Positions 1-37,837 of a stretch of 37,837 nt of DNA are shown in pieces (positions within the stretch are counted from its first letter, which is position 1; each line of letters opens with the position of its first letter). Origin of the DNA: a bacterium (GTDB lineage Bacteria; Armatimonadota; Chthonomonadetes; Chthonomonadales; JAMCWF01); contig JAKBZR010000025.1 in NCBI GenBank assembly GCA_021842405.1, positions 1 to 37,837 on the forward strand, written 5' to 3'. The translations under genes and the position numbers were made by a program. A model generated the notes under the pieces. It was not told the DNA's origin. It ran no database searches and saw nothing but the letters and a program-made list of their open reading frames with translations.

Positions 1-186
1 ACAAATCGTTCAATCGGTAACGGTTCAAGCTTGAAGTCTGAGTAAGCGGCTCAATGAGAACTAGGTTTTCTGGGAAATACCCCGGCTAAGCAGCATACCG
101 GTGATGTAAAGCAAAAAACCTGGTTAGAGAATGTACAACCTATCCGTGAGTGTCCTCAATGTGAGGAAGAAGGAGTGCCATAAACC
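1..186 (+). promoter_or_regulatory. Untranslated leader of the pilin locus, possibly structured
   Basis: No gene is visible before the first pilin. A 9-bp outer stem can form between 61-69 and 115-123, enclosing a CCGG/CCGG stem (82-85 with 98-101) and the string GATGTAAAGC at 103-112. That string resembles the GACGCAAAGC core of GEMM-I cyclic-di-GMP riboswitches, but I cannot see the rest of the GEMM fold. A small hairpin (CCTCA-ATG-TGAGG) lies at about 153-165, just before the AGGAG ribosome site at 171-175. A structured leader is plausible; a riboswitch is only a guess. Confidence 0.3.
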
Positions 187-609
187 ATGATGCGGAAAAC
201 CATGCTGAAGTATCCGAAACGACAAGCGTTCACCTTGATTGAGTTGCTTGTTGTGGTCTTGATCTTGGCCATCTTGATGGCCGTCGCCCTGCCGCTCTAT
301 CTCGGTGCGGTGAAGGACTCGGCGGTGAAGGCCTGCCGAGCGAATATGCAGACCATTGCCAACGCCGAGCAGGCTTATAAAGTTAAGAACGCAACTCATA
401 CTTTCACGACCGACCTGAGCTCATCCGGCGCGCTCGTTGCGGATGGAAACCTGACCGCCATCCCGACCTGCCCCAACGCCGGAACCTACACCGTCGTCCT
501 AAACACTGACGGCACCATTACCGTTCACTGCTCCGTCGCTACCGATGACGATGATAACGGGAACTATCCGGCTGGCCATGGCTACACGCCCGGGGTGGAC
601 AGCCAGTAG
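187..609 (+). CDS. Type IV prepilin, major-pilin type, copy 1 of 3
   Basis: A 140-residue type IV pilin / type II pseudopilin-like precursor. A basic 14-residue leader ends in Ala, so the prepilin peptidase would cut A14|F15, with Glu at +5 of the mature protein (FTLIE). About 22 hydrophobic residues follow and form the N-terminal helix that packs in the fibre core. The C-terminal part has two Cys after the helix (TCPN, VHCS) and an acidic DDDDNG loop, which may bind calcium as in GspG. AGGAG at 171-175 precedes the ATG. It is the first of three tandem paralogues and is followed by a hairpin (627-654) that may limit readthrough. It is probably a structural pilin subunit; a pseudopilin role is the alternative. 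Confidence 0.9.
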   Translation: MMRKTMLKYPKRQAFTLIELLVVVLILAILMAVALPLYLGAVKDSAVKACRANMQTIANAEQAYKVKNATHTFTTDLSSSGALVADGNLTAIPTCPNAGTYTVVLNTDGTITVHCSVATDDDDNGNYPAGHGYTPGVDSQ

Positions 610-626
610 AGTGATTTAAATTTTCG

Positions 627-654
627 GGCTCCCGGGCCGACCGGCTTGGGAGCC
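627..654 (+). terminator. Hairpin after pilin copy 1, possible terminator or attenuator
   Basis: GGCTCCC (627-633) pairs perfectly with GGGAGCC (648-654), and a GC-rich loop could pair further. The following ATTTACTTTA is T-rich but not a clean U-tract. It may partly terminate or stabilise the pilin 1 transcript. Confidence 0.5.
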
Positions 655-740
655 ATTTACTTTACAAGCGGTTGATTGGCAAAAAATTGATCAACCATGA
701 GCTCAATCTTACGATTTTAATATCTGGAGTGACATGCAGC

Positions 741-763
741 TAAATCCGGTAGTACCAGATTTA
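741..763. promoter_or_regulatory. Near-perfect 23-bp palindrome upstream of pilin copy 2
   Basis: TAAATCCGGTA and TACCAGATTTA face each other around one central base, with a single mismatched pair. Its position in the gap before the second pilin suggests a dimeric regulator site, but the protein is unknown. Confidence 0.35.
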
Positions 764-870
764 AAAATGGGGTGCAGCCCAACGCATCCCATCAATAACA
801 GGTGATGAAACGAAAAATCATCGAGCCTGTCTGCTCCGAGCAGAAGCAACACACGAAAGGAGAAGCGACC

Positions 871-1293
871 TTGCGAAATCGCAGTAACTGTCGCAAGCGC
901 GGTCTTCGCGCATTCACTCTAATTGAGTTACTAGTCGTCGTCCTGATCTTGGCCATCTTGATGGCCGTCGCCCTGCCGCTCTATCTCGGAGCGGTAAAGG
1001 ACTCGGCGGTTAAGGCTTGCCGCGCCAATATGCAAACCATCGCCAATGCCGAAGTGGCCTATAAGGTTAAGAACGTGGCACATACTTTCACGACCGACCT
1101 GAGCTCGTCCGGCGCGCTGGTGACGGATGGAAACCTGACCGCCATCCCGACCTGCCCCAACGGCGGACAGTACTCGGTTGTCATTAACGGTGACGGCACC
1201 ATTACCGTCCATTGTTCGATTTTGAATGATGATGACGATGATGGGTTTTATTCCGGCGCGCATGGCTACACGCCTGGTGTGGACAGCCAGTAG
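871..1293 (+). CDS. Type IV prepilin, major-pilin type, copy 2 of 3
   Basis: Paralogue of the pilin just upstream. I choose the TTG at 871 because AAGGAG (857-862) lies 8 bases before it. It also gives a 140-residue protein with a 14-residue leader, exactly the length of copy 1, with cleavage A14|F15. An in-frame GTG at 802 would add 23 residues of atypical leader and has a weak ribosome site. From the cleavage site through the helix and into the TTDLSSSGALV segment, it is almost identical to copy 1 in protein and largely in DNA. The variable part is the C-terminal acidic loop (NDDDDDGFYS). It is probably a second subunit or a silent/alternative pilin. Confidence 0.88.
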   Translation: MRNRSNCRKRGLRAFTLIELLVVVLILAILMAVALPLYLGAVKDSAVKACRANMQTIANAEVAYKVKNVAHTFTTDLSSSGALVTDGNLTAIPTCPNGGQYSVVINGDGTITVHCSILNDDDDDGFYSGAHGYTPGVDSQ

Positions 1294-1388
1294 TTAAACC
1301 ATTTCCGATAAGATCCAATCGTATTTGAAAATTACTGGAGCGTGGCATCGTTTCAGGATGAACCGAAATTCAAGGATGGAGCATAACA

Positions 1389-1856
1389 ATGTACCGGGGA
1401 GGAAATACACAATGCTATGAGTTTGCGGGCAAACCGCAGCCCAACCTCCCGTTTGAGAGGGCGGCATTCACGCTGATCGAAATGCTGGTTGTGGTTTTAA
1501 TATTGGCGATACTGATGTCTGTCGCGCTGCCGCTCTATATAGATGCGGCGAAGAATTCGGCGATTAAGGCCTGTCGCGCCAACATGCAGACGATTGCTGA
1601 TGCGGAGGTGGCTTACAAAGTTAAAAATCCGAGCCACGTTTTTACTACCGATTTAAGCTCATCGGGTGCGCTGGTGGCGGATGGAAATTTAACGATTATG
1701 CCGGTCTGTCCGAACGGCGGAACCTATTCAATCGCTCTGAATCCACCCGACGGCAGCGGGTTGATTACGGTGCACTGCTCGATTGCAGGCGATGATGACG
1801 ACGGCGGCCTTTACTCTGTCAACCATGGCTTTACGCCCGGTTTTGATAGAGAGTAG
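1389..1856 (+). CDS. Type IV prepilin, major-pilin type, copy 3 of 3
   Basis: A 155-residue prepilin with a longer 26-residue leader, cut at A26|F27 before FTLIE. The start ATG follows GGATGGAG with normal spacing. The protein keeps the same plan: hydrophobic helix, KACRANMQTIADAE, TTDLSSSGALVADGNL, the same conserved Cys and an acidic DDDDGG loop. Its DNA uses different synonymous codons from copies 1 and 2 (for example ATATTGGCGATA against ATCTTGGCCATC), so it is an older duplicate or has escaped the gene conversion that appears to link the other two. Confidence 0.88.
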   Translation: MYRGGNTQCYEFAGKPQPNLPFERAAFTLIEMLVVVLILAILMSVALPLYIDAAKNSAIKACRANMQTIADAEVAYKVKNPSHVFTTDLSSSGALVADGNLTIMPVCPNGGTYSIALNPPDGSGLITVHCSIAGDDDDGGLYSVNHGFTPGFDRE

Positions 1857-1889
1857 GCGGATCGGGGATATCTCGATAAAACATGAGTA

Positions 1890-1916
1890 TAAGTCATATA
1901 TGTCATATACGTCTTA
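1890..1916. promoter_or_regulatory. AT-rich imperfect palindrome between pilin 3 and the PilX-like gene
   Basis: TAAG and CTTA bracket a run of related CATATA/GTCATATA words, giving an imperfect 27-bp dyad. It could be a regulator site for the downstream minor-pilin operon. Evidence is limited to symmetry and position. Confidence 0.2.
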
Positions 1917-1983
1917 ACTGTGAATGAGTTAAATTAAAAAAGCGCGAAAAGTTCGGCTCCTCCATGGATGGGAGGCGTATCAC

Positions 1984-2025
1984 AGCCAGATCGAGTTGCC
2001 AACGGATTGGCAAACTGATCTGGCT
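1984..2025 (+). promoter_or_regulatory. Strong hairpin in the leader of the PilX-like gene
   Basis: Arms 1984-2002 and 2007-2025 (19 bp each, 16 pairs matching) enclose a CGGA tetraloop. No U-tract follows, so a simple terminator is unlikely. It lies upstream of the start I favour for the next gene and could be an mRNA processing, stability or regulatory element. It also covers an alternative TTG start at 1996, which makes that start unlikely. Confidence 0.5.
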
Positions 2026-2103
2026 CTTGTGCGTCTGGACGGAGCGTTGTTGATACTTGATCAAACAATATTCAATGAATTTCAAAGGCGGACACGACAC
2101 CGC

Positions 2104-3591
2104 TTGAATCGGGGCGCCGCCTTGATTTTTGCACTCGTCGTCGTCTTGATTTCCTCGCTCTTCATCTTAGCGATGGGGACTTTCGCCCTTCAACATCTCT
2201 ACTTAGAACAGACTGAATCCGACTACGGTACCGCCCTCTACTCGGCAGAAGCGGCCCTCAACTATGAACTCAACAAAATCAGCCGTGACCCCTACCAGAT
2301 CAGCGGTCCCACCTGCGCGGCCGATAACACATCCGCCGGCGCCTATAACGGCACTCTGTCGAACGCACCATGCTCCACCGTCGCCTTTCCGAATCCCAGC
2401 AATGATCCGGTGAAGGTTTATGTAACCCACAGCGACGGCGTAGATCCCTGGTTACCCGGCTCAAACATGATTGTATGGGCAAGTGGCACTCATAATGGCG
2501 TGAGCCGCCGCATTGAAGCCTTTGCCGGCCCCGAGGGTTTGGGGGATACTTATGCGATTTACGGGGCCAGCAGCTTGACGTTGAACTCCACCGCCACGAT
2601 CAACGGTAATATTGGAACGGCCGGTACATTGACGAACAACGGCCTGACATCGCTCAACGGAACCTGCTTTCTGGAAACTTCATCGGCTGCCTACAATGGG
2701 GTTACACCAAGTTGGGATACGCTCCGACTACCCAACGCCACACCTTGGCCCACCGTGAGTAGCGTCATCTCGACCGTTTTTCCCGAATCAAGCGGCTACC
2801 CCGATCCAATCACCTATATCGCCGGACACAATGACGATTTTCGCACCATTTCGCCGGGCATCACCTCAATAATGTCTCGTGACGCATCCGGGAATCTGGC
2901 GCCCTTCGATACTCAGCATTTTAGCGCATCCGATCCGGCTTTGAATTCGACGGTGTTCAGCGATAATCACCACTGGATTGTGTTGATCGGCGATGGCTCG
3001 ACCGCTCCCAATGGGATGACCCGCGGCAGCACCCTATACTTCACACATATTTCGCTCGGCCCGCAAGACACGCTGGAAATTCTAAACAATCTTCCCTCCG
3101 GATATCCCGATTCAACCGGTGCTTTCCACGGGCCGGTTCGGATCATTGTCGGTCCCTCCGGGGGAACTTCAACCTCTCCGGTGATTGATCTTACGAAAGG
3201 CAACCTGATCACTCATGATCCTCACGCCGCCGCACTGACGTTGTATAACGCCACCGCCGGCACCGCAAAGCTGGGCGATGCGGTGGTCACCACCATGAAT
3301 GATTTCAACCCGAGCGGGGGAGTTCAAAATGTGCTGCCGATTATCCTCTATGCCTACAACGGCCCGACCGATCCATCCACGTTGGGAATACACGTTGTCG
3401 GCAATCTAAACCTGTGGGGCAGCCTGGTCGCGGACCGCATTATGGTAAATGGTGGTAATATGACGGTGACTGGTAACAATCCAAATCAAAGCCAGATATC
3501 GGATTCCCGGCAGTACATCGTCCGATATATCATTAAGAGCTTCTGGCTTGAGCGCAACCCGCTGGCCAATTATGGTTTGGGGTCGAGGTAA
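2104..3591 (+). CDS. PilX-like minor pilin / pilus assembly protein
   Basis: About 495 residues. The N-terminus (NRGAALIFALVVVLISSLFILAMG) is the short PilX_N-type hydrophobic helix without the FTLIE signature. It is followed by YSAEAALNYELNKI, which is typical of PilX family members. The long C-terminal part is Ser/Thr/Asn/Gly-rich with repeated short strands (LTLNSTATINGNIGTAG, GNLNLWGSLVADRIMVNGG), suggesting a beta-helix-like or adhesive domain displayed at the pilus tip. The start is uncertain: TTG 2104 follows AAAGGCGG and gives the usual short leader, whereas TTG 1996 lies inside a hairpin and would add 36 atypical residues. The following prepilin starts 6 bases after the stop, so they are co-transcribed. 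Confidence 0.75.
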   Translation: MNRGAALIFALVVVLISSLFILAMGTFALQHLYLEQTESDYGTALYSAEAALNYELNKISRDPYQISGPTCAADNTSAGAYNGTLSNAPCSTVAFPNPSNDPVKVYVTHSDGVDPWLPGSNMIVWASGTHNGVSRRIEAFAGPEGLGDTYAIYGASSLTLNSTATINGNIGTAGTLTNNGLTSLNGTCFLETSSAAYNGVTPSWDTLRLPNATPWPTVSSVISTVFPESSGYPDPITYIAGHNDDFRTISPGITSIMSRDASGNLAPFDTQHFSASDPALNSTVFSDNHHWIVLIGDGSTAPNGMTRGSTLYFTHISLGPQDTLEILNNLPSGYPDSTGAFHGPVRIIVGPSGGTSTSPVIDLTKGNLITHDPHAAALTLYNATAGTAKLGDAVVTTMNDFNPSGGVQNVLPIILYAYNGPTDPSTLGIHVVGNLNLWGSLVADRIMVNGGNMTVTGNNPNQSQISDSRQYIVRYIIKSFWLERNPLANYGLGSR

Positions 3592-3597
3592 AATCGA

Positions 3598-4053
3598 ATG
3601 AAACACCGTTCAAACCGATCCCAATTCAATCGGATTACCGGCGGCCAAAAGGGGTTTACGCTCATCGAGATGTTGGTGGCGGCGCTCATTCTATCGGTGG
3701 CTTTGATGAGCATGATCGGAGTCTGGACTTTTAGCCTATCATCAACCGGTGCGACCGATGATTACCAAATCGCCGCATCGCTATCCCACATGGCGATGGA
3801 ACAGGCAAAGCGGGACGGCTACTATTTTGCAGCCGATAAGTCGAGCTACTTTACTGGAACAACCGCTGAAATTGATGGCAGCCCAACCCAGTTGCCTGAC
3901 TCCCGTTTTCGGGTGGATACCACGATCTATACCGGCGCCAACCCGGTTCGGCCTGACCTGGAGTTGAAAGCGGTGGTTGTCACCGTCACCCGGCTACGGG
4001 ATAACAAGCAGTTGGCTACCTGCCAAACCTATCTATCGGCGGGGGGAATATAG
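3598..4053 (+). CDS. Prepilin, PilV/GspI-like minor pilin
   Basis: A 151-residue prepilin. The 19-residue basic leader ends KG, then FTLIEMLVAALILSVALMSMIG, a canonical G|F cleavage site with Glu at +5. The helix sequence with Ala-Leu-Ile-Leu and the later QAKRDGYYFAADKSSYF segment are like PilV/GspI minor pilins, which prime fibre assembly. It lies 6 bases after the PilX-like gene and runs directly into the next prepilin, consistent with a minor-pilin priming cluster X-V-W. Assignment to PilV rather than GspI is by context. Confidence 0.8.
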   Translation: MKHRSNRSQFNRITGGQKGFTLIEMLVAALILSVALMSMIGVWTFSLSSTGATDDYQIAASLSHMAMEQAKRDGYYFAADKSSYFTGTTAEIDGSPTQLPDSRFRVDTTIYTGANPVRPDLELKAVVVTVTRLRDNKQLATCQTYLSAGGI

Positions 4054-4054
4054 T

Positions 4055-4621
4055 ATGCGAGCAAAGGGCGGATTTACACTGGTAGAGCTGCTGGTCACCG
4101 GAATAATTGCTCTGCTGATCGGGAGCGGACTATTTGTTCTGGCGGCACAGACCTGGTTGTCTGAACAGACCATTTTAAACCAAAATACGGCCCAAAGCGA
4201 GGCGAGGGAAGCGGTCAATATGGTCGTTAATGATGTGCTTCAACTGGAACCCGGCCCCAGCACTCAAGCTACCGGCACCCTGATCCAGTTTATGCGGCCG
4301 GCATCAGGGGGCATCGTGCGCATTCAGTGGAGCCCTTATACCAAAGTGCTGACCCGATACTCCACCGTGAATATCTCAACCATTCATAATATCACTTCCT
4401 TTCAGCTTACTTATGAGTTTCGCGAGCCGTCATCGGATGGAAACCTGGATCACTGGTTCCGTTTCTCAGCGCCCAGTATGGTACCACTCCCGCTGCCGCT
4501 GCGGTCAAAAATTGTGGCGGTCTACGTCAGTGCGACTGCAACGGTCAATGGCGCCACTAGTACTATGTCGGGCGGCGTCTGGATTCGGAATCAACTAACC
4601 AATATCCCGGCGCCCGTGTAG
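4055..4621 (+). CDS. Prepilin, PilW/GspJ-like minor pilin
   Basis: A 188-residue prepilin. ATG 4055 follows GGGGGGA (4041-4047) and gives a very short leader, MRAKGG, then FTLVELLVTGIIALLIGSGLFVLA. Cleavage would be G|F with Glu at +5. The later sequence (SEAREAVNMVVNDVLQLEPGP, then beta-rich segments) matches the PilW/GspJ pattern of a larger minor pilin. It starts 1 base after the stop of the preceding prepilin, so translation is likely coupled. An upstream in-frame start would bury the leader and is rejected. Confidence 0.8.
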   Translation: MRAKGGFTLVELLVTGIIALLIGSGLFVLAAQTWLSEQTILNQNTAQSEAREAVNMVVNDVLQLEPGPSTQATGTLIQFMRPASGGIVRIQWSPYTKVLTRYSTVNISTIHNITSFQLTYEFREPSSDGNLDHWFRFSAPSMVPLPLPLRSKIVAVYVSATATVNGATSTMSGGVWIRNQLTNIPAPV

Positions 4622-4635
4622 CAAGTGAGAAAGAA

Positions 4636-6294
4636 ATGGCCCTAACCAAGCGATCGGTTTTAGGTATTGACATTAACAGCAACGAGCTGCGCGTCGTCGA
4701 GCTGCGGGGAAGCGGCGCTTCGGCGCAGGTCACTCGGCTGGGAGCGGTTCCACCGCCCACCGGTTCAATTGACGGCGGCCGCATTGTATATCCGGAAGCG
4801 GTCGCTGAAACGCTGCGGGGTCTGTTGAAAAGGCTCAATACCCGTTGCAACGCCGCCGTGTTGGGGATTGGTTCTCAAAGTGTCATCAGCCGGGTACTCG
4901 AGATTCCACCGGTTCCACCGGAAGAGATTCACAGCGTTATTGAAGGAGAACTACGCCACTACCAAATTTTGCGTTCCGGAGCGGGCGCATTTGACTACGT
5001 GCCCATTGAGCCGATCAACCCGAATACGAATGCCAACACCATTTTATTAATGGCAACCGAAGAAGCCACCATCTCCGGTTACCGGGAGGTGGCTGAGGCC
5101 GCTAATCTCCAGATCATTGCGATGGAGCCGATATTGCCGGCAATTTATCGTGGAGTAAGCCACCATATTCTGGCTGAACCCGCCGTCATGGTTTTGTTGA
5201 TCACCTACTCCAGAACCGAGATCACAATTGTGGACCACGGCAAAATCCGGCTCTACCGGCGAGTGGATATCGGAAGCGACGACCTTATTTCGGGAAGGCT
5301 CCCACACCGCGTCCGCACGTTGCGCCCCGATGAGAAAGTATCCGATCGCATCCTGCTCAACAATCCGGGAGAGGAGGAGGTTGAAACGGAGGAGATCATA
5401 CCCGGCACTCTGCAGCAGGATGTGGCCGAAACGCTGGCAATTGAAGCCCAGCGATCATTGGACTACTACCGTCGAGAATATCCCGCTTCCGCAACCGTGG
5501 CAAGATTGCTGATTGCGACCAATGACCCAGATATTGAACAATATGGCGAACATATCGCTGAAACACTGAGAATAGACGCCCGCATGGCCGACGCTCCGGT
5601 CGCGATGGCGATCTCTCGCCAAGTCGCTTCACAAATGGAAGCGCCGAACGGTCTGCGTTACCTGGGCGCGGTCGGTCTGGCGATGCACTCACAGCAGATT
5701 GCTCAGGAGATAGTTCCACGCTTTGACCTTTCAGTCCGGGAAAGGCACCAAGCCGATACTGGCGTCGCCAGACAGCGATTTACCGCCGCGCTGGTCGCCG
5801 GTCTGGTGATCATTTTGGCTGGGCTGCTTATTGCTCTTTCCATCGGCCAGAAAGCAAACCAGTTGAGTCGTGAAGTGGTATCCGCTCACGAAAATCTGAA
5901 TCAACTGACCAACCAAACCCAAACACAACTGGCCAACGAAGAGCGTTCTCAATCTCTCTATGAACAGCTTCGACTCTACGGTTACGCCTGGCCTCGGATT
6001 CTCGATGGAGTGTCGGCAGCCGTGCCCTCCAGTGCCGATTTGACCAGCGTCGGCCTCAATGCGGATGGCGCACTCGATATTTCAGGCGATGCCGATAACG
6101 CTCAAGCCATCATTGATATGATGAAGGCGATGCAGCAGTGTCCCTATTTTGAACCAATCTCACTCGATTCGTTGATCACGCCGGAGAACAATACCAATCA
6201 GATCAATCCTAATGCAGTCTTCACCTTCCGTTTGAAAACCTCGCTGGTTGGCTCACCGGCTTCTCTGCCGCCCCCACCCGCGAATGGAGGCTGA
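4636..6294 (+). CDS. PilM-PilN fusion protein of the type IV pilus alignment complex
   Basis: The 552-residue product joins two proteins that are usually separate. Residues 8-352 are PilM-like, an actin/FtsA-fold cytoplasmic protein: GIDINSNELRVVEL at 10-23 is the phosphate-1 loop and ITIVDHGKIRLYRRVDIGSDDL at 196-217 the second. Residues 353-380 replace the PilN N-terminal peptide that normally binds PilM. One membrane helix (about 383-403) follows, then a Gln/Asn/Glu-rich coiled coil (405-445) and a PilN-type ferredoxin-like periplasmic domain (450-535). A proline tail ends it. In known systems PilM and PilN link cytoplasmic pilus motors to PilO, PilP and the secretin. The next gene is PilO, as expected. 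No internal stop or frameshift separates the halves. Confidence 0.88.
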   Translation: MALTKRSVLGIDINSNELRVVELRGSGASAQVTRLGAVPPPTGSIDGGRIVYPEAVAETLRGLLKRLNTRCNAAVLGIGSQSVISRVLEIPPVPPEEIHSVIEGELRHYQILRSGAGAFDYVPIEPINPNTNANTILLMATEEATISGYREVAEAANLQIIAMEPILPAIYRGVSHHILAEPAVMVLLITYSRTEITIVDHGKIRLYRRVDIGSDDLISGRLPHRVRTLRPDEKVSDRILLNNPGEEEVETEEIIPGTLQQDVAETLAIEAQRSLDYYRREYPASATVARLLIATNDPDIEQYGEHIAETLRIDARMADAPVAMAISRQVASQMEAPNGLRYLGAVGLAMHSQQIAQEIVPRFDLSVRERHQADTGVARQRFTAALVAGLVIILAGLLIALSIGQKANQLSREVVSAHENLNQLTNQTQTQLANEERSQSLYEQLRLYGYAWPRILDGVSAAVPSSADLTSVGLNADGALDISGDADNAQAIIDMMKAMQQCPYFEPISLDSLITPENNTNQINPNAVFTFRLKTSLVGSPASLPPPPANGG

Positions 6295-6417
6295 TATTAC
6301 TGGGGACATAATATATTATACATCAGAGATGAGATTAGCATTCTGGATAATTAAGGCGCCGAGTTATTACCGCAAAATCGTGCGATTTTCATTTCGACGA
6401 GAAGGAAATCTGAGGGG

Positions 6418-6963
6418 ATGCCAAGAGCCAGTATCTATACGGTAGGTTCGATTTTAATACCGATCATTTGCTTGATATTTTCGGTGGGGATAGTGACCTA
6501 TGAATATCGGAGGGCTGAATCGGCCCACGAAGAGCTGCGTAAGGTGGAGGACGACACCGCTTTCTACCAATCGCTGGTCACCGAGATGAAGAATAAGCCG
6601 CTTCCGAGTAAGGTCCCGGTCATTATGGTGACCGAAAATGAACCCATTGATTTCGTCAATACCTTGCAGCTTCTCTGTCGTGCAAGCCATACCCAGATCG
6701 TCTCACTGTACAATGCGGCGCCCTTGGCTCCCGCGCCGGTGGTCGGCGCGACCACCCAGGCAAAACTTCCCGACAACGTACAAGCGATTGCCAGCGCCAT
6801 CACGTTGCAGGGCACCTACAAGGCACTCAGAAGCTTTTTTTATATGGTGTTACGGCACCCACGACTCTTTACCATTACCAACGTTAAGGAGCAGTCAACC
6901 GGCCATTATCCCTTGCTCAATGCGACCTTTACCCTAACCCGATATATCCAACCGGCAAAATAG
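6418..6963 (+). CDS. pilO: PilO-like inner-membrane alignment protein
   Basis: A 181-residue bitopic membrane protein. It has a short cytoplasmic N-terminus, one membrane helix (about 10-29, ILIPIICLIFSVGIVTYEY), a charged coiled coil (30-60) and a C-terminal ferredoxin-like fold in the periplasm, with a predicted strand-helix-strand ending LTRYIQPAK. In other bacteria PilO forms a heterodimer with PilN. Position directly after the PilM-PilN fusion and before the secretin supports the call, since the sequence family is weakly conserved. A 123-bp gap with an ATAATATATTAT palindrome (6308-6319) separates it from the fusion gene. GAGGGG immediately precedes the ATG, and AAGGAA lies about 10 bases upstream. 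Confidence 0.75.
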   Translation: MPRASIYTVGSILIPIICLIFSVGIVTYEYRRAESAHEELRKVEDDTAFYQSLVTEMKNKPLPSKVPVIMVTENEPIDFVNTLQLLCRASHTQIVSLYNAAPLAPAPVVGATTQAKLPDNVQAIASAITLQGTYKALRSFFYMVLRHPRLFTITNVKEQSTGHYPLLNATFTLTRYIQPAK

Positions 6964-7033
6964 GTCTTTGAACATAAATCGTTTCGCGAACTTTTTGCCG
7001 GATGCGGAACTCGGTAAAACAGAGGTGACCAGA

Positions 7034-8857
7034 ATGAACCGAAAAATGTGCGGACTATTCATGATTTTGTGGTTGTTCACCACAATTCAGCACCCATCAT
7101 GTGCGGCCACCGGCAGATTGTCAACACCGTTCCTGCTCGACTTCGAAAATACCGATGTAGTCAAAATTCTTCGGGCTTTGATGGTGCAGAGCAATGCCCA
7201 AATCATCGTATCGCCCGATGTCAAAGGCACGATACCCGCCATCCGCCTCTGGGTTACATCCGTCGGGGATGCGCTGGACAAGCTGACCGCAGCAGTGGGC
7301 GTCACCTATCGAGAGGTAAATGGCACCTATCTCGTAGCGCCTGCCGCCAATATGAGGGCGCTCGTGGCCCGATATGGCGAAAAACAGATCTATTCTTTGA
7401 ACCGGCTTACAGATGAGCAGGCAACGCAACTGGTTGAGGGCGCGTTCCCGGATATGACGGTCAGACCGGCCGGCACCGATATCTTCTTGATTGGTACTCA
7501 GGATGACATCAACCAAGCGATTGCATTGCTCGCCAAACAGGATGCTCCGGTTCAGCTTCCACCACAAAGCCATGAGATTGTAGGCCTCAAATTCGCCAAG
7601 CCCTCGGAAGTGATCCGTGTGCTGAAAGATGTGGTGCCCCAATTAAAGGTGGAGGCGGTTGGCAATACGCTTGCAATGAGCGGAGCTGATGCGAGCCTTC
7701 GCACCGCACGTCAGGTCATCGCAGCGGTGGACGTAGAGCCGAAACCATCCGGTCCATTGAAGGTATACCGCGAGTACAAGATTAAGTTCTCAAGCGCCGA
7801 AGCCCTCAGAAATGCGTTGGGAAAGGCGGTCCCCAATGTGTCGGTCGTTATCGGTCCGGAGAGTTACTCCCCACCTCAACCCGCATTCCGGCCGCTTTCA
7901 GGCCAATCCATCGGAATCTTGAATAGTGGGCAGGGCACCGCCGGTGGGTTCGGCGGTGGTGGTGGTGGCGGTATATACGGCGGCGGTACCGGCGGCGGCG
8001 GTATGAGCGGCCTTACGACCGGTTATGGTACGACGACGACTCAACAACAGGTCAACAGCCGCTCAAAAGATCTCTTTTTAGCCGGTCCGAAGCAGGATGT
8101 CGACGCCGCTTTGAAGCTGCTCGCCGAAATGGATACCGCTCCATCCCAGGTTATGGTGGACGTAAAAGTGATAGACACCTCGCCGGAGGTGGTGCGGAGT
8201 ATCGGGTTGCAGTGGTCTTGGAACAATTTGACCTTTGTGGAGCAACATTCAAGCGTTCAGCCGCTGCCCGGTGGAGGCTCCGATCTGCTGCGGCCGAGCG
8301 TGGGCATCGGTTCCTTTGCCCGCATCCCATTTTCGGCGGCTGCCACGTTGAACGCAATCGAAACCAACACGCGCAGCAAGCTTCTGGCTGACCCTCGCAT
8401 TCAGGTGTTGGATAATGATGACGCCAGCATATTCATCGGCCAGACGGTGCGGGTCCCGGTTGCGGTTGCGGTGAGTGGGATCGGCACCGTACAAAATCAA
8501 TTGGTAGAAATCCCGGTCGGCATCATCCTGCTGGTTCGCCCGCGAATAAACGGCCATGATGACATCACGATGCGCGTCCATCCTGTAGTGAGCACAATCA
8601 GCGGATTCCTAAACGGATATCCGCAAACCTCCAGCCGTGAAGCCGAAACAACGGTGCGTGTTCACGATGGAGACACCATCGTGATCGGAGGGCTGATTCA
8701 AGATGAAAAGACGGTCACCAACCAGAAAATTCCGATCCTGGGAGATTTACCGATCATCGGCTATCTATTCCGCAACCACAGCGTGGATCATGCTCGGTCT
8801 GAGGTGCTGGTATTTATAACGCCCCACATCATTCCGCCGTCACCCAATGCGTCGTAA
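7034..8857 (+). CDS. pilQ: Type IV pilus secretin (PilQ/GspD family)
   Basis: A 607-residue outer-membrane secretin forming the channel for the pilus. ATG 7034 follows AGAGGTG and begins a signal peptide (MNRKMCGLFMILWLFTTIQHPSCAA). A TTG at 6968 would put 22 residues before it. A short N0/STN domain follows (FLLDFENTDVVKILRALMVQSNAQIIVSPDVKG), then repeated N-domains (about 120-260), a Gly-rich stretch (about 300-335), and the conserved secretin core. The core shows VMVDVKVIDTS, NTRSKLLADPRIQVLDN, the DGDTIVIGGLI motif, ILGDLPIIGYLFRN and the terminal VLVFITPHII. There is no AMIN (peptidoglycan-binding) domain, unlike proteobacterial PilQ. Confidence 0.93.
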   Translation: MNRKMCGLFMILWLFTTIQHPSCAATGRLSTPFLLDFENTDVVKILRALMVQSNAQIIVSPDVKGTIPAIRLWVTSVGDALDKLTAAVGVTYREVNGTYLVAPAANMRALVARYGEKQIYSLNRLTDEQATQLVEGAFPDMTVRPAGTDIFLIGTQDDINQAIALLAKQDAPVQLPPQSHEIVGLKFAKPSEVIRVLKDVVPQLKVEAVGNTLAMSGADASLRTARQVIAAVDVEPKPSGPLKVYREYKIKFSSAEALRNALGKAVPNVSVVIGPESYSPPQPAFRPLSGQSIGILNSGQGTAGGFGGGGGGGIYGGGTGGGGMSGLTTGYGTTTTQQQVNSRSKDLFLAGPKQDVDAALKLLAEMDTAPSQVMVDVKVIDTSPEVVRSIGLQWSWNNLTFVEQHSSVQPLPGGGSDLLRPSVGIGSFARIPFSAAATLNAIETNTRSKLLADPRIQVLDNDDASIFIGQTVRVPVAVAVSGIGTVQNQLVEIPVGIILLVRPRINGHDDITMRVHPVVSTISGFLNGYPQTSSREAETTVRVHDGDTIVIGGLIQDEKTVTNQKIPILGDLPIIGYLFRNHSVDHARSEVLVFITPHIIPPSPNAS

Positions 8858-8965
8858 GGCGGACATCCTAAAGTTGGATTGATGGTAACATTTACTAGAC
8901 TTGTGCGGGAGAATCAGCGGATTAGGCAAACTGAACCGAGCCGGAGCGCTACCTGCTAAGGAGTA

Positions 8966-9811
8966 ATGAACGTGAAGCCGGAAGATCGTCCAAAAGTTGT
9001 TGTGCTGTCAATCGCGATTCTGATAACGGTGGTCTTTATCGTCTACACCATTATTCGATCCATAAGCCCACCCAAAGCAGCCGTCGCCGTGGCTCGCCCT
9101 GGTCCAGCCAGCGCAACAACGACTGCCCCTCCGCGACAGCTCAATCCCAGCGATATGAATGAGAGCACTGCATCAATTCCCAGCGCAACGCGAGACCCTT
9201 TTACACCGATCCGTCCTTCGATCCTACCTGGCCAAGCGTATGCTTCAGCTCGCCCTTCGTCAAGAGTGAGCTCAGCCAAACCTTTCGTGATGAACCGGCC
9301 AACTCCACCGACAACCGTGCAGCCGATACTGCCGCCGGTAACCATTCAGCCCGGACTCGGCTTTAACCCCGTCCCATCGCTGCTGTTGAAAGGGATCATT
9401 ACGGGCACCCCACCGGTGGCCGTTATTCAAGTGGGCGACCAGACCTTTTATCGCCGCCCCGGCGAAAGCATCATCGGTGGCTGGACGATCAAGCGGATCA
9501 ATGATTCGGGCGTATTCCTCCAGTCCGGCCAGCGTTCTTTGCTGCTTACCATCGGTGGCTCCGTATCGTCGTCAGAATTAAATGTGACGGGGGCATCCCC
9601 CTCACTGCTGCCAACCGCCACTCGCCCGAATCCACATTCAACCGTTCATCGGCCTCGAATCCGGCGGATTCGACCGATGTTACATCCCCATTACCGGCCG
9701 CGATACCACCCGGTTCGCATAGTCCACCCCCGCCGGACTTTCACTCATTATCGGGTACGGCGCACCTACCATCGCGCCGGCATCACCCGATTCCATAGCT
9801 GGTCGCTTTAG
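8966..9811 (+). CDS. PilP/GspC-like pilus protein with a His/Arg/Tyr-rich tail
   Basis: A 281-residue protein with an N-terminal membrane anchor (about 9-30) and a Pro/Ala/Thr-rich periplasmic linker (30-135). A compact beta domain follows (about 136-210: LLLKGIITGTPPVAVIQVGDQTFYRRPGESIIGGWTIKRIND), matching the PilP/GspC homology region that docks on the secretin. The last 60 residues are an unusual basic, aromatic low-complexity tail (HRPRIRRIRP, HPHYRPRYHP, HYRVRRTYHR). AAGGAG lies just before the ATG. It follows the secretin gene, so it probably completes the PilM-N-O-P-Q alignment complex. Its stop codon overlaps the stop of the convergent ATPase gene. Confidence 0.72.
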   Translation: MNVKPEDRPKVVVLSIAILITVVFIVYTIIRSISPPKAAVAVARPGPASATTTAPPRQLNPSDMNESTASIPSATRDPFTPIRPSILPGQAYASARPSSRVSSAKPFVMNRPTPPTTVQPILPPVTIQPGLGFNPVPSLLLKGIITGTPPVAVIQVGDQTFYRRPGESIIGGWTIKRINDSGVFLQSGQRSLLLTIGGSVSSSELNVTGASPSLLPTATRPNPHSTVHRPRIRRIRPMLHPHYRPRYHPVRIVHPRRTFTHYRVRRTYHRAGITRFHSWSL

Positions 9812-10740
9812 CCAGCCCCATTTTCACGCTCCATATCGGCCAGTGACGCCAGTGGGCTCAACACATCCCACAAAGTCGGTTGGCTGACCAGTACCATCGC
9901 CGGCCCGCCTAAGTGTTCCCCCAACAGCGAAGAGACCACCCTTTCCGCCTCGAACGTCTCCACCTCAATATCCCCTTCGCGCTCCCGCACCATCACCAGC
10001 GATTCCGGCGGAACTCGATCCGCCAACCAGTCGGCATCAACCCGCGACAAGGTCAAACGGGTAGGTTGTACTGTGGCGAGCAGTTTTGCCGGACTGTCAT
10101 CGGCCAGTATTTGGCATCGGTGGAGCATGAAGACCCGATCGGCGGTGACCGCTCGTTCATGGTGGGTGGTCGCCTCTAAGATACAAATTTGGTCTTCAGC
10201 GCATCGCTCATTCAACCAGCCATCCACCCGAAATCGAATCGGTTCCGGCAAACCCATCATCATATCGTCAATGAGGATCACATCGGGTCGTGAAACCAAC
10301 TCGGCGGCCAGGTTGAGCGCCAGCCGCTGCGTATGAGTGAGATGCAGGATAATTGTGTCACGAACTGGGAAAAGGTCGAGCAGTTCCAGCATTTCCGCCA
10401 CTCGGGCATGAGGGCGTTCGCTGTGGCTGAGCCGAGACGCCGCTCGTAACAAGAGTAGTTGGCTGACCGTCAATCGGTTGGCACAACGAAAATCGGGCCC
10501 GGCCAGCGCAATTCGTCGTCCTCGTAAGCCGATCCGTCCGTTCACCTTTACCGATCCAGATATCAACTTGATTTGACCATTGGCAATTTTAAGAATCAAG
10601 CTTTTTCCTGAAGCGGCGCCACCGAACAGTGCGCCCCGGTATCCAGTTGGAAGCTGAAAGTTGAATTGGCATAGAGTGGTGGGATGGTCCGCCCGCACCA
10701 CCACCTCGTTGAGCTCTAAGCGATAAGTTCGATTCTCCAA
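9808..10740 (-). CDS. Degenerate ABC-type ATPase encoded with the RND pump
   Basis: The 310-residue product has an ABC nucleotide-binding domain in its first about 220 residues. Walker A is intact (GGAASGKS, 40-47) and Walker B is VILID, but the catalytic Glu after Walker B is Asp (D159). The LSGGQ signature is replaced by LTHTQ (134-138), and no clear Q-loop glutamine is seen around 80-85. Histidines at 193-194 could serve as the H-loop. The last about 90 residues carry no membrane segment and match nothing I recognise. One base separates it from the RND pump gene, so translation is likely coupled. It may be a low-activity or regulatory ATPase, or the NBD of a transporter whose membrane part lies elsewhere. 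Confidence 0.8.
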   Translation of the reverse strand: MENRTYRLELNEVVVRADHPTTLCQFNFQLPTGYRGALFGGAASGKSLILKIANGQIKLISGSVKVNGRIGLRGRRIALAGPDFRCANRLTVSQLLLLRAASRLSHSERPHARVAEMLELLDLFPVRDTIILHLTHTQRLALNLAAELVSRPDVILIDDMMMGLPEPIRFRVDGWLNERCAEDQICILEATTHHERAVTADRVFMLHRCQILADDSPAKLLATVQPTRLTLSRVDADWLADRVPPESLVMVREREGDIEVETFEAERVVSSLLGEHLGGPAMVLVSQPTLWDVLSPLASLADMERENGAG

Positions 10741-10741
10741 T

Positions 10742-13700
10742 TTAGTCCACCGACACCTCTTCGGTAGTCGGCCGCGCCACTACACGCCGCCCATAAATCA
10801 GGCGCCCGATTAACCGGCCGAGGTCGTCAACGTAGGTATAAACGCAGGGAATGACCAGCAAGGTCAACATGGTTGACAGGATCAGGCCGCCAATGACCGC
10901 CACCGCCAATGGGGCGCGAAATGCGGCGCCACGCCCCAATGCCAATGCGGTCGGCAGCATGCCAAAGACCATTGCACCGGTAGTCATCAAAATGGGGCGC
11001 AAACGAGTTGGGCCCGCCTGCCGGAGAGCATCGTTGCGGGAAAGCCCGCGCGCCCTCAAGGTGTTGGTATAGTCAACCAATAATATCGCGTTTTTGGTTA
11101 CCAGCCCGACTAGCATAATGATCCCGATGAACGAAATGATGGAAAGCGACTGGCCGGCAATAATGAGTGCCAGCAATGCGCCAATCAGCGCCTGCGGCAG
11201 GGAGAGCATGATGACCAACGGGTAAAGCAGATTATCGAAAAGCGCTGCCATCAGCATATAGACCAACACGATCGAGAGAAACAGGGCCGAAAACATATAT
11301 CCCGACTCTTCGGCCTGGGTCTGGTTCTCACCACCGACCGAAAGTTGCACCGCGCCATAATTGATTTTCGTTAAAACGCGGTTTATGGCGATCTGCATAT
11401 TACCGGGCGAATATCCCGGTTTGAGGTTGGCTGTCACGGCAATCACGCGTTGGTGATCCAGACGATCAATTTTGGTCGGCCCCAATCCCAGTTTGACCAG
11501 AGCGACATCACTCAGTCGAATCGGCTGGCCATTTGCCATCCCCACCACTAAATTGCCGATATCCTGCACGTTTTGGCGCTCACGCTGTCGCAACTGCACC
11601 AGTATGGGGTATTCATTGCCGTGTTCGCGGTATTTCACATTGTCATTCCCGTTGATCGCATCGCTGACGATCTGTGAAATCGCCTGCACCGAGAGACCGA
11701 ATGATGCCGCCTTAGTCCGGTCAAGGGTGATCTGCATCTCGGGCCGGCCTTGCCTCCAGGAAATGTCGGGATTGATGATGCCGGGAATCGTCGCGATTGC
11801 CGCTTCGGTCTTATCCGCTAACTTGGTTAATTGCTGTAAATTTTGGCCGCTCAAGTTGTATTGAATCGGCGCGGAAGCCCCGCTGAATCCGCTGACCTGC
11901 GCAACTTTGATATTCGCATCCGGAATCTGCCCGATTGCCTTCCGAAGCTGAGCGGCCACCGTCGTATCGCTGACTTTTCGCAACCCCTTCTTGCTCGCAA
12001 AGGGATTGATATCATCAATCAGGCTCTCTTTCGGCTTGAGCTGTATGCTGATAGTTGAATATTGCGGGCCGATGGAAGCGCCTCCGCGGAAACCGGCTGC
12101 GGTCGCACCCACGTTGGTGAAGATATTGGCGACATTGGGGTTTTGGGCCACGATATTTTCGATGTGCTTGGTGATCCGATCGGTCCGATCAATGGATGAT
12201 CCGGCCGGCATCTCGATCGTAATGCCCACCTGTCCCTGATCCTGATTGGGTGCAAAGCGGAACAGCAGGAGGGGCCGGGGTAAGTGGCTCGCGACCACAA
12301 TTACTAAAATCATCAGCGCGATGCCGGAACCCAAAGTGACCAATCCTAAGAGCCGGTAGTGCCGTAAAAAGAAAGCTCCAAATATAACGGTAAGAAATAG
12401 CAGCGTGGCAATTACTTTTGTGCTGGCAAACGGTGGACCGATGATGGACCCAATGATTGCCACAAAGATGATAACCAGTATCCCAGAACCTACATAGATG
12501 ACAAAACCTCGATATTGCAGCGCCCACGCCAGCGCCCGTTCATACGCGCGATCCAGCCCATTGTAGAAGCGATCAAAATAGCCGAATAGCCCACGCTCCG
12601 TCTCCAGCTTTTCATGAGCCCGGTACCAGCGTGAGGCCAGCATCGGAGTCAGGGTGAAAGACATGAATAACGAGAACAGCGTTGCGCAGGCGATGGTAAT
12701 GCCGAACTGGCGAAAGAACTGCCCGATAATTCCACCCATAAATGCAATCGGTAAAAAGACCACCACATCCACCATCGTGATCGTAATGGCGGCCAATCCA
12801 ATTTCAGAGCGACCGTTGATCGCTGCCTCGACTGGATCCTCCCCCATCTTCAGGTGGCGATAGATGTTTTCAAGCACCACAATTGAATCGTCCACCAATA
12901 TTCCAACCGATAACGAAAGGGCCATCAACGTCATCGAATTCAGCGTAAATCCGAACATAAACATCGGCAAGAAGGTTGCCAATATGGAGGTGGGAATTGC
13001 AATGGCGACGATCATGGTGCCTCGAAAGTTATGTAGAAAAAGAAAGACGACCGCCGCCGCCAACAACACCCCTAAAAACAGACTGTTGCGAACATCCACC
13101 AGGTTATTGGTTACATTGGTGGCCTGGTCTTGCGATACGATGAAATGAACACCGGGTGGTAGTATCTTCTTCAATTGCTTCACTGCCGCCTTGACCCCGT
13201 TGACGACATCTATCGTATTGGCATCCGACGTTTTTTGGATCACGATGCCCACCGAATCCTGCCTCTGGATACGGGTAATGTCATCGCGCTCTTCAACGGA
13301 GTCGCTGACGTTGGCGATGTCACTCAATTTGACGGCCGGGACGGCCGAGCCAACCACCGCCGCTCCAGTTAAAGGAATGCGGGTTTTGGCTATCGTATTA
13401 ACGTTTGGGAATTCACCGATTACCCGCACATCATATTGGCGTCTTCCCTCGATCTCATGGCCGCAAGCCAGGTTGATGTTATTGGCTGCCAGCGCATTCA
13501 CCACCTGAGGAATGGTCAACCCGTAGGCGTTGAGCCGGTTTTCGTCCAGTTCCACTGCGATGTCTCGAATGTCACCGCCGGTTATGGTGACTGCCGCCAC
13601 GCCTGGCACCTGGCTAAGGTAATCCTGGATGGTGCTGTCGGCCAAATCGCGCAGCTTTTTGCTCGACATATTACCGACCACGCCGTAATAAAGGACCGGC

Positions 13701-14107
13701 ATCGAGTTTACATCCAAGCGATCAATGGACGAGGGTAACGCATCCTGCGGAAGCTGGCTGCGTATTGCAGCGACCTTTTGCTGCACCTCCGTTGCGGCGG
13801 CGTTGATATTGGTGTTTAAGTGGAATTGAACGGTAATGGATGAGATGCCGTCTTGTGAGGTCGAATTGATATGTTTCACCCCATCCACCGAGGCAACCGC
13901 ATCCTCGATCGGCTTGGTGATCAGCGATTCGATCTCCTCAGGGCCGGCGCCGGGATAACTCGTGGTAATGGTGATAATCGGAAAATCAACCCGTGGGTTC
14001 AGCTCCGCCTTCATTCGACTGATACCGGTGATTCCCATCACAATCAGCGCGGAAACTACCATCAAGATGAAAACGGGGCGCCGAATTGAGATACTGGTTA
14101 GCCACAT
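10742..14107 (-). CDS. RND multidrug efflux pump, AcrB/HAE-1 family, with two extra membrane segments
   Basis: A 1121-residue inner-membrane pump that would use the proton gradient to export drugs or lipophilic compounds through the adaptor and TolC partner encoded next to it. The N-terminus (SIRRPVFILMV), the Asp pair in TM4 (VDD, 406-407) and the TM10 Lys (GLVTKNAILLVDYTN) form the expected proton relay. The protein is about 70 residues longer than AcrB. Most of the excess lies between TM7 and the second periplasmic domain, where two added hydrophobic stretches (about 565-582 and 585-608) precede FAPNQDQGQ. An even number of added helices keeps the topology. GGGGAGGA precedes the ATG. Confidence 0.93.
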   Translation of the reverse strand: MWLTSISIRRPVFILMVVSALIVMGITGISRMKAELNPRVDFPIITITTSYPGAGPEEIESLITKPIEDAVASVDGVKHINSTSQDGISSITVQFHLNTNINAAATEVQQKVAAIRSQLPQDALPSSIDRLDVNSMPVLYYGVVGNMSSKKLRDLADSTIQDYLSQVPGVAAVTITGGDIRDIAVELDENRLNAYGLTIPQVVNALAANNINLACGHEIEGRRQYDVRVIGEFPNVNTIAKTRIPLTGAAVVGSAVPAVKLSDIANVSDSVEERDDITRIQRQDSVGIVIQKTSDANTIDVVNGVKAAVKQLKKILPPGVHFIVSQDQATNVTNNLVDVRNSLFLGVLLAAAVVFLFLHNFRGTMIVAIAIPTSILATFLPMFMFGFTLNSMTLMALSLSVGILVDDSIVVLENIYRHLKMGEDPVEAAINGRSEIGLAAITITMVDVVVFLPIAFMGGIIGQFFRQFGITIACATLFSLFMSFTLTPMLASRWYRAHEKLETERGLFGYFDRFYNGLDRAYERALAWALQYRGFVIYVGSGILVIIFVAIIGSIIGPPFASTKVIATLLFLTVIFGAFFLRHYRLLGLVTLGSGIALMILVIVVASHLPRPLLLFRFAPNQDQGQVGITIEMPAGSSIDRTDRITKHIENIVAQNPNVANIFTNVGATAAGFRGGASIGPQYSTISIQLKPKESLIDDINPFASKKGLRKVSDTTVAAQLRKAIGQIPDANIKVAQVSGFSGASAPIQYNLSGQNLQQLTKLADKTEAAIATIPGIINPDISWRQGRPEMQITLDRTKAASFGLSVQAISQIVSDAINGNDNVKYREHGNEYPILVQLRQRERQNVQDIGNLVVGMANGQPIRLSDVALVKLGLGPTKIDRLDHQRVIAVTANLKPGYSPGNMQIAINRVLTKINYGAVQLSVGGENQTQAEESGYMFSALFLSIVLVYMLMAALFDNLLYPLVIMLSLPQALIGALLALIIAGQSLSIISFIGIIMLVGLVTKNAILLVDYTNTLRARGLSRNDALRQAGPTRLRPILMTTGAMVFGMLPTALALGRGAAFRAPLAVAVIGGLILSTMLTLLVIPCVYTYVDDLGRLIGRLIYGRRVVARPTTEEVSVD

Positions 14108-14144
14108 GGTTTTATTCCTCCCCTAAAGCCACATCCATGTTCCA

Positions 14145-15629
14145 CTAACGATCAATCTGTATCGGATCGCCGTTATGTAAATCGGTTTGGCCGGCGACCA
14201 CTACTTGCTCCCCCACCGATATTCCCGATCGAATTTCAGCATTTACCGGATCCACGATGCCGATTTTGACCTGCTTGAGATGCGCGATGCCGTTGCGGAC
14301 CACAAAGAGATCGGCCGTATCCCCTGCGATGTTGGTCAGCGCATCCTTAGAAACCACAATTGCACTCGGGTGGCGCTTAACCAGTATCCGCCCGCGGGCG
14401 TACATTCCTGGTCTCAGCTCACCGGTGGTATTCGGTATATCAATGCGGAGCGTAAAATCACGGCTGGCCGATGAGGCGACCGGATAGATCCGAGCCACGG
14501 TGCCGAAGAAAGTCTTCCCCGGCAGCGCATCAACGGTTACCTGCACCGACTGGCCCCGCTTAACTTTTGAAAATTCCGTCTCCGAGAGCAAACCTTCAAA
14601 GTAAACCGAATCGAGCGCAACAATCTCCATGACCGGATTGCCGGCCCCCATCTGCTGGCCGCGCTCCACCATTCTTTTGGCCACTACCCCATTGATCGGG
14701 CTGCGCACGAAGGCATCTTTATACGCCTGCTCCGCCACCGCCAGCGAGGCTCGCGCTTGATCCACCCCCGCGATCGCGGCTTGGACCGCCGCTTCAGCCG
14801 TCGTTACATTATCGCGCTGCACCTCAACTTGACTTTGATTCGCCTCGGCCAGCTTCAAATTCTCCTGGCTCTGTTGCAAGGCGATTTCAGCCTGACGGAT
14901 CTGCTCCGGCCGATTGCCGGCCTGGATCAGGGAGTAGGCTTGCACGGCGGAGTTGTATTGCGCCTTGGCGCTCTCGGCGGTCGCCTGTGCCGCATCCAAC
15001 TGTTGTTGTGAGATCGCCTGTTGCTTGTAAAGCTGCTCATATCGGGCTAAATCGCTGGCTGCCTTTCGATAGTTGGCTTTCGCTGCCTTCACGTTCTCGG
15101 CCGCTTCCTGGCGCTCTTGCTGCCGCGCGCCCTTAACCATAATTTGAAGTGACTGCTTCGATGCATCCACCGCCGTTTGGCTGTTGCTTAAACCGATTTT
15201 TGTCTGTTGAATGGTGAGTTGAAGTGAGGTTCGCGCCGATTGAAGCGCCGCCGCAGCCTGCGCTTTTTTGGTGATCGCCGCCTTTAGGTTGGCCTCCGCC
15301 TGACTGATATTGGCCGAAATATCGCTCACATCTTGCTGTGCCACCACCTGCCCAGCCTTCACATGATCGCCCTCCCTAAAATAAACGGCTACCAACGTTC
15401 CTGGCGACTTTACCCCAACCACCACATCGTGCAGTGCGCTCAGGCTGCCGGTGACGTTTTCCAGCTCATCCATCGTGGCCCGAAAAGCCGGTTTTACTTT
15501 AACCGCAACCGCTGGGCGATCGGCCTGCTTTTTGGTCCCTGCGGCCACAGTCCCATTACCCCGGCAACCGGTCAGTGCAGCACATGCCGCCAATAAAAAT
15601 GGTGTGAATGGCAGCCACCACTTCCTCAT
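14145..15629 (-). CDS. Lipoprotein membrane-fusion protein of the RND efflux system
   Basis: A 494-residue periplasmic adaptor of the AcrA/HlyD type. The signal peptide ends in a lipobox (LTGC, Cys about 22), so the protein should be lipid-anchored like AcrA. The first half of a biotinyl-lipoyl domain (VVVGVKSPGTLVAVYFREGDHVKAGQVVAQQD) is followed by an exceptionally long Ala/Gln-rich coiled-coil hairpin (about 105-300). The second half (VRSPINGVVAKRMVERGQQMGAGNPVMEI), a beta-barrel and a membrane-proximal domain come after. Its ATG overlaps the TolC stop by 4 bases. The long coiled coil would be expected to reach the TolC partner. Confidence 0.92.
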   Translation of the reverse strand: MRKWWLPFTPFLLAACAALTGCRGNGTVAAGTKKQADRPAVAVKVKPAFRATMDELENVTGSLSALHDVVVGVKSPGTLVAVYFREGDHVKAGQVVAQQDVSDISANISQAEANLKAAITKKAQAAAALQSARTSLQLTIQQTKIGLSNSQTAVDASKQSLQIMVKGARQQERQEAAENVKAAKANYRKAASDLARYEQLYKQQAISQQQLDAAQATAESAKAQYNSAVQAYSLIQAGNRPEQIRQAEIALQQSQENLKLAEANQSQVEVQRDNVTTAEAAVQAAIAGVDQARASLAVAEQAYKDAFVRSPINGVVAKRMVERGQQMGAGNPVMEIVALDSVYFEGLLSETEFSKVKRGQSVQVTVDALPGKTFFGTVARIYPVASSASRDFTLRIDIPNTTGELRPGMYARGRILVKRHPSAIVVSKDALTNIAGDTADLFVVRNGIAHLKQVKIGIVDPVNAEIRSGISVGEQVVVAGQTDLHNGDPIQIDR

Positions 15630-16963
15630 CCTTTTCCTCCAATATTCGGCGGTCCGACCTTGCCATAAGCGTATCGGCCGATTGCCTTTTCCAATGCCGC
15701 CCTTGCCGTGAGATAGCCATAGGTTGCAGTGACCTGATTGCTTTCAGCCTGAGCCAGCGATGTGCGCGCATTGCTCAGCTCCAACTGGGTGGAGACACCC
15801 GCCTTATATCGAACTTCCGCTAAACGAAATGCCTCTTGCGCTTGCGTTAATGCGGCGTTAGCGACTTTCAGCCTTGCGTTTGCATCCTGCATATTGAGAT
15901 ATGCCTGGCGATATTCCAGCTCGATGTTTTGAATAACCTGTTGTTTGCTCACAATTTGGGAATTCACGTCAGCGCGTGCCTGACGGAGTTGTGCCTTCGT
16001 CACACCGCCATCAAACAACGGAATTGTAAGCTGCACCGTCGCTTGCCATGTCACGATTCGCGGACTAAAACCGGTTGCATCGGGTGTATAATTAAGCCCC
16101 CAGTTCAAACCCATCGTGGGTAGACTGGATTGCCTGGCGAGCTGAATCCCCTCATTTGCCGCTCGGATCAATACATCGCTTTGGAGCACTTCGGGGCGCT
16201 CTTTTACCGCCTCTTCCATCCCGTTCTGATATGAAGTGGAAACTGGAAGGGTGGTGTTGATTTGTACCAGGTTTACCGGTGTGCTCAAGCTCAGCCCCAG
16301 CACATTGTTGAAACTCGCGTTTGCCAGGCTCACTTGATTTTTAGCCGATAGCAACTGCTGCTGCGCATTGGCCACATCCGTTTCCGCCTGCAGCACATCG
16401 TATTTGGTGCCGGTCCCCGCTTGCAGGTTAGCCTGCGCGATTCTCAGCGTATCCTCCGCATTGTTCAGGCTCTCCTGTGCAACCTGTACCAGTGAATGGG
16501 CTTGTAGCACGCTAAAGTAGGCGTTGTTCACATCCAAAACAAGCTGGTTTTGTTGAGTGTAATAGGACAGCTTGCTTGAAAGCTCAAGCAGCTTGCTTTG
16601 AGTCACTGCGGTATGGATCTCACCCGAAATGTCAACCGGCAAGGTAGCGACCGCGCTGATCTCCCTTTGGGAATCGGGGGTCAGTACGATGGATTGCTGG
16701 CCGATCTTCGCTGTAACCGACTCATTGTATCGGGTATAGGTCAACACCCCATTCAATTTAGGGATATAGTTCGTATACGCCAGTTCCACCTGACCGCCCG
16801 CTTTTTTAACTGCATCCGCTGCTATCTTTAGGCTTTTACTGTTTTGGATCGCAATGGCTATACTTTGATCCAAGGACATCGGCTTGGTCTGTGCCATCGC
16901 CGGTATTGCATTCATACCAATCAACAGGATAGCAGCCACCGACGCACGTCGAAAGAAAGACAT
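15626..16963 (-). CDS. TolC-family outer-membrane efflux protein
   Basis: A 445-residue outer-membrane factor. ATG 16963 begins a signal peptide (MSFFRRASVAAILLIGMNAIPAMAQ). A TTG seven codons upstream is possible but leaves GGAGG inside the gene. Two repeated helical halves are visible: SLDQSIAIAIQNSKSLKIAADAVKKAGGQVELA and, later, ARADVNSQIVSKQQVIQNIELEYRQAYLNMQDANARLKVA. Each includes the Asn/Ala/Gln-rich long helices of the TolC tunnel, and the conserved ARYKAGVS-like motif appears as VRYKAGVSTQLELSNAR. It is the exit duct for the RND pump and adaptor in the same operon. Confidence 0.92.
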   Translation of the reverse strand: MSFFRRASVAAILLIGMNAIPAMAQTKPMSLDQSIAIAIQNSKSLKIAADAVKKAGGQVELAYTNYIPKLNGVLTYTRYNESVTAKIGQQSIVLTPDSQREISAVATLPVDISGEIHTAVTQSKLLELSSKLSYYTQQNQLVLDVNNAYFSVLQAHSLVQVAQESLNNAEDTLRIAQANLQAGTGTKYDVLQAETDVANAQQQLLSAKNQVSLANASFNNVLGLSLSTPVNLVQINTTLPVSTSYQNGMEEAVKERPEVLQSDVLIRAANEGIQLARQSSLPTMGLNWGLNYTPDATGFSPRIVTWQATVQLTIPLFDGGVTKAQLRQARADVNSQIVSKQQVIQNIELEYRQAYLNMQDANARLKVANAALTQAQEAFRLAEVRYKAGVSTQLELSNARTSLAQAESNQVTATYGYLTARAALEKAIGRYAYGKVGPPNIGGKG

Positions 16964-17009
16964 ATTTCCTGTCTTAACCTCCAATTCAGATAATCACTCG
17001 AAAAAAAAT

Positions 17010-17276
17010 CTATGGGATGGTCTCGGAGGATTCAGAGCCGGGTACCTCTTGAGCGCGCTCAATCGTATTGAGCATTAATTGCAGAAAGCGCCGGGCAGTT
17101 TCAATTTTAAACAGGATCAGACCTTGCCCACTCGGGTGTCGCATGATGAGCATTTTATCTCCGGGTTGGAGATTGAGATTATGGCGGGCCTCGGCCGGAA
17201 TCACAATCTGCCCTCGCTCTCCCACCGTTGCAATGGCTATGAGGTCATCGGTAGTGCATTCGTATTGGTCTGACAC
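17010..17276 (-). CDS. AbrB/SpoVT-type swapped-hairpin DNA-binding protein
   Basis: An 88-residue protein starting at GTG 17276, with GGAAGGAA placed 4-6 bases before it. The SpoVT-AbrB motif (VGERGQIVIPAEARHNLNLQPGDKMLIM) occupies the first half and forms a DNA-binding dimer in the family. The C-terminal half (ARRFLQLMLNTIERAQE) is helical. It lies between TetR and TolC on the same strand, so it probably controls the efflux operon and itself. No toxin gene is adjacent, so a MazE-like antitoxin role has no support. A TTG at 17297 is an alternative start. Confidence 0.85.
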   Translation of the reverse strand: MSDQYECTTDDLIAIATVGERGQIVIPAEARHNLNLQPGDKMLIMRHPSGQGLILFKIETARRFLQLMLNTIERAQEVPGSESSETIP

Positions 17277-17310
17277 GATATTCCTTCCCTCAAACAAGCG
17301 TTCAACGAAA

Positions 17311-17330
17311 TAGTATCATACCACATACTA
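17311..17330 (-). promoter_or_regulatory. Extended -10 promoter with overlapping inverted repeat before the AbrB-like gene
   Basis: On the minus strand TGG-TATGAT (-10 at 17315-17320) forms an extended -10 element; the -35 region is weak. The arms TAGTAT and ATACTA, separated by 8 bases, flank and overlap it. This may be the operator for the AbrB-like protein or TetR at an internal promoter driving the abrB-tolC-adaptor-RND-ATPase genes. Confidence 0.4.
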
Positions 17331-17333
17331 ATC

Positions 17334-18005
17334 CTACTTTTCAGAAGTTTCATTCAATTTAAATTGCGGCTGAAACCCCTTCGTGCCCCCGATACCGTGA
17401 AACAACCATCCGAAAATGCGGCATAGATGATCGGCGATATGAGTCGGTGCGTCCTGCTCCGCCCAACTCCTCAGCGCCATAAAGTAGCATTCGGCAATTA
17501 AGCGGGCCATCTCATCGGCCGGCACCTGATCGCTCAGTTCACCTGCCTTTTGGGCTTCTCTTATCAAGGGAAGTCCAACCCGAATTGCCTCCTCCTGAAC
17601 CCGGCGACTTGCCTGATGGAGCTCTTCATTGGTCAAAGTCAGCGCGCAAACGGTTCGCGCTAATTGGCGGCTTGTTGAATCGCGTTTGGCCAGTAATTGC
17701 AGCAGTGAACAAATTTGCATGGCCGGAGAATTGGAGCCGGCAAACTCTTGTAAAACGTCTCCATGAAGCGCACTCTGCAATAACGCCAGTTGATCATCGA
17801 AATAGGCGATAAGAACCCCCTCTTTGTTGGTAAAGTGGGAGAAGAAGGTACCTTTTGCTACGCCAGCTCCTTCGGTGATCATCTCAACGGTAACTTCATC
17901 GTAAGTTAGTTCACTGAGCAGCTCCAGCGCCGAATTGATCAGCTTTTGTTGAGTCTCAAGCCGTTTCCTCTCACGCCGCGTTGGCTTGCCCGCATCTTCA
18001 CTCAT
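17334..18005 (-). CDS. TetR-family transcriptional repressor of the efflux operon
   Basis: A 223-residue TetR/AcrR-type regulator. The N-terminal helix-turn-helix is clear: RRERKRLETQQKLINSALELLSE, then TVEMITEGAGVAKGTFFSHFTNKEGVLIAYF, about residues 12-70. The C-terminal ligand-binding half is divergent, as usual. ATG 18005 follows GAGGG; a TTG at 18020 would lie inside the operator. It heads the operon on the same strand, and a perfect palindrome plus a sigma70-type promoter sit just upstream, so it very likely represses its own transcription and that of the pump. The ligand is unknown. Confidence 0.9.
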   Translation of the reverse strand: MSEDAGKPTRRERKRLETQQKLINSALELLSELTYDEVTVEMITEGAGVAKGTFFSHFTNKEGVLIAYFDDQLALLQSALHGDVLQEFAGSNSPAMQICSLLQLLAKRDSTSRQLARTVCALTLTNEELHQASRRVQEEAIRVGLPLIREAQKAGELSDQVPADEMARLIAECYFMALRSWAEQDAPTHIADHLCRIFGWLFHGIGGTKGFQPQFKLNETSEK

Positions 18006-18019
18006 TAACTCATCCCTCA

Positions 18020-18040
18020 AAATTGACCCTTGGTCAATTT
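18020..18040. promoter_or_regulatory. TetR-type operator palindrome
   Basis: Perfect 9-bp arms AAATTGACC and GGTCAATTT flank a CTT spacer. The site begins about 7 bases downstream of the -10 box and lies 15 bases before the TetR start codon, an ideal position for autorepression. The same TTGACC-N3-GGTCAA core is a common form for TetR/AcrR operators, but binding by this TetR is inferred. Confidence 0.65.
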
Positions 18041-18047
18041 CAATCTC

Positions 18048-18077
18048 ATTCTACTCTTTGGCCGTTGATGTTGTCAA
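18048..18077 (-). promoter_or_regulatory. Sigma70-type promoter of the tetR-efflux operon
   Basis: On the minus strand TTGACA (18072-18077) and TAGAAT (18048-18053) are separated by 18 bases, close to consensus. Predicted initiation falls at the edge of the palindrome at 18020-18040, so a bound repressor would block polymerase. Confidence 0.65.
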
Positions 18078-18129
18078 TTCATCATTACTTTTAGTTTAGC
18101 GAGTTACAGCTTAATCGGTAAATCGCTCG

Positions 18130-18738
18130 TTATTTGAGATGCGAGGTGTCGTTCACGAGAACAATACGAGGATTTGGGCTGATTTCAATGATGCTGAGCG
18201 AGGCATTGCCCAGATGCCAGGCGAAAATGGATCGGGCGGGTCCACCGGCCGCCCAAGCTAAAAAGACGCGTAAACTGGATCCGTGACCCACCACCAGCAC
18301 CGTCCCCTCTTTATGCGTCTCCATAATCAGCCTTCTGACCGCATTTAAGCGAGACCATATCGCCCTCACTTTTTCGCCCCCCGGCGGCCGATTACGGTAG
18401 GGGTCCCTGGCATATCGCCGTAACTCATCCTGGCGGCCCGCCTGCATCAGATCGGTCTCGGTCAGCCCTTCCCATAAGCCGAAATGGGCTTCACGCAGTA
18501 AAGGTGTGAGGAGAATCGGTAAGTTATGGGATTTAGCGATCAGCTCAGCCGACTGCTTCGCCCTCAATAGATCGCTCGAGTAGATGGCGCTGATCGGCTC
18601 CGGATCCAATCGGGCGGCTAACCGCTTGATCTGCTCAATCCCTTCCGCTTCCAGTGGAACATCGGATTGACCTTGTATACGCCCCTCGCGGTTCCAGCTC
18701 GTTACGGCATGGCGCACCAGCAATAACCGCAACTTCAT
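18130..18738 (-). CDS. Histidine phosphatase family protein (phosphoglycerate mutase-like, CobC/GpmB type)
   Basis: A 202-residue cytoplasmic enzyme of the branch-1 histidine phosphatase superfamily. The phospho-acceptor motif is LVRHAVTSWNREGRIQGQSDVPL (His10). The usual RHG is RHA here. The family core continues with IYSSDLLRAKQSAELIA, LREAHFGLWEGLTE, and the second catalytic His in VLVVGHGSSLRVFLAW. This pattern is shared by alpha-ribazole phosphatase, GpmB-like and broad phosphatases, so the substrate cannot be read from sequence. No cobalamin genes are nearby, arguing weakly against CobC. A REP-like cluster lies upstream. Confidence 0.85.
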   Translation of the reverse strand: MKLRLLLVRHAVTSWNREGRIQGQSDVPLEAEGIEQIKRLAARLDPEPISAIYSSDLLRAKQSAELIAKSHNLPILLTPLLREAHFGLWEGLTETDLMQAGRQDELRRYARDPYRNRPPGGEKVRAIWSRLNAVRRLIMETHKEGTVLVVGHGSSLRVFLAWAAGGPARSIFAWHLGNASLSIIEISPNPRIVLVNDTSHLK

Positions 18739-18759
18739 ATCTTATCCTTTCACTTCGTC

Positions 18760-18779
18760 ATTCCCGCGAAAGCGGGAAT
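18760..18779. repeat. REP-like hairpin
   Basis: ATTCCCGC and GCGGGAAT form a perfect 8-bp stem around a GAAA loop, inside the widespread intergenic form CGTCATTCCCGCGAAAGCGG. It lies just upstream of the histidine phosphatase gene. Confidence 0.6.
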
Positions 18780-18822
18780 CCAGTTCTCTGCTTATCGGCA
18801 AGCGGGGATGCTGATGTTCCTC

Positions 18823-18912
18823 TGTCATTGCACGAAGCCGCGAAGCGGGGACGAAGCAATCTCCTCTTGCCGAGAGGGATTGCTTCGCTCCCTTCGGTCG
18901 CTCGCAATGACA
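18823..18912. repeat. Short inverted-end intergenic repeat (TGTCATTGC...GCAATGACA)
   Basis: TGTCATTGC at 18823-18831 is matched by GCAATGACA at 18904-18912, and inner GAAGCAATCTC and GGGATTGCTTC pair as well, making a 90-bp element able to fold on itself. This is the common 'TCATTGCGAGCGAAGC' type of genomic repeat seen in many bacteria and may be a non-autonomous mobile or REP-like unit. Confidence 0.6.
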
Positions 18913-19022
18913 AGACTGCGAAGCATTAGGGTTTCAGATAGATACTCGACTAGATACTGGGTTTCGCTTTGCGGCATCGGATTAAGGGATTCGGAGGGTG
19001 TTAATGGTTGTTCAACCACTTC

Positions 19023-20207
19023 CTATAGTTCATTGCGCTCGATGAGCCCAATCTCCACCCCATCCGGCCTAATTCGGTGAGCGCCAATCTGCATGGAACA
19101 CACCGCGCCGATCCCTTTTACCGGGGTAAATATCCCCGCCCTTCTGGCTCTAAAATCCAGCGATTCAATCAGTCCCAAACCGAGAAAGCTGCCTTCCCGA
19201 TCTAACAGCCCAACCAGCGCATGTTGCAAACGACCAACCGGCGTTATCCGGAATATTTCAAGCCCGCATTGCTGCATCAACTCATCTTTTAATGGTGGGT
19301 GAATGATCATCGCACCGTTCCGATCTATTAATTTGCCTTCCTTCTCCGCATTGGCCATCTCTCGCGTCCGTAAGAGCAGACCAAGCCGTTGCCCTATGAT
19401 TTCAGCATATTCTACTGTAATTCGCAGCGCTCGCGAAATCTGGGTAAGAGCGGCAGGAGGTGCCGGTCGGCCGCGCCCCAGCCAGCTTCCCAATATATCT
19501 ACCCGATTCAACTCCACCGTCCGCATCTCCGCTTCCCTGAAATAATGAGCAAACCGCATCGCCCGCCTTGAGGCACGCAATCCATTTGATTTCGTCTTGA
19601 TACACGCTGGAACCGGCAAGCGGTGGGTTACCGGCAATGAGGCATACTGGCGGCCGACCATAATCGGTTCGCATTCGCCCGAACGCTGCAATATAATAAG
19701 CTGATCCGGTTGCAATAGATCAATTTTCGCACGCTTCAACCTAAGGCCAACCGTACCCAGCACCAACCCGCTGGTATCAACCACGATAAGTTGGGGTTTT
19801 TGTTGCCGCGCATGGCAAGCCATTTGGTGTACCGCTACGAGATGTTCGATGGTTCGGAATGCCGGTGAGGTCGCACCGACGAACGCTGCCGCCGCCGGCC
19901 TTATCGAAGCGATCCCCTCAAACGGCTCCGACAGTAACCCTAACGATACGGTGGACGGCGGCCCCATCTCGGATTGGCCTACATCGGCATCAATTAAAAT
20001 GGTGCGGGCACCCGTCTGTAATGCTTGGAGCAATAACAATGTTGTCAGAGTGGTTTTACCGGTATCCGGCGCCCCCATCAACATCACCAAACCGCCGCTC
20101 TCCACCAGATCCATTACCGTCTGGCGCCACTCCGCGTATTCTGCTAAATCCAATCGCCGAAATCCTCCCACCAACTCGTTGTGCGCATCAACTGGAACCG
20201 TATCCAA
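19023..20207 (-). CDS. Clp1/Grc3-like P-loop polynucleotide kinase-type protein
   Basis: A 394-residue P-loop protein. Walker A is GAPDTGKT (45-52). The Clp1/Grc3 family signature ILIDADVGQSEMGPPSTVSLG follows at about 70-90, and VVDTSGLVLG (about 147-156) matches the family's third motif. Clp1 and Nol9/Grc3 proteins phosphorylate RNA or DNA 5'-hydroxyl ends in eukaryotes and archaea; bacterial members are less studied. The C-terminal part (about 285-394) forms a separate beta-rich domain. No ATG is available and translation probably starts at TTG 20207. It lies 33 bases downstream of RelA/SpoT on the same strand. Confidence 0.75.
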   Translation of the reverse strand: MDTVPVDAHNELVGGFRRLDLAEYAEWRQTVMDLVESGGLVMLMGAPDTGKTTLTTLLLLQALQTGARTILIDADVGQSEMGPPSTVSLGLLSEPFEGIASIRPAAAAFVGATSPAFRTIEHLVAVHQMACHARQQKPQLIVVDTSGLVLGTVGLRLKRAKIDLLQPDQLIILQRSGECEPIMVGRQYASLPVTHRLPVPACIKTKSNGLRASRRAMRFAHYFREAEMRTVELNRVDILGSWLGRGRPAPPAALTQISRALRITVEYAEIIGQRLGLLLRTREMANAEKEGKLIDRNGAMIIHPPLKDELMQQCGLEIFRITPVGRLQHALVGLLDREGSFLGLGLIESLDFRARRAGIFTPVKGIGAVCSMQIGAHRIRPDGVEIGLIERNEL

Positions 20208-20240
20208 CCTGCGGCATTACCAAATTGCAAAGTAGTAGTA

Positions 20241-22595
20241 TTAGGGGCGATCTTCACGACCGACCAGTACCCTTTGAACGTCGAGGACATCGCTCAAGCG
20301 GCGAACCCCGGCCAGCAGGCGGCTTAAATGTTCCATGTCGGCAACTTCAGCCGTCACATTGAGGGTGGCGGTGTGATCGCGATGGGATTGCGTGCGGATT
20401 GCGGTGATATTGGTCTTCATCTCCCCAAAAACGGCTCCGATATCGCCCAGCAGGCCGGTGCGGTCCATAGAGATGATAATTAATTGAATGCCGTAAACCT
20501 GACCCTCTCCACCGCTGAAATCAATTGGCACGATCCGTTCCCTTTCATTGCTCAAAGCCCGCTGTGCGTTCGGGCATTCCCGCCGGTGGAGCGCCATTCC
20601 TCGCCCGCGCGTTACATAGCCCACGATGTCGTCACCCGGGATCGGCATGCAGCAGCGCGAGCGGCGGAACATGACATTATCCACCCCGCCGGCCAGCACT
20701 TTGAGTTTGCTCTCGTCGCTTCTGGCGTCGGAAATCGTGAGCTGCTTGGACGGACCGGTATCGGATGGGCGCAATCGGTTGATCACCGCGGTGGGTGCGA
20801 CGGTGCCATAGCCAATGGCGGCTAAAAGCTCCTCCTCAGTGGAAACATTGAAGTGGGATGCAACGTTGCGAAGCGACTCCTCCTTCAGCAAATCGGCCAG
20901 CAAAATCCCCAGCCGCTCGATCTCCTTCTCCAGCATAGTGCGACCGTGAGCGATAGTTTCGGCCAGGTTCAAGCGGCGAAAGTAGCTCTTGATTTTGCTG
21001 CGGGCATGCGAGGTTTTGGCCAATGCAAGCCAATCCAGGCTGGGGTTGCTGTTAGCGCGGGTAATAATGTCCACAACGTCGCCGTTTTTAAAGTGAGTGC
21101 TCAGCGCAACCATCTTGCCGTTTATTTTTGCCCCGACGCAGTGGTTGCCGACGTCGGAGTGAATGCGGTAGGCAAAGTCAATAGGGGTGGCGCCGGCCGG
21201 AAAGTCGAAAACGTCGCCGCGCGGGCTGAACACAAACACCTGATCCGCGAAAAGATCTTCCGTAACCGAACGGAGAAACTCGACCGAATCCCTGTTATCG
21301 GTCTCCCAATCAAAAAGTTGCTGTCTCAACCAGGCGAGCTTTTGTTCAAATTGATCCTTGGTTTTCGACCCCTCTTTATATTGCCAGTGAGCAGCAACCC
21401 CAAAATCGGCCATTCGGTGCATTTCCCAGGTTCGGATTTGGATTTCCAGCGGGCGGTTGCGCGCTCCCACCACCTTGAGATGGAGTGACTGGTACATGTT
21501 TGATTTCGGCCGGGCGATGTAATCGCTGTACATCCCCTGCAGGGGTTGCCATATCGCGCTGACGATCCCCAAGACCTGGTAGCATTCGGGCCGGGTGTGC
21601 ACAATGATGCGAAGCGCAACCAGATCGTAAATCTCGCTGAAATCCAGCTCCTGCTTGAGCATTTTCTGATAGATGCTGTAGAGATGCTTGGGCCTGCCTT
21701 GAATGAGCGCATCAATGTTTTCCGCTCGCAGGCGCTTTTCCAAAATCTCAATCGCTTCATCCACCTCGGCCTGGCGCTCTCCGCGAGTCGCCGCCACCCG
21801 GGCGGCCACCTCGGCGTACCTTTCAGGCTCCAGGTACTTGAAGGCCAGGTCTTCAAGCGGCCACTTCATCTGCCAGATGCCCAACCGATGCGCCAGTGGC
21901 GCGTATATCTGCAGAGTTTCCATTGCAATTTTGCTTCGCTTGGCTTCCGGCATCACGTCCAGCGTCTGCATATTGTGGAGGCGGTCGGCCAACTTGATGA
22001 CCATCACCCGTAAATCGCTGGCCATCGCCAGGAAAATTTTGCGTAAGTTGTTCGCCTGCCGATTGATCTCTTGCTGGCGCCGCCGGCGATCGGTGTAATC
22101 GGGGGATTGTTGCTCGTCTATGTTACGCTCTGCACCCGGCTCGATGAGATGCAATTTGGTGACTCCATCCACCAAGTATGCAACCTCATCACCGAATTCG
22201 CCGCGAATTTCGTCTAAGTTGACGTTGCAGTCTTCCGCCACATCGTGCAACAAACCGGCAATTAGCGTTGGCACGTCCATATCCAGATCGGCCAGAATCG
22301 AGGCGACCTGAACGGGGTGGGTGACGTATGGCTCACCCGATAAGCGGTGCTGGCCGGCGTGATGAAGCGAGGCGAATCGGTAGGCTTTGTGCAGCGGTTC
22401 GAGATCAAGATCAGGCTGCCGTGATTTTACGCGATCCAACACTGCATGGAAGACCGTATCGGAATCGAGATAAACGATCCCGCCTTCCTCCGAATCCGGG
22501 CCTGCCACCGCCGTCATTTGATCCGGTTGGGAAATGGATTGCTCAGTCATTTGAACCGTTCTCATATCAATCAATGCAGTGCCAATCGCGGTCAT
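20241..22595 (-). CDS. Bifunctional-type (p)ppGpp synthetase/hydrolase (RelA/SpoT homologue)
   Basis: A 784-residue long RSH protein controlling the stringent response. The HD hydrolase domain is complete: His79-His80, HD at 117-118 (LLHDVAED), and KLADRLHNMQTL (about 198-209). The synthetase domain (about 290-405) has YDLVALRIIV, YQSLHLKVVG and EIQIRTWEMHRMADFGVAAHW. The place normally holding RFKD in bifunctional enzymes, or EFDD in RelA, reads MYSD (352-355). TGS (about 435-500), a Cys-pair RIS domain (SRCCMPIPGD) and a C-terminal ACT domain (TGLLGDIGAVFGEMKTNITAI) follow. Start ATG 22595 has AAAGG immediately upstream, so a downstream ATG is possible. Confidence 0.93.
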   Translation of the reverse strand: MTAIGTALIDMRTVQMTEQSISQPDQMTAVAGPDSEEGGIVYLDSDTVFHAVLDRVKSRQPDLDLEPLHKAYRFASLHHAGQHRLSGEPYVTHPVQVASILADLDMDVPTLIAGLLHDVAEDCNVNLDEIRGEFGDEVAYLVDGVTKLHLIEPGAERNIDEQQSPDYTDRRRRQQEINRQANNLRKIFLAMASDLRVMVIKLADRLHNMQTLDVMPEAKRSKIAMETLQIYAPLAHRLGIWQMKWPLEDLAFKYLEPERYAEVAARVAATRGERQAEVDEAIEILEKRLRAENIDALIQGRPKHLYSIYQKMLKQELDFSEIYDLVALRIIVHTRPECYQVLGIVSAIWQPLQGMYSDYIARPKSNMYQSLHLKVVGARNRPLEIQIRTWEMHRMADFGVAAHWQYKEGSKTKDQFEQKLAWLRQQLFDWETDNRDSVEFLRSVTEDLFADQVFVFSPRGDVFDFPAGATPIDFAYRIHSDVGNHCVGAKINGKMVALSTHFKNGDVVDIITRANSNPSLDWLALAKTSHARSKIKSYFRRLNLAETIAHGRTMLEKEIERLGILLADLLKEESLRNVASHFNVSTEEELLAAIGYGTVAPTAVINRLRPSDTGPSKQLTISDARSDESKLKVLAGGVDNVMFRRSRCCMPIPGDDIVGYVTRGRGMALHRRECPNAQRALSNERERIVPIDFSGGEGQVYGIQLIIISMDRTGLLGDIGAVFGEMKTNITAIRTQSHRDHTATLNVTAEVADMEHLSRLLAGVRRLSDVLDVQRVLVGREDRP

Positions 22596-22783
22596 CCTTT
22601 AGCTGTCTGAACCGTGATTGGCATGATTGAAGGATTACTATGATTACTGACTCAGAAGCGCTTTGACACTGAATCAAACGTTGTTTCTCGTAAGTTGGAT
22701 GCCAACCTCCTGCAGGCAGTGATTCAATCCATCCGCTGAATAATCCTTAAATCAAGCAAATCATGGTCGTATTTTGTCGGCGG

Positions 22784-24655
22784 TTAATGAACCACATAGT
22801 CCAACAGCCGCAACTGAATCCCGGTCTCACCCCGATATTGATTGTACTCCGGTATGAAGCAGATGTCCACCCGACTCGCCGGTTTCAACGGGCGCATGAG
22901 ATGGTTGGAATGACTCGTCTTACCATTTAATACGTCGCCGCTCCCCCATTCGATTGCAACCCGAATGGCTTTCGACTGAGCGGCGCCTTGATTGCCGGCC
23001 GCGTAGCGAGCGGGTTTGTCGTCCTGCACAACGATTCGCAAATGGCTGCCATCCGATCCAAACGCCTCCGCTTTAACCACGGTAAGGTCTCGGGCGCAAA
23101 AGATCGGCTCCGGGTTGCCGCGTCCAAACGGCTCCAGTTGAGCGATCGCGGCCATCAAGCCGTCGTTTACATCGGCTAGACTTATTTCCGCCTCGATATC
23201 GAGCGTCGGGACTAAATCTTCGGGGGTTAGTGCGATGCTGGCAATTTCGCGCATTCGATGGGAGAATTCGGGAATCGCATCGCGCTCGATCGCAAAACCG
23301 GCCGCATGGGAATGGCCGCCGTACTCGATAAGTAGATCAGAGGCTTGGGTGATCGCCTTAAGCAGATGAAACGGCCGGATGCTGCGCGCGGAGCCGCGTC
23401 CGATACCGTTCTGCCGGTTCATTGAAATTAAGATGGTTGGCCGGTAAAACAGCTCAACCACCCTGCTGGCCACAATGCCAATTACACCGGAATGCCACTC
23501 TTCACCGGAGAGCACAATGCAGCGCATTTCCGGATCGAAGCCCTCCTTGGACCCGGCGATTCGCTGAACGACCTCACCCAGCACCCGTTTCTGCTCCAGT
23601 TGGCGGTCGCTGTTGCTGGCATCGAGCAACCGGGCGAGACGTTCCGCCTGCTCCGATTCGGTGGCCATCAGCAGGTCGAGTGCGTACTGTGAATCGTTCA
23701 TCCGACCCACCGCATTCAACCGGGGTCCGATGCGGAACCCAATTGAGCGGGAATCGAGATGCTTGGCATCGCAGCCGGCGACCTGCATCAGCGATTTGAG
23801 GCCGGGCTTTCGGGTGGAGGCTAAAGCTCGAAGCCCCTGCGCCAAGATAACCCGGTTTTCACCGAGTATGGGCATGATGTCGGTCACGGTACCGATGGCG
23901 GCCAGGTCCAGAAAGGCGGACCGGTAGCGCTCCACTTTTAACCCCATCTCCTGAGCGAGCGCCTCTCCGAGTCTAAAGGCCACGCCTACGCCGGCCAAAT
24001 CCCGAAACGGGTAGCGGCTATCCGCGCGCTGAGGGTTTACCACTGCCGTGCACTGCGGCAACTCAGAACCGGGCTGATGGTGGTCGGTGATGATAAGGTC
24101 AATGCCTGCTTCCCGGGCCATCTCGGCCTCCTCCATGCGCTGGATCCCGCAATCGGTGGTGAGGATCAAATTTGTGTGCTCACGCTGAGCGCGGGCGATG
24201 ACCGCCTCGCGCAGATCATAGCCGTCGCGCTGTCGGTGCGGCACGTAAGGCAGTATGCCGAAAATCCCATCCTCATCGCCGGCATGGTGGAGGTTACGCC
24301 GGATTGCGCGCAGCACCTTCGTCCACAGAGCGGTGGAGGTTATACCGTCGCCGTCGTAATCGCCGTGAATTAATATCCGTTGGTTCTCTCTCAGCGCGAT
24401 GGCGAGCCGCTCAACGGCCGCTTTCGCATCGGGCAGCAGGTAGGGGTCATTTAAACGGTCGAGCGTTGGGTTCAAGAACTCCGCCGCATCGGATGGATTG
24501 GAAATGCCTCGATTGACCAAAAGCAGGGCGGTTAGCGGCGGTATCCCCAATTCCTGGGAGAGCTTTTGAACCGGCTCCGATGGAACGCCGCCTCCTAAGA
24601 GCACCCACTCCCGTTTTAGTCGAGATTGTTTCTTATCCAGTCCATCCTCCGTCAA
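22784..24655 (-). CDS. recJ: Single-stranded-DNA-specific exonuclease RecJ
   Basis: A 623-residue 5'-3' ssDNA exonuclease used in recombination and mismatch repair. DHH-family motifs are in order: HGDYDGDGITSTAL (97-110, metal-binding Asp residues), TTDCGIQ (166-172), and DHHQPGSELP (191-200). The DHHA1 part contains GGHSHAAGFAI (about 420) and the C-terminal OB-like domain follows. Length and motif spacing fit RecJ. A TTG at 24655 gives the longest form; GGAGG lies just downstream of it, near a CTG codon, so the exact start is uncertain. Confidence 0.92.
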   Translation of the reverse strand: MTEDGLDKKQSRLKREWVLLGGGVPSEPVQKLSQELGIPPLTALLLVNRGISNPSDAAEFLNPTLDRLNDPYLLPDAKAAVERLAIALRENQRILIHGDYDGDGITSTALWTKVLRAIRRNLHHAGDEDGIFGILPYVPHRQRDGYDLREAVIARAQREHTNLILTTDCGIQRMEEAEMAREAGIDLIITDHHQPGSELPQCTAVVNPQRADSRYPFRDLAGVGVAFRLGEALAQEMGLKVERYRSAFLDLAAIGTVTDIMPILGENRVILAQGLRALASTRKPGLKSLMQVAGCDAKHLDSRSIGFRIGPRLNAVGRMNDSQYALDLLMATESEQAERLARLLDASNSDRQLEQKRVLGEVVQRIAGSKEGFDPEMRCIVLSGEEWHSGVIGIVASRVVELFYRPTILISMNRQNGIGRGSARSIRPFHLLKAITQASDLLIEYGGHSHAAGFAIERDAIPEFSHRMREIASIALTPEDLVPTLDIEAEISLADVNDGLMAAIAQLEPFGRGNPEPIFCARDLTVVKAEAFGSDGSHLRIVVQDDKPARYAAGNQGAAQSKAIRVAIEWGSGDVLNGKTSHSNHLMRPLKPASRVDICFIPEYNQYRGETGIQLRLLDYVVH

Positions 24656-25246
24656 TGCGCCGCCATCCTCCCTGCCGGTACATGCCCGAACGCAGTCAGG
24701 TCAAATCTGCAAGGTTCATCGGCGATCAACGAAGGCCGACGTTCAGCCATTATTATAGGTGATATGACGGCCGGCGCGCAACGTGCGGATGCGGCCGTAA
24801 CAGTTCAGTTTTATGGGAGTGATTTTCGTTCGCCCCCACCCCAGCCCTCCCCGCAAGCGGAGAGGGAGTTGATTATTGCTATAGGGGTAAAGCCTGCTGC
24901 CTAAATTACCCACAGGACTGAACTCTTACATGCGGCTCACCTGAAAGCGGTCAATCTTCTTCCCGCCCTGATCTACACTAATTAAAGAGGTGGAAAGTGT
25001 CTCACTCTATATTGGCACATAGGGACCGGCGGATAATTTTAGGCGATTTATTGAATTTCCAGTTGAATTCGGGAACATCCGACTGATTTGGCACGTTATA
25101 TAAGAGAGTGAGTCGCGGACGAAGTTGCCAATGAAGGACAGCGGTATGAGCCGATGACTCGCTGCGGGTAGCAACGCGGCGCACTGGATATTATTAAGTG
25201 TACTGCGATTGAATCAATCTCAACGTGGCCTTGTGGAGGATGCAGG
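24656..25246. other. Gene-free interval between recJ and khpA
   Basis: A 591-bp stretch between divergent genes. It holds one interspersed repeat (24797-24929). From 24930 on I see no convincing ORF, tRNA, SRP RNA or tmRNA core. The right end must contain the khpA promoter and ends with GGAGGATGCAGG before the start codon. Confidence 0.6.
24797..24929. repeat. Interspersed repeat with inverted ends, copy A
   Basis: A 133-bp element. Ends 24797-24817 and 24909-24929 are inverted copies (17 of 21 positions, core AGTTCAG/CTGAACT). The inside carries CGCCCCCACCCCAGCCCTCC, GGGAGTTGAT and GCCTGCTGCCTAA, shared with the copy at 32.2 kb. It has no ORF, so it is MITE-like or a REP-type unit. Confidence 0.7.
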
Positions 25247-25489
25247 ATGAAGGAATTTATTGAACAGTTGGTTCAGGCAGTCGTCGACATGCCTGAACAA
25301 GTGCAGGTAGATGAAGTGCCTAGCGAAGTCGCAACAACCTACCGGGTATATGTCGCTCCGGAAGATTTGGGGAAAGCAATCGGCAAACAGGGCCGGATTG
25401 CTAACGCGATGCGGGTCCTGGCCAAAGCCAGCGCAATGAAAGAGAAGAAAAAGGTCTATTTGGAAGTCGTAGCGGCTCCGCCTGCGTAA
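25247..25489 (+). CDS. khpA: KH-domain RNA-binding protein KhpA
   Basis: An 80-residue single KH-domain protein. MKEFIEQLVQAVVDMPEQVQV, then EDLGKAIGKQGRIANAMRVLAKA contains the GxxG loop (GKQG) that contacts RNA. Length and sequence fit KhpA/YlqC, which pairs with KhpB (EloR) to regulate cell elongation and sRNA/mRNA turnover in Firmicutes. The usual neighbours (rpsP, rimM, trmD) are absent; it is a monocistronic unit ended by a strong terminator. GGAGGATGCAGG precedes the ATG. Confidence 0.88.
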   Translation: MKEFIEQLVQAVVDMPEQVQVDEVPSEVATTYRVYVAPEDLGKAIGKQGRIANAMRVLAKASAMKEKKKVYLEVVAAPPA

Positions 25490-25512
25490 ATTCATACACC
25501 GTGCGGCATGCT

Positions 25513-25555
25513 AAAGGGGGTGGCTGTGGATACAATACAGTACACTCCCTTTTTT
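25513..25555 (+). terminator. Rho-independent terminator of khpA
   Basis: AAAGGGGGTG...CTGT pairs with ACAG...CACTCCCTTT with few mismatches, and a run of T follows directly. This is the clearest intrinsic terminator in the window and separates khpA from the che genes. Confidence 0.75.
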
Positions 25556-25588
25556 ACTGCCTCCCCCAGTAAATAAATTCTTCTCTAG

Positions 25589-25616
25589 TTTGGCCGCAAA
25601 ACTCCAACAATATGAT
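25589..25616 (+). promoter_or_regulatory. Possible promoter of the cheW-cheA-hdod operon
   Basis: TTTGGC (25589-25594) and TATGAT (25611-25616) are 16 bases apart, just after the khpA terminator and before cheW. The -35 match is weak. Confidence 0.35.
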
Positions 25617-25652
25617 GGGTGAACAAGCCAAAGCGAGGGGAGAAGTAAGCCG

Positions 25653-26183
25653 GTGTCAACTCACGAATCGGACGAACGCCAGCACGCCGTCTTCAAAATC
25701 GGGGATCAACGCTACGCGATCGGGATCGAGAGCGTTCAAGAGATCATTCGGGTACCGAAAGTTACCGCGTTGCCCGGAACTTCCGGAGGGCTGGTGGGCT
25801 TAATTAATCTTCGCGGCAATATCCTGCCATTGTTCGACGCTGGCCGGTGTCTTCAACTTTCGACCTCAATCATCAATCAAGCCAAGCACGTGATCATTCT
25901 CGCCAGTGAAAAAGGGATGGTCGGCTTATTGGTGGATGAAGTGATCGAAGTTTGCTCACTCGATGAAGTGGCCGAGCCGGAAAAGTTGCTCCCTAGCGCC
26001 GATCAGTTCGATGGTTCCGTCGAAGGAATCAGCATTTACGGAGATGGGCTTGTAATCCGGCTGAACGCGGATCAATTGTTGACGGCAAAAGCAGTGCATT
26101 ATTTCCAATCCCATCCCGAACACCCGGTCAACACACCCAATATGATTGTTGAAGGCGCTGGCGCCGGACCAAAATTAGAATAA
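25653..26183 (+). CDS. CheW-like chemotaxis adaptor protein
   Basis: A 176-residue CheW-domain protein. The core (VFKIGDQRYAIGIESVQEIIRVPKVTALPGTSGGLVGLINLRGNILPLFDAG, then VIILASEKGMVGLLVDEVIEVCSLDE) matches the two-beta-barrel adaptor that couples receptors to CheA. Start GTG follows AGGGGAG at a spacing of about 11 bases. The C-terminal about 30 residues beyond the domain are variable. It starts an operon with CheA and an HDOD protein. No methyl-accepting receptor, CheY, CheR or CheB is in the window. Confidence 0.88.
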   Translation: MSTHESDERQHAVFKIGDQRYAIGIESVQEIIRVPKVTALPGTSGGLVGLINLRGNILPLFDAGRCLQLSTSIINQAKHVIILASEKGMVGLLVDEVIEVCSLDEVAEPEKLLPSADQFDGSVEGISIYGDGLVIRLNADQLLTAKAVHYFQSHPEHPVNTPNMIVEGAGAGPKLE

Positions 26184-26221
26184 CTCGACAGCATTCACTT
26201 TGCCTCCGATCGGAAAAAAGA

Positions 26222-27934
26222 TTGTCAAATTCATCAAAATCCCGCTATACGGCAGCCGTATTGGAGGAGATGGCGGAGCACGTCTCGTCAATGGAGCGCG
26301 ATATCATCCAAATCAGCGATCACCAAACCGATGATCTCATTGCTTCGCTGTTCCGATCCGCTCATTCATTGAAGGGGGCCGCTCAGGCGTTGGGATTTCA
26401 ATCCTTGGGTGGAGTCGCCCACGCGATGGAGGACCTATTCGATGGGCTGAGAAATGGGCGCATTAAGGTAACGCAGTACCTTGTCGAAGCGCTGCTGAGT
26501 GGGGTTGACCTTATTCGAGGGCTTGGCCAAGAGATCGCCGCGAGCGGCAACTGCACAACTGATGTGGGCCGGTTCGTCGGTTACCTTCGCGCTCTGGCTG
26601 AATCTCCGGATAAACCATCAAAGTCGGCTGAGGCCAACCATCGCGATCAACCCGGTGCGGAAAACGATCCTCCATCGTTATTGACCGAGGATTATGAAAG
26701 GCAGAGATGGTCAAACCAGAGCGCCTCCGCTGAACCGGCGACCGTTCGCATTGATGTGAGGCGGTTGGATCGAGTGATGAATCTGGTGGGAGAGCTGCTC
26801 GTTGAACGCGCCGACTTCAACCTGATTGCCGCTCAATTGAAACGGGAAATGGTCAGCTCGGAGGCAGTCGAGCGACTTGAATCCTTAACCGACCATCTTG
26901 CACGCACCTCCGAAGAGATGCAATATGAGGTTTTACAAGCACGTCTGTTACCGCTTGATCGGGTATTCAACCGGTTCCCGCGAATCACTTTCGAACTGGC
27001 GCAGAAACTCGGCAAAAAGGTTGAGCTTGAGGTTCGCGGTGAGGAGACGGAAATAGACCGCTCGGTCGCTGAGTTGATTGTAGATCCCCTCACGCAAATG
27101 ATTCGCAATAGTGTGGATCACGGTATCGAAACGCCGGAGGAGCGCGCGCGTTCGGGCAAACGTGAAAACGGCCGCATCACGCTCAAAGCCTGGCATGCCG
27201 GAAACCGGGTCATCATTGAAATCAGCGATGACGGCCGCGGGTTGGATACCGAAAAATTGAAGAGGTCGGCGATAAAAAAAGGCTTTATCACCGAGGACGA
27301 ACTGGCGCAGCTCAGCGACGATAAGGCTAATCAACTGATATTCCTGCCCGGAATCACGACCTCCACAATCCCAACCAGCGTTTCAGGACGAGGGGTTGGG
27401 CTTGATGTCGCTCGATACAACCTTCAGAAGATGGGCGCTGAGATCGAGGTGAAATCCATAGAGGGTCAGGGCGTTGTTTTTCGATTAAAGCTACCGCTTA
27501 CACTGGCAATTGTGCGTGGCGCCCTGGTTTTGGTGGATGATATCCAGTGCATATTACCGCTGGCCTTCATCGAAGCGGCTACCCGGGTGCCGACCACCTC
27601 GCTGGAAAACCTTCAAGGTCAACCATTGATGAGATATCAAGGGAGTAATGTACCGGTTTTCTGGTTGCGTAATTTGTTGGGATTAAAAAACGGTCGGTCG
27701 CAAAGTGATGAGGATGATGTCCAGATCGTGATCGTAAATCAGGACAGGCGCCGATTTGCGCTGGCGGTTGATAGCCTGATCGGGGAGCAGGAGATCGTGC
27801 TGAAAAAATTAAGCGGTTTGGCCGACGAGGTTCCCTTTATTTCAGGGGTGACGCTGCTGGAATGCGGCAGGGTTGGGCTGGTACTGGATTTGTTTCAAAT
27901 TGCCGATAATATTTATCAATACAAGAGAGGATGA
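26222..27934 (+). CDS. CheA-type histidine kinase lacking a P2 domain
   Basis: A 570-residue kinase. The P1 Hpt domain has the phospho-His in FRSAHSLKGAAQALGF (His48). A Pro/Ser/Asp-rich linker (about 125-170) stands where the P2 response-regulator docking domain would be. P3 dimerisation (about 175-250), P4 ATPase (N-box MIRNSVDHGIETPEER about 293-308, G1 DDGRG 336-340, G2 SGRGVGLDV about 390) and P5 CheW-like (about 428-570) follow. The start appears to be TTG 26222 with GGAAAAAAGA upstream. Its stop overlaps the HDOD start by 4 bases. It could control pili or another output. Confidence 0.9.
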   Translation: MSNSSKSRYTAAVLEEMAEHVSSMERDIIQISDHQTDDLIASLFRSAHSLKGAAQALGFQSLGGVAHAMEDLFDGLRNGRIKVTQYLVEALLSGVDLIRGLGQEIAASGNCTTDVGRFVGYLRALAESPDKPSKSAEANHRDQPGAENDPPSLLTEDYERQRWSNQSASAEPATVRIDVRRLDRVMNLVGELLVERADFNLIAAQLKREMVSSEAVERLESLTDHLARTSEEMQYEVLQARLLPLDRVFNRFPRITFELAQKLGKKVELEVRGEETEIDRSVAELIVDPLTQMIRNSVDHGIETPEERARSGKRENGRITLKAWHAGNRVIIEISDDGRGLDTEKLKRSAIKKGFITEDELAQLSDDKANQLIFLPGITTSTIPTSVSGRGVGLDVARYNLQKMGAEIEVKSIEGQGVVFRLKLPLTLAIVRGALVLVDDIQCILPLAFIEAATRVPTTSLENLQGQPLMRYQGSNVPVFWLRNLLGLKNGRSQSDEDDVQIVIVNQDRRRFALAVDSLIGEQEIVLKKLSGLADEVPFISGVTLLECGRVGLVLDLFQIADNIYQYKRG

Positions 27935-28842
27935 CAGGGATGGCGCAGAGCGCACAATTTACTCAGATTGATCGCGATTTATTGCAAGAGACCCTCCAAA
28001 AAAAGTTATCTGACTTGCCACCGCTCCCGGCCGTGGTCAATCGAATTATCTTGACCGTGAATGATCCGAGCACCACCGCTGAGGATTTAAACCGACTCAT
28101 TTCAATGGATCAGGCCTTGGCCGCAAAAATTCTCCGGATTGTAAATTCATCTTACTACGGTTTTCCGCGCCGGGTCAGCACGGTAACTCACGCAGTCGTC
28201 ATATTAGGCTTCAATACGGTGCGAAACCTGGTGATGGGCATCTCCGCCTTCGGAGCGCTGGCACAGGGGAGTGAGTACGGAGTAAAGCGCTATGAGTTCT
28301 GGCGACACGCAGTGGCTACCGCTGTTGCGGCCAGTGTGACGGCTAAACGGAAGCTGCCCAAAGCACGAAGCGTCATTGAGGAGGTCTTCATCGCCGGCCT
28401 TCTGCACGACATGGGACTGCTCTATCTGGACACTCAGTTGCCGGTGCAATATGCCATCTTGTTGGGTGAAGCGCAACGGGCCTCTATTTCCATCGAGGAG
28501 GCTGAACAGGCGATATTAGGGATGGATCATATGCAGATCGGCCAGTCAATCGCTGAGCACTGGAATTTTCCGGCTTCACTGGCCACCGCTATCGGACAGC
28601 ATAGTCGCCCCGACCCGCAGAGCGAATATTTCAGGTCGGCAGCCGTCATTCACTGCGCGGATTGGGTTGCATGGCAAATCGGTGCTGGAATAAGCTGCCT
28701 GGTGCACAACAGCCGGATGTCAAAACCGGTCTATGATTGGCTGGGATTTTCGGAGCAGGATTTCGATTGGCTTATTCGGGATATTCAAGCGAAGTTCAGC
28801 GGAGCCGAAGAGATGGTGGGCAGCTTGGCTGCCGCCGCCTAG
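27931..28842 (+). CDS. HDOD-domain signalling protein
   Basis: A 303-residue protein with an HDOD domain over most of its length: LSDLPPLPAVVNRIILTVNDPSTTAEDLNRLISMDQALAAKILRIVNSSYYGFPRRVSTVTHAVVILGFNTVRNLVMG. It keeps an HD pair in AGLLHDMGLLYLD and AIGQHSRPD, so some phosphohydrolase residues survive. HDOD proteins often act in chemotaxis-like and stress signalling. ATGA overlap with CheA indicates translational coupling; ATG 27940 with ACAGGG is an alternative start. Confidence 0.88.
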   Translation: MTGMAQSAQFTQIDRDLLQETLQKKLSDLPPLPAVVNRIILTVNDPSTTAEDLNRLISMDQALAAKILRIVNSSYYGFPRRVSTVTHAVVILGFNTVRNLVMGISAFGALAQGSEYGVKRYEFWRHAVATAVAASVTAKRKLPKARSVIEEVFIAGLLHDMGLLYLDTQLPVQYAILLGEAQRASISIEEAEQAILGMDHMQIGQSIAEHWNFPASLATAIGQHSRPDPQSEYFRSAAVIHCADWVAWQIGAGISCLVHNSRMSKPVYDWLGFSEQDFDWLIRDIQAKFSGAEEMVGSLAAAA

Positions 28843-28854
28843 CAATTGGCAAGA

Positions 28855-28903
28855 AAGCCGGGCCATTTCGGCAAATGAGCAAGGTATCGAAATCGCCCGG
28901 CTT
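28855..28903. terminator. Bidirectional hairpin between convergent genes
   Basis: AAGCCGGGC (28855-28863) plus ATTTCG (28865-28870) pairs with CGAAAT (28888-28893) plus GCCCGGCTT (28895-28903) around a 17-base loop, with one mismatch between the two stem parts. It sits between the HDOD gene and the convergent lipoprotein gene, where a shared terminator is expected. The U-tract is short. Confidence 0.55.
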
Positions 28904-28922
28904 AAGTCAACCAGCCGTTAAT

Positions 28923-29351
28923 TCAAACGGCTATCGGTGGTGTGATCGTTACCGACACGCTGTGCGATTCGTTGGTCACGGTATCGGTCCCGTTAATCGT
29001 AATGGTAACGGGAGATGTGGGTGGCATCGATTCCACGGTATTAATGGTCAATGTGCTGTTTACCGATGAGGAACCGGGTGCCACTGATGGGCTAGAGAAG
29101 CTGACCGGCCAGCTCGATCCGGTTGCATTCAACTGAATGGTTCCGGTATAACCCGGTGTGCCGGTTACGGTCACTATAACCGTCATGGTTGTGCGATTCG
29201 TGAAGGCTTGGGAGGAAGGGCTGGCACTGATCGAAAAGTGATTGGTTCCGACCGATAGTTTTGTTGAGGTGAAAGTGTTATCGGAGCCGCAGCCGGCTGC
29301 TGCAATTAACAGGGCGATCGCTACGAGTTGGTAAATGCGGCTTACTCTCAT
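28923..29351 (-). CDS. Ig-like beta-domain lipoprotein
   Basis: A 142-residue secreted protein. The signal peptide ends in a lipobox (AAAGC, Cys21), so it should be lipid-anchored. The rest is a Thr/Ser-rich beta-sandwich (FSISASPSSQAFTNRTTMTVIVTVTGTPGYTGTIQL, then TVNGTDTVTNESHSVSVTI) of the kind seen in bacterial Ig-like repeats. The function is unknown. It follows the outer-membrane barrel gene by 36 bp on the same strand and may be expressed with it. Confidence 0.7.
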   Translation of the reverse strand: MRVSRIYQLVAIALLIAAAGCGSDNTFTSTKLSVGTNHFSISASPSSQAFTNRTTMTVIVTVTGTPGYTGTIQLNATGSSWPVSFSSPSVAPGSSSVNSTLTINTVESMPPTSPVTITINGTDTVTNESHSVSVTITPPIAV

Positions 29352-29387
29352 TGTCTGATTCTCCTTCTTTAAGCAATTCCTGTCCCG

Positions 29388-30200
29388 TTAGCGCCGAAAT
29401 GTGGCGCCAAAGTAAAACGCGGAGCTTCCCCCCAACCCCGGCGTCATGCTGAAGCCAGTGGTGGAACCGAGTCCATTGGTGACACCGAGATCCATTGTAA
29501 AGCTATAGTTCAGCGGGTTCGGTGTGTAACGGATCGCTACCCCCCACACTTCAGCGCTCTCTCGATTACCCGTAAAGGCGTTGCGGGTGTTGTCTCCGGC
29601 CAGTATGCCGGTGACATCGCCCACCAGTGCGATCTGATTGGTGACCCGAACGTGTAATCCACCGCCCAATCCAACCAGGGCGTTGTCTTTAATCAGCACC
29701 GCTTTCGGGACTAGATATAGGGTAAGACGGTGGCCCAATGGGTGCTCCATGGGGAGCTGTCCACTGAAAAAGACGTCCTTTTGAGCGGGCGTGTCGGCGA
29801 TCGTTAAACCGATTTCGGCCGCTATATTGGTTGTGTGCATCGGTCGAAATTTGGCAAGAAATTCGAATTCGTTGCCGCCATGACGGATCGAGGCAAAGCC
29901 GGTATTCACCAGATTCTTAGTTCCACCCATGGTTGCTCGAAATATCAAGCCGAGGTTTTGGCGGAAGGCATAATCGGCCTCGATAGATCCGTAAAAGTTG
30001 TCCTCCAGTGAACCGAATGGCCTTAAATCAAAGTGATAGGACGCCAAACCTTTGGGTGGAATGTAGGGAGTATCCAGATTCACCAGCCGGTCAGTTTCCG
30101 GTCGAGCCGTGCCGCCTGGCTCTTGGGCGAGTGCAGCTTTGGCAAGGGTCAGTGTTACACCGGCGAGCATCAGCAACAGATGCGCTCTGCAGATTTTCAA
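29388..30200 (-). CDS. Outer-membrane beta-barrel protein of unknown function
   Basis: A 270-residue protein with a signal peptide (MKICRAHLLLMLAGVTLTLAKAALAQ). About ten amphipathic strands follow, alternating with aromatic residues (YGSIEADYAFRQNLGLIFRA, EFEFLAKFRP, HRLTLYLVPKAVL, YSFTMDLGVTNGLG), ending in an aromatic strand and a basic end (SAFYFGATFRR). This fits a small outer-membrane barrel. I do not recognise a specific family. The lipoprotein gene downstream is on the same strand. Confidence 0.7.
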   Translation of the reverse strand: MKICRAHLLLMLAGVTLTLAKAALAQEPGGTARPETDRLVNLDTPYIPPKGLASYHFDLRPFGSLEDNFYGSIEADYAFRQNLGLIFRATMGGTKNLVNTGFASIRHGGNEFEFLAKFRPMHTTNIAAEIGLTIADTPAQKDVFFSGQLPMEHPLGHRLTLYLVPKAVLIKDNALVGLGGGLHVRVTNQIALVGDVTGILAGDNTRNAFTGNRESAEVWGVAIRYTPNPLNYSFTMDLGVTNGLGSTTGFSMTPGLGGSSAFYFGATFRR

Positions 30201-30307
30201 TTCAATGTTCTCCTCTCTTTGCTGTCTGCTGGATCAAATCCGTTAAAACGCTCTTAATATTTATATTTTCAGTATACGACAATTGCCTGCCTGTTTCCTG
30301 CTGGGTT

Positions 30308-30376
30308 GTAATATCTCAGTTTTGTGGGAATGATTTTCGTTCGCCCCCACCCCAGCCTCGCTGCTCCCGCTTGTGG
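30308..30376. repeat. Interspersed repeat, truncated copy B
   Basis: Only the left part of the element is present: GTAA...CAGTTTTGTGGG, then ATGATTTTCGTTCGCCCCCA and CCCCAGCC, nearly identical to copy A at 24810-24847. The right half is missing, replaced by unrelated sequence. Confidence 0.6.
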
Positions 30377-30466
30377 ATTTCAAACGCAGTTCGGAATATG
30401 CAGAACCTATACATTATTACATTGCCGGATAAACAAGTCGCTTAACTTCTAGAAAGAAGAGCTCAC

Positions 30467-31948
30467 TCAATGTAATTGCGCAATTTGTGAGGCCAGATGA
30501 TGGGATGAGCGGTGAAGGTAGATAAATCGGACGCCGATCGTATCGATATGGATGCCGGCGGTGCTGGTATCAACTGAAAGGGCGATCTCTCGCGCATAAC
30601 CGAGGCGAGACAGCGGTATCGTAACCTCGAGCCGGTTTTTGTTTGTATCACAGGTATCCACTGCCGGTCGGCAGTCATGAGGAGGATTGATAAACAGATT
30701 GAGAGTTCCACCGCTCGTTTGCCGGCTTGCGGAGCCAAAGTATCGAATGAAAATGTGAAACCGAATCCTTTTTGAAATGGTAGCGGCCGTGTCCACGCGT
30801 AGGTAGAGGTTCTTGCGGTCGGTTGCCGCGTAAACCGACTTCAGATCGCCACCGGGCTGAAAATCACGGATGAGAGTATCGTTAACCGGGTCGAGCGCAA
30901 CCGGTTTTATATCCAGCCAGGCTTGATTGCTCACCGCACGAAGCATGCTGTTGTCGGTGCACTGAAACGCGGTTTTGGGCGTTATCGTTCCGAAAAGCTC
31001 ATTTCGACGATCGAAAGAGTAGAGAAAGCGCGCCATCACGGTGGTCTGGCTGCGATAGTCGGCGATAGCTCGGCGTTTCACGATAATTTCCCGGTGCGTT
31101 AGGGGAAGCGTGTACCAGTGGGTATCCAGATTATCCATCTCAACCGGTGGAACCAGATAGTGGTTTGGCCTTAATCCTTGAGGCAGCGGCCAGTCGCCAC
31201 GGTGAATTAAGTAGTAGTACAGACAGGTCTTTTTAAAATAAGAGCTGTTTCTGGCAAGCTGCTGCATGGCAAGGGTTACAAATGCGGCCGCCGCGGCATG
31301 ATCGGGGTGATCATCGGACGGATGAGTAACAAAGACATCGGTTGGCCGCTTATCCTTCAGCACGCTTTTAATTTCACTCAGCACCGAAGCTCCGCTATAG
31401 GGCACATTATCCTCAAATGCAACTGGGTAGGGGCAGCGGTCGCTTTTCGTATAGGGCGAGGTAAAGGGGTTGCTGTTTGACCAGTGGTTGTTCCAGATCG
31501 CCCAAAGACCTTGATCCGGATATCCCAAAAACAGGATATTTTGAGGTTTGACGCCCAACGATTCGAGGGCGGTCAGCGATTCGTGTTGGCGGATCGCGGC
31601 AAAGCGGATGAAATCCTTCCGATTAACGTGGAGCTTTCGAAACTCCCTCTCAACCCCCACGCGAAAACCGTCTCCATTGGTAATTATCACCACCGACACC
31701 GGTATCCCAAGCTGCACCGCCTGCTGCATAAGGCCCGCACAACCCAGGGTTTCATCATCGCAGTGGGGAGCAAAAATAAGGATGCGTTGGCCCTTATGTA
31801 GGGCTGGGAAAGGAGGCGGCATGGGGAGGCCACGCTCATCACCGAGCTTATGGTATTGATAAAAGTAGGTCGCACTGGCGGTTCCCAGATAGAGAAATGG
31901 CAACAGCGCGATCATACAGGCAATTTTCCAGAAGGAAGATCGTTTCAA
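30467..31948 (-). CDS. Membrane-anchored PIG-L/LmbE-type deacetylase with C-terminal CBM9-like domain
   Basis: A 493-residue protein with a single N-terminal membrane helix (about 8-27), then a PIG-L/LmbE deacetylase domain with the metal site PHCDDETLGC (61-70) and THPSDDHPDHAAAA (about 210). Members remove N-acetyl groups from sugars or sugar-linked compounds. After about residue 350 a separate domain starts: DPVNDTLIRDFQPGGDLKSVYAATDRKNLYLRVDT. It resembles CBM9/DOMON-like sugar-binding sandwich domains by its DxxxD...NLYL pattern. This would hold a surface-exposed deacetylase at the membrane. No ATG is present; TTG 31948 is the likely start. Confidence 0.82.
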   Translation of the reverse strand: MKRSSFWKIACMIALLPFLYLGTASATYFYQYHKLGDERGLPMPPPFPALHKGQRILIFAPHCDDETLGCAGLMQQAVQLGIPVSVVIITNGDGFRVGVEREFRKLHVNRKDFIRFAAIRQHESLTALESLGVKPQNILFLGYPDQGLWAIWNNHWSNSNPFTSPYTKSDRCPYPVAFEDNVPYSGASVLSEIKSVLKDKRPTDVFVTHPSDDHPDHAAAAAFVTLAMQQLARNSSYFKKTCLYYYLIHRGDWPLPQGLRPNHYLVPPVEMDNLDTHWYTLPLTHREIIVKRRAIADYRSQTTVMARFLYSFDRRNELFGTITPKTAFQCTDNSMLRAVSNQAWLDIKPVALDPVNDTLIRDFQPGGDLKSVYAATDRKNLYLRVDTAATISKRIRFHIFIRYFGSASRQTSGGTLNLFINPPHDCRPAVDTCDTNKNRLEVTIPLSRLGYAREIALSVDTSTAGIHIDTIGVRFIYLHRSSHHLASQIAQLH

Positions 31949-32024
31949 TTAATGGCGTGTCCTAATATATCGTTGTATTCGGTAGCCGGCTGACAACTCG
32001 TTTCAACTTCATCAAATCGGCAAG

Positions 32025-32118
32025 TGGCGGAGCGAGTGGGATTCGAACCCACGAGCAGGGTATTGCCCCGCTACACGATTTCCAGTCGTGCTCCTTAGAC
32101 CAACTCGGACATCGCTCC
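32025..32118 (-). tRNA. tRNA-Ser(GGA)
   Basis: The minus strand reads a 7-bp acceptor stem GGAGCGA / TCGCTCC and a D-arm. The anticodon stem CACGA/TCGTG has loop CTGGAAA (anticodon GGA), followed by a long serine-type variable arm (GCGGGGCAATACCCTGC) and TTCGAAT in the T-loop. The discriminator G is followed by encoded CCA (32025-32027). It lies upstream of the LmbE-type gene; copy C of the interspersed repeat starts about 45 bases from its 5' end. Confidence 0.95.
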
Positions 32119-32170
32119 TGATGACTGCGATTATAGCGCAGGGGCTATATGGGTGTCAATCGAATGAGTT

Positions 32171-32318
32171 CAGAATGAGTTCAATCTTCTGGGAAGGTTT
32201 ATAGCAGCATTTGTCGCCCCCCACCCCAACCCTCCCCCACGAGGGGGGAGGGAGTTGATAATTGCGGTGAGGGTAAGAGCCTGCTACCTAAGTCACCCAG
32301 AGAACTGAACTCATTCTG
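32171..32318. repeat. Interspersed repeat with inverted ends, copy C
   Basis: A 148-bp element with 23-bp inverted ends (32171-32193 and 32296-32318) that match closely (CAGAATGAGTTCA.../...TGAACTCATTCTG). The centre has a perfect CCCTCCCCC/GGGGGGAGGG-type hairpin and the AGCCTGCTACCTAA segment shared with copy A. An 11-bp tandem repeat (GAATGAGTTCA at 32162-32172 and 32173-32183) abuts the left end. TGTCAATC flanks both sides (32154-32161 and 32317-32324), possibly a target duplication. Confidence 0.7.
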
Positions 32319-32469
32319 TCAATCAGGTATGTCTCGATGCGATTCAATGGCTTCGGGAAATTCGATCCGTAAACGTTAAAGGATCGCCTGGTTGGTCGTT
32401 CCGGAATCATTTAGTGCGTGAAAGATTTGCCGCCCTGCGCGGATTGTGTAGCCGCATGAGTTAGCCGGG

Positions 32470-32478
32470 TGCTATAAT
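32470..32478 (+). promoter_or_regulatory. Extended -10 promoter of tldD
   Basis: TG-C-TATAAT is a perfect extended -10 box, 46 bases before the tldD ATG. The -35 region is poor, which extended -10 promoters tolerate. Confidence 0.5.
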
Positions 32479-32523
32479 TCATTGAAAAAATCTCCTTAGC
32501 CGAACGAAAGGAAGGGAGGAGTA

Positions 32524-33981
32524 ATGGGAATTCAGGTTGAACGAAACGAGCTATCCGACTCATTGGCAGAGCTCGTTGATGCAAAGCGGTTGGAGCGATT
32601 GTTGTCGGTTGCTCTGGAGCGAGGCGGCGACTTCGCGGAGGTTTTTTGTGAGAGAGCGGTCAGCACTGCAATCCCACTGGATGAAGACCGAATAAAGAGT
32701 GCGGAAACCCGGCGAAGGATCGGGGTTGGCATCCGAGTGATCGTGGGGCAGCAACAGGGATACGGCTACAGCGACGATCTCAGCCCGGATGCCTTAATCA
32801 ATACGGCAAAAGTAGCCGCCTCGATTGCCCATGCAAGCTCCGACGCCCGGGTGAGCTTGAAGGCGCAGTCCGTACCCTCGTTTTCAACTATTGAGAGGGA
32901 TTACGACCTGGCGCCTATGAGCGATAAGGTGTCCCTGGTTCGCCGGGCCAATGAAGCGGCTCATCAGCATGACCCCCGCATCCTTCAAGTCCAAGCTCAC
33001 TACTTCGATTCCAAAAAGGAGGTTCTCATCGCCAACTCAGAGGGTTTGTTGCTTCACGATCACCAAAACATGGTGCGCATGTTTGTGGTAGCGGTGGCCT
33101 CCGACGGCAAGGAAACGCAGATGGGGTTTTCCGGTGGAGGCGGCCGGCTCGGAATGGAGTATTTTGACACCGTGATGCCTGAAAGCATCGCGGCCGAAGC
33201 GGCTCGCCAGGCAATTGTCCAGATTGGTGCGGCGGATGCGCCGGCCGGAGCGATGCCGGTCGTTATCGAAGGAGGCTGGGGCGGCGTTTGGCTGCATGAA
33301 GCGGTTGGTCACGGCCTGGAGGCTGATTTCAACCGGAAGGGCACCTCGATCTACTCAAATCGGATTGGGCAGAAGGTGGCGAGCGAGTGCTGCACAGTGG
33401 TGGACGATGCAACGCTGGCGAATAAACGTGGCTCCATTAACATGGATGATGAGGGTGCGCGCGGGCAGCGGAAGGTACTGATCGAGCGGGGCGTGTTGCG
33501 TGGATATATGACGGACCGACTCAATGCTCAGCTTATGGGCCTTTCCTGCACCGGCAACGGTAGGCGGGAAAGCTATGAGCACGTTCCCATGCCCAGAATG
33601 ACCAATACATTCCTGGAACCCGGCGAGTACAACCCGGATGAGATTATCGGCTCGGTGAAAAGCGGCTTTTACGCCAAAGGCATCAGCGGGGGACAGGTGG
33701 ATATATCGAACGGGAACTTCGTATTTTCAGTGACGGAAGGGTATCTGATCGAGGAGGGGAAAATCGGTCGCCCGGTTAAAAATGCGACCCTGATCGGGAA
33801 CGGGCCGGACTGCTTGGCGAAAGTGGTTAAGATCGGCGCTAATTGGGCGCTTGATCCGGGGATCGGCACCTGCGGCAAGAACGGGCAGAGCGTCCCGGTA
33901 GGCGTTGGCATGCCGATGATTCTGGTTTCTGAGATGGTGGTTGGTGGAACCGGCCTGCGTGGCGCCACGCCGATGATGTGA
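32524..33981 (+). CDS. tldD: Metalloprotease TldD
   Basis: A 485-residue protein of the TldD/TldE family. The metal-binding motif LHEAVGHGLEADF has HEAVGH at 258-263, as in the catalytic subunit TldD (the partner TldE lacks it). The N-terminal AEVFCERAVSTAIPLDEDRIKSAETRRRIGVGIRV and C-terminal MPRMTNTFLEPGEY and VVGGTGLRGATPMM are family-typical. TldD and TldE form a heterodimer that trims unfolded peptides, including microcin B17 precursor and the antitoxin CcdA in E. coli. GGGAGGAG precedes the ATG. The partner gene is separated by four other genes. Confidence 0.95.
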   Translation: MGIQVERNELSDSLAELVDAKRLERLLSVALERGGDFAEVFCERAVSTAIPLDEDRIKSAETRRRIGVGIRVIVGQQQGYGYSDDLSPDALINTAKVAASIAHASSDARVSLKAQSVPSFSTIERDYDLAPMSDKVSLVRRANEAAHQHDPRILQVQAHYFDSKKEVLIANSEGLLLHDHQNMVRMFVVAVASDGKETQMGFSGGGGRLGMEYFDTVMPESIAAEAARQAIVQIGAADAPAGAMPVVIEGGWGGVWLHEAVGHGLEADFNRKGTSIYSNRIGQKVASECCTVVDDATLANKRGSINMDDEGARGQRKVLIERGVLRGYMTDRLNAQLMGLSCTGNGRRESYEHVPMPRMTNTFLEPGEYNPDEIIGSVKSGFYAKGISGGQVDISNGNFVFSVTEGYLIEEGKIGRPVKNATLIGNGPDCLAKVVKIGANWALDPGIGTCGKNGQSVPVGVGMPMILVSEMVVGGTGLRGATPMM

Positions 33982-33996
33982 GCAGGGAGGAACGCA

Positions 33997-34560
33997 ATGG
34001 CGGATGTGCTGGCCGAGCGCCAATTCGGTGAAGATCGAGCCGTCCAACTCGTTTGGGGCGATTTGACCGAGGAAGCGGTGGATGCAATTGTCAATGCCGC
34101 CAACTCGCGATTGGCCCATGGGGGTGGAGTGGCGGCGGCCATTGTGAGAAAGGGCGGATCCATCATTCAGGAGGAAAGCGATCGGATCGGCTATGTACCG
34201 GTGGGAGAAGCGGCCATTACAACCGGCGGAAAGCTGAAGGCTCGGTACGTGATACACGCGGTTGGGCCGCAATGGGGCGAGGGTGACGAAGACGAAAAGC
34301 TGAAAAATGCGGTCGAGAATTCGTTGCGCCTGGCAGTTGAGCACCAACTCACCCGTATATCGCTGCCGGCGATCAGCAGCGGCATTTTTGGATTTCCAAA
34401 AGAGCGCTGCGCCCGCATTATCTGGAGCACGGTTTGCCGGTTTCTTGAGCAATCGGAGGCCGGGACCGTAAAGGCGGTGCGGGTATGCGTGTACGACCAG
34501 CCGACCCGCGCTGCATTTGAGCAGACGGTGGATGAACAAAATGCCGGAGGGTGCAAGTAA
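33997..34560 (+). CDS. Macrodomain protein (ADP-ribose-binding / de-ADP-ribosylating type)
   Basis: A 187-residue macrodomain protein of the MacroD-like type. The conserved ADP-ribose loops are present: IVNAANSRLAHGGGVAAAIVRKGG, then PVGEAAITTGGKLKARYVIHAVGP and the catalytic-side SLPAISSGIFGFPKERC. Such proteins remove ADP-ribose from proteins or nucleic acids, or bind ADP-ribose or O-acetyl-ADP-ribose. GGAGG lies before the ATG; it starts 15 bases after tldD. It precedes the HEPN-MNT pair, so all may be one unit. Confidence 0.92.
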   Translation: MADVLAERQFGEDRAVQLVWGDLTEEAVDAIVNAANSRLAHGGGVAAAIVRKGGSIIQEESDRIGYVPVGEAAITTGGKLKARYVIHAVGPQWGEGDEDEKLKNAVENSLRLAVEHQLTRISLPAISSGIFGFPKERCARIIWSTVCRFLEQSEAGTVKAVRVCVYDQPTRAAFEQTVDEQNAGGCK

Positions 34561-34639
34561 CGGGAACTTGGTGGCGCCTCCTTCATGCCTGACGCAAAGA
34601 ACGCGGCCTTGCTTTCATCGTGGACGAGGAGGGTTTGGA

Positions 34640-35029
34640 GTGGAACGAAGCCGAGACTGGATGGAGCAAGCTCAGTGGGATTTGCTTCACGCAAAGGGAG
34701 ATATAGAGCAAAAATTTTATGATTGGGCTTGTTTTTCCGCCCAGCAGGCGGCTGAGAAGGCGGTAAAAGCAGCTCTCCCCAAAATAGGCATCGAGGCGTG
34801 GGGATATTCGGTGGCCGACCTTTTGGAGGAGTTGATGTTTCATCCTGCACCGGTTGAACTGAAGGAAGCGGCATTTGAGCTGGATAAGGCCTATATCCCA
34901 GCACGCTACCCGGATGCTCATCCAACGGGTTCCCCAAGCCGCCGGTATACGAAAAAGGAGGCGGAAAGGCTGGTTTCTGATGCCGGACAGATACTCCTCT
35001 TCTGTCAAGATATTCTATCCTCACTTTAG
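34640..35029 (+). CDS. HEPN-domain protein, probable toxin or ribonuclease-like partner
   Basis: The 129-residue product starts at GTG 34640, six bases after GAGGAGGG. The HEPN core is clear: WMEQAQWDLLHAKGDIEQKFYDWACFSAQQAAEKAVKAAL. The RX4H motif of catalytic HEPN domains appears as RYPDAH (89-94). The Tyr found two residues after the His in HepT (RX4HXY) is absent; Pro-Thr follows instead. HEPN proteins paired with MNT enzymes commonly form toxin-antitoxin modules in which MNT AMPylates HEPN. The 3' end overlaps the next gene by 50 bases. Confidence 0.85.
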   Translation: MERSRDWMEQAQWDLLHAKGDIEQKFYDWACFSAQQAAEKAVKAALPKIGIEAWGYSVADLLEELMFHPAPVELKEAAFELDKAYIPARYPDAHPTGSPSRRYTKKEAERLVSDAGQILLFCQDILSSL

Positions 35030-35339
35030 CCGTGAGGAGCTAGTCGCGCTGCTTAAACAGCGGATTGTCGCACTACGAGAGAAACTGCCGGTTACTCGTG
35101 CGGTTCTTTTCGGCTCATACGCCAAGGGTAAGCAGACAGCCGCCAGCGACATAGACCTTTTGGTGGTTTACGCCGGCGAACCACGCCCCAGAGCCTATGA
35201 GATCGTATGGGAAACCATCAGATTACGCGGCCTGGAGCCGCACGTTTTTGCCGAGAGCGAATTTCAGGTGGTAATGGCGACATGGGAGAAGATGCTGCTG
35301 GGAAGCATCACGGTGGATGGTTCGGATAGCAAGGATTAA
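34980..35339 (+). CDS. MNT-type nucleotidyltransferase, probable antitoxin to the HEPN protein
   Basis: The 119-residue product is a minimal nucleotidyltransferase. The motif GSX10DXD is exact: GSYAKGKQTAASDID, with Asp57 and Asp59 as metal ligands. ATG 34980 follows GGAAAGG (10 bases) inside the HEPN gene, so the two overlap by 50 bases and are translationally coupled. In characterised pairs (HepT-MntA) MNT transfers AMP groups to HEPN and neutralises it. An upstream start at 34875 would add 35 basic residues and is less likely. Whether it is active here was not tested. Confidence 0.85.
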   Translation: MPDRYSSSVKIFYPHFSREELVALLKQRIVALREKLPVTRAVLFGSYAKGKQTAASDIDLLVVYAGEPRPRAYEIVWETIRLRGLEPHVFAESEFQVVMATWEKMLLGSITVDGSDSKD

Positions 35340-35479
35340 ATAGAATATTCGGTTGTGCAATGAACCAAATGATCATTCCTATGAGAATCTAAAGTGCGGG
35401 CGTAATCCGTAGAGAGCGGTAGCGGGCGTGAAGTGAAAGTTGGGATGGCGGAAGGGTGTTTCTCGGCTGAGGAGGGAAA

Positions 35480-36205
35480 ATGGCGGAAATCTTCGTCTTT
35501 ATTGATTTCGATGATACGCTAATTGATCAGATAGAGCTGCGTTCCCAATACATCGCGGCGGTAGGTCAGTTGTTAAGACAGGATTATGGGGTGGATGGGA
35601 AGCAGATGGAGCCAGTGGTTGACCGGGCTTTATCCGAATCGCATAACCGTTACGTTGAGCTCTTTGAGAAGGAGCCGTTGGCCCCATTCAATACATGGCT
35701 CGAAAAAGAGCGGGCGAGGATCGTGGAGACGGTTTTCGAGGATGGCGGGATCGCAATGCCCTCCGGGGTGCCGCCTTCCGAGCTGGCCAAGCGGCTGCAG
35801 TTCGACGCGTTAATTCAGACAAACGCCGCCTTACAGGGTGCGATGGAATGTTTGCAGAGCCTGTTCGAAGCGGGAGCGAGAACCCAAATCGCTTCGGCGT
35901 GGGATTCCGATTATCTGCTGGCCGCACTGATGGGCGCCGGTCTGGAAAGCTATACTGAGAGCAAATTTGGGCCCGACCTGGTGGATTGCGCAAAGGAGAG
36001 CGTGGAGTACTATCGGCGGATCTTTGATGCGGTAGGCTGCCGGGCGGAGGAGAGCGTGGTGGTGGATGATTCGCCCGCCGCGCTGGATTGGGCGGAGGAG
36101 GCTGGCGCCCGGGTCGTGCAAGCTTTGACCTCTCCGAGGGCAGGCGATCCGGAGTTCCCAACCGTGATCCGTAAATTGGCCGAGCTGCCTCAAATTATAA
36201 AGTAA
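35480..36205 (+). CDS. HAD-superfamily hydrolase
   Basis: A 241-residue HAD phosphatase. Motif I is IDFDDTLID, with the nucleophile Asp near 9 and acid/base Asp two residues later; motif II is IASAWDSDY; motif IV is VVVDDSPAALDWA. A helical cap lies between motif I and II (about 20-125). Substrate is unknown; family members dephosphorylate sugars, nucleotides or small metabolites. GAGGAGGGA precedes the ATG. It sits between the HEPN-MNT pair and tldE, after a 140-bp gap that may hold its own promoter. Confidence 0.87.
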   Translation: MAEIFVFIDFDDTLIDQIELRSQYIAAVGQLLRQDYGVDGKQMEPVVDRALSESHNRYVELFEKEPLAPFNTWLEKERARIVETVFEDGGIAMPSGVPPSELAKRLQFDALIQTNAALQGAMECLQSLFEAGARTQIASAWDSDYLLAALMGAGLESYTESKFGPDLVDCAKESVEYYRRIFDAVGCRAEESVVVDDSPAALDWAEEAGARVVQALTSPRAGDPEFPTVIRKLAELPQIIK

Positions 36206-36233
36206 CTGAGCAATGGTAGGAAAGGAGAGAGAG

Positions 36234-37583
36234 GTGGACTATACCGAAATCGCACAAACGGTGGTGGCGGATGCGCTGAAATGGGGCGCCGACCAATCGG
36301 ATGTCTATTTAGTCACCGGTTCTGAATTGACGGCGGAAGTTCGTTCCGGTGAGATCGAGAAGCTGACCCAGTCGCGCTCTAAAGGTCTAGGGGTTCGAGT
36401 CTACTTTGGTAAACGAATGGGTTTCGGCTCGACTACCGATTTCTCTCCAGCGAGCTTGCAAGCTCTGGTGCGTGCGGCTGCCGATCTGGCGCGCGAGGCG
36501 GATGAGCGCTCCGAAAATGGCCTGCCGGAGACGCACATTGTCGGCTCAATTCCCGATTTGCAAATTTATGATCCAACCATCAGCGAGATCGGCGCCGACG
36601 AAGCCGTTGAATTAGCGCGACGTTGTGAGAGCGCAGCGAGCGGGGTGGATCACGATCGAATCCGAAACAGTGAAGGAAACGGATACATTCCGGAAACCCA
36701 TCGAGTGGTGCTGGCCAATTCGAATGGCCTGTGCGCCAGTTTTGTCGCATCAAGCTGCGCAATCTATGCCCAGCCGGTCGCGGAAGAGGACGGTCAGAAG
36801 CAGACCGATTTTGATTTTTCATTCAGCCATTTTCGGAACAATTTGCGTTCTCCGGAAGAGGTGGGGCAGATGGCAGGCCGTCGTGCACTGCGACGTCTGG
36901 GCGGCAAGCGCCCACCGACTGCCCGCGTGCCGGTGATCTTTGATCGCAGGGTGGCAGCCTATTTCCTCTCTGACCTCGCCTCGGCAGTGAACGGTGACAT
37001 GGTCTACAAGGGGATGTCATTTTTAAAGGATTGCTTGGGGAAGAAAATTGCCTCCGATTGCGTGACCGTTGACGATGACGGGACCGTTTTGAAGGCACCC
37101 GGATCGGCGCCATTTGATGGTGAAGGATTGCCAACCCGATGCAATCGGATCATTCAAAGCGGGGAGCTGCGGCTCTTTTTATACGACGCGCAAACGGCCA
37201 GAAAGGCGGGCGCACAAACTACCGGCAACGCCCGGCGCGGATATGGGAGTCCTCCCGGAATCGGGCCGTTTAACCTGTATCTTCATCCGGGAAAGCGATC
37301 ACCGGAAGACCTGATTGCCGGGATTTCCAGCGGGTTGTACGTTACCGGAGCGATGAGCGCCGGCAGTAATCCGGTCACCGGCGATTTTTCGTTTGGCGTG
37401 AACGGGATGTGGATTGAAAACGGTGAGCTCACCTATCCGGTGGAAGAGGGAACGGTGGCCGGCAATCTGCGGGAATTGTTGATGAACATCGAGGAGGTGG
37501 CCAGCGATCTGGTGTTCGAATCGGCCATTGCCAGCCCCACCTTAAAAGTTACGGATCTGACGGTCGGCGGTGAGAGCGACTAA
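36234..37583 (+). CDS. pmbA: TldE (PmbA), non-catalytic partner of TldD
   Basis: A 449-residue member of the TldD/TldE family. It begins DYTEIAQTVVADALKWGADQSDVYLVTGSELTAEVRSGEIEKLTQSRSKGLGVRV and lacks the HExxxH metal motif, so it is the TldE subunit. I prefer GTG 36234, preceded by AAAGGAG at 6-8 bases, over ATG 36213 which has only CTGAG. C-terminal FNLYLHPGKRSPEDLIAGISSGLYVTG and NPVTGDFSFGVNGMWIENGELTYPVEEGTVAGNL match TldE. It pairs with the TldD protein encoded 2.2 kb upstream. moeA follows 42 bases after its stop. Confidence 0.93.
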   Translation: MDYTEIAQTVVADALKWGADQSDVYLVTGSELTAEVRSGEIEKLTQSRSKGLGVRVYFGKRMGFGSTTDFSPASLQALVRAAADLAREADERSENGLPETHIVGSIPDLQIYDPTISEIGADEAVELARRCESAASGVDHDRIRNSEGNGYIPETHRVVLANSNGLCASFVASSCAIYAQPVAEEDGQKQTDFDFSFSHFRNNLRSPEEVGQMAGRRALRRLGGKRPPTARVPVIFDRRVAAYFLSDLASAVNGDMVYKGMSFLKDCLGKKIASDCVTVDDDGTVLKAPGSAPFDGEGLPTRCNRIIQSGELRLFLYDAQTARKAGAQTTGNARRGYGSPPGIGPFNLYLHPGKRSPEDLIAGISSGLYVTGAMSAGSNPVTGDFSFGVNGMWIENGELTYPVEEGTVAGNLRELLMNIEEVASDLVFESAIASPTLKVTDLTVGGESD

Positions 37584-37625
37584 TTTGATGAATTTTTTAC
37601 AGAAACGATAATTGGCTAAAGCGTG

Positions 37626-37745
37626 ATGCTGAGCTTTGACGAAGCGCTAAACCGGGTGTTGGCGCGATTTCAGCCGCTGGATAGCGAAACGGTTTTACTG
37701 GAAGATGCGGCTGGACGAGTGCTGGCGGAAGATATTCTAGTGTAG
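37626..37745 (+). pseudogene. moeA: Truncated moeA (molybdenum cofactor synthesis), interrupted by IS630-type element
   Basis: The first 39 codons encode MLSFDEALNRVLARFQPLDS and the conserved LLEDAAGRVLAEDIL, the start of MoeA domain I, which normally continues with PxDVPPFDNSAMDGYA. Here the frame meets TAG at 37743, three bases past a CTAG, where sequence changes to an IS end. MoeA inserts molybdenum into molybdopterin, so this copy is inactive unless the rest is beyond the IS and function is provided elsewhere. A GTG at 37623 is an alternative start. Confidence 0.8.
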
Positions 37746-37837
37746 TGCACATGACGGTTCTTTACATAATGCTTGCCTGGCGCGGCCTACTTTGGCCAAT
37801 ATCGTATCAGCGTCCTTTTTCCAGCGAAAGACTTTGG
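37737..37837 (-). mobile_element. IS630-family element, left visible end with transposase C-terminus
   Basis: The minus strand encodes KVFRWKKDADTILAKVGRA and then RQALCKEPSCALH followed by a stop, matching the C-terminus of IS630-family transposases (the usual F-W-K...D-ILAKV-RA pattern). The stop codon TAG is part of CTAG at 37737-37740 in moeA, so the insertion target supplies it. The window ends inside the element; the terminal inverted repeats and the left end cannot be checked. Confidence 0.75.

Follow-up and report, generated by a model that had tools for sequence, protein, structure and literature searches.

The window, i.e., the whole stretch of DNA analysed here (37,837 nucleotides), corresponds to the entire contig C37 of genome G000 and starts 186 bases ahead of the first pilin gene of an operon read on the forward strand. 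Three tandem GspG-like paralogues stand at the start of this operon: prepilin 1 (187..609), which has an N_methyl match and a TIGR01710 score of 41 bits (under cut-off), prepilin 2 (802..1293), and prepilin 3 (1389..1856). With prepilin 1 as the phmmer query, the latter two scored 235 and 202 bits, compared to 302 bits for the query itself. They are followed by a PilX/GspK-like protein of uncertain start (1996..3591), assigned from a PilX_N match under cut-off (13.4 bits) and its operon place in relatives, by a GspI/PilV-like minor prepilin (3598..4053) with an N_methyl match and PilV/ComGE matches under cut-off, and by a GspJ-like minor prepilin (3977..4621), assigned from an N_methyl match under cut-off (17.6 bits) and its position, whose true start is probably near 4053. 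The gene under study (4636..6294) comes next and encodes a GspL-like, PilM-PilN fused protein. Downstream of it are encoded a PilO/GspM-like protein (6418..6963; PilO, 13.8 bits, under cut-off), in a place conserved after the fusion, a secretin of the GspD/PilQ type (6968..8857; Pfam Secretin, 157 bits), and a GspC/PilP-like protein (8966..9811) assigned from its place, as it follows the secretin in relatives, with a Y4YQ_C match of 20 bits (under cut-off). The K, J, M, and C labels used for this operon denote place plus sub-threshold matches.

In relatives (e.g., L044, L046, and L064), the fusion lies within an E-F-pilins-L-M-D-C operon; no E or F was found on the window contig. The proteins of the same genome that are nearest to the relatives' E and F are the E of C161, at 65% to the G019 copy, and the F of C85, at 59%. 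Each is encoded at the end of its contig, and no overlap was found between these ends and the start of the window. The second-best E-F pair of the genome is on C103, and we infer that it is the partner of an operon on C167. Elsewhere in the window, a gene on the reverse strand (19023-20207) encodes a CLP1_P P-loop domain (108.7 bits), named from a eukaryotic RNA-processing factor, and a CheA-like kinase gene (26222-28842, forward strand) is directly followed by an HDOD gene.

The fused protein and its homologues

Translation of 4636-6294 gave 552 residues with a sole, terminal stop, upholding the claim of an earlier note that PilM and PilN are fused here in one uninterrupted frame. That note had also read an actin-like domain, a transmembrane (TM) helix, a coiled coil, and a PilN domain in the protein, and Pfam, hydropathy, and AlphaFold2 bear this out. 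When each half was searched by HMM, as the note had proposed, both passed their Pfam cut-offs. PilM_2 matched residues 10-352 (4663..5691) at 76.8 bits (cut-off 27), in a domain with the actin fold of PilM 2ych, and PilN matched residues 455-535 at 26.5 bits (cut-off 22.8), in a PilN/GspL-type ferredoxin-like domain that spans residues 452-537 (5989..6246) and was also recognized by Foldseek. Between the two domains lie a P-R-F-D-L junction motif (residues 361-365; 5716..5730), which by alignment takes the place of the PilN N-terminal peptide, the protein's single TM helix by hydropathy (about residues 385-403; 5788..5844), modelled as a helix with low confidence, and a long, coiled-coil-like helix (residues 404-447; 5845..5976) seen in the structure models.

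The AlphaFold2 model of the full fused protein, built on a 6-row alignment (A4), had a mean pLDDT of 73.7 and comprised the actin-like domain, a linker and TM region of low confidence, the helix at 404-447, and an alpha-beta-beta-alpha-beta-beta domain; the periplasmic part modelled alone reached 81.2. Compared with solved PilM structures, the N-terminal model gave Z 31.6 for 2ych (3.8 A over 315), 30.0 for 3jc8, and 28.3 for 5eou, and it gave Z 14.5 for the EpsL cytoplasmic domain. Foldseek with the periplasmic domain listed, as its five leading matches, the corresponding domains of PulL, EpsL, and XcpY, at E 1.4e-3 to 6.8e-3 and thus none below 1e-3. By VIA, GspL chains (Z 8.5-10.1) were tied with PilO chains (Z 8.0-9.7, with 9.7 and 9.5 among them), and PilN 4bhq gave Z 6.3.

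The earlier note had itself raised a frameshift error in the assembly or a start codon near residue 350 as grounds for doubting the fusion. An in-frame ATG does lie at codon 350, 11 codons ahead of the junction motif, and it is the sole start codon within codons 340-390. Its Shine-Dalgarno match is weak (3/6), as is that at codon 1 (4/6), and since neither ribosome site is strong, the argument against two proteins being made from one frame rests on the homologues. These comprise 22 window-type and 28 T2SS-type full-length fusions from many assemblies, likewise fused and without internal stops, which argues against a sequencing or assembly artefact as well. Either explanation of the single frame is therefore highly improbable.

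These homologues were collected by searching the window fusion (P0001) in 61 genomes, 31 of the order and 30 others of the phylum, with a full-length fusion defined as having a TM after residue 300 and >100 residues beyond it. The 22 window-type rows include the window itself and two loci, L067 and L068, from a further genome-contig scan; two more window-type fusions are incomplete at contig edges. By our tally, 16 of the order's 31 genomes have a window-type fusion, or 18 if the contig-edge ones are counted, and none was found among the loci fetched from the 30 genomes sampled elsewhere in the phylum; one (L068) is in a Fimbriimonas MAG of the same phylum. The genome-contig scan gave no match with P0001 alone and five loci with A3 as the query; L064, L065, and L066 are the same records as G019, G014, and G021, and do not count as independent evidence. 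A tblastn search of plasmids with P0001 gave no match. Elsewhere in the phylum, at L035 (G042), pilM and pilN lie in one frame around 2101-3480 and downstream with a single TAG between them, and this open frame of 763 with one TAG represents a natural pre-fusion layout.

Fused and separate copies, nucleotide loops, and the junction motif

PilN-domain matches in genome G000 fell in three long frames, on C37 (the window), C80, and C167, all of which are fused. C80 carries a T2SS operon ordered E F G H I J K L M C D (letters by place), where the fused protein occupies the GspL place and where E and D, though not F, pass NCBIfam equivalog cut-offs. C156 has a cluster of a separate pilM (477 aa), a pilN (starting MLRVNLLPP), and pilO-like and pilP-like genes, and C94 has PilB-, PilT-, and PilC-like genes, the PilT adjoining the C94 ATPase; this PilB-type protein also misses the PilB cut-off (631.8 vs. 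675.65). On C167, downstream of the second window-type fusion operon, is encoded a protein (L012:2748-3983) with a PEP-CTERM-like C-terminal end, which we take to be a sorting signal.

Loop residues of the PilM-like domains were counted at the columns of the genome's own separate PilM, with the caveat that loops may be misplaced by the aligner; their names and putative nucleotide-binding role are those of the PilM family. The second G of the phosphate-1 loop is present in 14/14 separate PilMs, 25/28 T2SS-type fusions, and 1/22 window-type fusions, and the K ten columns in is present in 14/14, 4/28, and 0/22, respectively. For the phosphate-2 G the counts are 14/14, 3/28, and 8/22, while the first G of the adenosine loop occurs in 13/14, 27/28, and 1/22, and its second G in 13/14, 4/28, and 2/22. 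Judged by these residues, the nucleotide loops appear decayed, strongly in the window-type rows and unevenly in the T2SS-type rows.

The N-terminus of PilN binds a groove of PilM, as in the PilM-PilN structures 2ych and 5eou. Separate PilNs carry [NDS]-L-x-P as their N-terminal motif (MLRVNLLP, MIKINLLP), and the residues ahead of the TM in T2SS-type fusions are INLVP, VNLIP, and similar. [NDS]-L-x-P is present in 26/28 of these fusions, against a mean of 1.0 and a maximum of 4 after shuffling. The exact motif is in only 1/22 window-type fusions; at the same place, all 22 have P-x-[FLIVM]-[DN], a pattern picked after the alignment was viewed (shuffle mean 1.1, maximum 6). This window-type motif lies 20-29 residues ahead of the TM, compared to a distance of 15 between NLLP and the TM of the genome's own PilN, and we equate it with the PilN motif because of its place and the alignment, not its letters. 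Both fused lineages have thus kept a motif of the PilN N-terminus type at their junction. Since the junction motif is conserved, contact between the junction peptide and the PilM-like domain has probably been retained. The 1:1 tether of PilM to PilN that the earlier note envisaged is judged right, and a putative loss of any PilM-PilN dissociation step through fusion is plausible.

The PilM-domain tree (64 rows, after the genome's own FtsA, a second ORF of L039, and the proteins L023, L027, and L096, truncated at contig edges, were dropped) resolved three clean groups, i.e., 28 T2SS-type, 22 window-type, and 14 separate. Rooted with two FtsA, no grouping was rejected (p-AU 0.513 for window-type with T2SS-type, and 0.508 for T2SS-type with separate), and the free tree joins window-type with separate (support 86, not starred). 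An ATPase tree of 45 rows, with four near-duplicate or incomplete rows left out, does not order the groups either, and its E. coli branches are long. It is conceivable, although we would lean against it, that PilM and PilN fused at least twice in filament machines of Armatimonadota, in the C80-type T2SS and in the window-type, with decay of the nucleotide site and retention of a PilN-type groove peptide each time. If true, tethering would be a repeatable way of converting a type IV pilus clamp, which can switch, into a secretion scaffold that stays fixed, and the unfused pair in the same cell would serve as a control.

Identity of the fused protein and comparison with known systems

GspL binds the GspE ATPase and anchors it at the membrane. 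The window protein has the GspL architecture, i.e., an actin-like domain, a single TM, and a ferredoxin-like periplasmic domain in one chain, and in relatives its gene is accompanied by E, F, pseudopilins, M, C, and D, as is that of GspL (the window contig being without E and F). Since the relatives' gene lies in this E-F-pilins-L-M-D-C operon, a GspL-like working is favored, and the fused protein is most probably an L-type scaffold subunit. It would serve a divergent type IV filament machine, similar to a T2SS, in an Armatimonadota bacterium whose order, going by named relatives, is probably Chthonomonadales. One polypeptide would thereby do the work of PilM and PilN, as GspL does. The cytoplasmic PilM-like domain would hold the assembly ATPase, the junction peptide (361-365) would pack in the PilM groove like the PilN N-terminus in type IV pili, and the one TM and the coiled coil would lead to the ferredoxin-like domain, which is expected to have as its partner the PilO/GspM-like product of the next gene. 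Linking this scaffold to the secretin would fall to the GspC-like protein, and the machine would secrete proteins rather than display a pilus.

We file the protein as GspL-like only, because Pfam T2SSL has no match and the machine misses the NCBIfam cut-offs for both T2SS and type IV pili. Neither T2SSL nor GspL_C matched P0001 up to E 0.1; on these models, GspL of E. coli K-12 reaches 283 and 143.6 bits, respectively. The window-type E, F, and D all miss their equivalog cut-offs: C161 E scored 600.6 with the PilB model (cut-off 675.65) and 570.9 with the GspE model (cut-off 630.25), F scored 380.2 (cut-off 424), and the window secretin scored 216 bits with TIGR02517 GspD (215.8 < 351.35) and 160 bits with TIGR02515 PilQ (under cut-off). 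On these NCBIfam models F leans to GspF and the secretin to GspD. Judged as a type IVa pilus machine, the system has an E below the PilB cut-off, and in the window-type operons examined no PilT-type match was found other than a weak one of 141 bits, to an ORF lying upstream in L068. As a type IVa PilM, the protein passes PilM_2 and scored 97.1 with TIGR01175 (cut-off 133), and it is a fused chain with degenerate loops.

Alternatively, the protein could be a true type IV pilus alignment subunit, with pilM and pilN fused as in Campylobacterota, in a machine that makes a surface pilus. Besides that precedent (PMC11870540), PilM is the nearest match of the N-terminal domain, the PilB model outscores the GspE model on C161 E, and the genome's own type IV pilus proteins on C94 are better matches than the T2SS ones on C80 for the E and F of the G019 copy. 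However, the genome already has separate pilM-pilN-pilO and PilB-PilT-PilC clusters, the secretin and F lean to their Gsp counterparts, Foldseek puts the periplasmic domain nearest to GspL, and the operon has several GspG-like pilins and no PilT. A pilus subunit is therefore unlikely, and the L-type scaffold remains the preferred reading.

The premise of the earlier note that such a fusion is unusual was mistaken: in type II secretion, GspL is by nature PilM fused to PilN (PMC10191384 and PMC6325625), and pilM and pilN are fused in most Campylobacterota type IV pilus clusters (PMC11870540). Together with PMC4471445, PMC3815138, PMC10128026, and PMC6233222, this literature already covers both GspL as PilM plus PilN and fused pilM-pilN in Campylobacterota. 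Two further papers reassign type II secretion to Armatimonadetes among others (PMC6668835) and name PilM and PilN as separate proteins in C. perfringens (PMC6958937). No description of a PilM-PilN fusion in Armatimonadota was found in the open literature searched. The window-type family carries the known GspL design into a phylum that has been little studied and a machine unnamed by the curated models used, and it overturns no view of these machines. With three fused copies and one unfused pair in one genome, and a PilN-type motif surviving at the junction, it lends itself to asking at what point PilM and PilN became permanently linked, and whether nucleotide binding by PilM matters only as long as the parts are separate.

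The likeness to GspL extends from the one-chain architecture to the place of the gene, which follows the pseudopilin genes and precedes one of M/O type. In contrast to GspL, the window fusion is without a T2SSL or GspL_C match, its actin domain is full-size and PilM-like (EpsL Z 14.5 vs. PilM Z 31.6), it is longer (552 aa vs. 387 in E. coli K-12), and its operon has D and C after L and M rather than at the opening. With type IVa PilM and PilN (the genome's own C156) it has in common the Pfam domains, the PilM fold, and a motif at the PilN N-terminus position before the TM, but it is fused, its nucleotide loops are decayed, and its operon is different. Campylobacterota type IV pili likewise have pilM and pilN as one gene, which sits in a pilMNOPQ type IV pilus cluster and is likened here by description only (PMC11870540). 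The Amuc_1101 family (NF045709; a PilM-like, 608-position model) matches window residues 266-446 at 28 bits, far under its 650-bit cut-off, and PilM wording was not found for Amuc_1101 in the passages of PMC5332112 examined. The C80-type GspL of the same genome and order is likewise a PilM-PilN-type fusion with one TM, and it has its own NLxP-type junction motif; however, it forms a separate clade in the PilM-domain tree and belongs to a T2SS in which, unlike in the window-type machine, E and D exceed the NCBIfam cut-offs. The fusion in the window is real and intact, and its arrangement is already known as GspL.
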